A stretch of 64,000 nt of DNA from Ensifer adhaerens (GTDB lineage: Bacteria > Pseudomonadota > Alphaproteobacteria > Rhizobiales > Rhizobiaceae). The stretch lies in the NCBI RefSeq assembly GCF_002007205.1, contig NZ_LAZS01000005.1:124001-188000 (forward strand), given 5' to 3'. Positions 1 to 64,000 of the stretch are shown here, in pieces. Each line of letters starts with the position of its first letter. The stretch's first letter is position 1. A program made the translations under genes and the position numbers. The notes under the pieces were generated by a model. That model was not told where the DNA came from. It worked only from the letters and a program-made list of their open reading frames with translations, and searched no databases.

Positions 1-860
1 CGGCTGCGCAGCCAGATGTAGATCGCGTTGGCGATGCCGGTGACGACGATCATGCCGAAGGCGAGCGCGTAACCGAGGTGCGGATTGCCGAGCACGTCGC
101 CGCGGATCTGGGCAAAGAGCAGGATCGGCACGATCGACAGCGACGAGCCGGTGAGCGCGATCGCCGTCGCAACGGCGCCGAAGGCATTGGCGAAAAGCAG
201 CGCCAGCGTGCCGAGCAGCGACGGAAGCAGGATCGGGAAGGCGACCATGCGCCAGTATTGCAGGCCGGTGGCGCCGAGGATTTCGGCTGCCTCGCGCCAT
301 TCGCGCTTCAGACCGTCGAGCGCCGGCGTGATGATCAGGATCATCAGCGGGATCTGGAAGAACAGATAGGTGATCGTCAGCCCCCAGAAGGAGAGCAGGT
401 TGAAGCCGAGCATCCTCAGATCAAAGCCGAAATTCGAGCGCAGGAAGACGGTGACGATGCCCACCGGGCCGAGCGTTGCCAGGAAGGCGAAGGCAAGCGG
501 CACGCCGGCAAAGTTGGAGGCGACGCCGGAGAAAGTCAGGAGCGGGCCGCGGATCCCTTTCGGCAGGCCGCCGAAGACGATGGCGGACGCCATGGCAAAG
601 CCGATCAGGCAGCCGAGAAGGGCCGAGGCGATGCTGATCTTGATCGAGATCCAGTAGGCCGCAAGGATCGACGGCGTGAACAGGCCGCGGATGTTTTCGA
701 GCGTGAAGCTGCCATCCGGCGTCTGAAATGCGCCGACCACGATCTTCATCGTCGGCAGAAGCAGGAACAGCGTCACGAAGGCGGCGAAGGGAAGAATGCC
801 CAGCCAGTGAAGCGGTAGGCGACGCGCCGGAGGGCTGGCGTCGGGTTTAGCAGATGACAT
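1..860 (-). CDS. ABC transporter inner-membrane permease (C-terminus cut off by window edge)
   Basis: The gene starts at an ATG at 858-860 and runs off the left edge, leaving about 286 readable codons. After a short polar N-terminus the protein is a series of hydrophobic membrane segments. At about residues 186-205 it has the cytoplasmic loop that docks on the ATPase (EWREAAEILGATG, the EAA...G signature of binding-protein-dependent permeases). It lies downstream of the periplasmic binding protein on the same strand, so the two probably form one importer. Family resemblance is to the Fe(III)/spermidine/putrescine/phosphonate permeases; the substrate cannot be read from the sequence. The second permease and the ATPase would lie outside the window. 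Confidence 0.9.
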   Translation of the reverse strand, partial: MSSAKPDASPPARRLPLHWLGILPFAAFVTLFLLLPTMKIVVGAFQTPDGSFTLENIRGLFTPSILAAYWISIKISIASALLGCLIGFAMASAIVFGGLPKGIRGPLLTFSGVASNFAGVPLAFAFLATLGPVGIVTVFLRSNFGFDLRMLGFNLLSFWGLTITYLFFQIPLMILIITPALDGLKREWREAAEILGATGLQYWRMVAFPILLPSLLGTLALLFANAFGAVATAIALTGSSLSIVPILLFAQIRGDVLGNPHLGYALAFGMIVVTGIANAIYIWLRS

Positions 861-996
861 TCCGTTCGCGCCCCTGAAGCCGCGTTGTCGACGCGGGCGT
901 TATCGATTGTTGCAAGCAGAAGCGGGACGAAGAGGAAGCAGCGCATGGCTCCCAGATCTCGCTCCAAAGACTTGAATTTCTTACGAATAACCTATG

Positions 997-1024
997 CGCC
1001 CCGACCGGAAAACCGGTCGGGGCG
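997..1024 (-). terminator. 12-bp intercistronic hairpin between binding-protein and permease genes
   Basis: A perfect 12-bp stem (CGCCCCGACCGG paired with its complement) closes on an AAAA loop. It lies between the binding-protein stop at 1043 and the permease start at 860. No T-run follows on the minus strand, so it looks less like a full terminator than a transcript-stabilising or partially terminating hairpin. Such hairpins are common where the binding protein is made in excess over the membrane parts. Confidence 0.6.
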
Positions 1025-1042
1025 ACAGGACTGTGGAAAGGC

Positions 1043-2149
1043 TTACTGGACGTTCGCGCCGACGACGGAGTCCCAGCCGCCGGTGACGGCAGCCTTGTTG
1101 GCTTCGACTTCTTCGTTCGTCGGGAAGTAGGCCTTTTCGTAGGCGGCTGCCGGCGGCAGGGCGTCGATCAGGTCCTGCGGAACCTTGCCGGCCTTGACCA
1201 TGGCGTTGAAGCGTACCGGGTGGCAGAAGCCCTTGAGCCAGCCGAGCTGACCTTCATCCGAATAGAGGTGCTCCATCCACAGCTTGGCAGCGTTCGGGTG
1301 CGGCGCATAGGCCGAGATGCCCTGAACGTAGACGCCGGCGAGAACTTCGCCTGCCGGAACGACGACTTCGGTCGGCGGGTTGCCGTTGAGCGTCTTTGCC
1401 CAGCCGAGGGCGTTGTAGTCCCAGGCAACGACGATCGGGGTCGAGCCCTGCGCGAGCGTGCCGGACTTGCCGATAACCGGAACGAAGTTGCCGGCCTTGT
1501 TGAGCTCCGCGAAGTAGCCGAGGCCCGCTTCACCGGCTTCCTTGCCGGCCTTTGCACCCTTGGCGAGGCCAGCGGCGAGAACGCCGAGGATCGCCTGGTT
1601 CGAGGCGCGCGGGTCACCGGCAAGGGCGACCTGTCCGGCATATTCCGGCTTCAGGAGGTCCTCCCAGCTCTTCGGCGCGTTCTGGACGAGGTCCTTGTTC
1701 ACCAGGAACGACATCACGCCGTAATAGTCGCCGTACCAGAAGCCTTCCGGGTCCTTCAGGTTGTCCGGGATCTCGTCCCAGGTCGAAACCTTGTAGGGCT
1801 GTAGCAGGCCTTCGGCCTTCATGGACGGGCCGAAGGAGAGGCCGACGTCGACGACGTCAGGAGCCTGCGGGCCCTTGTTGTCCTTGTTCGCCTTGACGGC
1901 TTCGACTTCGTCGGCCGAGCCGGCATCCGGGTTCAGTTCGTTGACCTGGATTTCCGGATACTTGGCCTTGAAGGCGGCGATGACGTCGCCATAGCCGCAC
2001 CAGTCATGGGGCAGGGCGACGGTCGTCAGCATGCCTTCCTTCTTCGCGGCTTCGATGAGTTCGGCGCTCGGTTCGGCAGCGGCGATTGCCGTCGTTGCCA
2101 GGAAAATGGCGGTGGAGAGCGAAAGCAGGCGTTGGGTTTTTGAAATCAC
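1043..2149 (-). CDS. ABC transporter periplasmic substrate-binding protein
   Basis: This 368-residue protein has an N-terminal signal peptide (residues 1 to about 25, ending in AIAAA) and the layout of an extracellular solute-binding protein of the Fe(III)/polyamine/2-aminoethylphosphonate cluster. I chose the GTG at 2147-2149 because AAGGAG sits 8 bases upstream; a longer reading from a TTG at 2176 has no such site and would put a polar tail before the signal peptide. It delivers substrate to the permease encoded downstream. A PhoB-like box lies 75 bases upstream of the start, suggesting induction by phosphate limitation. Two cysteines (DWCGYG and GFCHPV) could form a disulfide. The ligand is unknown. 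Confidence 0.88.
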   Translation of the reverse strand: MISKTQRLLSLSTAIFLATTAIAAAEPSAELIEAAKKEGMLTTVALPHDWCGYGDVIAAFKAKYPEIQVNELNPDAGSADEVEAVKANKDNKGPQAPDVVDVGLSFGPSMKAEGLLQPYKVSTWDEIPDNLKDPEGFWYGDYYGVMSFLVNKDLVQNAPKSWEDLLKPEYAGQVALAGDPRASNQAILGVLAAGLAKGAKAGKEAGEAGLGYFAELNKAGNFVPVIGKSGTLAQGSTPIVVAWDYNALGWAKTLNGNPPTEVVVPAGEVLAGVYVQGISAYAPHPNAAKLWMEHLYSDEGQLGWLKGFCHPVRFNAMVKAGKVPQDLIDALPPAAAYEKAYFPTNEEVEANKAAVTGGWDSVVGANVQ

Positions 2150-2223
2150 TGGAGTTCTCCTTATGGGTTTAGTCAAATTCGTGGGGTTTCAGTCGATTTC
2201 GGCGAAGCTGTTAAAGAGATGCG

Positions 2224-2241
2224 ATGAAAGTAATGTGACAG
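2224..2241 (-). promoter_or_regulatory. Candidate Pho box upstream of the binding-protein gene
   Basis: On the minus strand the sequence reads CTGTCAC-ATTA-CTTTCAT, two 7-base repeats with a 4-base spacer. This matches the 7-4-7 layout of PhoB boxes (CTGTCAT-N4-CTGTCAT) with one mismatch per half. It is 75 bases upstream of the GTG start, a usual place for an activator site. Binding is inferred from the motif only. Confidence 0.55.
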
Positions 2242-2353
2242 GGGTTTATCCGTTCGCGCCGCTTATGTCGTTGTAAGAACATTTCTTTTTTGGGTTCGGC
2301 GGGCCACTGTCGCACAACTGCATGAAATCCTGTGAACGTGTCGGCGAATTCTC

Positions 2354-3232
2354 CTAGACCGGTTTGCGAAAGATGCGAGTGGAATCGAAAAGGCCTTCGA
2401 GCGTCTTCATCCGATCCCGGGTTTCGTCCCAGTTCGAACTCTGCACAGCCTCGATCAGCGCCTCGACCAGGAACAGGATCACCACCGAACTGTCCCAGGC
2501 CGACGGCACCTCGATCTGCGAACGGAACACGCGTGAGGCGGACTTGGCGACCGGCGAGGTCCAGCGGTCGGTAAACAGCACGATCTCGACGCCGCGCTCG
2601 CGGGCGGATTTGGCAAGCGTCACCATCTCCTGCTCGTAGCGGCGAATGTCGAAGAGAATCAGCACGTCGCCCTGGCGCATGTCGAGCACGTAGTGCGGCC
2701 ACGCGCTGGCATTGGTGGCGATTTCGGTAACGCCTGGCCGAATGACCTGGAGGTGGGTGAAGAGATAGTCGGCGAGCGAGCGGGTAATGCGGCCGCCAAG
2801 CAGATAGACGCTGCGCTTGCGGTCGGCGATGAGGGCGGCCGCCTCGTCGAAGTCCTGCGGCTCGATCTGGGTCAGCGTCTCGCGCAGGTTGCTGGTGATC
2901 GCATCGGCAAAACGGTTGAGCGTATGGGTGCCCGGCGCGTTGGCGGCCCAGCGGTCGTGCTTGGTGATCGGGTTGGAGATCGTCGCTTCCAGCTCTTGGT
3001 GCAGGCGCGCCTGGAAATCCGGGAAACCGCGGAAACCGAGTTTCTGCACCATGCGGGCGACGGTCGGGGTCGAAACGCCGGCGTTCTCGGCGACCGTGGT
3101 GATCGAGCCGAGTCCCGAAACGGGATAATTGTCGAGAAGTGTCTCCGCCAGTTGCTTCTCTGCGCGGGTCAGCGCGGTGAAGTGGGCAGTGATCACGTCC
3201 GACACCGTGGTGGATGTCGCCTTGCTGCTCAA
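2354..3232 (-). CDS. RpiR-family transcriptional regulator (HTH + SIS domains)
   Basis: This 292-residue protein has the RpiR layout. An N-terminal winged helix-turn-helix (about residues 5-80) contains the recognition stretch AGVSTPTVARMVQKLGFRGF. A sugar-isomerase (SIS) domain (about 120-270) follows, with the phosphosugar-type loop SVYLLGGRITRS. RpiR proteins usually sense a phosphorylated or small metabolite and regulate the adjacent catabolic genes. It lies between the importer, on the same strand, and the divergent plus-strand catabolic operon, so it is the likely local regulator of one or both. A perfect inverted repeat directly upstream may be its operator. Confidence 0.92.
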   Translation of the reverse strand: MSSKATSTTVSDVITAHFTALTRAEKQLAETLLDNYPVSGLGSITTVAENAGVSTPTVARMVQKLGFRGFPDFQARLHQELEATISNPITKHDRWAANAPGTHTLNRFADAITSNLRETLTQIEPQDFDEAAALIADRKRSVYLLGGRITRSLADYLFTHLQVIRPGVTEIATNASAWPHYVLDMRQGDVLILFDIRRYEQEMVTLAKSARERGVEIVLFTDRWTSPVAKSASRVFRSQIEVPSAWDSSVVILFLVEALIEAVQSSNWDETRDRMKTLEGLFDSTRIFRKPV

Positions 3233-3263
3233 ATTGTCTCCCCTGAACCGATCTAGAGCCGGT

Positions 3264-3292
3264 TTGTGACAGATTAAACATCGCTGTCACAA
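3264..3292. promoter_or_regulatory. Perfect 9-bp inverted repeat, candidate RpiR operator
   Basis: TTGTGACAG at 3264-3272 and its exact complement CTGTCACAA at 3284-3292 are separated by 11 bases, giving a 20-bp centre-to-centre layout that suits a dimeric helix-turn-helix protein. It sits in the divergent intergenic region between the rpiR-like gene (start 3232) and the amidohydrolase gene (start 3399). Control of both promoters by the RpiR protein is inferred. Confidence 0.6.
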
Positions 3293-3398
3293 TTGGAGTC
3301 AATCGCAATTTTGAAGAGATCGTTTCAGATTTTGATTGACACTCATCATTCTCTGAAGAATTCTTTTCATTAACGAACGTCTAACGGGGCAAGAGGGG

Positions 3399-4181
3399 AT
3401 GCCGGTGTTGACGCGACTTTTGACCGAAGCAGATGGCGATCCCGTTGCGATCGAGAACGCCGTAGGGAAGGGCGATATCGTGCTCGTCTGCGAGCATGCC
3501 TCACGCCGGGTACCGGAACGACTGGGTACGCTCGGCCTTACCGAACAGGCGCTTGAGAGCCATATCGCCTGGGATCCGGGCGCGCTTGCCGTTGCCAGGC
3601 TCCTTGCCGCCAAGCTCGATGGCACACTGATCTACCAGCGCTTCTCCCGCCTTGCCTACGACTGCAACCGTCCGCCGGAAGCGGATGCGGCAATGCCCGC
3701 CGTCAGCGAGGTCTATGAGATCCCGGGAAACCGGACGATGTCGTCCGACGAGCGCCAGGCGCGGGTCGACGAGATCTACCGGCCGTTCCATGATGCGGTC
3801 GCCCGCTTCGTTTCCGAGCGCAAGGCCGCAGGCCGCCCGCCGGTTCTGGTGACGATGCACAGTTTCACGCCCGTCTATTTCGGCAAGCCGCGCGCCGTCG
3901 AAGTCGGCGTGCTGCACGATGCGGACAGCCGGCTTGCCGACCATATGCTCGCGACCGCCACCAAGGGACAGGTTGCCTACGATATCCGTCGCAACGAGCC
4001 CTATGGGCCGGCCGACGGCGTTACTCATAGCCTGATCGAATATGGCGTCCACAACGGACTGCCGAATGTGATGATCGAGATCCGCAACGATCTCATTCGC
4101 AATGACATCGGCCAAAGGGTCATGGCCGATTACCTGGAAGGGCTGCTGCGCAAAGGCGCTGCGGCTGTTTCAGCACAATAA
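3399..4181 (+). CDS. N-formylglutamate amidohydrolase family protein
   Basis: This 260-residue protein belongs to the FGase (HutG-type) family of metal-dependent hydrolases that release glutamate from N-acylated glutamate. The early VCEHASRRVP and the central VTMHSFTP segments are the conserved metal-site regions. The C-terminal SLIEYGVHNGLPNVMIEIRN is typical of the family. A purine-rich AAGAGGGG precedes the ATG. No other histidine-utilisation gene is nearby; the following genes are an amine/amino-acid permease, a GS-like ligase and two dehydrogenases. Its substrate may therefore be a gamma-glutamyl amide made by the ligase and not N-formylglutamate; that is inference. Confidence 0.85.
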   Translation: MPVLTRLLTEADGDPVAIENAVGKGDIVLVCEHASRRVPERLGTLGLTEQALESHIAWDPGALAVARLLAAKLDGTLIYQRFSRLAYDCNRPPEADAAMPAVSEVYEIPGNRTMSSDERQARVDEIYRPFHDAVARFVSERKAAGRPPVLVTMHSFTPVYFGKPRAVEVGVLHDADSRLADHMLATATKGQVAYDIRRNEPYGPADGVTHSLIEYGVHNGLPNVMIEIRNDLIRNDIGQRVMADYLEGLLRKGAAAVSAQ

Positions 4182-4294
4182 AAGACCCTGGGGAGCGGCG
4201 TTGCCGCGGTCCTGTTCCGGCCAGCCGGGGCAGGTGGTTGATGGGACCCTGCCGCAATGGGGCGGTGTGGTCTGAAGAAATCAGGGGAAGAAAA

Positions 4295-5842
4295 ATGTCG
4301 GACTACAGTGATTCAGACAAAAAGCAGGACATGAGCGTCCTGCACTCGATGGGCTATGCCCAGGAGCTCGAGCGGCGCATGAGCCAGTTCTCGAACTTCG
4401 CGGTGTCGTTCTCGATCATCTGCATTCTTTCGGGCGGCATCAACTCGCTCGCCCAGGCCACTGCCGGCGCAGGGGGCGCCGCGATCGGCATCGGTTGGCC
4501 GCTTGGCTGCTTCATCTCCCTGGTTTTCGCCGTCGCCATGGCACAGATCAGCTCGGCCTATCCGACGGCGGGTGGCCTCTATCACTGGGGTTCGATCCTC
4601 GGCAACCGCTTCACCGGCTGGCTGACAGCCTGGTTCAACCTGCTCGGTCTCGTCACCGTTCTCGGCGCGATCAACGTCGGCACCTACTACTTCTTCATGG
4701 GCTCGTTCGGCACGCCGTATTTCGGCCTTGCGGATACGACGCTGACGCGGATCATCTTCCTCGCGATCATCACCGGCGGCCAGGCGCTCGTGAACCATAT
4801 GGGCATCGGGCTGACCGCCAGGCTCACGGACTTTTCCGGTTACCTGATCTTCGCGACGTCGATCCTGCTCGCACTCGTCTGCCTGGTCGCAGCCGACAGC
4901 TACGACTTTGCGCGGCTCTTCACCTTCTCCAACTATTCCGGTGAAGCCGGCGGCAATGTGTGGCCGCAGACCTCGGGCACCTGGGTCTTCCTGCTCGGCC
5001 TGCTCCTGCCGATCTACACCATCACCGGCTACGACGCCTCGGCGCATACCTCGGAAGAAACGGTGAAAGCCGCCCATTCCGTGCCGCGCGGCATGGTTTC
5101 GTCGGTGCTCTGGTCGGCTCTCTTCGGCTACATCATGCTGTGCTCGTTCGTGCTGATGATCCCGAACATGGACGAAGCCGCCAAGCAGGGCTGGAACGTG
5201 TTCTTCTGGTCGATGGATGCGCAGGTGCACCCCATCATCAAGGACATTCTCTATCTCGCTATCCTCGTCAGCCAGTGGCTGTGCGGCCTGGCGACGGTGA
5301 CCTCGGTGTCGCGCATGATCTTCGCGTTTTCGCGTGACGGCGGCCTGCCGGCCTCCAAGGCGCTCGCCAAGGTCAGCCCGACCTACCGCACGCCGGTTGC
5401 CGCGATCTGGGTGGGCTCGATCCTCTCGGTGCTGTTCGTCTGGGGCTCGTCGCTGGTTTCGATCGGCGAGACGCCGGTCTACACCATCGTCGTGTCGTGC
5501 ACCGTCATCTTCCTGTTCTTCTCCTTCGCGATCCCGATCACGCTCGGCCTCTTCGCCTGGGGAACCTCGAAGTGGGACAAGATGGGTCCGTGGAACCTCG
5601 GCGAGAGCATGTTCAAGCTCTTCGCCGTGCTCTCGATCGTCGCCATGGTGCTGATCTTCATCCTCGGCGTGCAGCCGCCGAACGACTGGGCGCTCTACAT
5701 CACCGTGGGCTTCCTGGTGCTGACCGGCGCTGTCTGGTTCGGCTTCGAGAGCCGCCGCTTCCGCGGCCCGCCGATCGGTGACGAAGTGGCACGCCGCCAG
5801 GCAGAAATCGCCGCTGCAGAAAAGGCCGTCGGCCAGATCTGA
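4295..5842 (+). CDS. APC-family amino acid/amine permease
   Basis: This 515-residue integral membrane protein has about 12 hydrophobic segments and the APC-family opening FAVSFSIICILSGGINSLA. The next region (AYPTAGGLYHWGSILG) resembles the amino acid/choline/GABA transporter branch. I chose the ATG at 4295 because GGGGAAG lies just upstream; an upstream in-frame ATG at 4238 would add 19 residues without a good ribosome site. It probably brings the amine or amino acid into the cytoplasm for the downstream ligase. A strong terminator directly follows it. Confidence 0.9.
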   Translation: MSDYSDSDKKQDMSVLHSMGYAQELERRMSQFSNFAVSFSIICILSGGINSLAQATAGAGGAAIGIGWPLGCFISLVFAVAMAQISSAYPTAGGLYHWGSILGNRFTGWLTAWFNLLGLVTVLGAINVGTYYFFMGSFGTPYFGLADTTLTRIIFLAIITGGQALVNHMGIGLTARLTDFSGYLIFATSILLALVCLVAADSYDFARLFTFSNYSGEAGGNVWPQTSGTWVFLLGLLLPIYTITGYDASAHTSEETVKAAHSVPRGMVSSVLWSALFGYIMLCSFVLMIPNMDEAAKQGWNVFFWSMDAQVHPIIKDILYLAILVSQWLCGLATVTSVSRMIFAFSRDGGLPASKALAKVSPTYRTPVAAIWVGSILSVLFVWGSSLVSIGETPVYTIVVSCTVIFLFFSFAIPITLGLFAWGTSKWDKMGPWNLGESMFKLFAVLSIVAMVLIFILGVQPPNDWALYITVGFLVLTGAVWFGFESRRFRGPPIGDEVARRQAEIAAAEKAVGQI

Positions 5843-5850
5843 TCAACGAC

Positions 5851-5890
5851 AAAAAGGCGGGAGCGCGACCGCGACTTCCGCCTTTTCTTT
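5851..5890 (+). terminator. Rho-independent terminator after the permease gene
   Basis: AAAAGGCGGGAG pairs with CTTCCGCCTTTT (12 bp with one G-T pair) across an 11-base loop, and the sequence continues CTTTT. It begins 9 bases after the permease stop, so the GS-like gene further on probably needs its own promoter. Confidence 0.85.
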
Positions 5891-5912
5891 TGCCGGAGCT
5901 TTACCGGTTACC

Positions 5913-5929
5913 TGAACGGATCACGTTCA
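5913..5929. promoter_or_regulatory. Short inverted repeat upstream of the GS-like gene
   Basis: TGAACG and its exact complement CGTTCA flank five bases, about 50 bases upstream of the ligase start. Position and symmetry suit a repressor operator for the second transcription unit. The binding protein is unknown and the site is short, so chance occurrence is possible. Confidence 0.35.
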
Positions 5930-5977
5930 CGCGGCCCAGAAAAATCGTGACCCAAGGGAACGGCCGCGTGACCAAAC

Positions 5978-7357
5978 ATGGGATGGATGTTGATGAGCTA
6001 TACGTTTGATGAGTTGAAGGAAGACGTCGCCGCCGGTCGCATCGACACGGTTCTCGCCTGCCAGGTGGACATGCAGGGCCGGCTGATGGGCAAGCGCTTC
6101 CATGCGCAGTTCTTCGTCGATGGTGCCTGGAAGGAAACGCATAGCTGCAATTACCTGCTTGCGACCGACATGGAGATGGAGACCGTGCCCGGCTACAAGG
6201 CGACGAGCTGGGAGAAGGGCTACGGCGACTATACGATGAAGCCCGACCTTTCGACGCTTCGTCGCATTCCCTGGCTGGAAGGCACCGCACTCGTGCTCTG
6301 CGACATGCTCGACCACCACACCCATGAAGAAGTGCCGCATTCGCCGCGCGCGATCCTGAAGAAGCAGGTGGCGCGGCTCGAGAAGATGGGCCTGAAGGCC
6401 TACATGGCGAGCGAGCTCGAATTCTTCCTGTTCGACCAGTCCTATGACGATGCCCGCCAGTCCGGCTATCGCGACCTGCAACTCGTCAGCGGCTACAACG
6501 AGGACTACCACATCTTCCAGACCACCAAGGAAGAGGATGTGATGCGGGCGATCCGCAACGGCCTGCAGGGCGCCGACATTCCGGTCGAGAATTCGAAGGG
6601 CGAGGCGTCGGCCGGCCAGGAAGAGATCAACGTGCGTTATGCTGACGCGCTGACGATGGCCGACCGGCATGCGATCATCAAGAACGGCTGCAAGGAAATC
6701 GCCTGGTCGCGCGGCAAGGCCATCACCTTCCTCGCCAAGTGGAACTATGCGGCCGCCGGTTCGTCGTCCCATATCCACCAGTCGCTCTGGAGCGCCGACG
6801 GCAAGTCGTCGAAGTTCTACGACGAGAGCGGCAAATACGGCATGTCCGAGATGATGCGCCACTATGTGGCCGGGCTGCTCAACCACGCGAGCGAGATCAC
6901 CTATTTCCTGGCGCCCTACATCAACTCCTACAAGCGTTTCATGGCCGGAACCTTCGCACCGACCAAGGCTGTCTGGAGCAAGGACAACCGAACCGCCGGC
7001 TATCGTCTTTGTGGCGAAGACACCAAGGCGATCCGCATCGAGTGCCGCGTCGGCGGCTCCGATCTCAATCCCTATCTCGCTTTCGCCGCTTTGATCGCCG
7101 CCGGCATTTCCGGTATCGAGAACAAGATGGAGCTGGAAGCGCCTTTTGTCGGCGACGCCTATGGCGGCAAGGATGTGCGCGAGATCCCGCGCACGCTGCG
7201 CGATGCCACGGCGGCGCTCAGCGAATCGAAGATGCTGCGCGAAGCGTTTGGCGACGAGGTCATCGAGCACTATGCACGGGCCGGGCGCTGGGAGCAGGAA
7301 GAATACGACCGCCGCGTCACCGACTGGGAGGTCGCGCGCGGCTTCGAACGGGCCTGA
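5978..7357 (+). CDS. Glutamine-synthetase-family ligase (gamma-glutamylamine synthetase-like)
   Basis: At about 459 residues it is a GS-fold protein of the size of PuuA and GMAS, not a full GlnA. Family landmarks are in order: ASELEFFLF (metal-binding glutamates), GQEEINVRYADALTMADRH, SSHIHQSLW, NSYKRF and ECRVGGSDLNPYLAFAAL. The C-terminal adenylylation-site region of housekeeping GlnA is not recognisable. Such enzymes use ATP to join glutamate to an amine. The start is uncertain: in-frame ATGs lie at 5978, 5987 and 5993. Aldehyde and alcohol dehydrogenase genes follow, which suggests that the glutamylated product is then oxidised. The amine is unknown. Confidence 0.88.
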   Translation: MGWMLMSYTFDELKEDVAAGRIDTVLACQVDMQGRLMGKRFHAQFFVDGAWKETHSCNYLLATDMEMETVPGYKATSWEKGYGDYTMKPDLSTLRRIPWLEGTALVLCDMLDHHTHEEVPHSPRAILKKQVARLEKMGLKAYMASELEFFLFDQSYDDARQSGYRDLQLVSGYNEDYHIFQTTKEEDVMRAIRNGLQGADIPVENSKGEASAGQEEINVRYADALTMADRHAIIKNGCKEIAWSRGKAITFLAKWNYAAAGSSSHIHQSLWSADGKSSKFYDESGKYGMSEMMRHYVAGLLNHASEITYFLAPYINSYKRFMAGTFAPTKAVWSKDNRTAGYRLCGEDTKAIRIECRVGGSDLNPYLAFAALIAAGISGIENKMELEAPFVGDAYGGKDVREIPRTLRDATAALSESKMLREAFGDEVIEHYARAGRWEQEEYDRRVTDWEVARGFERA

Positions 7358-7440
7358 CCGGCACATATTCACTCACAAAGGTGGCCGTTCCTGACCGGAG
7401 CGGCCATCGCATCATTCGCAATGAAAGCAGGAAGACGATC

Positions 7441-8826
7441 ATGAGCATGATCAAGTGCATTTCGCCCGTGAACGGCGAGGTCTATGCAGAACGCCCGGCG
7501 ATGCCGCTGGACATGGCAAAGCAGGTGGTTTCCCGCGCCCGCCAGGCACAGAAGGCCTGGGCGCGTCGTCCGCTCGACGAGCGCGTCAATCTGGTTCTGG
7601 CCGGTGTCGCCCGTCTCAACGAGATGGTCGACGAAGTGGTGCCGGAGCTTGCCTGGCAGATGGGCCGGCCGGTGCGCTACGGCGGCGAGTTCAAGGGCTT
7701 CAACGAGCGCTCGAACTATGTCGCGACGATCGCTGCCGATGCGCTGAAACCGCTGGTGATCGAGGAAAGCGACCGCTTCGAACGCCGCATCGCGCGCGAG
7801 CCGCATGGCGTCGTCTTCGTCGTGGCGCCGTGGAACTATCCCTATATGACCGCGATCAACACGGTCGCACCGGCGCTGATGGCCGGCAACACGGTGATCA
7901 TCAAGCATGCGAGCCAGACGATCCTCGTCGGCGAGCGCATGGTGCGCGCCTTCGTCGAGGCCGGCGTTCCCGCCGACGTCTTCCAGAACATCTTCCTCGA
8001 CCACGAAACGACGGCCGCGCTGATTGCGGCCAAGAGCTTCGACTTCGTCAACTTCACCGGTTCGGTCGAAGGCGGGCGCTCCATCGAGCGGGCTGCCGCC
8101 GGCACCTTCACCGGGCTTGGCCTCGAACTCGGCGGCAAGGATCCGGGCTACGTCATGGAAGACGCGGACCTCGATGCAGCCGTCGATACGCTGATGGATG
8201 GCGCCACCTACAATTCCGGTCAGTGCTGCTGCGGCATCGAGCGCATCTACGTGCATGAAAAGCTCTATGACGCCTTCGTCGAAAAATCGGTCGCCTGGGT
8301 CTCCAACTACAAGCTCGGCAACCCGCTCGATCCGGAAACGACGCTCGGCCCGATGGCCAACAAGCGCTTTGCCGCGACCGTGCGCGAGCAGATCGCCGAT
8401 GCCGTTTCCAAGGGCGCCAAGGCGCTGGTCGATCCGAAGCTGTTCCCTGCCGACGACAGCGGCGCCTATCTCGCGCCGCAGATCCTTACCAATGTCGACC
8501 ACTCCATGGCCTTCATGCGGGAAGAAACCTTTGGTCCTGCCGTCGGCATCATGAAGGTGAAGAGCGACAGCCAGGCGATCGAGCTGATGAACGACAGCCA
8601 GTATGGCCTGACAGCGTCGCTGTGGACCAAGGATGCCGAACGCGCCGCGCGCATCGGCGCCGACATCGAGACAGGCACCGTGTTCATGAACCGCGCCGAC
8701 TATCTCGATCCGGCGCTTTGCTGGACCGGCGTCAAGGAAACCGGCCGTGGCGGCTCGCTCTCGGTCATCGGCTTCCAGAACCTTACCCGTCCGAAATCCT
8801 ACCATCTGAAGAAAGTCACCGCATGA
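7441..8826 (+). CDS. NAD(P)-dependent aldehyde dehydrogenase
   Basis: This 461-residue member of the aldehyde dehydrogenase superfamily oxidises an aldehyde to an acid. Key residues are visible: the general base E229 in LGLELGGKDPG, the catalytic cysteine about residue 263 in YNSGQCCCG, and the NAD-loop FTGSVEGG near 206. The ATG at 7441 follows GCAGGAAG. Its stop overlaps the start of the alcohol dehydrogenase gene by four bases (ATGA), so the two are translationally coupled. In context it may oxidise a gamma-glutamyl aldehyde, as PuuC does in putrescine use, but the substrate is not proven. Confidence 0.92.
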   Translation: MSMIKCISPVNGEVYAERPAMPLDMAKQVVSRARQAQKAWARRPLDERVNLVLAGVARLNEMVDEVVPELAWQMGRPVRYGGEFKGFNERSNYVATIAADALKPLVIEESDRFERRIAREPHGVVFVVAPWNYPYMTAINTVAPALMAGNTVIIKHASQTILVGERMVRAFVEAGVPADVFQNIFLDHETTAALIAAKSFDFVNFTGSVEGGRSIERAAAGTFTGLGLELGGKDPGYVMEDADLDAAVDTLMDGATYNSGQCCCGIERIYVHEKLYDAFVEKSVAWVSNYKLGNPLDPETTLGPMANKRFAATVREQIADAVSKGAKALVDPKLFPADDSGAYLAPQILTNVDHSMAFMREETFGPAVGIMKVKSDSQAIELMNDSQYGLTASLWTKDAERAARIGADIETGTVFMNRADYLDPALCWTGVKETGRGGSLSVIGFQNLTRPKSYHLKKVTA

Positions 8827-9968
8827 CCATCACCGCCAACTGGAGCTATCCGACGTCCATCAAGTTCGGTGCCGGCCGGATCAAGGAGCTTGCCGACCAT
8901 TGCAAGGCGGTCGGCATGAAGAAGCCGCTGCTGATTACCGATCGGGGCCTCGCGCCGATGGCGATTACGCAAAATGCGCTCGATATCCTCGAGGTCGCCG
9001 GCCTCGGCCGCGCGATCTTTGCCGACGTCGATCCGAACCCGAACGACATCAATCTCGCCGCCGGCGTGAAGGCGTTCAAGGATGGAGGCCATGACGGCGT
9101 CGTCGCCTTCGGCGGCGGCTCTGGCCTCGACCTCGGCAAGTGCGTGGCCTTCATGGCCGGGCAGACGCGGCCTGTCTGGGACTTCGAGGACATCGGCGAC
9201 TGGTGGACCCGCGCGAGCGTCGAGGGCATTGCCCCGATCGTCGCCGTGCCAACGACTGCCGGCACCGGCTCGGAAGTCGGCCGCGCCAGCGTCATCACCA
9301 ATTCGGCCAGCCACGTGAAGAAGGTGATCTTCCACCCGAAGTTCCTGCCGGCAGTCACGATCTGCGACCCGGAACTGACGGTCGGCATGCCGAAGGTAAT
9401 CACCGCAGGCACCGGCATGGACGCCTTTGCGCATTGCCTGGAAGCCTATTCCTCGCCCTTCTACCACCCGATGTCTGCCGGTATCGCGCTCGAAGGCATG
9501 CGTCTGGTGAAGGAATACCTGCCGCGCGCCTACAAGGACGGCACCGATATCGAGGCCCGGGCCAACATGATGAGTGCTGCCGCCATGGGCGCCGTCGCCT
9601 TCCAGAAGGGCCTTGGCGCAATCCACTCGCTGTCGCATCCTGTTGGAGCGATCTACAACACCCACCACGGCATGACCAATGCCGTGGTGATGCCGCCGGT
9701 GCTGCGCTTCAACCGCCCGGCGATCGAGGAGAAGATCGTGCGCGCGGCCGCCTATCTCGGCATACCAGGCGGCTTCGACGGCTTCTACGACTACGTGCTG
9801 AAGCTGCGCGAGGAACTGGGCGTGCCGGACAAGCTGTCGGCGCTCGGCGTTGGCACGGACCGGATCGATGAAATGTCGGAAATGGCGATCGTCGACCCGA
9901 CCGCCGGCGGCAACCCGGTCGAGCTGACGCTCGACGCGGCCAGGAAGCTCTTCCGCGAGTGCATCTGA
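8823..9968 (+). CDS. Iron-containing (group III) alcohol dehydrogenase
   Basis: This 381-residue protein belongs to the FucO/AdhB family. The nucleotide loop GGGSGLDLGK is at about 97-106. The metal ligands D200, H204, H268 and H282 fall in GTGMDAFAH and IHSLSHPVGAIYNTHHG, with the same spacing as in FucO. The ATG overlaps the stop of the aldehyde dehydrogenase gene. An alcohol-to-aldehyde step feeding the coupled aldehyde dehydrogenase implies that the starting compound carries a hydroxyl group, for example an amino alcohol. That points away from the classical putrescine route, which uses a flavin oxidase for this step. Confidence 0.93.
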   Translation: MTITANWSYPTSIKFGAGRIKELADHCKAVGMKKPLLITDRGLAPMAITQNALDILEVAGLGRAIFADVDPNPNDINLAAGVKAFKDGGHDGVVAFGGGSGLDLGKCVAFMAGQTRPVWDFEDIGDWWTRASVEGIAPIVAVPTTAGTGSEVGRASVITNSASHVKKVIFHPKFLPAVTICDPELTVGMPKVITAGTGMDAFAHCLEAYSSPFYHPMSAGIALEGMRLVKEYLPRAYKDGTDIEARANMMSAAAMGAVAFQKGLGAIHSLSHPVGAIYNTHHGMTNAVVMPPVLRFNRPAIEEKIVRAAAYLGIPGGFDGFYDYVLKLREELGVPDKLSALGVGTDRIDEMSEMAIVDPTAGGNPVELTLDAARKLFRECI

Positions 9969-10055
9969 GCGATTTCCGACGCCTTTGCCATCTGGGTGAA
10001 GGCGTCGGCCCTTGGTTTAGGTAATCCGAAATTACGACTTGCCATTGCAGGCGAT

Positions 10056-10088
10056 CTGTCACCTAATTGTCGTCTAACTGTCACGTTT
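10056..10088 (+). promoter_or_regulatory. Triple Pho-box-like direct repeat upstream of the first ParA-like gene
   Basis: Three 7-base units repeat every 11 bases: CTGTCAC-CTAA, TTGTCGT-CTAA, CTGTCAC-GTTT. The first and third units are identical and differ from the PhoB half-site CTGTCAT by one base; the middle unit differs at two or three. The 7+4 layout is that of tandem PhoB boxes. It ends 119 bases before the ATG of the ParA-like gene at 10208, on the same strand. Confidence 0.6.
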
Positions 10089-10207
10089 CGGGCTCGCGGA
10101 GCGTTTTCTTTACGCTTTGTTTACCGCGGTCTGGAACGCTTGCATTAGAGTGTGCGTATGTATCGGCCCCGCGAAAAGCCGGGCCCGCGTTGAGTTAGGG
10201 TCGACCG

Positions 10208-10954
10208 ATGGCGATTGTTTCCCTCGCGAATGCGAAGGGGGGAGCCGGCAAGACAACGGCAGCCTTGCTGCTTGCCTGCGAATTCGCACGGCGCGGTGAC
10301 CGCGTTGCGGTGCTTGATTGCGATCCTCTCGCCTGCATGACCGACTGGTTTCGCCACGGCCGCCATGACGGCAATCTTTTCGTGTTCTCGGGCATAACGA
10401 CCACCACGCTGAGTGATCATCTGAGAAGGCTGCGCGGCCAGGTCGAGCATGTGGTCATCGACCTGTCCGGGGCTGCCGATGTGCTCGTGGCGCTGGCGAT
10501 CGGTCTTTCCGACCTGACGCTGATCCCGGTGCAGGGCTGCGCCATGGATGCGCGTGGCGCCATCCAGGTTCTGGACCTGATCCGCCATATCGAGAACAAT
10601 GCGCGCGCCGACATCAATCACGCGGTGCTGCTGACCCGCGTCAACCCGATCGTAACGACGCGCGCCATGCGCAGCGTCAAGCTGTCGCTCGCAGAGAGCC
10701 GGATCCGGCTCGTCGAGACCCCGCTCGTGGAGCGCACCGCGTTTCGTGAACTATTCGAACAGGGCGACACGCTTTATTCGCTCGATGCTGCGCGTGTCAG
10801 CAACCTGGCGAGGGCGCAGGCCAATGCCCGCGCATTGGCAGACGATGTGCTTCGATTGCTCAATCCGCCGGGCGAGGCGGCGCGACACGGGCCGTTTTCG
10901 TCCATGTGCTACCGCACGCGGCGGACAGCGGACCCGGCTGTCGTGCGCGCCTGA
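10208..10954 (+). CDS. ParA/VirC1-like P-loop ATPase, copy 1
   Basis: This 248-residue protein has the deviant Walker A motif of the ParA/MinD group at residues 10-17 (KGGAGKTT, signature lysine K10). Walker A' aspartates are in VAVLDCDP, and Walker B is in HVVIDLSG. It lacks the N-terminal DNA-binding domain of large plasmid ParA proteins and no parB follows, which is the pattern of orphan ParA proteins that position cellular cargo. It is a clear paralogue of the next gene over nearly the whole length. The tail after about residue 220 is divergent. A triple Pho-like repeat lies upstream. Confidence 0.85.
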   Translation: MAIVSLANAKGGAGKTTAALLLACEFARRGDRVAVLDCDPLACMTDWFRHGRHDGNLFVFSGITTTTLSDHLRRLRGQVEHVVIDLSGAADVLVALAIGLSDLTLIPVQGCAMDARGAIQVLDLIRHIENNARADINHAVLLTRVNPIVTTRAMRSVKLSLAESRIRLVETPLVERTAFRELFEQGDTLYSLDAARVSNLARAQANARALADDVLRLLNPPGEAARHGPFSSMCYRTRRTADPAVVRA

Positions 10955-11044
10955 AATCGTTGCTCTATCGGGTCTTCTGGCGCCGCCGTGATGCGGCTCC
11001 CGGCGATGCTGCAGGGTTCGACTGTCAGGATTGACGTGCCCGCG

Positions 11045-11083
11045 TTACCATTTCGTTAACCATCTTCTGTAAGGTTTCGTTAA
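11045..11083 (+). promoter_or_regulatory. Two near-consensus CtrA-type sites before the second ParA-like gene
   Basis: TTAC-N7-TTAA at 11045-11059 and GTAA-N7-TTAA at 11069-11083 each match the alphaproteobacterial CtrA pattern TTAA-N7-TTAA at 7 of 8 positions. They are 24 bases apart, so they lie roughly on one helix face. Both lie within 110 bases upstream of the ATG at 11146. The motif is short and degenerate, so this is only a candidate. Confidence 0.3.
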
Positions 11084-11145
11084 GAAGCGAACCACCGGCT
11101 GCGGCCGTCCGGTTCGCGCCGAACATGCAGAGAATGGGGAATATC

Positions 11146-11865
11146 ATGGCGGTCATCACTTTCGCCAATGCAAAGGGTGGCGCGGGCAAGACGACCGCGG
11201 CGCTGATCCTGTCGACGGAGCTGGCGAGGCAGGGGCACCGGGTGGTCGTCCTCGATGCCGATCCGCAGCGCTGGATCACCAGCTGGGCCGAAGCGTCCGG
11301 CCACATCGCCAATCTCACCGTCATTTCGCACATCACGCCCGGCTCGCTCGAATGTCATATCCGCGAGGCGAAGGACGAGGCGGATTACATCGTCATCGAT
11401 CTCGCGGGTGCCAAGGACCAGATCGTAGCACTTGCGCTTGCCATCTCCGACCACGTGCTTATCCCGGTCCAGGGCTGTGCCATGGATGCGAAGGGTGCCG
11501 CGCAGATTCTTGAACTGATCCGGCATATCCAGGATCGTTCGGGCCACCGCATCAACCATTCGGTCGTGCTCACCCGCGTCAATTCGCTCGTCACCACGCG
11601 CGCGCTGCAGACGATCAAGGCGATGCTCGCCGAGCGTGGCGTCTCGGTGCTCGACACGCCGATCGTCGAGCGTGCGGCCTATCGCGAGATCTTCGATCTT
11701 GGCGGCACGCTGCAGACGATGGATCCGAACCGCGTCAGCAACCTCGACAAGGCGCGCGAGAACGCAAACGCCCTCGCCAACGAAGTGCTGGCGCTGATGC
11801 CGGTCAAGACGCGCCGCTCCTGGGCTGCGCGCATGCCGTCCTGGGCCTCGCGCAACGCCGCCTGA
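11146..11865 (+). CDS. ParA/VirC1-like P-loop ATPase, copy 2
   Basis: This 239-residue paralogue of the preceding protein shares the opening ANAKGGAGKTTAAL (deviant Walker A, residues 7-20), the VLDADPQRW Walker A' region and VIDLAGAKDQ. The block LIPVQGCAMDAKGAAQ is almost the same in both. I chose the ATG at 11146 because GGGGAA precedes it and its N-terminus then lines up exactly with copy 1; an upstream ATG at 11125 would add seven residues. No ParB gene accompanies it. The next gene is a soluble chemoreceptor on the same strand, which raises the possibility of a role in placing receptor clusters. Confidence 0.88.
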   Translation: MAVITFANAKGGAGKTTAALILSTELARQGHRVVVLDADPQRWITSWAEASGHIANLTVISHITPGSLECHIREAKDEADYIVIDLAGAKDQIVALALAISDHVLIPVQGCAMDAKGAAQILELIRHIQDRSGHRINHSVVLTRVNSLVTTRALQTIKAMLAERGVSVLDTPIVERAAYREIFDLGGTLQTMDPNRVSNLDKARENANALANEVLALMPVKTRRSWAARMPSWASRNAA

Positions 11866-12134
11866 TCCCTCAACCCCAACCGTTTATTGCGTATCAACCG
11901 GAATTGATGTTCGTCAGTTCCGGTTGAGTTGTATCTCAGGCCTCGCGAAATAGCTGTCGCGCGTAAGGCTTCCTTTACCCTGCGCTTCTATCTGTGGCCT
12001 TGGATACAGCTTGCCCCTGCGGTCGACGCATTGGGGGTAACCGGCCGCCATGATTGCGGCGATGATCTCAGACGCTTCAGTGCCTTCGATCCTGTCTCCA
12101 TGATCCAGAAATGAGCATGCAGGGAAGTTCGCGC

Positions 12135-13655
12135 ATGAAAACGGAACACGCCGCTGCCGGTACGCAAGACGTTGCCGGTCGTCTGAATTTCATGGCCCTC
12201 GATGACGCCGCCAGAACCAGCCTCAAGGCGCTGAAGCCGATCCTGGAAAAGGAACTTAAACCCGCGCTCGACAAGTTCTATGTCAAGGTCAAGACGACGC
12301 CCGAGACCAAGCGCTTCTTCTCCTCCGACGCTCATATCGACCGCGCCAAGGGCGCGCAGGTTGGCCACTGGGCCAACATCGTCGACGCCAATTTCAACGA
12401 GGACTACAGCGCCAAGGTGCGCACCATCGGCCTGGTGCATGCGCGCATCGGTCTGGAGCCGCGGTGGTATATCGGCGGCTATGCGCTGATCGCCGAGCAT
12501 CTGATTACCGAGATCGTCCAGGCGCACTGGCCGAAGGCCGGCCTGTTCTCGCGCAGGGGTACCTCGGCCGAGGACATGGCGGCGATGCTGTCGAGCCTGA
12601 TCAAGGGCGTCTTCCTCGACATGGACCTGTCGATCTCCGTCTACATGGACGCCTCCGACGTGACCAAGCAGCGCGCCGTGCAGGAGGAAGTGCTGGCCGC
12701 CGAACGCGCGCTGATCAGCAAGACCTTTGGGGCGGCGCTGAAGAAGATCGCCGACGGCGACCTGACGGCGCGCATCGGCGCGGATCTGCCCGCCGCCTAT
12801 CAGGAGCTTGGCGAGAACTTCAATCATGCGATCGGCGAGCTTTCGCGCGCGATCGGCGGCATCGAGGCGGGCGCCAGCCAGATCCACACGAGCGCCAAGG
12901 AGATCGCTGCTGCGGCCGATGATCTGGCCCGGCGCACGGAACGGCAGGCGGCGAACCTCGAAGAAACGGCGGCCGCCGTCGAGCAGGTGACGCGCACCGT
13001 CAAGCAGACGGCCGAAGGCGCCAACCAGGCGAATTCGACGGTGATTGCCGCCCGCGCCAATGCCGAACAGAGCGGCGAAATCGTCAGCCACGCAATCGAG
13101 GTGATGCAGGAGATCCAGACCTCGTCTGCGAGCATCGCCCGCATCGTCGACGTCATCGACGAGATCGCCTTCCAGACCAACCTTCTGGCGCTCAACGCCG
13201 GCATCGAGGCGGCGCGCGCCGGCGAGGCGGGCAGGGGCTTTGCGGTCGTCGCCTCCGAGGTCCGGGCGCTGGCGCAGCGCTGCGCCGAAGCGGCCAAGGA
13301 CATCCAGGGCCTGATCGCCAAGTCGCGCGGCCAGGTTGACGACGGTGTCAACTCGGTCAACCAGGTGGCGCAGTCGCTGCAGCAGATCGTGGCGCAGGTC
13401 GTCGAGGTCAGCTCCGTGTTCGGCGCCATCCGCGCCAGCACCGCTGAACAGGCAACCGGCCTGCAGGAGGTCAACACCGCCATCACCCAGATGGACCAGA
13501 TCACCCAGCAGAACGCCGCGATGGTCGAACAGGCCAATGCCGCAAGCCAGGCGCTGACCGGAGAGGCCGAACACATCGCCACGCGTCTGCGCGCCTTCCG
13601 GACGTCGGGGCAGGTGCAGGTGAGCATCGGATCTGGTTATCGCGCGGCGGCGTAA
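12135..13655 (+). CDS. Globin-coupled soluble methyl-accepting chemotaxis protein
   Basis: This 506-residue protein has no membrane segment. An N-terminal globin sensor domain (about 15-160) carries the proximal haem ligand H102 in [14 protein letters not shown], as in HemAT. A HAMP-like segment (about 195-245, [11 protein letters not shown]) follows, then a coiled-coil signalling domain whose tip [20 protein letters not shown] lies at about 343-362. Such proteins sense O2 or redox state and control CheA. I start at ATG 12135, which has AGGGAAG upstream; ATGs at 12111 and 12117 are alternatives. No CheR-binding pentapeptide is seen at the C-terminus. Its 3' end recurs twice downstream. Confidence 0.93.
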
Positions 13656-13679
13656 TCGCGCCTTCTGTTCGAGAGATGA

Positions 13680-13712
13680 CGCCTCGGGTCAGCGATGATC
13701 CGGGGCGCTTTT
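13680..13712 (+). terminator. Terminator after the chemoreceptor gene (repeat copy A)
   Basis: An 8-bp stem (CGCCTCGG with CCGGGGCG, one T-G pair) and a 12-base loop are followed by CTTTTAG. This block, with the flanking GAGATGACGC, recurs at about 14509 and in damaged form at about 15606. Confidence 0.65.
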
Positions 13713-13838
13713 AGTTTGCTGGCCGCGTTCACCTCGAGGCGAGGGACTTCCTGCGGGGAGCCGATCGATGATGGCTTTTGCTCCTTGCCCGGATAGACTT
13801 AAGATGTCCGCGCGTTCTGCTTCGCCCGGACACCTAAA

Positions 13839-14384
13839 GTGCCAAACACGCCACCCGTTGAACTGACGACAAGCCGCCTTCTCCTGCGTGCTGCCCGCTC
13901 TGAACACGCAGCGTCCGTGTTTGCGGAATACACAGGCAACAGCGTGGCAGCACGATTTTTGCCGCGTGGCGCCCATCCCACACAAACCAGCACCGAGGCG
14001 GTCATCCATGTGTGGGGAGAAAACAACTGGACGGATGGCGACCGATTTATCTGGAGCATCATCGACCGCAGCGACCAGCGGCCGATAGGCCTCTTCCTGA
14101 TGTTTCTGGATGGGGACGGCGCGGAAATTCATTATGGCATCGGTCCGGCCTATTGGGGACAGGGGCTGGCGACGGAAGCTGGTCTGGCGGTCATGCACTG
14201 GGTCAAACAGCAGTCACGCCTATCCGAGGTTCATACCGTATGCGTGGCAGCACATGAGGCCAGCTGCCGCGTTCTCGAAAAGATTGGCCTTGTGCGTGGC
14301 CAGTTTCTGCCTGGCGCCTTGTTGCTGAAGGCGACCGGCGAGAGGGTCGACGGTTGGTCATACCGCTGGAGACGCTCCGCGTGA
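13839..14384 (+). CDS. GNAT-family N-acetyltransferase
   Basis: This 181-residue protein resembles the RimJ/RimL branch of GNAT acetyltransferases. It opens with the typical ELTTSRLLLRAAR strand. The acetyl-CoA-binding region IGPAYWGQGLATEAGLAVM is at about 103-121, and the late strand-helix HEASCRVLEKIGLVRG follows. It would transfer acetyl from acetyl-CoA to an amine; the acceptor is unknown. The start is a GTG without a clear ribosome site. The gene is bracketed by copies of the chemoreceptor 3' end, so it may have been inserted there or separated by duplication. Confidence 0.85.
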   Translation: MPNTPPVELTTSRLLLRAARSEHAASVFAEYTGNSVAARFLPRGAHPTQTSTEAVIHVWGENNWTDGDRFIWSIIDRSDQRPIGLFLMFLDGDGAEIHYGIGPAYWGQGLATEAGLAVMHWVKQQSRLSEVHTVCVAAHEASCRVLEKIGLVRGQFLPGALLLKATGERVDGWSYRWRRSA

Positions 14385-14461
14385 GGGCAAAGGGAGTGCC
14401 AACTCGCCGAAGTCGTTTCGCGGAGCGCACATCTGGCTTGAAAGGCAAGATTGCAACTGAG

Positions 14462-14545
14462 CGGACGGGTTCGCGCTGCGGCGTGAACGCGCCTTCTGAT
14501 CGAGACGACGCCTCTGGTCAGGGATGATCCGGGGCGTTTCTGCTT
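14462..14545 (+). repeat. Copy B of the chemoreceptor 3'-end/terminator segment
   Basis: About 80 bases resemble 13630-13715: the last codons of the chemoreceptor gene, the spacer ACGCGCCTTCTG and the terminator block ending GATGATCCGGGGCG. The hairpin (14509-14536) still forms, with weaker pairing, and TTT follows. It sits between the GNAT gene and the convergent DHFR-like gene and could still act as a terminator. Confidence 0.75.
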
Positions 14546-14568
14546 ACTCGGGCTGGCAGACGAGCAAG

Positions 14569-15099
14569 TTAAGCAGGAACGTAGACAAGCCGCACCACGT
14601 CCTCGCCGATCCGATCATGTGCGATCAGGCGCAGCGGTGGTCGGGGGCCGGCGAAGTAGGGGTTGCCGCGACCCAGCACGACCGGGTGCAGGTAGATCCG
14701 GTACTCGTCGATCAAGCCGAGTTCGGTGAGGCTGTGTGCCAGAACGGGGCCAGCCACTTCGATCTCGCCGTCGTGCTCGGCCTTCAGCTTGCGCACTGCG
14801 TCGCCGAGATCACGATCGACGAGCCGCGCATTGGGTCCGACGGATGTCAAGGAGCGCGAAACGACCCATTTCGGCTGCTTCCGCCACGCCGTCGCGAAGG
14901 CGCGTCTGTCCGCATCCCATTCCGAATGCTCGTCGTCCCAGTAGCGCATGATCTCGTAAATACGGCGACCGTACAGGCTGCCCGCCTGCTGTTCGGCCTC
15001 CTTGATGAAGTGGCGGAAGAGCGTGGGGCTTGGCGCAAACTCCATGTGATCGACGTAGCCGTCCAGCGACTGGTTCATTCCGAACACGAGCTTAGCCAT
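14569..15099 (-). CDS. Dihydrofolate reductase / RibD C-terminal family protein
   Basis: This 176-residue protein has the RibD_C/DHFR-like fold often annotated in small stand-alone oxidoreductases. It opens with LVFGMNQSLDGYVD, the usual start of the family, and continues with YGRRIYEIMRYW and the NADPH-loop-like GEIEVAGPVLAHSLTELGLIDEY. AAGGAA lies 8 bases before the ATG. Such proteins are probably NADPH-dependent reductases of unknown substrate, distinct from FolA and RibD. It has no operon partners and lies between decayed copies of the chemoreceptor 3' end. Confidence 0.85.
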   Translation of the reverse strand: MAKLVFGMNQSLDGYVDHMEFAPSPTLFRHFIKEAEQQAGSLYGRRIYEIMRYWDDEHSEWDADRRAFATAWRKQPKWVVSRSLTSVGPNARLVDRDLGDAVRKLKAEHDGEIEVAGPVLAHSLTELGLIDEYRIYLHPVVLGRGNPYFAGPRPPLRLIAHDRIGEDVVRLVYVPA

Positions 15100-15391
15100 G
15101 GCCAGTTCCTTGTCTCGAATGGCCCGTTCGCACGGGGGGGCTTGCGAGGTGCAAGCGGTTCAGGCTAAGTCGACTGATCTTAAATCACAAGCGGTTTTTG
15201 GGCTTCGACATCGACGTCACGACCGTGCGCGGACCTTCAACGGTCGCCATGGCCGGCAGAAGAGGGCTGGCTGCGCTACTGCGACTGTCGGCCTTCTGCG
15301 CTTCGTGACGGCCTTTTCCTGGTGCTGGTCGTACCAGTTGTCTGGGAACGCGATGTCCCACATCAGGTGGCGCAGGTCCCCGGTGTCGATG
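15100..15391. other. Intergenic stretch without a recognisable gene
   Basis: No frame here shows a convincing start and protein family on either strand. A minus-strand reading starting MWDIAFPDNWYD near 15360 looks protein-like for about 12 residues and then becomes unconvincing, so it may be a remnant. The far end runs into the decayed chemoreceptor copy. Confidence 0.4.
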
Positions 15392-15625
15392 TCCTCAGGA
15401 GGTCGACACCGCGATCACCCAGATGGCCAGATCACCAACAGAACGCCGCGATGGTCGAACAGGCCAATGCCGCCAGCCAGGCGCTGGCCGGCAAGGAAGA
15501 GCGCATCGCCTTGCGGCTTTAGGGCCTTCCGCACATCGGGACAGGTGCAGGTGAGTGCGGGCTCGGATTACCGCGCAGCGGCGCGAGATCGCACTGTAGT
15601 TTTAGAGATGACGCCTCGGGTCAGA
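15392..15625 (+). pseudogene. Decayed copy of the chemoreceptor 3' end (repeat copy C)
   Basis: This stretch matches 13466-13700. A run of 35 bases (15439-15473) is identical to 13509-13543, and the C-terminal coding block ending GSDYRAAA is recognisable. Small deletions and an in-frame TAG near 15520 break the reading frame. The match continues past the stop into the noncoding GAGATGACGCCTCGGGTCAG, so this is a duplicated DNA segment and not merely family resemblance between receptors. Confidence 0.8.
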
Positions 15626-15663
15626 GATGACGGTGCGAGGCTTCCTGCGCTGAGTGCGGACAT

Positions 15664-16060
15664 TTACTGTCGAGATCTTCGGCGGATTGTTCGAAAGACC
15701 AGCCAACTGCTCAAAATGGCGACCACTAGGCTCGCGGGTGCTGCGCCGGCCACCGCCCAAATGACGTCTTCCGCGTCACGGCATTTCACTGCCTCTGGAC
15801 AGCCGCGAAATGCGGAGTCGCTCCAAGCAGCAAGCCCTAAGAAGCTCAATATGACAGTCAGAATGTTGGAACCAATGGCGCTCGCGCTCGCGATGATCAC
15901 GGTGCCCATCCTTTCGACCCCCGACAATGCCCCCACGTACCGCCTCAATCTCAGAAATTCTTCTCGTGCCTTCGGACCGCTCGGCCTGCGCCTTCATCCG
16001 CCCCTTGTTATGAAGCATCACCGACTGGTCTAAAAGAGTCGCGGCGTGTTCTTGCCACAT
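15664..16060 (-). pseudogene. Possible frameshifted small membrane protein gene
   Basis: Two minus-strand frames join into one plausible protein. From the ATG at 16060 one frame reads MWQEHAATLLDQSV up to KAQAERSEG near 15975. A frame shifted by one base then continues with AREEFLRLRRYVGALSGVERM and two hydrophobic segments (TVIIASASAIG..., LVVAILSSWLVF) to a stop at 15664. Together this would be about 130 residues: a charged helix followed by two membrane spans. A one-base indel would explain the break. The family is not recognised. A shorter intact gene starting within the second frame is the alternative. Confidence 0.35.
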
Positions 16061-16116
16061 GAAACGGATGGTGACGCACTGAATCGGTTCGATGTGAGCG
16101 GTGCAGCTCGGCGCGC

Positions 16117-17406
16117 TCAAAACCGCCGGTCGATGAAGTGCTTGGCCTGGGCGCCTGCGTGGTAGAAGGCCGACTTCACATTGCGCCAGGTGTCCGGCGT
16201 TACGGGGGTCTCGGCAAGCGGGATCGCCGAGGTTTCGCCGGTGACGTGGTTGGCAAGTGCGCGGCCGAAGACGGTGCCCGGTGCGATGCCGCGGCCGTTG
16301 TAGCCGCTGACGGAGACGACGTTGGGGGCGAGCGTGTGCATGGCCGGCAGGTTGTTGGTGGTCATGCCGATGCGGCCGTCCCACCAGTATTCGAAGCGGA
16401 AATCACTGAGGAAGGGGAATAGCTTGCGCAGCGAGCGGGCAGCAAAGGCGCGGTGCGTGCCTTCGGCCAACGCGTCGAGCCTTCCGATCGAGCCGAAGAT
16501 CAGCCGGTTCTGCTGATCCATGCGGAAGGACGTCATGACGAGGCCGGTGTCCCAGGTGCCCTGGCGCTCCGGCAGGATGCGGGCGGCAACGGCGTCCGGC
16601 AGCGGATTGGTGGCGAACTGGAAGTAGGGCAGGATCGTCAGTTCCTGCGTATGCGCCTGCCAGGGGCTCTCGGCAAAGAGGCCGCCATAGGCATTGGTGG
16701 CAAGGATCACATGTCTTGCGCGCACCACGCCATTGCCCGCCTTCAGCACCCAGCTGTCGCCCTGGCGTTCGGCGCCTGTCAGCGGCGTGTCGGTATAGAT
16801 CTCCGCACCGGCGTCAAGGGCAGCGCGGGCAAGCCCGCGGGCATAGGCGAGCGGCTGGATGGTGCCGGCGCGGCGATCGAGCAGGGCGCCCGAAAATCCT
16901 TCGGCGCCGGTCAGTGCGTGTGCCCGCTCGGCCGAGAGTGCCTCGACCGGGGCGCCGCGCTTTTGCCACTGCGCTTCGCGGTCCCTGATTTCGGTAACGC
17001 CTTCGCTGCCGACGGCCATGTGCAGCGTGCCGTTGCGCACCGCCTCACAAGGCATCCCGTGTTTTGCGACCAGCGCATAGACCATCGACGGGCCATCGCC
17101 GAGTTCGGTCAGCAGCCGGTTTCCGGCATCGGGGCCGAGCGTCGAGATCAGGTCGTCGGGCTTCACCCACATGCCGGCGTTGACGAGGCCGACATTGCGG
17201 CCGGAGCCGCCAAAGCCGATCATCCTGGCCTCGATGACCGTTGCCTTCACACCCTTTTCGGCGAGGTGAAGCGCTGCCGAGAGACCGGTGAAGCCGCCGC
17301 CGATGATCGCGACATCGGTCGTCAGGTCGCGGGCAAGCGGCCGGGTCTCAGGGGCGGCCGGTGCCGTCGCATGCCAGAGGTTGGGCAGGGTGCGCTCCGT
17401 CGCCAT
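16117..17406 (-). CDS. FAD-dependent amine/D-amino-acid oxidase family protein (PuuB/OrdL-like)
   Basis: This 429-residue flavoprotein has the dinucleotide-binding motif VAIIGGGFTGLSAALHLAE (about 32-50), the FAD-contact region GFGGSGRNVGLVNAG (about 64-78) and a C-terminal FAD-closing segment VSGYNGRGIAPGT. Size and order match gamma-glutamylputrescine oxidase and related DAO-fold oxidases, which oxidise a C-N bond with O2 and release H2O2. No other putrescine gene is adjacent; the GS-like ligase is 9 kb away and oriented differently. Substrate assignment is open between gamma-glutamyl amines, D-amino acids and similar compounds. Confidence 0.88.
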   Translation of the reverse strand: MATERTLPNLWHATAPAAPETRPLARDLTTDVAIIGGGFTGLSAALHLAEKGVKATVIEARMIGFGGSGRNVGLVNAGMWVKPDDLISTLGPDAGNRLLTELGDGPSMVYALVAKHGMPCEAVRNGTLHMAVGSEGVTEIRDREAQWQKRGAPVEALSAERAHALTGAEGFSGALLDRRAGTIQPLAYARGLARAALDAGAEIYTDTPLTGAERQGDSWVLKAGNGVVRARHVILATNAYGGLFAESPWQAHTQELTILPYFQFATNPLPDAVAARILPERQGTWDTGLVMTSFRMDQQNRLIFGSIGRLDALAEGTHRAFAARSLRKLFPFLSDFRFEYWWDGRIGMTTNNLPAMHTLAPNVVSVSGYNGRGIAPGTVFGRALANHVTGETSAIPLAETPVTPDTWRNVKSAFYHAGAQAKHFIDRRF

Positions 17407-17794
17407 TCAGGCCATCCTTCAAGTGCGGCCGCGTGCCGGCCATTGTCGCCAAGATATCCGGTGATAGCCGATTGTCCGGAAAATTCTCATGACAATGTTT
17501 CATGAAGTCATGATGGAAGGCGGGCATGGAAAGGAGCGGCGCGGGCGCACGAAAAAAGAACCGCAGCTGGGTCGTCGGCAGCTGCGGTCTTTGCAAATGG
17601 ATAGGTCTGAAAAGGTTTTGCCGAACGACGGGCGCCGGCGCAAAGACATTTAACATCGGGTGCCCGTCGTGGATGGTCGATCAGGCACCCCCATCATCTA
17701 TGCTGCAGGCGCGAAGTCACTCACCCAATTGGGGGAAATCGCGCAAAAAATGCCAAAAAAACAACGTTTCGGTTAACAGGCGAGGCGGGCCCGA
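17407..17794. other. Intergenic region with one terminator
   Basis: Apart from the hairpin at 17551-17588 no gene or strong motif was seen. The region contains the upstream DNA of the flavoprotein gene on one side and the 3' tail of the L,D-transpeptidase transcript on the other. Confidence 0.5.
17551..17588 (-). terminator. Rho-independent terminator downstream of the L,D-transpeptidase gene
   Basis: ACCGCAGCTG and its exact complement CAGCTGCGGT (10 bp) flank a 9-base loop. Read on the minus strand the stem is followed by TTCTTTTTT, a good U-tract. It lies about 205 bases after the transpeptidase stop at 17795. Confidence 0.85.
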
Positions 17795-19225
17795 TTAGTC
17801 GACGAACTCGACCGTGACGCCGGTGCTCACCATCTTGGCGAGCTCGGTCGCGTCCCAGTTGGTCAGGCGCACGCAGCCATGGCTCTGGGTCTTGCCGATC
17901 TTCGACGGTTCGGGCGTGCCGTGGATGCCGTAGGTGGGCTTCGAAAGCGCGATCCAGACGGTGCCGACAGGACCGTTCGGGCCGGGCTGCAGCGTCAGGA
18001 TCTTGTCGTTGTTGCCCTGCTTGAAGTTGATCTTCGGGTTGTAGGTGTAGCCCGGATTGAGCGCGATGCGCTCGACGTTGACGGTGCCTGACGGAGACGG
18101 CGTGTCGGACGAGCCGATCGTTGCCGGATAGGCGGCAATCAGCTTGCCGGCGTCGTCATAGGCAAGCACCTGCTTGCGCGCCTTGTCGGCGAGGATGCGG
18201 GCGACCTTGCCGGTCTTGTTGGCGCCGGGGTTGATGACCTTGATGATCGTGCCAGGGATGGTGAAGTCGACACCCGGGTTCAGCTCGCGGAGATACGCTT
18301 CGTCCATGTGGAACTTCTCGCCGAGCATTTCCGTCGTCGAGGTGAAGGACATGTGCGGCAGCATCGCCTTGTGCGCATAATCCTCGGGGATCGAGGCGAC
18401 ATAGGGGCCGGCGGCGTCGGCAGCCGTGATCGTGTAGCTGGTGATCGGCATGCCACCGCTCATGCGCAACCGCTCGAGAATGTCCTCGGTGTTGTTGGGG
18501 TCGAGCGTTTCGCCGGTCGCCTGCTGCCAGGCTTCGATCGCCTTGGTGACGTTCGAGCCCATCTTGCCGTCGATGACGCCGGGCGAGAAGCCCTCGCGGT
18601 CGAGGAAGACCTGCAGCGCTGTGATTTCGGCGCGCGACTTCGACTTGACCGAGATCGCCGGCGGCATCGACTGGCGCATCGGGTTGCCGTCGTTCGGATC
18701 GATGGAGGCTTCTTGTGTGCCGTCGATCAGGCCCGGCAGGCTGTTCGGCAGTTCGTTGCCGTCGGCCGACGGCGGAACGACGTCGCGGTAGTCGGGAATG
18801 GAGCCGGTGACGTCGCCGGGCTCGGAATAGCCATAGCCGCGCTCTGTGTCGCGGGAGCGCCGGTTCGAATAGATGTCGACATCGCCCTGGCGGCGGTAGC
18901 CGCCATAGTCGGCCTGACGGTTGCCACCGTAGTCGCGTTGATGGCCGCGATTGTTGGGCACCACGGTTGCGACCACATTGCCCCAGCTGTCGATCAGAAG
19001 CGTGCGGCCGCGGCTGTCGCGCATGGTCTGCACTTCGTCGGAGCGGGGCACATAGTCCAGGATTTCGCCATCGGGCGTGACCAGCATGACATCGTCGCCA
19101 TAGCGATTGTAGCCGCGATAGTCCTGTGCGAAGGCAGCCGTCAAATCCACGGCAAGAAAGCCGGCTGCGGCGAGGAGCGAGAGGCCTGTGCGGGTCGCTG
19201 ACGTCACGAGAGAACCTGTTTTCAT
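17795..19225 (-). CDS. L,D-transpeptidase (YkuD domain) with peptidoglycan-binding domain
   Basis: This protein is about 476 residues long and exported. A signal peptide ends near residue 38 (LTAAFAQ), followed by a Gly/Tyr/Arg-rich low-complexity stretch, a peptidoglycan-binding-like repeat (about 190-260, FLDREGFSPGVIDGKMGS) and a YkuD domain (about 335-476). The catalytic motif is HGTPEP...SHGCVRL with C451. It makes meso-Dap crosslinks or anchors proteins to peptidoglycan in the periplasm; polar-growing Rhizobiales have many such enzymes. The start could also be the ATG at 19249; I chose 19225 because it gives a normal signal peptide, although neither has a clear ribosome site. Confidence 0.92.
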   Translation of the reverse strand: MKTGSLVTSATRTGLSLLAAAGFLAVDLTAAFAQDYRGYNRYGDDVMLVTPDGEILDYVPRSDEVQTMRDSRGRTLLIDSWGNVVATVVPNNRGHQRDYGGNRQADYGGYRRQGDVDIYSNRRSRDTERGYGYSEPGDVTGSIPDYRDVVPPSADGNELPNSLPGLIDGTQEASIDPNDGNPMRQSMPPAISVKSKSRAEITALQVFLDREGFSPGVIDGKMGSNVTKAIEAWQQATGETLDPNNTEDILERLRMSGGMPITSYTITAADAAGPYVASIPEDYAHKAMLPHMSFTSTTEMLGEKFHMDEAYLRELNPGVDFTIPGTIIKVINPGANKTGKVARILADKARKQVLAYDDAGKLIAAYPATIGSSDTPSPSGTVNVERIALNPGYTYNPKINFKQGNNDKILTLQPGPNGPVGTVWIALSKPTYGIHGTPEPSKIGKTQSHGCVRLTNWDATELAKMVSTGVTVEFVD

Positions 19226-19413
19226 TGTAGTGAATGTGGCGCGGTACATTTCGAATTCGACGTTAATGTGAAAAAAATGAATTCATCATGAACAAGCAGT
19301 TAAATTCTATCTAGGCGGTGCATTCCCGGGCTTCAACCGCTGAATTGCGTCTCTCCTCAGTTATCATGTCTTTGTGATTGCAGTGATTCTGCGGCCGATT
19401 TGAGGAAGAAGAC

Positions 19414-20259
19414 ATGCTGAAAACGCTCGAAGAACCTCAGGACGCCCGAGAGAATCATGTGCTGTTCGACCGGCTCTCGGCGCTCGATATCGCCGCCTTC
19501 GTCGTCGACGCGATCGACCTGTCGCCGGGTGCTGCAATTCCGTCGGATGGCGATCCCAGGATCGACCGGGCGCTCGCCGGTTTTCTCTTCACCTGTGGCC
19601 CCGAGCATATTCGTCATCCGGAACCGATCGAGGGCGGGGCGGACGGCGCGCGCTATCCGCTGCATGGGTCGCTTGCCGGGACCGCCGTCAGCCACACGGA
19701 GATGGCAGGCGACGGGGTCGAGTGCACGGCGACGATCGAGGTTGCGCTTGCGGGGGGCGGGCAGGCGCGGGTCGAGCGGCGCTGGCGGATCGATGCCGCG
19801 CGACGCGAAGTGGTGCTCGAGGACCGCGTCGTCAATTCAGGGACATCCGCCTTTCCGCCCATGATGATGTATCACCTCAATGTCGGCGGTCGGTTGCTCG
19901 GGCCCGGCACCCGCATCGTCAGCGCGTCGCTTGCGGGTGGGGTGAGCGCCTGGCGCTTCGGCGAGGGCGAGAGCGCGCATTTCTGCCTGCCGGCGGCCAT
20001 TGGTGCCGACGGCTGGTCGGAGGTCACGCTTGCGGACCTTGCCGGTCTCGGCGGACGAAGTCTGAAGGTGCGGTTCCGAGCCGATACGCTGCCCTTCCTG
20101 CAGATGTGGCGCTGCCAGCGCGGCGAGGCCGACGTGATCAGCATCGAGCCGGTCTCGCACCGCATTGCCAAGCGACCGGAGCTGGCGGCGGCGGGAGAGC
20201 TTGTGCCGCTTTCACCGGGTGAGGCGCAGAGTTATGCCATCGCCTTCTCGGTCGTCTGA
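19414..20259 (+). CDS. Aldose-1-epimerase-like protein (DUF4432 type)
   Basis: This 281-residue cytosolic protein is built of beta-strands in the galactose-mutarotase-like fold. MMMYHLNVGGRLLGPG at about 149-164 is the segment I recognise from the DUF4432 family, and a late ISIEPVSHR segment follows. GAGGAAG lies upstream of the ATG. The family is thought to bind a sugar but most members have no assigned reaction. It is on the same strand as the following sulfurtransferase-like, cupin and GH114-like genes with moderate gaps, so loose co-transcription is possible. Confidence 0.7.
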   Translation: MLKTLEEPQDARENHVLFDRLSALDIAAFVVDAIDLSPGAAIPSDGDPRIDRALAGFLFTCGPEHIRHPEPIEGGADGARYPLHGSLAGTAVSHTEMAGDGVECTATIEVALAGGGQARVERRWRIDAARREVVLEDRVVNSGTSAFPPMMMYHLNVGGRLLGPGTRIVSASLAGGVSAWRFGEGESAHFCLPAAIGADGWSEVTLADLAGLGGRSLKVRFRADTLPFLQMWRCQRGEADVISIEPVSHRIAKRPELAAAGELVPLSPGEAQSYAIAFSVV

Positions 20260-20351
20260 TCCTGCACCTTGACGATGCGGCTTTTGAATTGACGGGAGAT
20301 GAGGCTGCGCCTACATCAGAGGCCGAGAAATTTGCCTCAAGGAAGACGACC

Positions 20352-20690
20352 ATGGACATCCGCCAGATCAACGACGAATATTCGGTCACCGGCCAGATCA
20401 CGGTCGAGGATCTCGACCAGATCAAGGCACTCGGCTTCAAGTCCATCGTCTGCCACCGCCCGGATTTCGAGGCGCCGGACCAGCCGACCTTTGATTCGAT
20501 TGCCGCGCGCGCCGAAGAACTCGGCATCGAAACCAAGCACATCCCCGTCGGCCCGATGGGCGTGACGGCAGACGCAGTGACCAGCATGGTCGACGCGCTC
20601 GACGAGTTCCAGCGGCCGATGCTCGGCTACTGCCGCTCCGGCGCCCGCTCGACCGCCGTCTACCAGCAGACCCAGCATATCCGCGGCTGA
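20352..20690 (+). CDS. Rhodanese/phosphatase-like small protein (TIGR01244/DUF442 type)
   Basis: This 112-residue single-domain protein has the DUF442 fold often fused to beta-lactamase-like hydrolases. A cysteine loop YCRSGARS near residue 98 resembles the rhodanese active loop CRxGxR. The N-terminal part (INDEYSVTGQITVEDL) is typical for the family. In several bacteria the relative BlrH/Blh acts in persulfide handling, but there is no metallo-beta-lactamase partner here. AAGGAAG precedes the ATG. Sulfur transfer or dephosphorylation are both possible. Confidence 0.8.
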   Translation: MDIRQINDEYSVTGQITVEDLDQIKALGFKSIVCHRPDFEAPDQPTFDSIAARAEELGIETKHIPVGPMGVTADAVTSMVDALDEFQRPMLGYCRSGARSTAVYQQTQHIRG

Positions 20691-20755
20691 GCCCTAAAGC
20701 GAATCCAAGCCCTCGCGCTCGGCCGTATCGTTCCATCTGACCGTGGAGGACCGGC

Positions 20756-21109
20756 ATGACCGAAGCGCATCTCATTTCGCGCGAGCAATGGGCGGATGAG
20801 CCCGACGCGTGGAAGGGTGAATTCGAAGGCGGCGCCTTTGGCGCAGGCCTCTCGGTGATCTTCGTTTCCACCGACGAGATCGGCTACGGGCCGAAACTGC
20901 ACCGCCATCCCTATCCCGAAACCTTCATCGTGCGCGTCGGCCGCGCCCGCTTCACCGTCGGCGATCGCACCATCGATGCCGAGGCCGGCCAGATCGTCGT
21001 GGCGCCGGCCAATGTGCCGCACAAGTTCGAGAATCTCGGACCCGGCCGGCTGGAGACGATCGACCTGCATGAGGCCGGCGCGTTTTCGACCGAGTGGCTG
21101 GAAGGCTGA
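20756..21109 (+). CDS. Small cupin-domain protein
   Basis: This 117-residue protein forms a single cupin barrel. Motif 1 is PKLHRHPYPETFIVRVGRA (about 43-61, two His and one Glu as potential metal ligands), and motif 2 is APANVPHKFENLG (about 83-95). Small cupins bind a metal and may act as isomerases, dioxygenases or sensors; nothing here fixes the reaction. Its stop codon overlaps the start of the next gene (TGATG), so the two are translationally coupled. Confidence 0.85.
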   Translation: MTEAHLISREQWADEPDAWKGEFEGGAFGAGLSVIFVSTDEIGYGPKLHRHPYPETFIVRVGRARFTVGDRTIDAEAGQIVVAPANVPHKFENLGPGRLETIDLHEAGAFSTEWLEG

Positions 21110-21969
21110 TGCAAGCTCTGCGGTACAGGGATTTTGCTCGCCTTGGAGCATTGTTGCTCGTGGCACCGATCGTGAGCGTCGCCATCGGTCACAACGCGCC
21201 GGCCCGAGCGTTCAGCAAGCCGCCGGCGAACGGGCGGCTCGACTATCAACTTGGCGGCGCCTACACACCGGCGGCCGATGTGGCTATCGTCGTTCGCGAC
21301 CGTTTGGAAGAGCCCGCGGCGGGCAAATACAACATCTGCTATGTAAATGCCTTCCAGACCCAACCTGGCGATGCCGTGTGGTGGCGCAAGAACCATCCCG
21401 ATCTCCTGGTCAAGAAGGATGGAAAGTATGTGGTCGACCCGAATTGGCCGGACGAACACATCCTGGACATATCCACGACCGCGAAGCGTGCGGCTCTCAT
21501 GGATGTCGTTGGGCCGTGGATCGACAAATGCGCTTCGGACGGGTTCAAGGCGATAGAGCCTGACAATCTCGACTCCTGGGTGCGGTCGAAGGGCGTGCTC
21601 ACTCCGGCCGCAAACCTTGCGTTCGCTGAGCTGCTTGTTCAACGGGCGCACAAAGCCGATCTCGCCATCGGCCAGAAGAATGCCGCCGAATTGGCAGAGA
21701 TCGGCGCTGCGCAAATCGGATTCGATTTTGCGATCGCCGAGGAATGCCAGGTGTGGTCCGAATGCCAGGTCTATTCCAAGGCCTATGGCAACCAGGTCTA
21801 TGAGATCGAGTACGGTGACAACGATAGGGACCCCATCGGCAATGCGGTCGATCCGGTGAGTTATTTCAACACTGCATGCCAGGCGCAGGGCACGAGGATT
21901 TCGGTCATCTATCGCGACAGGGATGTCGTTCCAGCAGGCACATCGGGATACGTCTACAGGGCGTGCTAG
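21109..21969 (+). CDS. Exported GH114-like (endo-alpha-1,4-polygalactosaminidase type) protein
   Basis: This 286-residue protein has an N-terminal signal or anchor segment (about 10-34) and a TIM-barrel-like domain of the GH114 type. YNICYVNAFQTQPGD, NWPDEHILDIST and the acidic FKAIEPDNLDSW (about 147-158) are the family landmarks, with D and E as likely catalytic acids. Relatives cut polygalactosaminan in exopolysaccharides and are used in biofilm matrix turnover. The ATG overlaps the cupin stop. Secretion and polysaccharide activity are inferences from family and signal. Confidence 0.8.
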   Translation: MQALRYRDFARLGALLLVAPIVSVAIGHNAPARAFSKPPANGRLDYQLGGAYTPAADVAIVVRDRLEEPAAGKYNICYVNAFQTQPGDAVWWRKNHPDLLVKKDGKYVVDPNWPDEHILDISTTAKRAALMDVVGPWIDKCASDGFKAIEPDNLDSWVRSKGVLTPAANLAFAELLVQRAHKADLAIGQKNAAELAEIGAAQIGFDFAIAEECQVWSECQVYSKAYGNQVYEIEYGDNDRDPIGNAVDPVSYFNTACQAQGTRISVIYRDRDVVPAGTSGYVYRAC

Positions 21970-22059
21970 AGCAATTCGAGGAAAATTGCGAAACGGCTTT
22001 CCGTCTGGGGCGACCGCTGTTTTCCACGGCGGTCGCAATCGCTGTCACACTGGAGGCGA

Positions 22060-23706
22060 TTAGCCGGCCCTGATCTCGCTTAGCGTGCGCGTCGGCGTGA
22101 TCGCCTCCGGGTCGAGCTTGATCTCGATGATCGCCGGCTTGCCGCTGGCGCGCGCCCTGAGGAAGGCATCGGCGAACTCCTCCGTCTTCTCGACCGTCTC
22201 GCCGTGGCCGCCATAGGCGCGGGCAAGGGCTGCGAAGTCCGGATTGGTGAGGTCGGTGGCGCTGACGCGGCCGGGATAATCACGCTCCTGGTGCATGCGG
22301 ATCGTGCCGTAGATGCCGTTGTTGACGACGACGGTAATGATCGGCAGGCGGTAGCGCGCGGCGGTGGCGAATTCCTGACCGTGCATCAGGAAACAGCCGT
22401 CACCGGCAAAGCAGATGACCTCGCGATCCGGATGTAGCTGCTTGGCGGCAACGGCTGCCGGCAGGCCGTAGCCCATGGAGCCTGAAGCCGGGGCAGCTTG
22501 CGTGGCAAAGCGGCGGAAGCGGTGGAAGCGATGCACCCAGGTGGCGTAGTTGCCGGCACCGTTGGTGAAGATCGTATCCTCCGGCACGCTCGCTTCGATC
22601 CAGTTCATGATCGGGCCCATCTGCACGGCACCCGGGCCGGTTTCGGGCGGGGTCGACCATTTGAGATAGGCGGCGTGCATGGTCTCCGTGCGCGCAGACC
22701 AGGCCGGCTCGCCCGAAGGCGCAAGGCCTTCGAGGGCGGCGACGAAGTCGCTCGGGCTGGCCGCGATCGCCAGTTCCGGCCGGTAGACGCGGCCAAGCTC
22801 GGAACTATCAGGGTGCACATGTACCAGTGTCTGGCGCGGGTAGGGGCTGTCCATCAGCGTGTAGCCGGACGACGGCATTTCGGAGAAACGGCCGCCGAGA
22901 AGCAGGACGAGATCCGCCTCCTTGATCTCTTTTGCCAGAGCGGGGTTGATGCCGATGCCGACATCGCCGGCGTACATCGGGTGCAGGTGATCAAACAGCA
23001 TCTGGCGACGGAAGGAGCAGCCGACCGGCAGCTTCCAGCGTTCGGCGAAGCGCTGGAATTCAGCAACGCTTTCCGCTGTCCAGCGAGTGCCGCCGAGGAC
23101 GGCGATCGGGCGCTTGGCGTTGCTCAGCATCTCTTCGAGCCGCTTGATCTGCGCCGGGCCCGGATGGCCTTCGACCGGCTGGTAGGGTTTTGCCGCGGGC
23201 GCCTCGGCGCTGCGGGTCAGCATGTCCTCGGGCAGGGTGAGCACCACCGGGCCGGGCCGCCCGGAGGTGGCGACGGCAAAGGCGCGGGTGACGAATTCCG
23301 GGATGCGGGCGGGATCGTCGATCTCGCCCACCCACTTGGCGACTTCGGTGAAGGCGCGGCGGTATTCGATCTCCTGGAAGGCTTCGCGCTCGCGTGCATC
23401 GCTCTGCACCTGGCCGATGAAGAGGATCATCGGGATCGAATCCTGCCTTGCGACATGGAGACCGGCCGAAGCGTTGGTGGCACCCGGACCGCGGGTCACC
23501 ATGCAGATGCCGGGCTCGCCGGTGAGGCGCCCCCAGGCGTCGGCCATCATCGCCGCACCGCCTTCCTGGCGGCAGACGAGTACGTCGATGTCGGTGTCGT
23601 AGAGCGCGTCGAGCACGGCCAGGTAGCTTTCTCCCGGCACGCAGGCGATGCGCTTCACCCCGTTGGCGACGAGCGCGTCGACGATGAGCTGACCTCCAGT
23701 TTTCAT
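22060..23706 (-). CDS. Thiamine-pyrophosphate enzyme, acetolactate-synthase-like
   Basis: This 548-residue protein has the three-domain layout of acetolactate synthase, benzoylformate decarboxylase and similar enzymes. The catalytic Glu of the N-terminal Pyr domain is in VCRQEGGAAMMADAWGR. The TPP/Mg site lies at about 430-460 as AGDGCFLMHGQEF...VVNNGIYG. GGGAGGAGAT precedes the ATG. There is no small regulatory subunit nearby and it is the last gene of an operon with an exporter and a hydrolase. It is probably not the biosynthetic IlvB but a catabolic decarboxylase or carboligase of unknown substrate. Confidence 0.88.
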   Translation of the reverse strand: MKTGGQLIVDALVANGVKRIACVPGESYLAVLDALYDTDIDVLVCRQEGGAAMMADAWGRLTGEPGICMVTRGPGATNASAGLHVARQDSIPMILFIGQVQSDAREREAFQEIEYRRAFTEVAKWVGEIDDPARIPEFVTRAFAVATSGRPGPVVLTLPEDMLTRSAEAPAAKPYQPVEGHPGPAQIKRLEEMLSNAKRPIAVLGGTRWTAESVAEFQRFAERWKLPVGCSFRRQMLFDHLHPMYAGDVGIGINPALAKEIKEADLVLLLGGRFSEMPSSGYTLMDSPYPRQTLVHVHPDSSELGRVYRPELAIAASPSDFVAALEGLAPSGEPAWSARTETMHAAYLKWSTPPETGPGAVQMGPIMNWIEASVPEDTIFTNGAGNYATWVHRFHRFRRFATQAAPASGSMGYGLPAAVAAKQLHPDREVICFAGDGCFLMHGQEFATAARYRLPIITVVVNNGIYGTIRMHQERDYPGRVSATDLTNPDFAALARAYGGHGETVEKTEEFADAFLRARASGKPAIIEIKLDPEAITPTRTLSEIRAG

Positions 23707-23755
23707 AGTATCTCCTCCCAATGGTCTTTCTTTTGTTATCAGATGGCTTTTGTCA

Positions 23756-24709
23756 TCAGATGGCTGGCGACACCGGAGCGACGCTGGTGTCCTTGTGAAC
23801 GCGGCGCTCGCGCCAGATGATGTAGAGGCCGGAGCCGATGATGATGGCGATGCCGAGCCATTTGAGTGCGTCCGGCAGGTCGCCGAAAACGAGCCAGCCG
23901 AAGATCGTCGCCGAGACGATTTCGAGATATTGCAGCGGCGCCAGCACCGAGGCCGGGGCGGCGCGATAGGCATAGACGCCGAGCACGCCGGATATGGTGG
24001 CGGTGACGCCGACGCCGAGCAGGTAGTACCAGGTATAGCCCTGCGGCCAGACCGGATCGAAGATGCCGGAACCGGTACCTTCGCCGAAATAGAGCAGCAC
24101 GAGGCAGAAGAGTCCGCCCCAGATGCCGGCATGAAACTGCATCGACCAGGGATCTTCGTTCTGCGCCACCATGCGGGTGACGAGCAGGAAAACGGCAAGG
24201 CCGAAGGCGGCGACGACGGGCAGAAGCGCAATCCAGCCGACCTCCTGCATGCTTGGCTGGATCACGAGCAGCGCGCCGAAGAAGCCGACGCCGCAGGCGG
24301 TGTAGCGCCGCCAGCCGATCGTCTCCTTCAAAAAGATGCTGCCGAGGATCGTCAGGATGATCGGCTCGACGAAGAAGATCGCGATCGCATCGGCAACCTC
24401 CATCACCTTCAGCGTGGTGATGAAGGAAAGCATCGTTACGACCAGGAGCCCGCCGCGCAGCGCGTGCAGCCCGGTCTTCTTCCAGGTGAGATCGAACAGG
24501 CTGCCGCGGAAGAGCACGATCGGCAGGATGAAAACGACCTGCAGCAGGAAGCGCACGGCGGTGATTTCGGCAGACGGGACGGTCGCGATCGCGAGCTTGG
24601 CGAAGATGTCGATCAGCGGCGACAGGAGCACCGAGATCACCATCAGCGTCAGCCCGAAGGAGATGCGGTTATGGTCCGTGGCGATCTTTTGAAGGGAGAT
24701 GTCGGCCAT
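23756..24709 (-). CDS. DMT-family (EamA) transporter
   Basis: This protein is about 317 residues long, with ten hydrophobic segments in two EamA repeats. Family features include TAVRFLLQVVF and AIAIFFVEPIILTILGSIFLKE at the end of the first repeat. It is probably an inner-membrane exporter of amino acids or other small metabolites. The ATG at 24709 follows AAATATC and lies 11 bases after the hydrolase stop; the TPP-enzyme gene starts 49 bases after its own stop. The three genes look like one operon. Confidence 0.9.
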   Translation of the reverse strand: MADISLQKIATDHNRISFGLTLMVISVLLSPLIDIFAKLAIATVPSAEITAVRFLLQVVFILPIVLFRGSLFDLTWKKTGLHALRGGLLVVTMLSFITTLKVMEVADAIAIFFVEPIILTILGSIFLKETIGWRRYTACGVGFFGALLVIQPSMQEVGWIALLPVVAAFGLAVFLLVTRMVAQNEDPWSMQFHAGIWGGLFCLVLLYFGEGTGSGIFDPVWPQGYTWYYLLGVGVTATISGVLGVYAYRAAPASVLAPLQYLEIVSATIFGWLVFGDLPDALKWLGIAIIIGSGLYIIWRERRVHKDTSVAPVSPAI

Positions 24710-24720
24710 GATATTTCCGG

Positions 24721-25656
24721 TCAGCGCCGCCCTGCGACGGCCGCCACGCACCAGGCGGCGAAATCTGCCGTTGCCTGTTCCCGGCCGAGTTCGTTCAGCG
24801 TCTCGTGGCGCATGCCGTCATAGACGGTGACGGTGACGTCGCTCAGGCCGGCTGCCTTCATCTTCGTGCCGAGCCAGCGGATGGCATTGCCCATCTCGGT
24901 CGAAGGGTCTGCGCTGCCGCCGACGAGATGGATGGGCAGGTCTTTCCGCAACCGCGCCAGCCGGTCGGGCCGGGCGCCGGTAAAGGACAGGCGGAAGAGA
25001 TCGAGCCAGAGCGAGACGGTGGCGTCGAAGCCGCAGAGCGGGTCGGCCGCGTATTTTGCGACCTCCGTATCGTCGCGCGACAGCCAGTCGAGATCGGTCT
25101 TGCGGTCCTTGATTGCGCCGCCCCACATGCCGAAAGTGAGCTTGGTCAATAGCGGGCTTGGCACATCCGAGCCCTTGAGCGCCTTTTCGATCTTCAGGAT
25201 CAGTTGCCCGCCGCGGCCGGCTAGACCGGGACGGAAATTGGAGTTCCAGACCGCGAGCGCATCATAAAGACCGGGATCGGCCTCGGCAGCGTTGAGCGCG
25301 ATCAGCCCGCCCATGGAATGGCCGAAAAGGATGACCGGAAGCCCCGGATTGCTGGTGGTCGCGATCTCGCGCACGGCGCGAATATCGGCAAAGACCTTGT
25401 CGAGGCCGTCTCGGTTCGAGAACATGCCGAGCGGCGCGTCGGACGCGCGCGTTGCGCCATGGCCGCGATGGTCGTGGGCATAGACGTGGAAGCCGTGCGC
25501 GGCCATCGTCTCGGCAAAGCGGGCGTATCGGCCGGAATGCTCGGCAAGGCCATGGCTGACGAGAAGAATGCCGCGGACATCGGCGGTCGCCGGGAAATGG
25601 CGCCAGCTCAAGCTGGCACCGGTCGGGCTCTGATGCGTCTTCACCTGCCCGAACAC
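24721..25656 (-). CDS. Alpha/beta hydrolase (monoacylglycerol-lipase/lysophospholipase-like)
   Basis: This protein is about 311 residues long with the serine-hydrolase triad in order: nucleophile in FGHSMGG, acid in GGSADPST and base in GMRHETLNE. The oxyanion segment is LVSHGLAEHSGRY. I prefer the GTG at 25654-25656, which has GGGGGAAAA just upstream and matches the usual start of the family; an ATG at 25743 would add 29 residues without a ribosome site. It probably cleaves lipid or acyl esters in the cytoplasm. It is the first gene of the operon with the EamA and TPP-enzyme genes. Confidence 0.87.
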   Translation of the reverse strand: MFGQVKTHQSPTGASLSWRHFPATADVRGILLVSHGLAEHSGRYARFAETMAAHGFHVYAHDHRGHGATRASDAPLGMFSNRDGLDKVFADIRAVREIATTSNPGLPVILFGHSMGGLIALNAAEADPGLYDALAVWNSNFRPGLAGRGGQLILKIEKALKGSDVPSPLLTKLTFGMWGGAIKDRKTDLDWLSRDDTEVAKYAADPLCGFDATVSLWLDLFRLSFTGARPDRLARLRKDLPIHLVGGSADPSTEMGNAIRWLGTKMKAAGLSDVTVTVYDGMRHETLNELGREQATADFAAWCVAAVAGRR

Positions 25657-25840
25657 GTTTTCCCCCGGCAACAACGACAGACCACTCGATATCAAATCGA
25701 TTTGCAAGGCAAAGGCAATCGCCGCTTGTTGCTCGTTGCGCATGAGGTCACAAGCGAATGTGCGCTCGTCTTAATTAAGAGTTGCAATTTTCCCGTTATG
25801 GGCGATATTTGTTCCCGTTTTGTTTTCGTGGGAGGATATC

Positions 25841-26623
25841 ATGATCAGTTTCTGTAAAGCGATATCAGGTTCTGTGGCGGGCGTCCTGGCAGCGCTGGCG
25901 CTGTTGCTTGCGCCCGGCGCCTTTGCTGCCGGTGAAGACGCGTCCGAGGGGGCTGCGCCTGCAAGCGCTGCGAGCCGCACGGAGCATGTGCTGGCGGTCA
26001 GCTGGCAGCCCGGCTTCTGCGAGACACGGCCTCAGCGCAAGGAATGCGAAAGCCAGACGGCGGAGCGCTTCGACGCCACCAACCTCTCGCTGCATGGCCT
26101 GTGGCCGCTGCGCAAGAGTTATTGCGGGGTCGCGGCCGAGGTGCGTGCGACGGATCGCAAGGGCAACTGGCTGGAGCTGCCGAAGCTTGCCATGGCCGAC
26201 GACACGGCGGCGCGGTTGCTCATCGCCATGCCCGGCGTACAATCCGGCCTCGACCGGCACCAGTGGCTGAGGAGCGGCACCTGCCAGAACGGTTCGGTGG
26301 ACGACTATTTCTCGGTGCAGCTGCGCATGCTCGAAGAGCTCAACCGCTCGGCGGTCGGAGCACTTTTCCGCCAGCGTGTCGGCGCGGAACTCGACGAGGC
26401 GGCGATCAAGCAGGCCTTCGACCAGAGTTTTGGCGCTGGAGCCGGCGACCGGGTGCGCATGCGCTGCCAGACCGTCCAAGGCCGCAGCATCATCACCGGG
26501 CTGACGATCGGGCTCACTGGCGACGTCATGAAGGCATCGAGCCTCGGGCCGCTGATCCAGGCCGCAGGGACGACGGAGTTCAAGTGCGCCAAGGGGATCG
26601 CCGATACCGCCGGTCGCGGGTAG
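25841..26623 (+). CDS. Secreted ribonuclease T2-family protein with altered active-site residues
   Basis: This 260-residue protein has a signal peptide (about 1-30, APGAFAA) and the T2 landmarks CAS I, NLSLHGLWP with H85, and CAS II, HQWLRSGTC at 140-148. GGGAGGATATC gives an ideal ribosome site before the ATG. In canonical CAS II (HEWxKHGTC) the Glu, Lys and second His are catalytic; here they are Gln141, Arg144 and Ser145. The fold is clearly T2, but activity may be weak or changed. T2 enzymes cleave RNA to 2',3'-cyclic phosphates in the periplasm or outside, which can serve phosphate and nucleoside scavenging. Confidence 0.9.
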   Translation: MISFCKAISGSVAGVLAALALLLAPGAFAAGEDASEGAAPASAASRTEHVLAVSWQPGFCETRPQRKECESQTAERFDATNLSLHGLWPLRKSYCGVAAEVRATDRKGNWLELPKLAMADDTAARLLIAMPGVQSGLDRHQWLRSGTCQNGSVDDYFSVQLRMLEELNRSAVGALFRQRVGAELDEAAIKQAFDQSFGAGAGDRVRMRCQTVQGRSIITGLTIGLTGDVMKASSLGPLIQAAGTTEFKCAKGIADTAGRG

Positions 26624-26834
26624 GGCGTTTCGCCCGGTCGGCCATCTCAGGAGGTATCACAGCGCGGGCTTCTCCGCGCTGGATTGCGGTGCCTCCCGGG
26701 AGAGCGTGCCGGGCGTGCCGATGGGGATGGTCGTTTTGGGATAGGGCGGGGGCGGATGCCTTTGATCATTGCCCCCTTCCTATAATTCGCCTACATAGCG
26801 GGCAAATTTCCTTATCCCTGCGGAGCATTCCCTC

Positions 26835-28484
<1,650 letters not shown>

Positions 28485-28564
28485 CCTTGAGCCGGTGCCG
28501 CTGTTGTCGCGGCGCCTTTGGCTTGCCGACGCCTGTGGAAGCAGCGGCGGTGCAGGTATCCACG

Positions 28565-28596
28565 AAACGGGCGAAGCGCAGGCTTCGCCCGTTTTT
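28565..28596 (+). terminator. Rho-independent terminator after ettA
   Basis: AAACGGGCGAAG and its exact complement (12 bp) enclose a 6-base loop, and TTTTT runs out of the stem. It lies 81 bases after the ettA stop. Confidence 0.92.
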
Positions 28597-29073
28597 CATG
28601 AGCCGTCCGGTCCGCAAGGGGGTGCGAGCCTTTGCCTCCGCTTGCGCGGCAGGCGCTGTTTGCCGCCGGACACGGTGCGCCCGCCGAGCTTGAAGCACGC
28701 TCCAGAGGTCGTCGCGGCAAACCGGTCTGACGCCACCGTTCGTTCGCTCGGCGACGAGAACGGGGCGCTGGTGGTCCGTCGGCCTCTGCTGCGACAGGGA
28801 AGCCGCACGGGACGAGGCGTATCCGGGCGGGACGACAATGGAAGAAGGGATGTCGATGAAGAGGGCGTCCCTTCGCGGGTGTATCCGCTTCCGCGCAGTT
28901 GCGTGGACGCCAACGGGGCGGCGACGTGGGGCCGATTGAAAGGCCGCAGCGGCCTCCCGATGCGCTGCCGGAGGTATCGGTGGCGGTCCATGGCGCCAGT
29001 GCACAAGCATCTGTTCCGCCAGCGTCATTGTTTGGCCTCTCCGCGCAAATCCGCTTGCGTCACCACCGCAAAT
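28597..29073. other. Intergenic stretch without a supported gene
   Basis: Several frames are open because of the high GC content, but none shows a recognisable domain. The longest minus-strand frame would run through the ettA terminator and into ettA. The right end leads into the operator of the ArsR-type gene. Confidence 0.5.
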
Positions 29074-29095
29074 CACATAAACATATCTTTATGTG
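29074..29095. promoter_or_regulatory. Perfect 8-bp inverted repeat, operator of the ArsR-methyltransferase/metF operon
   Basis: CACATAAA and its exact complement TTTATGTG flank CATATC. The A/T-rich symmetric form is that expected for ArsR/SmtB proteins, and resembles the ACATAAA-N-TTTATGT type sites proposed for methionine-cycle ArsR regulators in alphaproteobacteria (from memory). It ends 15 bases before the chosen ATG at 29111, a position suited to autorepression. Confidence 0.65.
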
Positions 29096-29110
29096 TTGAT
29101 GGGGATCGCA

Positions 29111-30130
29111 ATGGCTGCTCTCGGAGAACTGGGACTGGATGCGCTGGTGGACGTGCTGAAGGCGGCGGGTGAGCCGACCCGCATGCGTCTCGTCGCCCTT
29201 CTCGCCGCCGGCGATCTCACCGTCACCGATCTTACCGAAATTCTCGGCCAATCGCAGCCACGCATTTCCAGGCACCTGAAGCTGCTGGCGGAGGTCGAGC
29301 TGATCGACCGCTACCAGGAAGGCGCCTGGGCCTATTTCCGCCTCAGGCAGGACGGTGCCCGGGTCGGACTCGTGCGCGCGATGCTGGCGTCAGCGTCTGC
29401 CGACGATGCGGTGCTTGCGCGCGACGCAGCAAGGCTCACTACCTTGAAGAAGGCGCGGTCGGAGAAGGCCCAGGCCTATTTCAGCCGCAATGCGGCCGGC
29501 TGGGACGAGCTTCGCCGACTGCATGTCAGCGAACGCGACGTCGAGGCGAAGCTGCGCGAGATGGTCGGCGACGAGCCGGTCGAAAGCCTGCTCGATCTCG
29601 GCACCGGCACGGGTCGCATCCTGCAGCTCTTCGAAGGGCTTTATCGCCGCGGCATCGGCGTCGACGCCAGCCGCGACATGCTCGCGGTCGCGCGCTCCAA
29701 CCTCGATCGCGCCGGCATCACCAAGGCCTCGATCCGCCATGGCGACATCTTCAACCTGCCGCTTGACGGCCAGGCCTTCGACCTCGTCACCATCCATCAG
29801 GTGCTGCATTTCCTCGACGAGCCGGAAGCGGCGATCGCGGAGGCCGCGCGCATGCTGATGCCGGGCGGGCGGCTGGTCATCATCGACTTCGCACCGCACG
29901 GGCTTGAGCATCTGCGTGACGAACACGCCCATGCCCGCCTCGGCTTCTCGCATCAGGCGATGGCCGACTGGCTGGCGAAGGCAGGCCTCGTGCTCGAAAA
30001 GACCACGGATCTTTCGCCTGAGGGGGCGGACGATGGAAAACTGACGGTAACGATCTGGCTCGCGCGTGATCGGCGGGCCGTGAACGAGAATGAAACGCCG
30101 CGGCCGCGTGTCCAGGCGGGGGGAGTTTGA
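29111..30130 (+). CDS. ArsR-family regulator fused to SAM-dependent methyltransferase
   Basis: This 339-residue fusion has an ArsR/SmtB winged helix (about 1-95, with EPTRMRLVALLAAGDLTVTDL and the recognition helix QSQPRISRHLKLL). A class I methyltransferase domain follows (about 140-320, SAM loop LLDLGTGTGRILQLF). The metal-binding cysteines of classical ArsR are absent. Such fusions next to methionine-cycle genes are thought to sense SAM or S-adenosylhomocysteine through the methyltransferase domain. metF starts two bases after its stop. I start at ATG 29111 because the ATG at 29093 lies inside the operator repeat. Confidence 0.9.
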   Translation: MAALGELGLDALVDVLKAAGEPTRMRLVALLAAGDLTVTDLTEILGQSQPRISRHLKLLAEVELIDRYQEGAWAYFRLRQDGARVGLVRAMLASASADDAVLARDAARLTTLKKARSEKAQAYFSRNAAGWDELRRLHVSERDVEAKLREMVGDEPVESLLDLGTGTGRILQLFEGLYRRGIGVDASRDMLAVARSNLDRAGITKASIRHGDIFNLPLDGQAFDLVTIHQVLHFLDEPEAAIAEAARMLMPGGRLVIIDFAPHGLEHLRDEHAHARLGFSHQAMADWLAKAGLVLEKTTDLSPEGADDGKLTVTIWLARDRRAVNENETPRPRVQAGGV

Positions 30131-30132
30131 TT

Positions 30133-31083
30133 ATGACGGCACAGACGCTTTACCCGGCCGAACGCGGCAATCTCCGGCTCTCCTTCGAATATTTCCCGCC
30201 CAAGACCGACGAGATGGAAGCACAGCTCTTCCAGACGGCGGAAGACCTCTCGGTTTTCGGCCCGGCCTTCATCACCGTCACCTATGGCGCCGGTGGCTCG
30301 ACCAAGGCGCGATCGTTGACGACGGTCAGGCGGTTGATCGCGGAAAGCGGCTTTGCAGACACCGCCGCGCACCTGACCTGCGTCGGCGCGCCGAAGGCGG
30401 AGGTCGATGCGGTCATCGACGAATATCTCAGCTTCGGCGTCCGCCACTTCGTGGCGCTGCGCGGCGACCCGCAGGGCGGCATCGGCAGCACCTATCAGCC
30501 GCATCCCGAGGGCTATGCGAGCAGCACCGACCTCGTGCAGGCGATCCGCGCGCGCGGCGACGATATCGAGATCTCGGTTTCGTCCTACCCGGAAATGCAC
30601 CCGGAGAGCCCCGACGTTGCGGCCGATATCGACATGCTGAAGCGCAAGGTCGACGCCGGCGCAACCCGCGCGCTGACCCAGTTCTTCTTCGACAACAACG
30701 ATTTCGAGCGTTACCTCGAACGGGTGCGCCGCGCCGGCGTCAATATCCCGATCGTGCCGGGCATCCTGCCGATCAACAATCTGGCGCAGGTGCAGAAGTT
30801 CGCCGGCCTTTGCGGCGCCAGCGTACCGGAGGCGATCGTCACCCGGCTGGCGCATCTCGAAGATCGACCGGAGGAGCGCTTCAAGGAGGCGACCCACATC
30901 GCTGCCGAGCAGATCGTCGATCTCGCCCGGCGCGGAGTGCGCGATTTCCATATCTATACGATGAACCGTTCGCCGCTGGTGACCGCCGTTCTGGATCTCG
31001 TCGGTTTCGAGCGGGTCGAGGCGGAGGCGGCGGGCGCGATCGCTCCGGCGCCGCGGATGGTGGCGGCGGGCGCCGCCGCCTGA
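30133..31083 (+). CDS. metF: Methylenetetrahydrofolate reductase
   Basis: This 316-residue (beta/alpha)8 flavoprotein reduces 5,10-methylene-THF to 5-methyl-THF, the methyl donor for methionine synthesis. Landmarks are LSFEYFPPKTDEME near the N-terminus (with the catalytic Glu), FITVTYGAGGSTKAR, ALRGDPQGG and ARTLTQFFFDN-like TRALTQFFFDN. The ATG follows GGGGAG with seven bases between, two bases after the regulator stop, so both are in one operon under the inverted-repeat operator. A clear terminator closes the unit about 190 bases downstream. Confidence 0.96.
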   Translation: MTAQTLYPAERGNLRLSFEYFPPKTDEMEAQLFQTAEDLSVFGPAFITVTYGAGGSTKARSLTTVRRLIAESGFADTAAHLTCVGAPKAEVDAVIDEYLSFGVRHFVALRGDPQGGIGSTYQPHPEGYASSTDLVQAIRARGDDIEISVSSYPEMHPESPDVAADIDMLKRKVDAGATRALTQFFFDNNDFERYLERVRRAGVNIPIVPGILPINNLAQVQKFAGLCGASVPEAIVTRLAHLEDRPEERFKEATHIAAEQIVDLARRGVRDFHIYTMNRSPLVTAVLDLVGFERVEAEAAGAIAPAPRMVAAGAAA

Positions 31084-31269
31084 CCTTCGCTCGCACCTCT
31101 GCAACGCGCGGGCTCGCTCTGCCAAAGCGAACTGCGGATGGCGGCGATAGCGCTGCGCGTTCTGTCGGGCCTTAGAGGTCGCAGTGGCGTTTTTTAGCTA
31201 CGTGCCTGTCGGGGTAGATCGGCTGCGGTCGCAGCAGACATGCCGACCGCCGCAGCATTCGCCAAAAAG

Positions 31270-31309
31270 GAAAGCGCCCGAAGATCAATCTTCAGGCGCT
31301 TTCTCGTTT
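31270..31309 (+). terminator. Rho-independent terminator after metF
   Basis: GAAAGCGCC pairs with GGCGCTTTC, and an inner GAAGA/TCTTC stem follows a single C-A mismatch. The loop is TCAA and the tail TCGTTT is moderately T-rich. It closes the regulator-metF transcript. Confidence 0.85.
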
Positions 31310-31421
31310 GTCGCAGCGTCTAGACCCTGTGCTCTCTTGGCGGTCTAACTGGCTTGGTGCTGCAAAATGGTTTCCCGGAAATTTAAGTCCCTATTCGGTT
31401 TGGACTCTCAGCGGCCGCACT

Positions 31422-31499
31422 TCAAATGAAGAGCATCGTGGCCACGAATACGAACGCTGCACTGATCATGAGGACATTCAGCGAATGTGTAAGGCCCAT
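31422..31499 (-). CDS. Candidate 25-residue single-span membrane peptide
   Basis: A complete small reading frame, MGLTHSLNVLMISAAFVFVA followed by TMLFI, starts at ATG 31499 and ends with TGA at 31422. GGGAGG sits seven bases before the ATG, one of the strongest ribosome sites in this stretch. The peptide is almost one hydrophobic helix. It stands alone between the metF terminator and a DMT transporter gene. Nothing is known about its function from the sequence; small membrane peptides of this kind often modulate transporters or kinases. Conservation in relatives would be the key support. Confidence 0.55.
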   Translation of the reverse strand: MGLTHSLNVLMISAAFVFVATMLFI

Positions 31500-31849
31500 G
31501 GATGACCCTCCCTGCGTTGACGCGTTAAAACATAGGGCGAAATCACGACACGTTAAAGGGAAACTTGTGCTGCAGTGCGAAATGCGTGAGTTCGCGCTGC
31601 CTTATTCACAGGTCTATAGTTCTGATTTTATTTAAGTTTCCAGGCCGCCACATTTTTTTCACAATCGCTTCGGGAAGGTTAATATAAACGTCTGTAACCG
31701 TGCGTGAGTGGCCCGGAAAGGGACGCAAATCGGTCATCGATTCCTTGCAAAACCGTGTCTTTTCCACGCGTGCAAAGCGCCCTGCCGGACCCGGATCGCG
31801 GCATGTTCTCGTTCCTTGATCGGCCGGAATCGAAGGGGACCTGCCGTTG
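31500..31849. other. Intergenic region without a supported gene
   Basis: It holds the presumed promoter of the 25-residue peptide and the 3' flank of the DMT transporter. No other start with a ribosome site and plausible protein was found. Confidence 0.45.
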
Positions 31850-32788
31850 TCAGGCGGGCCGCTTGCGCCGCAGGATCCGTCCGTCGAGCACCGCCAGGCC
31901 AAGGGCGATCAGCACCATGCCGGCGAAATCGGCCGCCTGCAGCGTCTCGCCGAGAAAGAGGTAGCCGAGCAGGATCGCGCTTGGCGGCACCAGCAGGGTG
32001 ACCAGCGAGGCGTTGGTGGCGCCGGCCTCGCGCATGATGCGGAAATAGAGAATGTAGGCGTAGGCGGTGGAGACGAGTGCCAGGCCGAGGATCGACAGGA
32101 TCACCTCCATCGGCGGCATCGGCAGGAGCCAGGGCGTGTCGATCAAGGCAGCCCCGGGCAGCGCAATCAGCGTCGAAGCCGTCAGTTGCCCAGCGGCCGT
32201 CACCGCTGGCGCCAGATCGCGGAAGCGCTTGCCGTAGGTGGCGGCAAAGCCATAGCTGATGGCGGCAAGCACCGGCAGGACGAGCGCCCAGAGCGGTATG
32301 GTACTTGACGTGCCGAAGAGGCCTGCGACCGCGCTTGGCCCGATCAGGACGACGGTGCCGGCAAGCCCGAGCAGGCAGCCGGCGATCTTGGCGGAACTCA
32401 GCTTCTCGTCCTCGGTCGCCATATTGGCGATGATCACCGTCCACACAGGTGTCGTGGCGTTGAGGATCGCGGCCAGCCCGGCGCCGACCTCGGTCTGGCC
32501 GAGAAAGATGAAGGCATGCGGGATGACGTTGTTGATCAGCCCCATCAGCGCGAATTCACGCCAGCGACGGGCAAGAACCTCATACATGCCGAAGCGGCCG
32601 CGGATATAGATGTGCAGCGCCAGCGCCGCTAGCCCCAAGCGCAGGAATACCAGCGTGAACGGCGGCACATGCGCGACGGCGACGCGGGCGAAGAAGAACG
32701 ACCCGCCCCAGATCAGACCGAGCAGGGCCAGAAGCGCCCAGGTGCTGACGTTCATCTGGTGGCCATCGACGGTGGTTCGCGCATTCAT
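31850..32788 (-). CDS. DMT-family (EamA) transporter
   Basis: This 312-residue inner-membrane protein has ten predicted spans in two EamA repeats. The first opens with LALLGLIWGGSFFFARVAV, typical of the family, and the second ends LLVPPSAILLGYLFLGETL. It resembles RhaT/YdcZ-like exporters of amino acids and metabolites. It is not in an operon. The ATG at 32788 could be replaced by an internal ATG 11 codons later (MNVSTWALL), which would remove a polar leader. Confidence 0.9.
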   Translation of the reverse strand: MNARTTVDGHQMNVSTWALLALLGLIWGGSFFFARVAVAHVPPFTLVFLRLGLAALALHIYIRGRFGMYEVLARRWREFALMGLINNVIPHAFIFLGQTEVGAGLAAILNATTPVWTVIIANMATEDEKLSSAKIAGCLLGLAGTVVLIGPSAVAGLFGTSSTIPLWALVLPVLAAISYGFAATYGKRFRDLAPAVTAAGQLTASTLIALPGAALIDTPWLLPMPPMEVILSILGLALVSTAYAYILYFRIMREAGATNASLVTLLVPPSAILLGYLFLGETLQAADFAGMVLIALGLAVLDGRILRRKRPA

Positions 32789-33094
32789 GGGGATGCCTGT
32801 CCGTGCTGATTGGATGCTTGCGGTCAGTTTCTTCCCGGCGGCGCGCGGACGGCATGGCGCAAGGGCCGCGTCTGCCGCTCCCGGATCGGTTGTGCTCTGA
32901 CAGCAGAGTCATAACCCGGCATGCGCACTGGGGCCACCCGGTTCTTGCGGCGATCGTGCTGGCGGTGGGACGCATGACAGGGGGCGAACCGGCTCGCCGT
33001 CGGTAGCGATGATCCGATCGGCCGATGCGGCATGAAAAAACCCCGGAGATCGATCCGATCTCCGGGGTCGTCATCTTGAAACGGCCGCTCCCAC
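32789..33094. other. Intergenic region with one terminator
   Basis: It contains the upstream DNA of the DMT transporter and the terminator of the lytic transglycosylase gene (33035-33068). No gene is supported. Confidence 0.5.
33035..33068 (-). terminator. Rho-independent terminator of the MltB-like gene
   Basis: ACCCCGGAGAT and its exact complement (11 bp) enclose CGATCCG. On the minus strand TTTTTT adjoins the stem. It lies 26 bases after the stop at 33095. Confidence 0.92.
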
Positions 33095-34327
33095 TCAGAG
33101 CGCGTTCAGGAGGTCCAGCGTCGCCCAGCCGTCGGCCGGGCGGCCAAGGCGAAGCTGTTCCTTCTGCAGTGCAGCGCGGGTGCCGGAGCCGAGAATGCCG
33201 TCGATCTTGCCGACATCGTGGCCGAGCGTCTGCAGCTTCGTCTGCAGCGCCTTCATGCCGGTATCGTCGAGGCCCGGTTCCGGATTGCCGCCCTCATAGG
33301 TGGGCGCGCCACCGAGACGGGTCGCGAAATAGGCGGCCGAGGTCGTGTAGATGAACGACTGGTTCCACTCGAGATAGACGTTGAAGTTCGGATAGGTGAG
33401 GAAGGCGACGCCCTTGCGGCCCTGCGGCAGCACCAGCGAGGCTTCGAGATTGCTATTGGCAGTGTTGCCGTCGCGCGGCTTGACGCCGAGCGCAAACCAG
33501 TCGGCCGCCTTCATGCCCGGCTGCAGGCCGGTCTTTTCCCAGGGCAGTTCGGCGGGAACGCTGACTTCCTGGATCCAGGGCTGGCCGGCCTTGAAGCCGA
33601 GGCTCTGGATGAACTTGCCGGCCGTCAGGATCGCGTCGGGCGAGCTCTTCTTCAGATTGACGTGGCCGTCGCCGTCGCCATCGACGCCGTAGGCGATGAT
33701 GTCTTCCGGCAGCATCTGCACCTGGCCGATCTCGCCGGCCCAGGCGCCGGTCGTCGTTGCCGGGTCGAGGTCGCCATGCTGAACCATCTCGATCGCTGCG
33801 ATCAGCTGCGGGCGGAACATCTCCGGACGACGGCAGTCATGCGACAGGGTCACCAGCGCATCGCGCGTGTTGAAGTCGCCCTGCACGGCGCCGAAGTCGG
33901 TCTCCATCGCCCAGAAGGCGGTGATGACGGGCGCCGGAACGCCGAATTCCTTCTCGGCGCGGGCAAAGACGTCGGCATATTCCTTCATCTTCTGCTGGCC
34001 GATATCGAGGCGCGATTTGCTGACAGTGCGCTTGGAGAACTCGGTGAAGGTCTGCTTGAAGACGCCCTGGGTACGGTCGCGGCTGAGCACCTTCTCGTTG
34101 ATGGCAGCACCCGCAAGTGCGCGGTCGGCAACGTCGGCCGGAACGCCCTTGGCGACCGCCTCTGCTTTCACGCCCTGCAGGAAGGCGCCGAGGTCGCCGC
34201 CGCAGGCGACAGCCGGGGCTTCTGCCTTGGTGCTGGTCGGTGCTGCGGCCTGGGCGGACGCGGCGGAGGCGATCAGCCCCAGAAATGCGACGGAGGTGAG
34301 GGCGCGCCTGGTGGTGCTGTTCATCAT
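33095..34327 (-). CDS. Lytic murein transglycosylase, MltB/SLT_2 family, with peptidoglycan-binding domain
   Basis: This 410-residue exported enzyme has a signal peptide (about 1-27, ending SAQAAA), an MltB-type catalytic domain (about 40-330) and a C-terminal peptidoglycan-binding domain (about 345-405, LQTLGHDVGKIDGILGSGT). The catalytic acid is E142 in AFWAMETDFGA; QVQMLPEDIIAYGVDGDGDG is a second conserved block. There is no lipobox, so it is probably soluble in the periplasm. It cleaves the glycan strand to 1,6-anhydro-MurNAc. I start at the ATG at 34325-34327, preceded by AAAGGAA. Confidence 0.94.
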   Translation of the reverse strand: MMNSTTRRALTSVAFLGLIASAASAQAAAPTSTKAEAPAVACGGDLGAFLQGVKAEAVAKGVPADVADRALAGAAINEKVLSRDRTQGVFKQTFTEFSKRTVSKSRLDIGQQKMKEYADVFARAEKEFGVPAPVITAFWAMETDFGAVQGDFNTRDALVTLSHDCRRPEMFRPQLIAAIEMVQHGDLDPATTTGAWAGEIGQVQMLPEDIIAYGVDGDGDGHVNLKKSSPDAILTAGKFIQSLGFKAGQPWIQEVSVPAELPWEKTGLQPGMKAADWFALGVKPRDGNTANSNLEASLVLPQGRKGVAFLTYPNFNVYLEWNQSFIYTTSAAYFATRLGGAPTYEGGNPEPGLDDTGMKALQTKLQTLGHDVGKIDGILGSGTRAALQKEQLRLGRPADGWATLDLLNAL

Positions 34328-34467
34328 AAATTCCTTTCTTTGCCGTGGGGCGCGACGCACCACCACGGGCAGCCAATTGCTGGATGCGAAATCTGCCGTT
34401 GCTCTTTCAGAGCATTATGACCGAAAGAAGAAAATGGTTTTTTCTGCCGTGTCTATCGGCAGCAATG

Positions 34468-35259
34468 TCAGTTGTGCTTCGGCTGCGAGACCGCCGCGAC
34501 CCAGTTCTTCCAGTTTTTCGCCGAGCCGGCGAAGACATTGATGTCGGTGGCGCCGTCGATGCCGGGAATGACCCCGGTGCTGGTATATTGCCAGAACGCC
34601 CAGCGGCGCTCGACATAGATCTCACCCGGATGCTTGGCGACCGAGCGCACCCAGAAGTGATGTTCCTTGAACTGGTCGACGAGATTGTCGCGGTGGAAGT
34701 CGACCGAGGTGTAGATGATCGGCCGCTTGCCGTAATGGGCTTCGAGCCGGTCCATGAAGCGCTTCATCTCGACGCGCACTTCGTCGGGCGTCGGGCGATG
34801 GCGGCAGGTCTTCGATTCGCCGTTCCATTCGACGTCGAGAACCGGCGGCAGGTAGACGGCGCTCTTCGGCACGTTGGCGATGAACCAGTCGGCCTGGGCG
34901 TCGGCGGTCGAGCAGAAGTAATAGAAGTGATAGGGCGCATAAGGGATGCCGGCGGCCCGTGCCTTCTGCCAGTATTCGGGAAAGCGGGTATCGACCCGAT
35001 CCTTGCCTTCCGTCGCCTTGATGAAGGCGAAGGAGACGCCCGACTTCTTCACCTTCATCCAGTCGATATCGCCATTCCATTTCGAAACGTCGATGCCGTG
35101 GATGTTGTGGTGCTGCGGGGTCCGGTCGCCGAAGTTCTGCGGGTCCGTATCGTGGAAGCGCGGCGGGATCGATGCCGTCTGCATCAGGTCATAGTCGGTC
35201 GACGAGCAGCCGGAAAGAAGGGTGGCAAGCGGCAAGAGAGCCAGGAGAAGCCGGCGCAT
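34468..35259 (-). CDS. GH25 lysozyme-like lipoprotein
   Basis: This 263-residue protein has a lipoprotein signal peptide with lipobox LLSGC (C18). The GH25 domain spans about residues 52-250. Active-site residues are D57 in HGIDVSKWNGDIDW and the D142-x-E144 pair in LDVEWNG. GH25 enzymes cut the MurNAc-GlcNAc bond. As a membrane-anchored periplasmic muramidase it would act on the cell's own wall. AGGAAAATC precedes the ATG at 35259. It is a single-gene unit next to the lytic transglycosylase gene. Confidence 0.92.
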   Translation of the reverse strand: MRRLLLALLPLATLLSGCSSTDYDLMQTASIPPRFHDTDPQNFGDRTPQHHNIHGIDVSKWNGDIDWMKVKKSGVSFAFIKATEGKDRVDTRFPEYWQKARAAGIPYAPYHFYYFCSTADAQADWFIANVPKSAVYLPPVLDVEWNGESKTCRHRPTPDEVRVEMKRFMDRLEAHYGKRPIIYTSVDFHRDNLVDQFKEHHFWVRSVAKHPGEIYVERRWAFWQYTSTGVIPGIDGATDINVFAGSAKNWKNWVAAVSQPKHN

Positions 35260-35408
35260 GATTTTCCTGTCTAGAGACGATCGATGATCCTGCCTCACAC
35301 GATGGCTTCCTGTCGGTGATTTCCCCAGTGAGGCGTGAACCCCATTTTCACCATATCATCGTAAAAATTGGGTTAGCTCAAGCGGGAATTGCGGGCCACG
35401 CCCCAGTG

Positions 35409-35435
35409 CGAAAGCGCCGAAACCAGGCGCTTTCG
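35409..35435 (-). terminator. 10-bp hairpin downstream of btaB
   Basis: CGAAAGCGCC and its exact complement GGCGCTTTCG flank seven bases, about 60 bases after the btaB stop. No T-run follows on the minus strand, so intrinsic termination is doubtful and RNA protection is an alternative. Confidence 0.45.
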
Positions 35436-35496
35436 GCGCTCGCTGGACTGGCTGATCCCATGTGGGATGCAAAACTTGCGCGAATGGCTTGCCGTC

Positions 35497-36165
35497 TTAA
35501 GCGGCGATCGCCACGGCCGGGCGGTGATAGACGGCGAGCCAGGCATAGCCGCGGCCGATGGCGCGCCGCTCGAGATCGGCGCCGTTTTCCCTGGCCTTTT
35601 CGCGCAGCACATCGAACAGGCGCTCACGCGGCGTCACGTGGAAGCGGTTGAGCCACCCGTGCAGCGCCCGGCGGAAGCTCGTCGGCAGGCGCTCCTGCTG
35701 ACCGAAGTCGGCAATGTGCAGCGAGCCGCCCGGATTGAGTGCCGCAATCGCCGCATCGATCGCCTTCTGCCAATCGGGGATCATCGACAGCGAGTAGGAG
35801 ATGACGATGTGGTCGAAGCCCTGCTCGCCGAAGGTCGCCGGGTCGAAATCGGTAGCATCGGCGACGTGAAGCGTGGCGCGCTTCTTGCCGCCGCGGTTGA
35901 GCTTCGCATCGGCCGACGTCAGCATTTCCTGGGATATGTCGAGCCCGAACAGGCGCGCCGACGGAAAGCAGCGCCCGATCAGCGCCAGATTGCGACCGGT
36001 GCCGCAACCGACCTCGAGCACCGAGGCGCCAGAGGCCGGGTTCATGTCGCGGATCAGCGTGTCGCGGCCGAACAGATAGTACTTCCGCGTCAGATCGTAG
36101 AAGTGCCGCTGATAGCGGTACATATGGTCCATGCGCCGCGCGTGGGAGATCCCGGCCTGTTGCAC
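35497..36165 (-). CDS. btaB: Diacylglycerylhomoserine N-methyltransferase BtaB
   Basis: This 222-residue class I methyltransferase has the SAM loop VLEVGCGTGRNLALIG at about 49-64 and the acidic post-II residue in LFGLDISQEML. It opens with MYRYQRHFYDLTRKYYLFGRD, typical of BtaB. It adds three methyl groups to diacylglycerylhomoserine to give the betaine lipid DGTS. The GTG start lies three bases after the btaA stop, with AAGAAGG upstream, so translation is linked to btaA. Rhizobia make DGTS mainly when phosphate is short, replacing phospholipids. Confidence 0.93.
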   Translation of the reverse strand: MQQAGISHARRMDHMYRYQRHFYDLTRKYYLFGRDTLIRDMNPASGASVLEVGCGTGRNLALIGRCFPSARLFGLDISQEMLTSADAKLNRGGKKRATLHVADATDFDPATFGEQGFDHIVISYSLSMIPDWQKAIDAAIAALNPGGSLHIADFGQQERLPTSFRRALHGWLNRFHVTPRERLFDVLREKARENGADLERRAIGRGYAWLAVYHRPAVAIAA

Positions 36166-36168
36166 GTC

Positions 36169-37419
36169 TCAGCCCTTCTTGCGGTAGATGTGGAAGCCGC
36201 CATAGATGGCGGAGCGATCGTCGGCGCCGAGCTTCAACGAGGTCTCGGCATCGTAATGCCACTGATCGAGCAGCGCCGGGGAGACACGGCCCGGCAGGAT
36301 GCTGTCTTCGGCGGCGGTCCGGAAGATCACGACTGCGCCTTCATCTGCCGTGCGGGTGATTTCCGTCCAGAGGTCGTTCAGCTGCTGGTCGGTCATCCAG
36401 TCCTGCGCGTCGAGCAGGATGTAGCGATCGACGGAGCCCGCGGACTTGCCGGCCAGAAGCTCGGTGAAGCTTGCGTGGTGCACCTCGACGCGCTCGGCAT
36501 TGTTGCGGATCGCCTCATAGGCCCGGGCATCGAGATAGGGCGGCAGGTCGCCTTCATGCGGCAGCGGGTAACGCCGGCCGAAGGCCTGCCAGGCGAAGTA
36601 GTTTTCGCGCAGCGGGAAATGACAGGTGAGCTTTTCGAGGCGATGGCGCAGCACGGCGGCGAGCGATTTTTCTGCGCTCAGGCTTGCAAGCTCGTCGAAC
36701 TGCTGCGGCGGGATGCCGAGACCGAAGAGCGAGCTCTTGCGTCCGGTGATCCAGCGGATCACGGGACGATCGAAGAGAGGCGCCAGGCGCTCGTCGAAGA
36801 ACTGCCGCTGCTCGCGCATGGAGCGCGCCTGAACGAAGTCTTCCGGGTTGACACCGTGCAGGCGGGCAAGCAGGTGGCTTGCAGCGATGAAGCGGCCGAG
36901 CAGACCGGTGCGGTAGATGTTGCGGTTAAAGACGCCGATGCGCCGGCGGCCGGTCATGTCGCGGCCGTTCCAGTAGCTGCGCGTGGCCGTATCAAGCTTC
37001 GGCGCGAGGAAGAGATCGAAGGCCTGGACGTTGGTGGCCGTCCCTTGCGTCGCCAGGAAGCGGGCGACGTCCTTGTGGCTCGGCAGATGGCGGAAAGCGG
37101 CGAGCTTCAGGCGGTTGAGCGCAATGTGATGCGGGTTGAGGTCGACGACATCAATTTTCTGCGGGCCGGCCGACAGATAGGTCAGCATGTTGCAGCCGCC
37201 GGAGCCGATGGTGACGATCCGGCTTTCCGGGGTCAGTTGCATCGCCTCCATGTCGACGATCGGATCTTCCCAGATCTGCGGATAGACGAGGCCCGAAAAG
37301 AGCAGGCCGAACAGACGTTCCGAGAAGCCTGCGAGGGAGAGGGTCTTATGCTGGAGCAGGGCGTTTTTCAGCTTCGGGTTTTTTCTGCCAAAGCCAACGT
37401 CGGAAGCGATTTCATTCAT
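36169..37419 (-). CDS. btaA: SAM:diacylglycerol 3-amino-3-carboxypropyl transferase BtaA
   Basis: This 416-residue member of the DUF3419 family transfers the aminocarboxypropyl group of SAM to diacylglycerol, the first step of betaine-lipid (DGTS) synthesis at the membrane. Landmarks are LVYPQIWEDPIVDMEAM, the SAM-binding IVTIGSGGCNMLTYLSAGP and VDVVDLNPHH-like IDVVDLNPHHIAL. It heads the two-gene operon btaA-btaB. Upstream at 37467-37484 the minus strand reads CCGTCAT-CAAA-GTGTAGC, only a weak Pho-box match. The pairing with btaB makes the assignment firm. Confidence 0.94.
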   Translation of the reverse strand: MNEIASDVGFGRKNPKLKNALLQHKTLSLAGFSERLFGLLFSGLVYPQIWEDPIVDMEAMQLTPESRIVTIGSGGCNMLTYLSAGPQKIDVVDLNPHHIALNRLKLAAFRHLPSHKDVARFLATQGTATNVQAFDLFLAPKLDTATRSYWNGRDMTGRRRIGVFNRNIYRTGLLGRFIAASHLLARLHGVNPEDFVQARSMREQRQFFDERLAPLFDRPVIRWITGRKSSLFGLGIPPQQFDELASLSAEKSLAAVLRHRLEKLTCHFPLRENYFAWQAFGRRYPLPHEGDLPPYLDARAYEAIRNNAERVEVHHASFTELLAGKSAGSVDRYILLDAQDWMTDQQLNDLWTEITRTADEGAVVIFRTAAEDSILPGRVSPALLDQWHYDAETSLKLGADDRSAIYGGFHIYRKKG

Positions 37420-37597
37420 CTCAGACGGTCATCCAGTTGAAACTTAGCCGCTTCTAAATTGACTCGGCTACACTTTGATGACGGGCTTTCCCACAGGGCC
37501 GGGACGGCCTCCGGATCGCAAAACTACAATTTTTCACCCATAAGAATTCATTAAACCCTGACGTGCTAGCACCGCCTTACATACGGGGGGCGTCGAC

Positions 37598-39157
37598 ATG
37601 ATGTTAAGTACGTTTCTGCCGAAGCCCGAGCAGCGATTTGCGGCTGCCGGCGCGGCATTGGGGGCTCTGGTTTCGGCGGCGTGGCTTGCCGGTGGAACCG
37701 CTCTTCCCGGCCAGATGGCGCCGCATTGGGACGTTCCCGCGGTGCTGGCGGCCGGCGCCATGCCCTTTGTCCTCGGCGGCTCCTTCTATCGCTGGCGCTA
37801 CTCGCGCCGGCTCGAGCTGGAGTTGCGCGCAGCGCGGCGCGCCGAGCGCCGCCTGCGCAACGAGGTCCACCGCGACAAGCTGACGGGGCTCGCAAACCGC
37901 GCAGCGCTCGAGGCCGATATCAGCCAGGCGCTTTGCGCGGAAGGTGCCGCATTTGCCCGCAATGCATTGCTTCTTCTCGACCTCGACCGTTTCAAGGTGA
38001 TCAACGATACGCTGGGGCACGACGCCGGCGACCGGTTGCTGGCTCTGTTCGGCGCCCGTCTCAGGCGTGCCTTTGCCGGCGAGGCGACCGTCTACCGGCT
38101 GGGCGGCGACGAGTTCGTGGTTGCGGCGGCGCGTGCGCCGTCTCAGGCCGATGCCGAAATGCTCGCAACGCGGGTGGAGAAGCTCTTCGAAGCGCCGTTC
38201 GATCTTGGCGAAACGCGCATCGCTTCCGGCTGCAGCATCGGCATCGCCTTCATCGAGCGGTCGGACAAGTCGACATCCGACGTCTTGAAGCGGGCGGATC
38301 TCGCGCTCTACGAGGCCAAGGCGGTCAGCGGCAACAGCCATGCCTTCCATTCGGAAACCCTGAGCCATGCCGTGCGGCAGCGGGCGGAAGCCGAGCGCGA
38401 TCTTACGCGCGGTTTCGCGGAGGAAGAGTTCTTTCTCGTGTTCCTGCCGATCCTCGGCATCGAAAGCGGTTCCATCAGCGGATTCCAGGCGCTGCTGCGC
38501 TGGCGGCACCCGCAGCTCGGCGTCATCGGCGCGGAAATGTTCGAGCCGCCGGAGCAGAGCGCGATCACGCTGTCGCTTGGCGCCTGGGCGCTTCAGACGG
38601 CCTGCCGGCAGGCGGCGGGCTGGTCCGCGTCGAAGGGGCTGACGGTCGCTCCCTTCGTCTCGCAACTGCGCGACCGCGACTTCGTCGCGCAGGTGGAGCG
38701 GTGCCTATCTGACGCCGGTCTTTCGCCAGAACGCCTGACGATCGAGGTCGCCGAGGGCGTCTCGACCGACGATCTTGCCCTTGTCACGGAAAACCTGCGC
38801 GGGCTGCGCGCACTTGGCGTTCGCGTCGCCCTTGGCGGCGGTTCTGCCTCGTCGCTGCCCTTGAGCCAGATCTCCGACGTACGGCCCGACCAGGTGACCG
38901 TCGATCTCGCCGCCGTGCGGGCTGCGCACGGAAGCGAGCGCAGCGTGGCGCTGCTTGCCTGCCTGATCAAGACCGGACAGGTGCTGCGGCTTTCGATCGC
39001 CGTCAGCGGCGTCGAAAAGGAAAGCGAGGCGGATTGCGCCCGGGCCTGCGGTGCTGTCGAGATCCGGGGCCCCTGGGTTTCGCCTGTTATGGCTGACGTG
39101 TCGGTGCTCGTCGGCGATGGCGAAACGGGAGAGACTTACCGCTCCGCCCGGGCCTGA
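37598..39157 (+). CDS. GGDEF protein with degenerate EAL domain
   Basis: This 519-residue protein has two N-terminal membrane segments (about 13-33 and 46-63), a GGDEF domain (about 90-250) and an EAL-like domain (about 265-510). The active-site GGDEF at 169-173 and the metal site LDLDRFKVINDTLGHDAGD are intact, so it can probably make cyclic di-GMP. The product-inhibition RxxD site is absent (AGEA). The EAL domain has lost its motif (FQALLRW, Q297 for Glu), and the DDFG and K-x-D motifs are not recognisable, so it is probably not a phosphodiesterase and may bind ligand. Confidence 0.92.
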   Translation: MMLSTFLPKPEQRFAAAGAALGALVSAAWLAGGTALPGQMAPHWDVPAVLAAGAMPFVLGGSFYRWRYSRRLELELRAARRAERRLRNEVHRDKLTGLANRAALEADISQALCAEGAAFARNALLLLDLDRFKVINDTLGHDAGDRLLALFGARLRRAFAGEATVYRLGGDEFVVAAARAPSQADAEMLATRVEKLFEAPFDLGETRIASGCSIGIAFIERSDKSTSDVLKRADLALYEAKAVSGNSHAFHSETLSHAVRQRAEAERDLTRGFAEEEFFLVFLPILGIESGSISGFQALLRWRHPQLGVIGAEMFEPPEQSAITLSLGAWALQTACRQAAGWSASKGLTVAPFVSQLRDRDFVAQVERCLSDAGLSPERLTIEVAEGVSTDDLALVTENLRGLRALGVRVALGGGSASSLPLSQISDVRPDQVTVDLAAVRAAHGSERSVALLACLIKTGQVLRLSIAVSGVEKESEADCARACGAVEIRGPWVSPVMADVSVLVGDGETGETYRSARA

Positions 39158-39298
39158 GGGAGCCTTGCGTCACTGCCGCGGAAGCATTGCACTTTTTCGC
39201 CCCTACGCGCGCCCTTCTAAAATGAAAAGTTGAGCTGGCCGGGGCTTTCCCTTCCGGCAAAATGCTGGTTCTCTTTGCGCCTGAGGCCGGAGGACCGC

Positions 39299-40651
39299 AT
39301 GGGACGCTTTTTGAAGATATCGGGTGCCGTGCTGGCGCTGGTCGTTGCTGCCCTGTTCGGCTGGCTTGCGCTGGCGCCGCCGGAACTGCTGAAGGTCGGC
39401 GACGGCTATGCGGCGAAAATCGTCTGCTCCAACGTGTTCATCGCCGGCCGCGACGCCGAGGCGGTGCTCGCGGACGACGTGCAGGCGCCGGGGCATCCCT
39501 TGCTCAAGCTCGTGCGCGTCGGCGTCGACAGCGAGAAGCAGACGGTGACGGCGCGCATCCTCGGATTTGCCGCGCCCGGTTATGCGGCCTATCGTCCGGG
39601 CGCCGGCTGCGCCAGCCTGCCGGACGGCGATGCCGCCGGCCTTTTACCGATCGAGACAAAAACCGCCGCGGCCGCGCCCTTGCCGGATGCGGCCTGGCCC
39701 GAAGGCGAGGGGGCTGCGATCGATCCGGCCCTGCAGAAGCTTGTCGAGGATGCGGACCTCGCCGGGCCCGGCATGCGGGCGATCGCCGTGATCCGCGACG
39801 GCCGGCTGGTGGCGGAAACCTACGGCCAGGGTTTCGATCGTTCGACGCCGCTGCTCGGCTGGTCGATGACGAAGTCGGTAACGGCGGCGCTGATCGGCCT
39901 TCGGATCGCCGAAGGGCGGATGGAGGTTTCGCGCGCCGACCTCTTGCCGGAATGGGCCGGGGACGAGCGGGCGGCGATCACGCTTGCCGACCTGATGGGG
40001 ATGCAGAGCGGGCTCGCATTTAACGAGAATTATGGCGACGTCACCGACGTGACGCGCATGCTCTATCTGGAAAAGGACATGGCGGGTTTTGCAGCCACCC
40101 GGACGCTTGGTGCAAGTCCCGGCAAGAACTTCAGCTATTCGAGCGGCACCAGCACGCTCCTGTCGCGGATCTGGATGCGCACGTTCGACGATCCAGCGGC
40201 AGCGCTTGCCTTTCCCTATGACGCGCTGTTTGCGCCGCTTGGCATGACGAGCGCCGTTCTGGAGACGGACGAGAGCGGTACCTTCGTCGGCTCGTCCTAT
40301 ATGTATGCGACGACGCAGGACTGGGCGCGTTTCGCCCAGTTCCTGCTGCAGGACGGTGTCTGGAAGGGAAGGGCGATGCTGCCGAAGGACTACGTCGCCT
40401 TCATGCGCACGCCGACCAAGGCATCGGGCGGAAGATACGGCCAGGGCCAGGTGTGGCTCGAGGAAAACGGCATGCGGGCAGGAACGGGCAGTTTCCCGGC
40501 GGATGCCTTCTGGATGCTCGGCCATGACGGCCAGGCGATCATGCTCGTGCCTTCGCTGAAGCTTGCGGTCGTGCGGCTGGGGCTGACGCCTTCGCGGCTC
40601 GGCTATGACGTGCAGAAGCTCAACGCCAAAATAATAGAGGCGCTCGATTGA
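39299..40651 (+). CDS. Serine hydrolase of the class C beta-lactamase/penicillin-binding fold
   Basis: This 450-residue protein has an N-terminal membrane anchor or signal segment (about 8-27). Its catalytic domain carries the SxxK motif in LGWSMTKSVTAAL, the Tyr motif YSSGTS and a C-terminal LGHDGQAIML in place of KTG. This set fits the 6-aminohexanoate-dimer hydrolase/EstB-like branch, whose natural substrates are often unknown esters, amides or D-peptides. GGAGGA precedes the ATG at 39299. Single-gene unit. Confidence 0.88.
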   Translation: MGRFLKISGAVLALVVAALFGWLALAPPELLKVGDGYAAKIVCSNVFIAGRDAEAVLADDVQAPGHPLLKLVRVGVDSEKQTVTARILGFAAPGYAAYRPGAGCASLPDGDAAGLLPIETKTAAAAPLPDAAWPEGEGAAIDPALQKLVEDADLAGPGMRAIAVIRDGRLVAETYGQGFDRSTPLLGWSMTKSVTAALIGLRIAEGRMEVSRADLLPEWAGDERAAITLADLMGMQSGLAFNENYGDVTDVTRMLYLEKDMAGFAATRTLGASPGKNFSYSSGTSTLLSRIWMRTFDDPAAALAFPYDALFAPLGMTSAVLETDESGTFVGSSYMYATTQDWARFAQFLLQDGVWKGRAMLPKDYVAFMRTPTKASGGRYGQGQVWLEENGMRAGTGSFPADAFWMLGHDGQAIMLVPSLKLAVVRLGLTPSRLGYDVQKLNAKIIEALD

Positions 40652-40718
40652 GCGCCCCGTGAGGAAATTCCAGAGCCGGTGAGAAGCGGTTTCGCTTCGG
40701 GCAAGCCGGGTGGCCGGC

Positions 40719-41765
40719 TTATTTCATGCCGAGCTCTTCGAGCAGGCCCTTGCGCTTGGCGTGATAGTAATAGCCGCTCGCATAGAGCTTGACCGCGCCG
40801 TCGTGCTGGTTGTCGGCCACCATCCACGCGCCGTGCAGGTACTTCGTCGCATATTTGAGGTTGGTTTCGGCGTCGAACAGGCCCTCCGCCGGACCGTCAT
40901 AGCCGAGACCCTTGGCGGTGTTGTAGCGGATCTGCATCAGGCCGTAATTGCCCTTGCTGTAGGCGCGCGGGTTGTAGTTGCTCTCGCGCTTGACGACGCG
41001 GTGCACCAGTTCCACCGGAATGCCGTTGAGATCGGCATAATACTTGATCATCTTGTCGAGGTCGGGACGCGAGCTCGTCGGCGTCTTGGTGAACTTCATC
41101 GAATCCGGAATGACGTTGGCGACGGCCGCGACCGTCGAGCCGATGACGCCGGTCTTCGGGCGCTCGGTCGGCACGATCATGCGATTGGCGACCAGCGTTT
41201 CGAGGCCGACGGGCTCGCCGGTGTCGAAGTCCGATTCCATCGCGGCTGCGACAGCGAGGGTCGAGACCGGCAGGTCCTGGACGCGGGCCGTTTTGGTCGC
41301 CGCCGGCGAGTTGGCAGCGGATGCCACCTGAGTTGTGTCAGCGGGCGAGGGGGCTTCAGCTGCGGCAATCGCAGCGCTGGCGCCGGTCTGCGTCGTCGGG
41401 GCAACCATGGCAAGGGCCATGGTGTCGCCGGGCTTGGCCGCGGGAACCGCGACCAGTGCGGGGGCGGCTGCGGCGCCCTGTGCCAGATCGGTCGCGACCG
41501 GATAGGTTGTAGCCATGCCGGCCGTCGTTGCGGCCGTCTGTGCCGAAAGTGCGGCACTCGTCGCGGTGGCCACACCATCCGGTGTCGGCAGCGCGTAGGC
41601 TGTCATCTCGGTGCCGGGCTTTGCGAGGGGCGTGACCGTCTGCACGGCCGTAAGGTCTGCGAGCGACGTGTGCTCTACCGTTGAGCATCCCGAGACGATG
41701 GTCGCCGACAGTATAGCTGCCATGCCAAACGTCTGTTTGGAAAGGGAAATACGGTAATTCGCCAT
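40719..41765 (-). CDS. SLT-domain lytic transglycosylase lipoprotein
   Basis: This 348-residue protein has a signal peptide with lipobox IVSGC (C27) and a long Ala/Thr/Pro-rich low-complexity region (about 30-210). A compact C-terminal SLT domain follows (about 235-340). The catalytic Glu is in HRVVKRESNYNPRAYSKG, followed by NYGLMQIRYNTAKGLGY, the usual second block. It is probably anchored to a membrane and reaches peptidoglycan through the flexible linker. It carries one more wall-cutting activity in this region, together with the MltB-like, GH25 and small SLT proteins. Confidence 0.93.
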   Translation of the reverse strand: MANYRISLSKQTFGMAAILSATIVSGCSTVEHTSLADLTAVQTVTPLAKPGTEMTAYALPTPDGVATATSAALSAQTAATTAGMATTYPVATDLAQGAAAAPALVAVPAAKPGDTMALAMVAPTTQTGASAAIAAAEAPSPADTTQVASAANSPAATKTARVQDLPVSTLAVAAAMESDFDTGEPVGLETLVANRMIVPTERPKTGVIGSTVAAVANVIPDSMKFTKTPTSSRPDLDKMIKYYADLNGIPVELVHRVVKRESNYNPRAYSKGNYGLMQIRYNTAKGLGYDGPAEGLFDAETNLKYATKYLHGAWMVADNQHDGAVKLYASGYYYHAKRKGLLEELGMK

Positions 41766-41881
41766 TCTGTCACTTTCGTGCTTCCGGGCCCCGTAGCCCC
41801 TACAAATCAGCGGTTGCCAGCCGCCAAGCGTGAATCTCCATTAACCTATGCGACTGGCGGCGGCAAGCACGGGGGCGAATT

Positions 41882-42514
41882 TCAGGCCGAGGCACGCTTC
41901 ATCGTCGCCGTCAGAAGCCCTGCGCCAACCAGCATGGAGCCGCCGGCGCGGTTGACGATCCGCCGCACATTCGGCTTGGAAATCGTGCTGCGGGCGGCGG
42001 TCGCAAGTGCTGCATAGAGGCTGGCATTGAGGATTGCGAGCGTCAGGAAGGTGAGCTCGAAAATCGCCATCTGGGCAAAGAGCGGCTGCCTGAGATCGAG
42101 AAATTGCGGCAGGAAGGCGACGAAGAAGACGATGCTCTTCGGGTTCAAGGCCGTGACCGCATAGGTATGGAAGAAGATGCGCAGCGGACGCTCGCCGGAG
42201 GCCGCCTCCACCGCATCGCCGCCCGCTGCCACCGGCGCGCGCCAGAGCTTGATGCCGAGCCAGACGAGATAGGCAGCGCCCACCCATTTGAGAACCGTGA
42301 AGATCGCGGCGGAGGTCGCAAGCAGCGCGCCGAGGCCGAGCATGGACGCGGTCATGGCGGTGAAATCGCCGAGCGCCACGCCGGCAACCGTCGCGCCCGC
42401 GGTCTTGCGGCCATGGCCGAGCGCATAGGAAATGACGAGGAGAATGGTGGGGCCGGGGATGGCGAGCAGCACGGCCGAGGCTGCGGCAAAGGCAAACCAA
42501 TGTTCAAAGGACAC
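41882..42514 (-). CDS. LysE-family amino acid exporter
   Basis: This protein of about 210 residues has six hydrophobic segments and the RhtB/LysE landmarks FAAASAVLLAIPGPTILLVI and NPKSIVFFVAFLPQF. It exports amino acids or derivatives across the inner membrane. I chose the GTG at 42512-42514 because GGAG lies seven bases upstream and it gives the usual family length; an upstream TTG at 42547 would add 11 residues. Single gene. Confidence 0.9.
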   Translation of the reverse strand: MSFEHWFAFAAASAVLLAIPGPTILLVISYALGHGRKTAGATVAGVALGDFTAMTASMLGLGALLATSAAIFTVLKWVGAAYLVWLGIKLWRAPVAAGGDAVEAASGERPLRIFFHTYAVTALNPKSIVFFVAFLPQFLDLRQPLFAQMAIFELTFLTLAILNASLYAALATAARSTISKPNVRRIVNRAGGSMLVGAGLLTATMKRASA

Positions 42515-42656
42515 GAAAAGGCTCCGCGCTAAGGTGACTATCGGCAATCAATTTGCCGAGGGAGCCACCGAAACGCGGAGCCGTCAATCGTCGATCATGC
42601 ACTTTTTGCGGGCAGCGCTGACGGCCCGCTGAAACCTGCTGTGGTCAGCGCGGACT

Positions 42657-43874
42657 TCAGTGCTTCTGAGCCTTCCACTTCTGGCCGATGACGTCCATGA
42701 CTTCGCCGAACCACTTGGTCGAGGTGTCGAACTGCTTGCCGCCCTTGATGCGCGGGAACTCGATCGTGCGCAGCTTGCCGGCCTGGTCCTCGTCGTGGCC
42801 CGTCACGCCCGAGACCTTGTTGAGCGCGCTTTCGACGGCGAGGTCGACCATGCTCTGAATGAGGCGCAGGTCGTCGCCATTGGCCGGGGCCGAGCGGGCG
42901 TAGTAGCCGGACTTCTGCACCATCGAGCGCTCGGCGCCGAGAAGGGCTGCGAACTGCTTGGAGAACCAGTTGCCGACATTGATGGTGTCGATCTTCACGT
43001 GGCCGAAGGCATCGCGCTTGACGGTCTCGCCGGCGGCTTCCCGTTCGGCGACGATCGCGTCGAGGCAGGCACCTTCACTGACGAACAGCGTGACGAAGCC
43101 GGTGCGGTCCATGACCTGGCGCAGGCGATCGGCTTCGCCCTGCAGGTCGAACTTCATCTCCGGCAGGTAAAGGCCGTCGATGTTCTTCATCTGCCGGTTC
43201 ATCATGAAGCCGTCGACGAATTCCTTGTCGTCGGTCATCTGGATATAGGAGCGGGCGGTGGCCGCAGTCAGCCAGCCGCAGTGGCGGCCCATGACTTCAT
43301 GCACGACGAGCGTGCGGGGTGCCGCACTCTGTTCGTTGCTGACATTGTCGAAGAAGCGGGCGCCGTATTCGGCGGCCGTCCAGGCGCCGAGCGTCTGGCG
43401 GATCGGCACCACGTCATTGTCGACAGTCTTCGGCAGGCCGACCACGGTCAGGTCGTAGCCATTGGCGCCGAGATAGGCGGCAAGGTCGGCCGCCGTCGTG
43501 TTGGTGTCGTCGCCGCCGATGGTGTGGAGGATCGAGATGCCGTCCTTGGCAAGGCGCTCGGCCGCCACGCGAAGCGGGTTCTCGCCTTCCTTGACGAGGC
43601 CGCGCTTGACGCAGTCGGCGGCGTTGGTGAGCTTGACGCGGCTGTTGCCGATCGGCGAGCCGCCATGGCGGTGCAGGATATGGGCCTTTTCGCGCATGTC
43701 GCGGGTGATTTCGATGCGGTCTCCGAGGAGCACGCCCTGGTAGCCCGAGCGATAGGCAACCAGCTCATATTCGGGTGCTATGTCCGTGTAGCGCTCGATC
43801 AGTCCTCCAACAGCCGATGACAGACAGGGTGCGAGCCCGCCGGCCGTCAGCATTGCGACTTTTTTCTTGGCCAT
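42657..43874 (-). CDS. pfp: Pyrophosphate-dependent 6-phosphofructokinase
   Basis: This 405-residue phosphofructokinase-family protein interconverts fructose 6-phosphate and fructose 1,6-bisphosphate. The phosphoryl-donor site reads GGDDT at 120-124 instead of the GGDGS of ATP enzymes, and PKTVDND is at 148-154; both point to PPi as donor. MGRHCGWL is the conserved substrate loop. GGAGGAAAC precedes the ATG at 43874. In rhizobia that lack an ATP-PFK this enzyme may serve the reversible Embden-Meyerhof step. Single gene. Confidence 0.93.
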   Translation of the reverse strand: MAKKKVAMLTAGGLAPCLSSAVGGLIERYTDIAPEYELVAYRSGYQGVLLGDRIEITRDMREKAHILHRHGGSPIGNSRVKLTNAADCVKRGLVKEGENPLRVAAERLAKDGISILHTIGGDDTNTTAADLAAYLGANGYDLTVVGLPKTVDNDVVPIRQTLGAWTAAEYGARFFDNVSNEQSAAPRTLVVHEVMGRHCGWLTAATARSYIQMTDDKEFVDGFMMNRQMKNIDGLYLPEMKFDLQGEADRLRQVMDRTGFVTLFVSEGACLDAIVAEREAAGETVKRDAFGHVKIDTINVGNWFSKQFAALLGAERSMVQKSGYYARSAPANGDDLRLIQSMVDLAVESALNKVSGVTGHDEDQAGKLRTIEFPRIKGGKQFDTSTKWFGEVMDVIGQKWKAQKH

Positions 43875-43936
43875 GTTTCCTCCTCGGGACTTTGGCATGC
43901 GATGGGTGGGCCTCCATAACCCAAATCAGATGGAAA

Positions 43937-44158
43937 TTAAATGACGGGTCTGTTTGACGACGGTGTAAAAATGCCGCCGCCGGATCGGTGAAGGAACCTC
44001 GGGGCAGCGGCAAACGCCTTTGAGATTGCGCCCGGCTGTCGAACCGCCACCGGCGTTCGCCGCCCGCTGTTGCGTCGTATTGGATGCCACTGGCCCGTGG
44101 CCTCCTGTGCCAGTGCCCGCCCCGCCACCGGCGTTCGCCGCCAGCTGCGTGTCAGCAT
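43937..44158 (-). CDS. Candidate small Arg/Ala-rich protein of unknown function
   Basis: A 73-codon frame begins at ATG 44158 directly after GGAGGAAGAA, a near-ideal ribosome site, and ends 62 bases before pfp. The protein (start MLTRSWRRTPVAGRALAQ) is basic and contains the motif RRTPVA twice, a consequence of the 21-base DNA repeat. No family is recognised and codon content does not settle whether it is real. It could be a leader frame of pfp or simply a chance frame in GC-rich DNA. Confidence 0.3.
   Translation of the reverse strand: MLTRSWRRTPVAGRALAQEATGQWHPIRRNSGRRTPVAVRQPGAISKAFAAAPRFLHRSGGGIFTPSSNRPVI
44044..44142. repeat. Pair of identical 21-base direct repeats
   Basis: CCGCCACCGGCGTTCGCCGC plus one C occurs at 44044-44064 and again at 44122-44142, a distance of 78 bases (26 codons), so a reading frame through both is kept. 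No further copy was noticed in the window. Confidence 0.8.
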
Positions 44159-44376
44159 TTCTTCCTCCAAGGCGCTCGTCGCGCCTTTCATGAATCGCTT
44201 CGCTGCATTTTGATGTGAAGCGGAACAAAGCGGCAAAATTTCCGTCAGGACGACCGCAAGCCACCCGCGAAAGGCCGGGATCGGCGCTTCAACGCGTCAG
44301 TTTCAGTCGCCGCCACCGGATGCGACCGGGCGCCGGCCCGCCCTCCGGGCCGGGAGCATCGCCCTTTCGGGTGAGG

Positions 44377-44398
44377 TGCTGTTCCCAAGGGAACAGCA
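44377..44398. promoter_or_regulatory. 10-bp perfect inverted repeat (TGCTGTTCCC...)
   Basis: TGCTGTTCCC and its exact complement are separated by AA. It lies about 155 bases upstream of the DnaJ-type gene. With so short a loop it is more likely a protein-binding palindrome than an RNA hairpin, but the binding protein is unknown. Confidence 0.4.
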
Positions 44399-44554
44399 TT
44401 CCGCCCGTTGGCTGTCGCAAGTTTCAAATCGATGGATTGACAATAGTGAGGTGCCATCACAAATTCGGCATCCTCGTGGTTTGAGCCGTGCCACCGCTTG
44501 CAATTTGCCACCACATTAGTCCATGCTATAAGCTGGAGAGACAGGGATTCTCGC

Positions 44555-45262
44555 ATGTCGTTTTGGGACAGCCTCCTCAGAATCGTTACCGCCACCGGCA
44601 ATGCACTGGCCGGCGTGGTCGAGGCTGTGCGCACTCTGTTTGAGGGCGACCCGGAGACACGGCGCAAGGTTGCCTTCTCCGTGGCGATGATCGCACTTTC
44701 GGCCAAGATGGCCAAGGCAGACGGCATCGTCAGCGAGGCCGAGGTCGCCGCCTTTCGCGATATCTTCCAGTTTCCGCCCGACCAGGCGCCGAATGTCGCA
44801 CGTCTCTATAACCTCGCGCGCCAGGACGTCGCCGGCTACGAGGCCTATGCCGAGAAGATGGCGTCGCTGTGTTCATCCTGCGAGCACAACTGCCCGATCC
44901 TCGAGGATATCGTCGACGGCCTGTTCCACATCGCCAAGTCCGACGGGGCCGTGCATGAGCGGGAACTCGCCTTCCTGATGCGGGTCGCCGACATCTTCGG
45001 CATGGACGAGGCGCATTTCGAACGGATCATGGCCCGTCATGTGCATGGCGACGGTCGCGACCCCTATCAGGTGCTCGGCGTTTCGCGTAAGGATGATTTC
45101 TCCGACATCCGCAGGCGCTACCGTGTGCTGGTTTCCGAAAACCATCCCGACATGCTGGTCGCGCGCGGCGTACCGCAAGAATTCCACGCGATCGCCAATG
45201 ATCGCATGGCGGCACTGAACGCCGCCTATGAGGCGATCGAGAAAGAACGCCGAGCTGCATGA
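44555..45262 (+). CDS. TerB/DjlA-like co-chaperone with C-terminal J domain
   Basis: This 235-residue protein has a short amphipathic N-terminus, a TerB-like helical domain (about 40-165, SAKMAKADGIVSEAEVAAF and IAKSDGAVHERELAFL) and a C-terminal J domain (about 170-232). The J-domain reads DPYQVLGVSRKDDFSDIRRRY followed by ENHPD, where HPD is the residue triad that stimulates DnaK. This is the DjlA/DjiA layout without the long membrane anchor. The ATG at 44555 follows GGAGAG and AGGGA. The next gene, an amidase, overlaps its end by four bases, so the two are coupled. Confidence 0.88.
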   Translation: MSFWDSLLRIVTATGNALAGVVEAVRTLFEGDPETRRKVAFSVAMIALSAKMAKADGIVSEAEVAAFRDIFQFPPDQAPNVARLYNLARQDVAGYEAYAEKMASLCSSCEHNCPILEDIVDGLFHIAKSDGAVHERELAFLMRVADIFGMDEAHFERIMARHVHGDGRDPYQVLGVSRKDDFSDIRRRYRVLVSENHPDMLVARGVPQEFHAIANDRMAALNAAYEAIEKERRAA

Positions 45263-46023
45263 CTTCGAAGTACTGCGACTATCCGGGGGCCCGCTTCATG
45301 CCGTCGCCCAATTTCGGCGACCGCGTCGGTGAGCGCGCCCCGGATATGATCGTGCTGCACTATACCGGCATGCCGACGGGCGCTTCGGCGCTCGAATGGC
45401 TGTGCCGGGAAGAGAGCCAGGTTTCCAGCCATTATTTCGTGCACGAGGACGGACGCGTCGACCAGCTGGTGCCGGAGGCGCGCCGCGCCTGGCATGCGGG
45501 CAAGAGCTTCTGGAAGGGCGAAACCGACATCAATTCCTGCTCGATCGGCATCGAGATTGCCAATCCGGGCCACCCCGGCGGACTACCGGATTTTCCGGCA
45601 AAGCAGATCGAAGCGGTCGTCGAATTGTGTCGGGACTGTGGCCAGCGCTGGTCGATCGCCCCTGAACGGGTGCTTGCGCACAGCGATATCGCTCCCATTC
45701 GCAAGGTCGACCCGGGAGAAAAATTTCCCTGGCACGTGCTTCACCGCGAAGGGGTCGGACACTGGGTGGAGCCGGCTTCGATCGGCGGCGGGCGCTTCTT
45801 TCAGCGCGGCGACCGCGGCCAGCCGGTCGAGGCCATCCAGTCGATGTTGTCGCTCTATGGTTACGGCCTTGATGTGACTGGTGATTTCTGCGAAAAAACC
45901 GAGGGCGCGGTCGCCGCGTTCCAAAGGCATTTCCGGCAACAGAGGGTGGACGGCATCGCCGACATCTCAACCCTCGATACGCTGCACCGCCTGCTTTCCG
46001 GACTGCCGCAGTTCATCGCCTGA
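45259..46023 (+). CDS. N-acetylmuramoyl-L-alanine amidase (AmpD/AmiD type) with peptidoglycan-binding domain
   Basis: This 254-residue protein has an Amidase_2 domain (about 20-165) and a C-terminal peptidoglycan-binding domain (about 185-250, AIQSMLSLYGYGLDVTGDF). Zinc ligands are expected in MIVLHYTG (His) and RVLAHSDIAP (His), with SSHYFVHEDG between. No signal peptide is seen, so it is probably cytoplasmic and recycles anhydro-muropeptides like AmpD, although the wall-binding domain also fits AmiD. It overlaps the upstream J-domain gene by ATGA. Confidence 0.92.
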   Translation: MTSKYCDYPGARFMPSPNFGDRVGERAPDMIVLHYTGMPTGASALEWLCREESQVSSHYFVHEDGRVDQLVPEARRAWHAGKSFWKGETDINSCSIGIEIANPGHPGGLPDFPAKQIEAVVELCRDCGQRWSIAPERVLAHSDIAPIRKVDPGEKFPWHVLHREGVGHWVEPASIGGGRFFQRGDRGQPVEAIQSMLSLYGYGLDVTGDFCEKTEGAVAAFQRHFRQQRVDGIADISTLDTLHRLLSGLPQFIA

Positions 46024-46246
46024 GGCGGAAGATTATTTCGCCTCTATCCGGGTTCCCGGGACGTTCTTTGCGCATTTTTTTAGCTTTGCCACATGTTTAC
46101 CATGATGCGCCGTTCATTTCCCGATCATTGGAACTGCAGGAGCATCGGGGCGCAAGGCTCACTTCCTGTGAATGAAACGATCGGGAAGTGATGCTCGAAG
46201 CGGGGTGCGCTTCGCTCCATTCCCCAGACCGGAGAATTCAAACTAC

Positions 46247-46774
46247 ATGAGAATTTCGTCTGTTGCTGCGGCGGCGGCATGCCTTGGCATGTTCTTCGCC
46301 GGGATGGGTACGTCGTATGCGGGGAACGTCGACAAGACCATCAAGACCTCATCCATCCCGACCGTCACCCGGACCACAGGCTTTCCGAAACCGGAACTCC
46401 CGCAGAACGTCAAGTACACAGCGCTCATCAAGAGCTACGCCAAGCAGTACGGCGTTCCGGTCGATCTGGCGCACGCGGTCGTCAAGGTCGAGAGCAACTT
46501 CAATGCCAAGGCACGCGGCAGCGCCGGCGAAATCGGCCTGATGCAGATCAAGCCCGCAACGGCGCGCATGATGGGTTATTCCGGTTCCTCCAAGGGTCTC
46601 TACGATCCGGAAACCAACATCAAGTTCGGCATGATGTATCTCGCCAAGGCGCACGATCTGTCCGGCGGTACCACCTGCGGCACCATCCTCAAATACAATG
46701 CCGGCCATGGCGCCAAGCGCATGAACCCGGTTTCCAAGCGCTACTGCGGCAAGGTCCAGGACATCATCGACTGA
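46247..46774 (+). CDS. Small exported SLT-domain lytic transglycosylase
   Basis: This 175-residue protein has a signal peptide (about 1-26) and a single SLT domain. The catalytic Glu is in HAVVKVESNFNAKARGSAGE, followed by IGLMQIKPATARMMGY. It is close in layout to the SLT domain of the larger lipoprotein at 40719-41765 but lacks the linker and lipobox. GGAG stands 13 bases before the ATG, a rather long spacing; an upstream start at 46172 would give an odd leader. It cuts periplasmic glycan strands. Confidence 0.92.
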   Translation: MRISSVAAAAACLGMFFAGMGTSYAGNVDKTIKTSSIPTVTRTTGFPKPELPQNVKYTALIKSYAKQYGVPVDLAHAVVKVESNFNAKARGSAGEIGLMQIKPATARMMGYSGSSKGLYDPETNIKFGMMYLAKAHDLSGGTTCGTILKYNAGHGAKRMNPVSKRYCGKVQDIID

Positions 46775-47000
46775 GCGGTCTGATGTCTGGCGCAGGCGAG
46801 GCTTCGCCCGCGCCGCAAAAGCTTCGTCCGCCTGCGGCCCTTGTGGCCGGGGCGGGTGCTCGAGTCGGACAGGTCTCGCGTTCCGGCACTTGCAGGAAAA
46901 CGGCGCATCCGGCGCGCCGCGGTTGATTTCTTCTGCCGTCACGGTGTCATGTCGGCTTCGGCGTGCTATCTCCGCTGAGCAATTCGGACGGGAGAGGGGC

Positions 47001-48191
47001 ATGTCGGAAAGCTTCGATTTCATTGTCGTCGGCAAGGGCATGATGGGGGCTGCCGCCGCCCGCCACCTGGCCTTGTCAGGCGCGAGCGTCGCGCTTGTCG
47101 GTCCGGATGAGCCGACCGACCGGGCCAGCCATTCCGGCGTCTTTTCCAGCCACTACGACAATGCCCGCATCACCCGCACAATCGACGGCGATCCCGTCTG
47201 GGCGCGGCTCGCCCGGCGCTCGATAGAACGCTACGGCGAGATCGAGCGCGAAAGCGGCATCCCGTTCTATCACGAGGTCGGTTGCCTGATGGCGGGACCG
47301 GCGCCGGGCTCGAGCTACGACTATATCGAGCGGGTGGAAAAAGCGTGCGATGCGCTCGGCGTCGAGGCGCCGCTCTTCGACGGCGAGGCGCTGTCGCGGC
47401 GTTTTCCCTGGTTCCGCTTTCCCGAGGGAACTGCAGGCGTGCATGAGCGTTTCGGGGCCGGCTACGTCAATCCGCGCGCGCTCGTTGCGGCGCAGGTGAT
47501 TTGCGCCGAAAGGGCAGGCGCCAGGATCGTGCGCGAGGAGGTCCGCTCCATCTCGAAGGTTGCAGGCGGCGTGGTCGTCACCACGCTCAACGGCGATCGA
47601 CTGGCAGCGCCGCGGGTTGTCGTCGCCGCCGGTGGTTTTTCGCTGTCCGATACGCTGCTGCCGCGGCCGATCGATTTGACCGTGAAGGCGCGTACGGTGT
47701 TTTTCGCCGAAGTCGCGGAAGGCGATCTGCGCGGTTTCGAGGGCATGCCCTCGCTGATCGGGGCGGCGCCGGAGCAGGAGAAGAGCTATTACCTCCTGCC
47801 GCCCGTCGCCTATGCGGACGGCAAGACCTACATCAAGATCGGCGGCGATCCGACGGACAGGGTCCTCGACGACGAACCGGCGATACGGCACTGGTTCCGT
47901 GGGCCGGGCGGCGCCGCCGCAGCCGAGCATCTGCGCGGGCTGCTTGCCGAAGTGATGCCCGACTTCCAGCCCGTCTCCACCCACTATTCACCCTGCGTCA
48001 CCGCGTTTACCCGGCACGGGCTGCCCTATATCGGCTTTGCCGAGGGCGACCGCATCGCCATTGTCACCGGCGGCAACGGCCAGGCGGCCAAGAGCTCCGA
48101 CGAGATCGGCCGGCTCGGTGCCGTGCTGGTGCTCAATGGCCGGATCGACGAACCTGAATACGACGCGGATTTCTCCGTCGCCTTTCGCTAG
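47001..48191 (+). CDS. FAD-dependent oxidoreductase, DAO family
   Basis: This 396-residue flavoprotein has an N-terminal FAD motif (FIVVGKGMMGAAAARHLALSG, GxGxxG-type with Lys), RASHSGVFSSHYDNARITR as the second FAD-contact block and a C-terminal IVTGGNGQAAKSSDEIG. The layout is that of glycine/sarcosine oxidase-like enzymes that dehydrogenate secondary amines or D-amino acids. GGGAGAGGGG precedes the ATG at 47001. It is alone between a transglycosylase gene and rnpB; the substrate is unknown. Confidence 0.87.
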   Translation: MSESFDFIVVGKGMMGAAAARHLALSGASVALVGPDEPTDRASHSGVFSSHYDNARITRTIDGDPVWARLARRSIERYGEIERESGIPFYHEVGCLMAGPAPGSSYDYIERVEKACDALGVEAPLFDGEALSRRFPWFRFPEGTAGVHERFGAGYVNPRALVAAQVICAERAGARIVREEVRSISKVAGGVVVTTLNGDRLAAPRVVVAAGGFSLSDTLLPRPIDLTVKARTVFFAEVAEGDLRGFEGMPSLIGAAPEQEKSYYLLPPVAYADGKTYIKIGGDPTDRVLDDEPAIRHWFRGPGGAAAAEHLRGLLAEVMPDFQPVSTHYSPCVTAFTRHGLPYIGFAEGDRIAIVTGGNGQAAKSSDEIGRLGAVLVLNGRIDEPEYDADFSVAFR

Positions 48192-48293
48192 GCGAGAGCG
48201 CCATCCATTCCACTTCGGTCGATCTGCTCTGTTGGCGGCCGAAAACGCGCTGCGGTTTTTTCTGGCGCGCGGCGGGGGCTTGGGTTAAGGAGC

Positions 48294-48702
48294 GCCTGCC
48301 AGTTGGCCGGGCAGCCGCGCTCCGCAAGTGCCGAAAGGCCGCGGGGGGAGGAAAGTCCGGGCTCCACGGAAGTACGGTGCCGGATAACGTCCGGCGAGGG
48401 TGACCTCAGGGAAAGTGCCACAGAAAGCAAACCGCTCCGCTTGCGGAGTAAGGGTGAAAGGGTGGGGTAAGAGCCCACCGCGGACATGGCGACATGGACG
48501 GCACGGCAAACCCCACCGGGAGCAAGACCGAATAGGGATGACGCGGGCGCGCAAGCGCCCAGCCTGTTTCCGGGCCAGTCATCCGGGTGGGTTGCAAGAG
48601 GCTGCGTGCAAGCGCAGTCCCAGATGAATGGCTGCCACGTTCCGTTGCCCTCGGGTGACGGGGCCATACAGAACCCGGCTTACAGGCCAACTGGCGATTT
48701 TT
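48294..48702 (+). ncRNA. rnpB: RNase P RNA (M1 RNA, type A)
   Basis: This is the catalytic RNA that removes 5' leaders from tRNA precursors together with RnpA. P1 forms between GCCAGTTGGCC at 48298-48308 and GGCCAACTGGC at 48685-48695. The universally conserved GAGGAAAGTCCGGGCTCC follows near 48347. CACAGAAAGCAAACCGC, the loop AAGAGGCTG-like CAAGAGGCTGCGTGCAAG and the 3' ACAGAACCCGGCTTACAGG are also present. A short T-run after P1 marks the end. The exact ends are uncertain by a few bases. It precedes the cell-wall cluster by about 600 bases. Confidence 0.96.
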
Positions 48703-49091
48703 CCTCCTTCTCCGACGGTGCAGACATGAGCTGCGGGTCCGATCCAATGCGGCAGTGGGTGGATTGCCCAGGGGAATGCCGTCGTCTGCTCGCGGCCGGA
48801 ACTGCGCCCGGATCCCTGTAATTGTCTGTTTGCTTCGTCCTGATTTTGGCCCCGTGCGCCGCTGCGGCGCCAGCTGCAGACGCGGCCGTTTTCTTCGTCG
48901 GACGGTTTGTTCCGCCCCCTGGGCGGTGCGCAGGTTCCTTATTTCCGCGCTTTTTCTCACATTCTGATTTTTCAACGATTTGAAGCTGTTCCGCCGTCGC
49001 ATTCGCGGACAGTGGGGGTCTCTTCGTAACCCTTCGTTAAACTTAACAACCTATCAATATTTGATCAGCCCGACGGCTGTTTACGATCCAA
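48703..49091. other. Intergenic stretch between rnpB and the MraZ operator
   Basis: No gene is supported. A single near-consensus CtrA-type site, GTAA-N7-TTAA, lies at 49026-49040, about 50 bases before the MraZ boxes; the motif is too short to assert binding. Confidence 0.45.
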
Positions 49092-49092
49092 T

Positions 49093-49126
49093 CCCATTGA
49101 CGCCCATATGGTCCCATGATATCCCA
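49093..49126 (+). promoter_or_regulatory. Four MraZ boxes at exact 10-bp spacing
   Basis: CCCA occurs at 49093, 49103, 49113 and 49123, each within TCCCAT or GCCCAT. On the minus strand this is TGGG-N6 four times, the layout known for MraZ binding (TGGGN repeats every 10 bp). A candidate -35 TTGACG (49097-49102) and -10 TATCCC (49120-49125) with 17 bases between lie inside the array. MraZ binding would therefore block the promoter. The mraZ start is 177 bases further on, implying a long leader. Confidence 0.75.
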
Positions 49127-49302
49127 TAATGGCACTGCGCAGGGGCTGCTTCGCGGCCCGACATCGCAAGATTCCAGTGCCTTCCGGCTTCGGAGGGCGG
49201 TCGGGCATTCCACTGTCCGGCGGGCGTGTCTTGTGTGCGGGGTGACGTGTTCTCGCGGGTCGATGATCGTGGCCCGTCAGTCTTGGGCGGCCGTTTCGCG
49301 TT

Positions 49303-49743
49303 ATGAACCGCTTCTTGTCACATGCCACCAATCGGATCGATGCGAAGGGGCGGGTCTCTGTTCCCTCGGCGTTTCGCTCCGTGCTGTCGGATGGGGGCGT
49401 TCGGGAGCTATACTGTTTTCAGGATTTCGTCTTTCCGGCGATCAGCGTCGGCGGGCCGGAGCTCCTGGATCGGTTCGAGAGGCAGATGGCGGCCGAGGAT
49501 CCTTTTTCCCCGGAGGCCAACGAGATGTCGCTGCTGGTTCACGGCGGTGGGGTCTTCGTGAAGCTCGATCCGGAAGGCCGGTTGATGATGACGGATTTTA
49601 TCCGCGACTTCACCGGGATCTCGACCGACGTGATGTTCGTCGGGCGGGGCGATTATTTTCAGCTCTGGGAGCCGCAGGCCTTTCAAAAGGCGCAGGCGGT
49701 GGCCCGGGAAGGGCGCAAGTCACGGGGGTTGCGTCCAGACTAG
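49303..49743 (+). CDS. mraZ: Transcriptional regulator MraZ
   Basis: This 146-residue protein has two SpoVT/AbrB-like half-domains with the family motifs [14 protein letters not shown] (about 12-25) and [15 protein letters not shown] (about 88-102). It assembles into rings that bind spaced TGGG repeats and repress the division and cell wall operon. The four boxes upstream are its expected operator. It is the first gene of the cluster, 14 bases before rsmH. The second half-motif is less conserved (MMT for VxxP), which is common in the second domain. Confidence 0.96.
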
Positions 49744-49757
49744 AATGGAGAGAGGGA

Positions 49758-50783
49758 ATGGTGACGGATCAAGGCGGAGGTATTCCTGAAGCCGAAGGCG
49801 GACCGGTTCGTCACATTCCCGTTCTCTTGCCGGAAGTTCTGGCGGCGCTCGAGCCCGCGCGCGGCAAGGTCATCCTCGACGGCACGTTCGGTGCCGGTGG
49901 CTACAGTTCCGCAATCCTGAAAGCCGGTGCCGATGTGATCGCGCTCGATCGTGATCCGACGGCAATTGCCGCCGGGCAGGCGCAGGTCGCCGAGTGGGGC
50001 GGCCGGCTGAAGCTCATTCATTCGCAGTTTTCCGATCTTGCTGCCCATGCGCCCGAAGGCGGTCTCGACGGTGTCGTGCTCGACATCGGCGTTTCCTCCA
50101 TGCAGATCGACGAGGCCGAGCGGGGCTTCTCTTTCCAGAAGAAGGGGCCGCTCGACATGCGCATGTCGGCGTCGGGTGTTTCGGCCGCCGATGTCGTCAA
50201 TCGCGCCAAGGTCTCCGATCTCATCCGCATCTTCGGCTTTCTCGGCGAAGAAAAGCAGGCGGGCCGCATCGCCCGTGCGATCGAGAAGCGCCGGGCCGAG
50301 CAGCCCTTTGAAACGACCCGCGATCTCGCCGGCCTGATCGAAGTGGTGACGCCGCGCAAGGCGAAGGACAAGATCCATCCCGCCACCCGCGTCTTCCAGG
50401 CGCTGCGCGTCTTCGTCAACGACGAACTCGGCGAACTCGCCCAGGCGCTGTTTGCCGCCGAGCAGGCGCTGAAGCCCGGCGGCCGTCTCGTCGTCGTCTC
50501 CTTCCATTCGCTCGAAGACCGCATCGTCAAAGCCTTCTTCCAGGACCGCTCCGGCAAGGCCGCCGGCTCGCGCCATCTGCCGATGGTCTCTGCGCGCGCG
50601 GCAACCTTCACGCCAGTTGGCAAGCCTATGGTGGCGGCCAGCGAGGAAGAAGCGTCCCTCAATCCGCGCGCCCGCTCCGCCAAGCTGCGCGCCGGCATCC
50701 GCACGCAAGCCGCGTCGCCGGGAAACGATCTGTCCATTTTCAATCTGCCGGAACTGGCAAGCCTTGCACGGCTGGGGGGCTGA
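49758..50783 (+). CDS. rsmH: 16S rRNA (cytosine-1402-N4)-methyltransferase RsmH
   Basis: This 341-residue SAM-dependent enzyme methylates C1402 in the decoding centre of 16S rRNA. The SAM motif is [17 protein letters not shown] (about 38-54), with [10 protein letters not shown] following. The family-specific block [19 protein letters not shown] and the late [11 protein letters not shown] are both present. AGAGGGA stands directly before the ATG. It follows mraZ closely and is followed by ftsL after six bases, the usual order in this cluster. Confidence 0.97.
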
Positions 50784-50789
50784 CAAGAC

Positions 50790-51173
50790 ATGCTTCGAAC
50801 GTTCGATATCGTTCTGATCGTCGTCATGACGGCCGCCGCGACCGTCACCTACACGATCAAGCACCGCGCCGAAAACAAGCTTGAGGAAGTCCGCAAGCTC
50901 GATGTCGCGATCAAGCTCGAAGAGGACACGATCGACTTGCTTCGGGCCGACTGGGCACTTCTGACCCAGCCAAACCGGCTGGAGCGCCTCGTCGGCGCCT
51001 TCGGAGTCGATCTGCAGCTCGTGCCGACCCCTTCGACGCAGATCGCCCAGCCGCAGGAACTGCCGATGCTGAAGGCGGACCTGCCTGTGGCGGAGGACAA
51101 GTCGGCAAAGGACGGCGTTGCCGCCATCATCGAAAAGACCGATAACATCGCAACTGGCTCGGTGGCGCGCTGA
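50790..51173 (+). CDS. ftsL: Cell division protein FtsL-like
   Basis: This 127-residue bitopic membrane protein has one N-terminal span (about 4-22), then a leucine-spaced coiled coil (HRAENKLEEVRKLDVAIKLE) and a variable tail. This is the FtsL layout, and its place between rsmH and ftsI supports it, since FtsL sequences themselves are poorly conserved. It would join FtsB and FtsQ at the septum and activate the FtsWI synthase. Its stop overlaps the ftsI start by one base (TGATG). Confidence 0.85.
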   Translation: MLRTFDIVLIVVMTAAATVTYTIKHRAENKLEEVRKLDVAIKLEEDTIDLLRADWALLTQPNRLERLVGAFGVDLQLVPTPSTQIAQPQELPMLKADLPVAEDKSAKDGVAAIIEKTDNIATGSVAR

Positions 51174-52921
51174 TGTCGTTTCTCTCCCGCATCATGGTGT
51201 TGAAAAGCAAGGCGCATTTCTCGGCGGGCGGCAACAACCGGCCGGCCGAAAGCGGCGTCAAGGTCACCTTCCAGGGGACGCGGAAGAAGACCACGAACCA
51301 GGCGAAAAATCGCGTCGCCATCGTGATTGCCAGCTTCGGCATCGTCTATGCCATCATCGGCGGTCGCCTGGTGCAATATGGCATGGCGGCACCCGAAACG
51401 GTTTCCAGCATCGGTCGCGCCGACAACCTGATGGCGTCGCGCCCCGACATTCTCGACCGCAACGGCGAGATTCTTGCGACCGACATCCGCACGGTCTCGC
51501 TCTATGCCGAACCGCACAAGATCGTCGATGCCGACGAGGCTGTCGAGCGGCTGTCGACGGTGCTGCCCGACATCAACGCCCGCGAAATCTACAACAAGCT
51601 GAAGTCGAAATCGCGCTTCCAGTGGCTGCGCCGTCAGCTGACGCCGAAGCAACAGTCGGAGATTCTGGCGCTCGGCATTCCCGGCGTCGGCTTCCGCCCG
51701 GAAAAGCGCCGCTTCTATCCGGGCGGCCACACCGCCGCGCACATCGTCGGCCACGTCAATATCGACAACCGCGGCGTTGCCGGCATGGAGCGCTATATCG
51801 ACAGCCAGGGGCTCGCCGACCTTGCCGCGATCGGCATGACCAGCGACGCCAAGCTCGAGCCGGTCAAGCTTTCGATCGACGTGCGCGTGCAGAACATCGT
51901 GCGCGACGTTATCGACTCCGGCATGAAGAACTACCAGGCGCTCGCCGCCGGCGCCGTCGTGCTCGACGTCAACACCGGCGAAGTGCTGGCGATGGCGTCG
52001 GTGCCCGACTACGACCCGAACAAGCCGGCCGAGGGCGCGGAAGAGGGCTGGATGAACCGCATGTCGAACGGCACGTTCGAAATGGGCTCCACCTTCAAGA
52101 CCTTCACCATCGCCATGGGGCTCGATTCCGGCAAGGTGACGCTCAACGACAGTTTCGACGCTTCAGCGCCGATCCGCATCGGCGGCTTCACCATCAAGGA
52201 CTTCCACGGCAAGCGCCGCGTGCTGACCGTACCGGAAATCTTCCAGTATTCGTCGAACATCGGCACCGCCAAGATCGCCGACCTCGTCGGCATTCCCGGC
52301 CACAAGGAGTTCCTGACGCGCCTCGGCCTGCTTTCGAAGCTGCCGACGGAACTGCCGGAAGTGAAATCCCCGACGCAGCCGCGCGAATGGAAGAAGATCA
52401 ACTCGGTCACCATCTCCTTCGGCCACGGCGTCTCGACGACGCCGCTGCAGACGGCGGTTGCGGGTGCTGCACTCGTCAACGGCGGCAAGCTGATCGAGCC
52501 GACCTTCCTGCCGCGCACCGAGGAGCAGGCCAACGCAGTCGCCACGCCGGTGGTCAAGAAGAGCACCAGCGACGACATGCGCTTCCTGCTTCGCTGGAAC
52601 GGCATTGCCGGCTCCGGCAAACGCGCGCTGGTTCCGGGCTTCAACGTCGGCGGCAAGACCGGCACGGCCGACAAGGTGGTCAACGGCCGCTATGCCAGCG
52701 ACCAGAACTTCAACGCCTTCCTCGCGGCCTTCCCGATCGACAACCCGAAATACATCGTGCTGACCTTCATCGACGCGCCGAAGACGGGCGAGGGTGGCGG
52801 GCGCACCGCAGGCTCGAACGCCGCTCCCATGGTTCGCGACATCATCAGCCGCTCCGCGCCGCTGCTCGGTGTCGAACCAAAGTTTGGAGAAGACGGTTCT
52901 GCCTTGCTTGTGTCTTATTAG
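51173..52921 (+). CDS. ftsI: Septal peptidoglycan transpeptidase FtsI (PBP3)
   Basis: This 582-residue class B penicillin-binding protein has a polar N-terminus of about 45 residues, one membrane span (about 48-65), a pedestal domain (about 80-230) and the transpeptidase domain. Active-site motifs are SxxK in MGSTFKTF, SxN in YSSNIGTAK and KTG in GGKTGTADK. It crosslinks septal peptidoglycan with FtsW. The cytoplasmic tail is longer than in E. coli. The gene is coupled to ftsL by a one-base overlap. Confidence 0.96.
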   Translation: MSFLSRIMVLKSKAHFSAGGNNRPAESGVKVTFQGTRKKTTNQAKNRVAIVIASFGIVYAIIGGRLVQYGMAAPETVSSIGRADNLMASRPDILDRNGEILATDIRTVSLYAEPHKIVDADEAVERLSTVLPDINAREIYNKLKSKSRFQWLRRQLTPKQQSEILALGIPGVGFRPEKRRFYPGGHTAAHIVGHVNIDNRGVAGMERYIDSQGLADLAAIGMTSDAKLEPVKLSIDVRVQNIVRDVIDSGMKNYQALAAGAVVLDVNTGEVLAMASVPDYDPNKPAEGAEEGWMNRMSNGTFEMGSTFKTFTIAMGLDSGKVTLNDSFDASAPIRIGGFTIKDFHGKRRVLTVPEIFQYSSNIGTAKIADLVGIPGHKEFLTRLGLLSKLPTELPEVKSPTQPREWKKINSVTISFGHGVSTTPLQTAVAGAALVNGGKLIEPTFLPRTEEQANAVATPVVKKSTSDDMRFLLRWNGIAGSGKRALVPGFNVGGKTGTADKVVNGRYASDQNFNAFLAAFPIDNPKYIVLTFIDAPKTGEGGGRTAGSNAAPMVRDIISRSAPLLGVEPKFGEDGSALLVSY

Positions 52922-52987
52922 ACATGAAATGAGAAAGCGGACGATTCGCGATTCTTGCGGATCGAAATCGATGCGAGACGTGCGTTC

Positions 52988-54451
52988 ATGAAGATCAAAG
53001 ACCTGGCGGGATCGAACTTCCCGGAACTTTCGGCGCAACTGAGCGGCGCTGCCGCCGAAATCGACGTTGCCGGACTGACAGCCGATAGCCGGCAGGTTCA
53101 GCCAGGGGATCTCTTCGTCGCCGTTTCCGGCAGCAAGGCCAATGGCAACGCCTATGTCGCCGACGCGCTGAAGCGCGGCGCGGTCGCCGTCGTCACCGAA
53201 ACGGGATCAGATGTGGACGCCTCGGCCGCGCCGGTCCTGAAGCTTTCCGAACCCCGCGCCTTTCTCGCACGCGCTGCCGCGGCCTTCTATGGCCACCAGC
53301 CCGAAACCATGGTTGCCGTCACGGGCACCGCCGGCAAGACCTCGGTCGCCTCGTTCACCCGCCAGATCTGGGCGCATTCCGGTTTCGCTGCCGCGATGAT
53401 CGGCACGACCGGCGTCGTTGCCCCCGGGCGCAACGATTATGGCTCGCTGACGACGCCCGATCCGGTGTCGTTGCACAAGTTGCTCGCTGAACTCACTGAC
53501 GCCGGCGTGACCCATGCGGCGATGGAGGCCTCCAGCCACGGCCTCGACCAGAGCCGGCTTGACGGCGTGCGCCTGTCGGCTGCCGCCTTCACCAATCTCG
53601 GCCGGGACCACATGGACTACCACCCGACGGTCGAGCACTACATGGCCTCCAAGATGCGGCTGTTCGATGCGCTCCTGCCGAAGGGCGCGCCGGCGGTGAT
53701 CTTTGCCGACGACCAGTGGTCGGAGCAGGCGATCGCCGCTGCCCGCAAGGCGAAACTCGACGTGCGCACCGTCGGCCGCAAGGGCGACTACATCTCGCTG
53801 AAGCGGGTCGAGCACTTCCGCCACAAGCAGTCGGCCGAAGTGCATGTCGGCGACGACATCTTCGAAATCCACATTCCGCTCGCCGGCGATTTCCAGGTGG
53901 CGAATGCGCTGGTCGCGGCGGGGCTTGCGATGTCGACCGGCATCAGCGCCAAGGCTGCCTTCTCGGCGCTTGAAAAGCTGCAGGGCGCCTCCGGTCGCCT
54001 CGAACTGGTCGGCCAGACCAGGGACGGCGCGCTCGCCTATGTCGATTACGCCCACAAGCCGGATGCGCTCGAAAACGTGCTCGCCTCGGTGCGCCCGTTT
54101 ACGACCGGCCGGGTCGTCGTGGTCTTCGGCTGCGGCGGCGACCGCGACAAGGGCAAGCGCCCGATCATGGGCGAGATCGCCACCCGGCTCGCCGACGTGA
54201 CGATCGTGACCGACGACAATCCGCGCTCGGAAGTGCCCGAGGTGATCCGCGCCGAGATCATGACCGCTGCCAAGGGCGCGATCGAGATCGGCGACCGCGC
54301 CCAGGCGATCCGCACGGCCGTCGGCATGCTGAAGACCGGCGATACGCTGATCGTCGCCGGCAAGGGGCACGAGGAGGGGCAGACCATCGGCTCCGTGACG
54401 CTGCCCTTCTCGGATCATGCGGAGGTCCGCAAGGCATTGGGAGGCTTGTGA
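52988..54451 (+). CDS. murE: UDP-MurNAc-tripeptide synthetase MurE (meso-diaminopimelate adding)
   Basis: This 487-residue Mur ligase adds meso-diaminopimelate to UDP-MurNAc-L-Ala-D-Glu in the cytoplasm. The ATP loop is VTGTAGKTS at 111-119 (Ala where most have Asn). TDDNPRSE near residue 410 is the DNPR motif that selects meso-Dap over lysine. The catalytic [10 protein letters not shown] block is intact. The ATG at 52988 has only a weak ribosome site and lies 66 bases after ftsI. It ends two bases before the murF start. Confidence 0.96.
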
Positions 54452-54452
54452 T

Positions 54453-55901
54453 TTGAACTGGCTCTGGACAAGCAGCGATCTCCTGGCCGCCATGAATGGC
54501 CGGCCGGTCGGCAATCTGCCTGAAGGCATCTCGGGGATCTCCATCGACAGCCGCTCGATCGGCAAGGGCGAAGCCTTCTTCGCGATCAAGGGTGATCGCG
54601 TCGACGGCCACGACTATGCCGGTATCGCGCTCGCCAACGGTGCGGCGGTGCTCGTCGTCAGCGAAGGCAAGCTGCCGGCGCTCGGGCGGCTGAATGCGCC
54701 GATGATCGTCGTTGACGACGTGCTCGAAGCGATGATCCGGCTGGGCTGCGCGGCGCGCGACCGCAGTGCCGCCAAGATTATCGCCGTCACCGGTTCGGTC
54801 GGCAAGACGACCACCAAGGAGATGCTGCGCCATGTGCTCAAGCCGCAAGGTCGCGTGCACGCGTCGGTCGCCTCCTTCAACAATCACTGGGGCGTGCCGC
54901 TGACGCTGGCGCGCATGCCCGAGGCCACCGACTTCGGCATCTTCGAGATCGGCATGAACCATCCGGGCGAGATCCGGCCGCTGACCGCCATGGTGCGGCC
55001 GCATGTGGCCATCGTCACCAGCATCGCCGCCGCCCATCTCGGCAATTTCGAGAGCCTCGACCAGATCGCCGAGGCGAAGGCCGAGATCTTCGAAGGCGTC
55101 GTCAATGGCGGTCACGCGCTGATCATTCACGACAGCCCGCAATATAAGCTGCTCGAAGATGCGGCAGCCGCGGCCGGCGTCAGCCATATCCATTCCTTCG
55201 GCGCCAATCCGAAAGCGGAATTCCGTCTGGTCGAGTTCAGTGCCGGTGCGGAAGGTTCGATCCTCTGGGCCGGCATCGGCGGCCGCACGCTGGAAGTCGC
55301 GATCGGCGCGCCTGGCCGTCACATCGCCGAAAACGCCGTTGCGGTTCTGGCTGCCGTCAAACTTGCCGGTGGCGACCTCGACTATGCGGCCGCGGCGCTC
55401 GCGACCATGCAGGCCGAAACCGGCCGGGGTCGGCGCCACACGCTTTCAATCGGTGGCGGCACGCTGAAGCTGATCGACGAGAGCTACAACGCCAATCCGA
55501 GCTCGATGCGGGCGGCGATCGCGCTGCTGCGCGACAGCGAGCCGCCGGTCGGCGGCCGCCGCGTCGCCGTGCTCGGCGACATGCTGGAGATGGGCGAACA
55601 CGCCGCCGAGGTGCATGCGGGATTGGCCCGTCCGCTCGTCGAAGCCGGTATCGCCGATGTCTGGCTCGCCGGGCCGCTGATGGCGCACCTGCGCGACGCG
55701 CTTCCGCCCGAGGTCTCGGTGATCTATCGCGAGAGCGTCGAGGACCTGAAGTCTTACGCGCTGGCCGCGGTCGCGCCGGGCGATGTCGTCATGATCAAGT
55801 CGTCCAAGGGGACCGGCTGCGCCAAGATCGTGCAGGCGCTGATCGAGACTTATCCGGCAGCCGATGCCGAAGCGGCCGGGGGATTGCCGGCGACGGACTA
55901 G
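54453..55901 (+). CDS. murF: UDP-MurNAc-pentapeptide synthetase MurF
   Basis: This 482-residue Mur ligase adds D-Ala-D-Ala to the tripeptide precursor. The ATP loop is VTGSVGKTTTKEML (about 110-123), and NNHWGVPLTLARM, EIGMNHPGEI and LIDESYNANPSSMRAA are its family blocks. I assign the start to the TTG at 54453, because GGGAGG lies eight bases upstream and the N-terminus MNWLWTSSDLLAA is right for the family; an ATG at 54417 would lie inside murE. It starts one base after the murE stop. Confidence 0.95.
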   Translation: MNWLWTSSDLLAAMNGRPVGNLPEGISGISIDSRSIGKGEAFFAIKGDRVDGHDYAGIALANGAAVLVVSEGKLPALGRLNAPMIVVDDVLEAMIRLGCAARDRSAAKIIAVTGSVGKTTTKEMLRHVLKPQGRVHASVASFNNHWGVPLTLARMPEATDFGIFEIGMNHPGEIRPLTAMVRPHVAIVTSIAAAHLGNFESLDQIAEAKAEIFEGVVNGGHALIIHDSPQYKLLEDAAAAAGVSHIHSFGANPKAEFRLVEFSAGAEGSILWAGIGGRTLEVAIGAPGRHIAENAVAVLAAVKLAGGDLDYAAAALATMQAETGRGRRHTLSIGGGTLKLIDESYNANPSSMRAAIALLRDSEPPVGGRRVAVLGDMLEMGEHAAEVHAGLARPLVEAGIADVWLAGPLMAHLRDALPPEVSVIYRESVEDLKSYALAAVAPGDVVMIKSSKGTGCAKIVQALIETYPAADAEAAGGLPATD

Positions 55902-56050
55902 GCCGGCATCACCGCCCATGACGGCTGCGGTGGATACAGTCTGGAGTTAGGTGGGCGCGCCCTAACGCTTTCACATGTTAGCGCGTATCGTTTTTCAGAT
56001 GATTCTGTTCAACGGCGTTCGAATATTAAACCTTTGGGGAAAGGTCCCTT

Positions 56051-57151
56051 ATGCTCATTTGGCTCGTGGAACTGGCGGACCACTTTCAGTTTTTCAATCT
56101 TTTTCGCTACATCACGTTCCGCACCGGTGCGGCGCTCTTCACCTCGGCCATGATCGTCTTCCTGTTCGGGCCGGCGATGATCGCCTCGTTGCGCATCCGT
56201 CAGGGCAAGGGGCAGCCGATCCGCGCCGACGGGCCGCAGACGCATTTCAAGAAGGCCGGCACGCCGACCATGGGCGGCCTGATGATTCTCGCCGGCATCG
56301 TCGTTTCGTCGCTGCTCTGGGCCGATCTGTCGAGCGTCTACGTGGTCTCGACGCTGCTCGTCACCCTCGGCTTCGGCGCCATTGGCTTCTACGATGATTA
56401 CCTCAAGGTTACGAAGCAGTCGGACAAGGGCTTTTCCGGCAAGGCGCGCCTCGGCATCGAATTCGTGATCGCGGCGATTGCCGTGTTCTTCATGATGCAG
56501 GCCTCGCTTTCGGGCGGTGCGGCCGGCTCCACCTTCGGCTCCTCGGTCACTTTCCCCTTCTTCAAGGATCTCGTTCTCAACCTTGGCTACTTCTTCGTGC
56601 TGTTCGGCGGCTTCGTCATCGTCGGCGCCGGCAATGCCGTGAACCTGACGGACGGTCTCGATGGTCTCGCGATCGTGCCGGTGATGATTGCGGCAGCAGC
56701 CTTCGGCCTGATTGCCTATCTCGCCGGTAACGCTGTCTTCGCCAACTACCTGCAGATCCATTTCGTGCCCGGCACGGGCGAGCTTGCGGTCATCCTCGGC
56801 GCCGTCATCGGCGCCGGCCTCGGCTTCCTCTGGTTCAACGCGCCGCCGGCCGCCATCTTCATGGGCGACACCGGTTCGCTGGCGCTCGGCGGCCTGATCG
56901 GCACCGTTGCCGTCGCCGTCAAGCACGAGATCGTCATGATCATCATCGGCGGCCTCTTCGTCATGGAAACGCTGTCGGTGATCATCCAGGTCTTCTGGTT
57001 CAAGCGCACCGGACGCCGCGTCTTCCTGATGGCGCCGATCCACCACCATTTCGAAAAGAAGGGCTGGACCGAAAGCCAGGTCGTGATCCGCTTCTGGATC
57101 ATCGCCGTCATCCTGGCGATGGTCGGCCTCTCCACCCTCAAGCTGCGGTGA
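56051..57151 (+). CDS. mraY: Phospho-MurNAc-pentapeptide translocase MraY
   Basis: This 366-residue inner-membrane enzyme with about ten spans makes lipid I from UDP-MurNAc-pentapeptide and undecaprenyl phosphate. Signature blocks are the Mg/nucleotide site [21 protein letters not shown] and [11 protein letters not shown]. Met start at 56051 after a 149-base gap from murF. The gap has no obvious terminator, so read-through from the main transcript is likely. Confidence 0.97.
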
Positions 57152-57158
57152 GCGGACG

Positions 57159-58550
57159 ATGATCCCGGTCACCTCCTTCAAGGGCAGGAAAGTCGCTCTC
57201 TTCGGTCTCGGCGGCTCGGGGCTTGCGACCGCTGAGGCGCTCGTCGCCGGCGGCGCCGAAGTCACCGCCTGGGACGACAATCCAGACAGCGTCGCCAAGG
57301 CTGCGGCCGCGGGCGTGCCGACGGCGGACCTGCGCACGGTCGAGTGGTCCGGCTTTGCCGCCTTCGTGCTTTCGCCGGGCGTGCCGCTCACCCATCCGAA
57401 GCCGCACTGGACTGTCGATCTGGCCCACGCGGCCGGTGTCGAGATCATCGGCGACGTCGAGCTCTTCGTGCGCGAGCGCCGGGCGCATGCGCCCGATTGC
57501 CCGTTCATTGCGATCACCGGCACCAACGGCAAATCGACGACGACGGCGCTGATCGCGCATATCCTCAGAGAAAGCGGCCGCGACACCCAGCTCGGCGGCA
57601 ATATCGGCACGGCGGTGCTGACGCTTGATCCTCCGAAGGCCGGGCGCTTCTACGTGGTCGAGTGCTCGTCGTACCAGATCGATCTGGCGCCGACGCTGAA
57701 CCCGACCGCCGGTATCCTGCTCAATCTCACGCCCGATCATCTCGATCGCCACGGCACCATGCAGCATTACGCCGACATCAAGGAGCGGCTGGTCGCCGGT
57801 AGCGACACGGCGATCGTCGGTGTCGATGACAGTTTCTCGGCGCTGATCGCCGACCGTGTCGAGCGCGCCGGCACCAAGACCGTGCGGATTTCGCGCCGCC
57901 ATGTGCTGGCAAGCGGCCTCTATGCCGAAGGTTCGCGTATCCTTCGGGCCGAAGGCGGTTCCTCCAGCCTGTTCGTCGATCTCGACGGCATCCAGACGCT
58001 GCGCGGCGGTCACAATGCCCAGAACGCGGCGGCTGCGATTGCTGCCTGCCTTGCGGTTGGCGTCAGCGCGGCGGAGATCCACGCGGGCCTGAAGAGCTTC
58101 CCCGGTCTCAAGCATCGCATGCAGCCGGTCGGCCGCAAGGGTTCGGTGGTCTTCGTCAACGACAGCAAGGCGACCAATGCGGATGCGGCGGCACCCGCGC
58201 TTTCGAGCTATGACCGCATCTACTGGATCGCCGGCGGCCTGCCGAAGGAAGGGGGCATCACCACGCTTGCACCTTTCTTCCCGAAGATCGCCAAGGCCTA
58301 CCTCATCGGTGAGGCGGCGCCTGCCTTTGCGGCGACGCTCGGTGATGCCGTGCCCTTCGAGATTTCGGGCACGCTGGAGCAGGCGGTGGCGCATGCGGCG
58401 GCGGATGCCGGCGGGGACGAGACAGGCGGTTCGGCGGTGATGCTCTCACCGGCTTGCGCAAGCTTCGACCAGTATAAGAACTTCGAGGTACGCGGTGATG
58501 CCTTCGTCGGTCATGTGCGCGCGATCGAAGGCGTGACGATGCTGATTTGA
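57159..58550 (+). CDS. murD: UDP-MurNAc-L-alanine:D-glutamate ligase MurD
   Basis: This 463-residue Mur ligase adds D-glutamate. The ATP loop [14 protein letters not shown] is at about 117-130, and the N-terminal nucleotide-binding fold [18 protein letters not shown] precedes it. The substrate block [13 protein letters not shown] and the late [13 protein letters not shown] are also present. It starts seven bases after mraY. At the C-terminus [19 protein letters not shown] is typical for MurD. Confidence 0.96.
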
Positions 58551-58646
58551 TCCCTCGACCGGCGCCAATGCGCGCCGGTCGACGCGGAAGCTGGTGCGGG
58601 ATTTCGGACGTGGGCGCGATGGGCGCCGGAGAAGGGGACTGACAAG

Positions 58647-59801
58647 ATGGTAAGCCGAGCCGAACGTGGCCCCGTGGCCGACTGGTTCTGGACGATCGAC
58701 AGGTTCTTTCTGGCGACCTTCATCCTGTTGATGGGCGTCGGCTTCATGCTGTCCTTTGCCGCAAGCCCCGCCGTCGCCGAGCGCATCGGCCTCGACAGTT
58801 TTCACTTCGTCAGGCGCCACGCCCTCTTTCTCCTGCCGTCGCTGGTGGTGATGGTCGGCATTTCCTTCCTCTCGCCGCGACAGGTGAGGCGCGCCGCGAT
58901 CCTGCTTCTCGCCGGTTCGCTCGGGATGATGGTGCTGGTGCTCTTCGTCGGTGAAGAGGTGAAGGGTTCGATGCGCTGGCTTTCCATCGCAGGCATTTCG
59001 ATCCAGCCGTCGGAATTCATGAAGCCGGCCTTCGTCGTCGTTTGCGCCTGGCTGTTTTCCGAACATGCCCGGCAGCCGGAAATCCCCGGCAATCTCTTTG
59101 CCATCCTGCTTTTCGGCATCGTCGGGGCGCTTCTCGTCGCCCAGCCCGACCTTGGCCAGACGATTCTGACGACCGCCGTGTGGGGCGGCATGTTCTTCAT
59201 GGCCGGCATGCCCTGGCTCTGGATCATCCTGCTCGGCGGTGCGGCACTCGGCGGTTTCTTCGTCGCCTATACGATGCTGCCGCACGTGGCCGCCCGTATC
59301 GACAAGTTCCTGACCGGCGAAGGCGACACCTTCCAGATGGATACCGCCCGCGAGGCGATCATCCGCGGTGACTGGTTCGGCCGGGGGCCTGGCGAAGGCA
59401 TCGTCAAGCGCATCATCCCGGACAGCCATACCGACTTCGTGTTTTCCGTTGCGGCCGAGGAATTCGGCATCGTCTTCTGCATGGTCATCGTCATGATCTT
59501 CGCCTTCCTGGTGATGCGCGGCCTCAATCATGCCTTTCGCGAACGCAACGACTTCAACCGGTTCGCCGTTGCCGGCCTGGTGCTCCAGATCGGTATCCAG
59601 TCGATGATCAACATCGGCGTGAACCTCGAACTGCTTCCGGCCAAGGGCATGACCCTGCCGCTGATCTCCTATGGTGGCTCGTCCATGGTGGCGATCTGCG
59701 TCACTGCCGGCTTCATCCTGGCCTTGACCCGTCACCGCCCGGAGAAGCGCGCCGTGGAGCGCAGCCTGTTTCGGTCCGGCATTGGCGTGCCGGCGGAGTA
59801 A
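58647..59801 (+). CDS. ftsW: Septal peptidoglycan glycosyltransferase FtsW
   Basis: This 384-residue SEDS-family membrane protein has about ten spans and polymerises lipid II at the septum together with FtsI. Landmarks are SMRWLSIAGISIQPSEFMK, AQPDLGQTI (with the essential Asp region), GRGPGEGIVKRIIPDSHTD and the late LPLISYGGSSMVA. AAGGGGACTGACAAG precedes the ATG at 58647. It comes 96 bases after murD and three bases before murG. Confidence 0.96.
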   Translation: MVSRAERGPVADWFWTIDRFFLATFILLMGVGFMLSFAASPAVAERIGLDSFHFVRRHALFLLPSLVVMVGISFLSPRQVRRAAILLLAGSLGMMVLVLFVGEEVKGSMRWLSIAGISIQPSEFMKPAFVVVCAWLFSEHARQPEIPGNLFAILLFGIVGALLVAQPDLGQTILTTAVWGGMFFMAGMPWLWIILLGGAALGGFFVAYTMLPHVAARIDKFLTGEGDTFQMDTAREAIIRGDWFGRGPGEGIVKRIIPDSHTDFVFSVAAEEFGIVFCMVIVMIFAFLVMRGLNHAFRERNDFNRFAVAGLVLQIGIQSMINIGVNLELLPAKGMTLPLISYGGSSMVAICVTAGFILALTRHRPEKRAVERSLFRSGIGVPAE

Positions 59802-59804
59802 AAT

Positions 59805-60929
59805 ATGACCAAAGGCATCATCCTGCTTGCCGCCGGCGGTACCGGCGGCCATCTCTTTCCGGCAGAAGCGCTGGCGCACGAACTGAAGGCCATGGGCTAT
59901 TCGGTGCATCTCGTCACCGACAGCCGCGCCGAGCGCTATGCCGGCAAGTTCCCGGCCGACGAAGTGCACGTCGTGCCCTCGGCGACGATCGGTTCGAAGA
60001 ACCCGGTGAGCGTCGTCAAATCGCTCTGGACGCTGTGGATCGGCATGCGCGCGGCGCGCAAGCTGATCGCGCGGCTGAAGCCCAAGGCCGTCGTCGGCTT
60101 CGGCGGCTACCCGACCGTGCCGCCGCTCTTGGCGGCTACCGGCATGGGCGTGCCCTCGATCATCCACGAGCAGAATGCGGTCATGGGCCGCGCCAACAAG
60201 GCGCTCGCCTCGCGCGTCAAGGCGATTGCCGGCGGCTTCCTGCCGGAAGGCACCGGTGCCTTTGCCGCCAAGACCGTGACGACGGGCAATCCGGTTCGCC
60301 CGGCGGTGCTTGCCGCCGCCAACGTGCCCTATGCTTCGGCTGTCGGCGACGCGCCGTTCCATCTCGTCGTCTTCGGGGGCAGCCAGGGCGCGCAGTATTT
60401 CTCCAAGGCGGTCCCCCAGGCGATCTGCCGCCTCGACGACGAGGTTCGCCAGCGCTTCAAGGTGACGCAGCAGGCGCGGCCGGAAGACAAGGACGGCGTG
60501 ATCGCCACCTATGACAAGCTCGGCGTTCCGGCCGAGGTCTCGCCCTTCTTCACCGACATGGCCGAGCGCATCGCCGGCGCCCAACTCGTCATCTGCCGCT
60601 CCGGCGCTTCGACCGTATCGGAGCTCGCGGTCATCGGCCGACCGGCGATCCTCGTTCCCTATCCCTATGCGCTCGACCACGACCAGGCGGCCAATGCCGC
60701 AGCGCTCGCCGCCAAGGGCGGTGCGCGGGTGATCGCGCAATCGGAGCTGACGGCTGACCGTCTGGCCGGCATCCTCAATGATGCGATCGGCAAGCCGCAA
60801 TCGCTCGCCGAGATGGCGGCAAATGCCCGGGAAACCGGCAAGCCTGACGCAGCAAGCTTGCTTGCATCCCTCGTAGAGGCTATTGCCAGCGGTTTGACAG
60901 TCGAGAAATTCAGGGAAACACGCTCATGA
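59805..60929 (+). CDS. murG: Lipid II synthase MurG (GlcNAc transferase)
   Basis: This 374-residue GT-B glycosyltransferase adds GlcNAc to lipid I at the inner face of the membrane. The N-terminal loop [16 protein letters not shown] (about 8-23), [30 protein letters not shown] and the C-domain SGASTVSEL are all present. It starts three bases after ftsW and overlaps murC by four bases (ATGA). This tight packing suggests coordinated synthesis of lipid II enzymes. Confidence 0.96.
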
Positions 60930-62335
60930 AAATGCCGAAAACCATCGGGCTGGTCCATTTTATCGGTATCGGCGGCATCGGCATGAGCGGCATTGCCGAG
61001 GTGCTGCATAATCTCGGCCACAAGGTGCAGGGCTCCGATCAGTCGGACAGCGCCAATGTGCAGCGTCTGCGCGCCAAGGGCATCGAGGTCTTCGTCGGCC
61101 ACAAGGCGGAAAATCTCGGCGAGGCCGAGGTGATCGTCGTTTCGACCGCGATCAAGAAGGACAATCCGGAACTGATCGCCGCGCGTGAAAAGTTCCTGCC
61201 GGTGGTGCGCCGCGCCGAGATGCTCGCCGAACTCATGCGCTTCCGCAACGCGATTGCCATCGGCGGCACGCACGGCAAGACGACGACCACTTCGATGGTG
61301 GCGGCGCTGCTGGAAGCCGGCAACCTCGATCCGACCGTCATCAATGGCGGCATCATCAATGCCTACGGCACCAACGCCCGCATGGGCGAGGGCGAGTGGA
61401 TGGTGGTGGAGGCCGACGAGTCCGACGGTACCTTCCTGAAGCTGCCGGCCGACGTCGCCGTCGTCACCAATATCGACCCCGAACATCTCGACCACTACGG
61501 CAATTTCGATGCGGTGCGCGCCGCCTTCCGCCAGTTCGTCGAGAACGTGCCCTTCTATGGCTTCGGCGTGCTCTGCCTAGACCATCCGGAAGTGCAGGCC
61601 ATGGTCGGCAAGATCGAGGACCGCAAGGTCGTGACCTATGGCGAGAACCCGCAGGCCGACGTACGCTTCCATAACATCCGCATGGACGGCGCCACCTCCG
61701 TCTTCGACATCGAGATCCGTCGTCGCCGCACCGGCCAGGTGATCCCTATGAAGGATCTGCGCCTGCCGATGCCCGGCCGCCACAACGTCTCGAATGCGAC
61801 TGCGGCCATCGCGGTTGCCCAGCGCCTGGGCGTCAGCCCGGAGGCGATCGCCAAGGGGCTTGCCTCCTTCGGTGGCGTCAAGCGTCGCTTCACCCTTACC
61901 GGGGAGTGGAACGGCGTGCGCGTCTATGACGACTACGGCCACCATCCGGTCGAGATCAAAGCGGTGCTGCGTGCTGCGCGCGAGGCTTGCCAGGGCCGAA
62001 TCATCGCCGTGCACCAGCCGCACCGCTACTCGCGCCTTTCGAGCCTGTTCGAAGATTTCTCCGCGTGCTTCAACGACGCCGACACGATCCTGATCGCGCC
62101 CGTCTACGCAGCCGGCGAAGACCTCATTCCGGGCGCAACGGCCGAGGAACTGGTGGATCGCATCAAGGCTGGCGGCCACCGTGACGCGCGCTATGTCTCC
62201 GGTCCGGAGGCAATCGCGCCGGTCGTCAGCAAGATTGCACAGCCCGGCGATTTTGTGGTTCTCTTGGGGGCTGGCAGCATCACCTACTGGGCGGCAGCCC
62301 TGCCTAAGGAACTCGCGGATATTTCAGGAAATTGA
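60926..62335 (+). CDS. murC: UDP-MurNAc:L-alanine ligase MurC
   Basis: This 469-residue first ligase of the Mur series joins L-alanine to UDP-MurNAc. It starts with the [20 protein letters not shown] nucleotide-binding loop. The ATP loop is [12 protein letters not shown] at about 112-123, and [14 protein letters not shown] and [11 protein letters not shown] are C-domain blocks. The ATG overlaps the murG stop. murB follows two bases after its stop, so the final steps are translated together. Confidence 0.97.
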
Positions 62336-62337
62336 GC

Positions 62338-63312
62338 ATGAAACAGGTCAACGGTCAGAAACTACTGGAATCACTCGGAAGTGGTGTCAGCGCTGTGCGC
62401 GGCCGCATCACGCCGGATGCACCGATGGATCGCGTCACCTGGTTCCGCGCCGGCGGTCTTGCCGAGCTGATGTTCCAGCCGCACGACACGGATGATCTCA
62501 TCACCTTCCTGAAGCTGGTGCCGGCTGAAGTGCCGCTCATGGTTGTCGGCGTCGGCTCGAACCTGCTCGTGCGCGACGGCGGCATTCCCGGCGTCGTCAT
62601 CCGGCTGTCGGCCAAGGGTTTTGGCGATCTGGAGCTGGTCGGCGAAAACCGCATCAAGGCCGGCGCCATCTGCCCGGACAAGAACATCGCGGCCATGGCG
62701 CTCGATCACGGCATCGGCGGCTTCTACTTCTACTACGGCATTCCGGGTTCGCTCGGCGGCGCGCTGCGCATGAACGCCGGCGCCAATGGTGCCGAGACCC
62801 GCGAGCGGGTCGTCGAGGTCCATGCGGTCGACCGCCAGGGCAACCAGCACGTTCTGTCGAATGCCGACATGGGCTATGCCTATCGTCATTCGGCGGCGGC
62901 GAAGGACCTGATCTTCACCCATGCGGTGTTTGAAGGCTACGCCGAGGACAAGAACAAGATCCGCACCGACATGGACGCGGTTCGCCAGCATCGCGAAACC
63001 GTGCAGCCGATCCGCGAGAAGACCGGCGGCTCGACCTTCAAGAACCCGGAGGGCCATTCGGCCTGGAAGCTGATCGACGAGGCCGGCTGCCGCGGCATGA
63101 TGATCGGCAGCGCCCAGATGTCGCCGCTGCACTGCAATTTCATGATCAACACCGGCCAGGCAACCGGCTACGAGCTGGAATATCTCGGCGAAACCGTGCG
63201 CCAGCGCGTGCTTGAACACTCCGGCGTCCGGCTCGAATGGGAGATCAAGCGCATCGGCACCTTCATGCCGGGCTACGAGATCAAGGAATTCCTCGGCCGC
63301 GGCATCGCGTAA
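62338..63312 (+). CDS. murB: UDP-N-acetylenolpyruvoylglucosamine reductase MurB
   Basis: This 324-residue FAD enzyme makes UDP-MurNAc from enolpyruvyl-UDP-GlcNAc. FAD-binding blocks are [17 protein letters not shown] and [18 protein letters not shown]. The proton-donor Ser is in [10 protein letters not shown], and the late Glu lies near LGETVRQRV, which places it in the type I/II-like alphaproteobacterial group. I start at ATG 62338, which has AGGAAA upstream, not the TTG at 62332. It is the last gene before a strong terminator; ddl and ftsQAZ do not follow directly in this window. Confidence 0.96.
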
Positions 63313-63336
63313 GGCTGAGTTGCGAGACGTGATCAG

Positions 63337-63371
63337 AAAGGCCGCGGCGGAAGCGCCGTGGCCTTTTGCTT
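63337..63371 (+). terminator. Rho-independent terminator after murB
   Basis: AAAGGCCGCGGCG pairs with CGCCGTGGCCTTT (13 bp with one G-T pair) across GAAG, and TTTTGCTTT follows. It lies 25 bases after the murB stop and closes the cell wall transcript. Confidence 0.92.
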
Positions 63372-63395
63372 TGGGGCGATTGCGTCCCTCATCCT

Positions 63396-63483
63396 CCGTC
63401 ATGCTCGGGCTTGACCCGAGCAACCATGCTCCACATGGGTTTGCCTTGGGAATGGACCCTCGGGTCGAGCCCGAGGATGACGG
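63396..63483. repeat. Extragenic inverted-repeat element
   Basis: The 25-base arms (63396-63420 and 63459-63483) match each other as inverted repeats at 23 of 25 positions. Each arm itself contains a small palindrome, CTCGGG...CCCGAG. The element looks like the dispersed intergenic palindromes of rhizobial genomes. It lies between convergent transcripts, a usual location. Confidence 0.75.
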
Positions 63484-63530
63484 TGGAAGGGGCGGGGCGA
63501 TCAAAGAAAACGTCCTTCACCTTGCCAAAC

Positions 63531-63563
63531 AAAAAGGGCCGCAGCGCTGCCGCTGCGGCCCTT
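63531..63563 (-). terminator. Rho-independent terminator of the MFS gene
   Basis: AAGGGCCGCAGCG and its exact complement (13 bp) close on a 4-base loop CTGC. On the minus strand the stem continues into TTTGTTT. It lies 43 bases after the MFS stop at 63606. Confidence 0.92.
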
Positions 63564-63605
63564 CTTCGTTGTGATCGGCCGCACCAGGCGCGGCCCGTCG
63601 TCTGA

Positions 63606-64000
63606 TCAGGCCGAGACCTCGTCTTCCGTCGACAGCACCAGGCAGATGAGCGTGATGGCGGCGGCGGCGAGCAGGTAGTAGCCGACGTAATCCAGGCTGT
63701 AGTTGGTGGCGAGCCAGGTGGCGATGTAGGGCGCCAGCGACGCGCCGAAGATGCCGGCGAGGTTGAAGGTCATCGAGGCGCCGGTGTAGCGCACCGAGGT
63801 CGGAAAGGGTGCCGCGAGCGCTGCACCGATCGGGCCGTAGGTGAGGCCCATGAGGCCGAGGCCGATGATCGAGAACAGGAAGGCGCCACCGATGCCGCCG
63901 GCAAGAAGCGGCGCCATGAACAGGCCAAAGACGCCGATGCCGATGGTGGTGACGATCAGGATCAGCCGGCGGCCATAGCGGTCCGAGAGGATGCCGGCAA
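63606..64000 (-). CDS. MFS transporter, C-terminal part (N-terminus outside window)
   Basis: About 131 C-terminal residues are visible. The piece opens with the cytoplasmic-loop motif GILSDRYGRRLILIV (G-x-x-x-D-R-x-G-R-R of the major facilitator superfamily). Four or five membrane spans follow, and AAPFPTSVRYTGASMTFNLAGIFG is typical of the metabolite:H+ symporter branch. The stop is at 63606. It is convergent with murB and separated from it by two terminators. Its substrate, probably an organic acid or osmolyte, cannot be told from this end. Confidence 0.9.
   Translation of the reverse strand, partial: AGILSDRYGRRLILIVTTIGIGVFGLFMAPLLAGGIGGAFLFSIIGLGLMGLTYGPIGAALAAPFPTSVRYTGASMTFNLAGIFGASLAPYIATWLATNYSLDYVGYYLLAAAAITLICLVLSTEDEVSA

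Follow-up and report, generated by a model that had tools for sequence, protein, structure and literature searches.

Genetic organization of the locus

The window, which comprises the whole analysed stretch of 64,000 nucleotides of Ensifer adhaerens DNA, carries five genes on the plus strand whose families and positions, as named in a preliminary description, were confirmed by a check of the open reading frames and a Pfam profile search. The first gene (3399-4181) encodes an FGase-family amidohydrolase (PF05013, 155 bits), the predicted gamma-glutamylglycine amidohydrolase of the last pathway step. It is followed by the gene of an APC-superfamily permease of a TIGR00907-like clade (4295-5842; PF13520, 175 bits), a predicted ethanolamine importer, and by that of a GS-like ligase (5993-7357; GS catalytic domain PF00120, 343 bits), the predicted gamma-glutamylethanolamide synthetase of the first step, for which the MSYTF start was taken and an alternative ATG lies upstream at 5978. 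The last two genes encode an aldehyde dehydrogenase (7441-8826; PF00171, 403 bits) that is predicted to convert gamma-glutamylacetaldehyde into gamma-glutamylglycine and an iron-type alcohol dehydrogenase (8823-9968; PF00465, 158 bits; PF25137, 138 bits), a predicted gamma-glutamylethanolamide dehydrogenase. As had been noted before, both genes are coupled by an ATGA overlap at 8823-8826.

Two neighbours on the minus strand did not appear in the preliminary description. The divergent gene at 2354-3232 encodes an RpiR/SIS-type protein (PF01418 and PF01380) and predicted regulator of the cluster, and the gene at 1043-2176 specifies the solute-binding protein of an ABC transporter (PF13343, 99 bits), a conserved neighbour whose operon begins at 2176 and runs past the left end of the window. 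The gap between the RpiR and FGase genes contains two strandless predicted operator boxes, deduced from paired-palindrome conservation: box 1, TGAAGAGATCGTTTCA, at 3312-3327 and box 2, TGAAGAATTCTTTTCA, at 3354-3369, the latter at the place expected for a -10 element. A TTGACA motif on the plus strand between them (3336-3341) is a candidate -35 element according to its conserved offset.

Conservation of the gene association

The composition of the locus was compared in two sets of loci. The Rhizobiaceae set was drawn from the best 80 of 594 confirmed loci and thus consists of near relatives; two loci at contig ends were dropped, leaving 78. The wider-order set comprised 66 of 83 fetched loci after removal of 17 with short flanks; 87 genomes of the order contain the ligase, and the set omits the genome of the window itself, G135, G023 and G187, the latter two of which match the named loci L104 and L090. 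Partner genes were searched with single window proteins as queries at an E-value of 1e-20, so distant versions may be missed.

The FGase gene upstream and both dehydrogenase genes downstream, all on the strand of the ligase gene, were detected in all 78 Rhizobiaceae loci (from the best 80 of 594), and the same three partners surround the ligase gene in 48 of the 66 wider-order loci with enough flank. Considered separately, the FGase gene upstream, the aldehyde dehydrogenase gene, the alcohol dehydrogenase gene and the RpiR gene each occur at 78/78 Rhizobiaceae loci (from the best 80 of 594) and at 52, 52, 56 and 48 of the 66 wider-order loci, respectively. At least one partner is missing near the ligase gene in 18 of these 66 loci, and in eight of the 18 all three are missing. 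No support for a chance grouping of unrelated genes was found beyond these eight loci, whereas all three partners are present in 78/78 (from the best 80 of 594) and 48/66 loci and in none of the six scorable control neighbourhoods of other GS paralogs. Seven controls had been fetched; the ligase of the seventh, L204, lies outside the search range, and an FGase and an RpiR gene are present there. The gene association is far beyond chance, and owing to these counts a fortuitous cluster is already refuted and carries practically no probability. The conservation of all five genes, which had been proposed as a check, holds for the enzymes, whereas the type of permease varies.

Affiliation of the GS-like ligase

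The ligase is 65% identical over 447 aligned positions to Csal_0679 of Chromohalobacter salexigens, which is named in the record title of structure 5dm3. A structural comparison also ranked this structure first (Z 48.1, rmsd 3.0, 380 aligned). Moreover, Csal_0679 is identical at 135 of 137 near-invariant columns of the ligase alignment.

Three other assignments of the ligase were rejected. The type I glutamine synthetase model (TIGR00653) matched with 262.8 bits at a cut-off of 429.15, the type III glutamate-ammonia ligase model (TIGR03105), which we take to be GmaS-like, with 245.2 bits at a cut-off of 469.6, and the model of the gamma-glutamylputrescine synthetase PuuA (NF045547) with 206.9 bits at a cut-off of 650. 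These weak similarities (263, 245 and 207 bits) are the evidence for a cluster of Puu type for putrescine, of GmaS type for methylamine or of a plain ammonia-dependent glutamine synthetase, but the scores are far below the respective cut-offs (429, 470 and 650). In addition, the ligase differs in the alignment from the GlnA protein of the same genome at both the Asp and the Glu position that we take to be the ammonium site, and a route for putrescine or methylamine offers no obvious substrate for an alcohol dehydrogenase. These readings are accordingly regarded as highly improbable.

With respect to the partner enzymes, the closest solved relative of the amidohydrolase is Atu2144 (PDB 2odf; E 5e-95, spanning 1-257), on which a literature search found no paper. 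The aldehyde dehydrogenase scored below the cut-off of every NCBIfam model among the matches listed (25 of the 45 matched).

A predicted ethanolamine pathway and its known counterparts

The gene content fits the scheme proposed in the preliminary description, in which import is followed by gamma-glutamylation, oxidation from the alcohol via the aldehyde to the acid, and hydrolysis. The E. coli Puu pathway, to which PuuD and PuuB belong, likewise proceeds by gamma-glutamylation, oxidation and then hydrolysis. The order of chemistry predicted for the window is the same, whereas an FGase-family hydrolase replaces PuuD and an alcohol dehydrogenase replaces PuuB. In the predicted pathway, the APC permease would bring in ethanolamine, and the ligase would use ATP to join it to glutamate, yielding gamma-glutamylethanolamide. 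The iron-type alcohol dehydrogenase would oxidize this compound to gamma-glutamylacetaldehyde and the coupled aldehyde dehydrogenase would form gamma-glutamylglycine, which the FGase-family hydrolase would split into glycine and glutamate, the latter being recycled.

The ethanolamine pathway of C. salexigens comprises PF00120, PF00465, PF00171 and PF05013 proteins according to Table 2 of PMC9397018, and thus the same four enzyme families as the window. Its importer is a TRAP system with the ethanolamine-binding protein Csal_0678 (PMC10132767), whereas an APC permease occupies this slot in the window. Csal_0678 and Csal_0679 are neighbours by number. An equivalent operon of Phaeobacter sp. MED193 encodes RpiR, GGAH, EtoVWX, ETAGA, GAADDH and GETADH; five of the operon proteins increase on phosphorylethanolamine (Table 2), EtoX binds ethanolamine with a Kd of 7.9 uM, and its authors regard the operon as a close relative of genes reportedly demonstrated in both C. 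salexigens and A. tumefaciens C58 (PMC10132767). By description (Fig. 5 legend and Table 2 of the same paper), its order according to locus tags (regulator, amidohydrolase, importer, ligase, aldehyde dehydrogenase, alcohol dehydrogenase) is that of the window, except that the importer is of TRAP rather than APC type.

In Streptomyces, PMC6529630 describes GlnA4 (SCO1613) as a gamma-glutamylethanolamide synthetase catalysing the first step and proposes an aldehyde dehydrogenase and an FGase-family hydrolase for later ones. By this description, the first step and both of these enzymes are shared with the window, whereas orf2 encodes a short-chain dehydrogenase. According to the same source, S. 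coelicolor has no cluster permease of its own, and its biomass on ethanolamine almost doubled with the permease SPRI_5940 of the S. pristinaespiralis cluster. Streptomyces thus offers a precedent for a different permease in such a cluster.

The preliminary description had regarded the iron-type dehydrogenase and the FGase-family hydrolase as new. This view is superseded, since both families are listed for C. salexigens (PMC9397018, Table 2) and a matching operon that includes an RpiR gene has been described from Phaeobacter (PMC10132767); the hydrolase was also proposed in Streptomyces (PMC6529630). Actinobacteria had been cited as the precedent for a GS-like ethanolamine route, but Alphaproteobacteria possess the route too. 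Literature searches for the exact five-gene set and for amino alcohols in combination with FGase found no paper. Judged from its sequences, the enzyme set, consisting of the ligase and the PF00465, PF00171 and PF05013 proteins, belongs to the known ethanolamine gamma-glutamylation route. The pathway is already described in other bacteria, and the only unusual part is the type of importer.

Exchange of importers in a conserved slot

The APC permease scored 203 bits with TIGR00907, below the cut-off of 598, and did not match the ethanolamine permease model TIGR00908 (EatP type; cut-off 381.75) at an E-value of 0.001; the best TIGR00908 score anywhere in the genome was 78.2 bits. Its sole match in the genome at an E-value of 1e-20 is the permease itself, and no solved relative was found at 0.001. 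An EtoX-type binding protein is absent from the cluster, where the APC gene fills the slot, and from the genome at an E-value of 1e-60.

In related loci, the importer slot is occupied by the APC clade of the window, by an EtoX-type TRAP system or by a TIGR00908-like permease. The EtoX-type protein of locus L046 is 70% identical to Csal_0678 (Z 37.9), and the TIGR00908-like permeases of six loci scored 333-374 bits, all below the cut-off of 381.75. On a quick ligase tree (LG+G4) with weak support on 37 of 135 inner branches, which leaves out 25 of 163 loci not having exactly one recognised importer, at least 16 importer exchanges are required; well-supported branches alone demand at least eight changes for the APC label, six for the TRAP label and four for the TIGR00908-like label. 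Loci with APC and TRAP slots are interleaved on this tree, and the partner genes are constant in the 78 Rhizobiaceae loci (from the best 80 of 594) irrespective of importer type. Within the order, EtoX-type proteins accompany the ligase in 59 of 87 genomes and were detected in 8 of 112 genomes that lack it (Fisher p 3e-20, uncorrected for kinship); the association speaks for an ethanolamine pathway, the eight genomes with such a protein but no ligase against it. A literature search for Sinorhizobium, ethanolamine and TRAP found no paper.

Elsewhere the genome carries a reading frame for the ethanolamine ammonia-lyase EutB-EutC, so the cluster is possibly not the sole ethanolamine route or may serve another amino alcohol. 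The same chemistry could thus act mainly on 3-aminopropanol, 1-amino-2-propanol or an N-methylated ethanolamine while EutBC handles ethanolamine, and the position of the APC permease outside the known ethanolamine permease model would agree with such a substrate. This is considered unlikely, because an alignment comparison found no ligase column with a fixed difference that separates APC-slot from TRAP-slot loci, both kinds of loci interleave on the ligase tree, EtoX-type and TIGR00908-like importers occupy the same slot, and the partners remain unchanged with any importer in the 78 Rhizobiaceae loci (from the best 80 of 594). Ethanolamine is therefore the strongly favoured substrate candidate, and 3-aminopropanol, which had initially been named beside it, is retained only among the rival substrates. 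The locus is thus very likely a catabolic cluster, linked to an RpiR gene, that breaks down ethanolamine via gamma-glutamylation. With somewhat less assurance, the APC clade, a predicted ethanolamine importer, probably represents a further importer type that was repeatedly swapped with TRAP EtoVWX systems and TIGR00908-like permeases; such repeated swaps in one slot of an otherwise steady pathway would make uptake an interchangeable module.

The RpiR regulator, its predicted operator and the ABC transporter

Two TGAA-N8-TTCA boxes, 42 bp apart and with at most one mismatch each, were detected in 70 of the 78 Rhizobiaceae RpiR-FGase gaps (from the best 80 of 594) and not once in the remaining 1.65 Mb of sequence of these loci. 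The TTGACA motif has a constant offset in 68 of the 70 paired-box loci (from the best 80 of 594). These paired palindromes in the gap 3233-3398 are the probable sites through which the divergently encoded RpiR protein controls the promoter. No paired boxes were found in 51 wider-order loci; the operator is thus restricted to one lineage or has another form in those loci. EpuRI, the Streptomyces regulator, is to our knowledge of a family other than RpiR.

The gene of the ABC binding protein is located within 8 kb of the ligase gene in 78/78 Rhizobiaceae loci (from the best 80 of 594) and in 3/66 wider-order loci; these three loci all belong to the family of the window. Control of the ABC operon by the RpiR protein via the same boxes was rejected, since a search for exact boxes found none in the 78 gaps (from the best 80 of 594) between the binding-protein and RpiR genes. 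The closest solved relative of the binding protein is 5t1p, whose name gives no ligand. The AEP-like ABC transporter beside the cluster in Rhizobiaceae may supply an ethanolamine-containing precursor.

A major membrane lipid carries ethanolamine as its head group. As a pathway, the cluster is ordinary and previously described. For an APC clade outside the ethanolamine permease model, the interchangeable slot suggests a function that can be tested, and the paired palindromes provide a testable operator for the RpiR regulator. The cluster also indicates how soil- and plant-associated Rhizobiaceae could draw nitrogen from ethanolamine without a bacterial microcompartment.

Composition of the gene cluster

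Five plus-strand genes, all present as open reading frames where the preliminary description had placed them, encode an FGase-family amidohydrolase (positions 3399-4181), an APC permease (4295-5842), a GS-like ligase (5993-7357), an aldehyde dehydrogenase (7441-8826) and an iron alcohol dehydrogenase (8823-9968). The two dehydrogenase genes share an ATGA overlap. The window covers 64 kb of contig C18 in a genome of 6.87 Mb. A divergent gene upstream of the cluster (2354-3232, minus strand) specifies a SIS-domain regulator of the RpiR type. Beyond it lies a minus-strand ABC transporter operon (window positions 1-2176 and C18 left of the window) that includes a permease gene and the gene of a distantly aminoethylphosphonate-like binding protein (1043-2176); it continues leftward across the window edge with frames resembling, by eye, a second permease and an ATPase. 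Immediately past the cluster, tandem ParA/VirC1-like ATPases are encoded (10208-10954 and 11125-11865), scoring 132 and 139 bits, both below the ParA_partition cut-off of 180.

Functional prediction of the encoded pathway

The top two solved relatives of the ligase, a predicted gamma-glutamylethanolamide synthetase, are 5dm3 and 11zs, titled as Csal_0679 of Chromohalobacter salexigens and as Brucella melitensis glutamine synthetase, respectively. The ligase shares 65% identity with Csal_0679 over 447 positions. Of the 137 ligase columns with at least 98% invariance across 139 relatives, 135 show the same residue in Csal_0679. In an alignment with the genome's own GlnA, the GlnA motifs FDGSS and GYEAP are replaced by VPGYK and GTFAP; the ligase thereby lacks the Asp and Glu residues that we take to form the ammonium site. 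Assignments as glutamine synthetase type I (263 bits, NCBIfam cut-off 429), glutamine synthetase type III (245 bits, cut-off 470) or gamma-glutamylputrescine synthetase (207 bits, cut-off 650) were rejected. Among solved structures, the one nearest to the amidohydrolase is Atu2144, an A. tumefaciens locus tag.

Sequence comparison predicts that the cluster very probably represents an ethanolamine gamma-glutamylation pathway, in agreement with the amino alcohol scheme of the preliminary description. The four enzymes of the window cluster fall into precisely the families that PMC9397018 gives for the ethanolamine pathway of C. salexigens: PF00120, PF00465, PF00171 and PF05013. The iron alcohol dehydrogenase and the FGase-family hydrolase, previously regarded as new, thus both belong to the described pathway (PF00465 and PF05013; PMC9397018). 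According to PMC6529630, Streptomyces GlnA4 was shown to be a gamma-glutamylethanolamide synthetase, and the later steps were proposed to be an oxidation that yields gamma-glutamylglycine and a hydrolysis carried out by a member of the FGase family. PMC10132767 describes a Phaeobacter operon of genes for RpiR, amidohydrolase, the TRAP system EtoVWX, ligase, aldehyde dehydrogenase and alcohol dehydrogenase; by its account such genes have been demonstrated in C. salexigens and A. tumefaciens C58.

Conservation of the cluster

The best 80 of 594 confirmed loci, those nearest to the window ligase, formed the Rhizobiaceae set, in which Ensifer adhaerens ST2 and Ensifer sp. Root278 (99% identity) provide the closest named ligase relatives. 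All 78 of these loci with enough flanking sequence contain, on the same strand, the FGase gene upstream and both dehydrogenase genes downstream of the ligase gene, together with genes for RpiR and the ABC binding protein. The ligase is present in 87 of 199 genomes of the window's order. A wider set of 83 loci from other genomes of this order yielded 66 with enough flank, of which 48 have all three partners, six have two, four have one and eight have none; these 18 incomplete loci speak against the pathway reading. The three partners are absent from all six scored neighbourhoods of other GS proteins; a seventh, L204, stood outside the scoring and contains FGase and RpiR genes. At phylum scale, the ligase family was found in 43 of 398 genomes (E 1e-120), 38 of them from the window's own class.

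Irrespective of importer type, the ABC operon adjoins the cluster in each of the 78 Rhizobiaceae loci; in L137, L139 and L187 it lies downstream rather than upstream. The ParA/VirC1-like ATPases have homologs close to the cluster in 62 of the 80 Rhizobiaceae loci.

Putative operator of the RpiR regulator

The gap between the RpiR and FGase genes contains two 16-bp palindromes, TGAA-N8-TTCA (3312-3327 and 3354-3369), spaced by 42 bp, with TTGACA between them (3336-3341); the second box overlies the site that a -10 element would occupy 17 bp after TTGACA. The pair at this spacing, with at most one mismatch per box, is present in 70 of 78 Rhizobiaceae gaps, 68 of which have TTGACA at the identical offset. 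It was detected neither elsewhere in the same loci (1.65 Mb) nor in any of 51 wider-order loci, and the gap before the ABC operon contains no exact box in the 78 Rhizobiaceae loci. We infer that the paired palindromes are a predicted RpiR operator, the conservation of which may partly be due to kinship of the loci.

Possible further amine routes in the genome

Contig C4 encodes EutB (PF06751) and EutC (PF05985) in one 794-aa frame (L239:9217-11601, minus strand), a predicted fused ethanolamine ammonia-lyase, possibly exported, with an N-terminus resembling by eye a twin-arginine signal. Ethanolamine could therefore have another route in this organism, and a different amino alcohol could be the preferred substrate of the cluster. 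Ethanolamine is retained here as the very probable substrate. The same contig carries genes for a GS-like ligase (PF16952 and PF00120), an FGase, a class III aminotransferase and an RpiR regulator (L204:7267-12469), near frames resembling by eye ABC transporter genes. This second gamma-glutamylation-like set suggests that another amine may be handled by a route parallel to that of the cluster.

Exchange of the importer genes

The accounts of C. salexigens and Phaeobacter name a TRAP system as importer, whereas the window contains an APC permease. The position between the FGase and ligase genes is occupied in the 78 Rhizobiaceae loci (from the best 80 of 594) by a window-like APC permease (67), a TRAP system (7), another APC type (3) or nothing (1), and in the 48 complete wider-order loci by TRAP (32), APC (6), the other APC type (3) or no recognised importer (7). 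In L080 the FGase gene adjoins the ligase gene and no importer was recognised between them, as in those seven wider-order loci.

The TRAP binding protein of locus L046 has 4xf5 and 4uab, both Csal_0678, as best solved relatives (70% identity; Z 37.9 and 37.8), and the C. salexigens homolog is stated in PMC10132767 to bind ethanolamine. The other APC type scores 333-374 bits against the ethanolamine permease model TIGR00908 in six of six loci, below the curated cut-off of 381.75. The window's APC type matches TIGR00907 with 203-230 bits (seven proteins tested, including that of the window), and TIGR00908 is absent from the listed model matches of the window permease. The window's genome contains no EtoX-type binding protein at E 1e-60 and no second copy of its APC type at E 1e-20; its best TIGR00908 score is 78.2 bits. 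EtoX-type proteins occur in 59 of 87 order genomes with the ligase versus 8 of 112 without it (Fisher p 3e-20, uncorrected for kinship). Such matches contain one in-match stop (TAG or TGA) in G058, G077, G078, G100, G159 and G183.

A quick tree built from 139 ligases requires 16 or more changes of importer state, and well-supported branches alone force at least eight changes of the APC label, six of TRAP and four of the TIGR00908-like type. At no ligase column do APC loci and TRAP loci carry different fixed residues (at least 90% in either group). Because the three importer types replace one another in this position, the simplest reading is that all would do the same job, ethanolamine uptake. 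The newness that remains is modest and consists of a predicted clade of ethanolamine importers and of an importer position that often changes hands.
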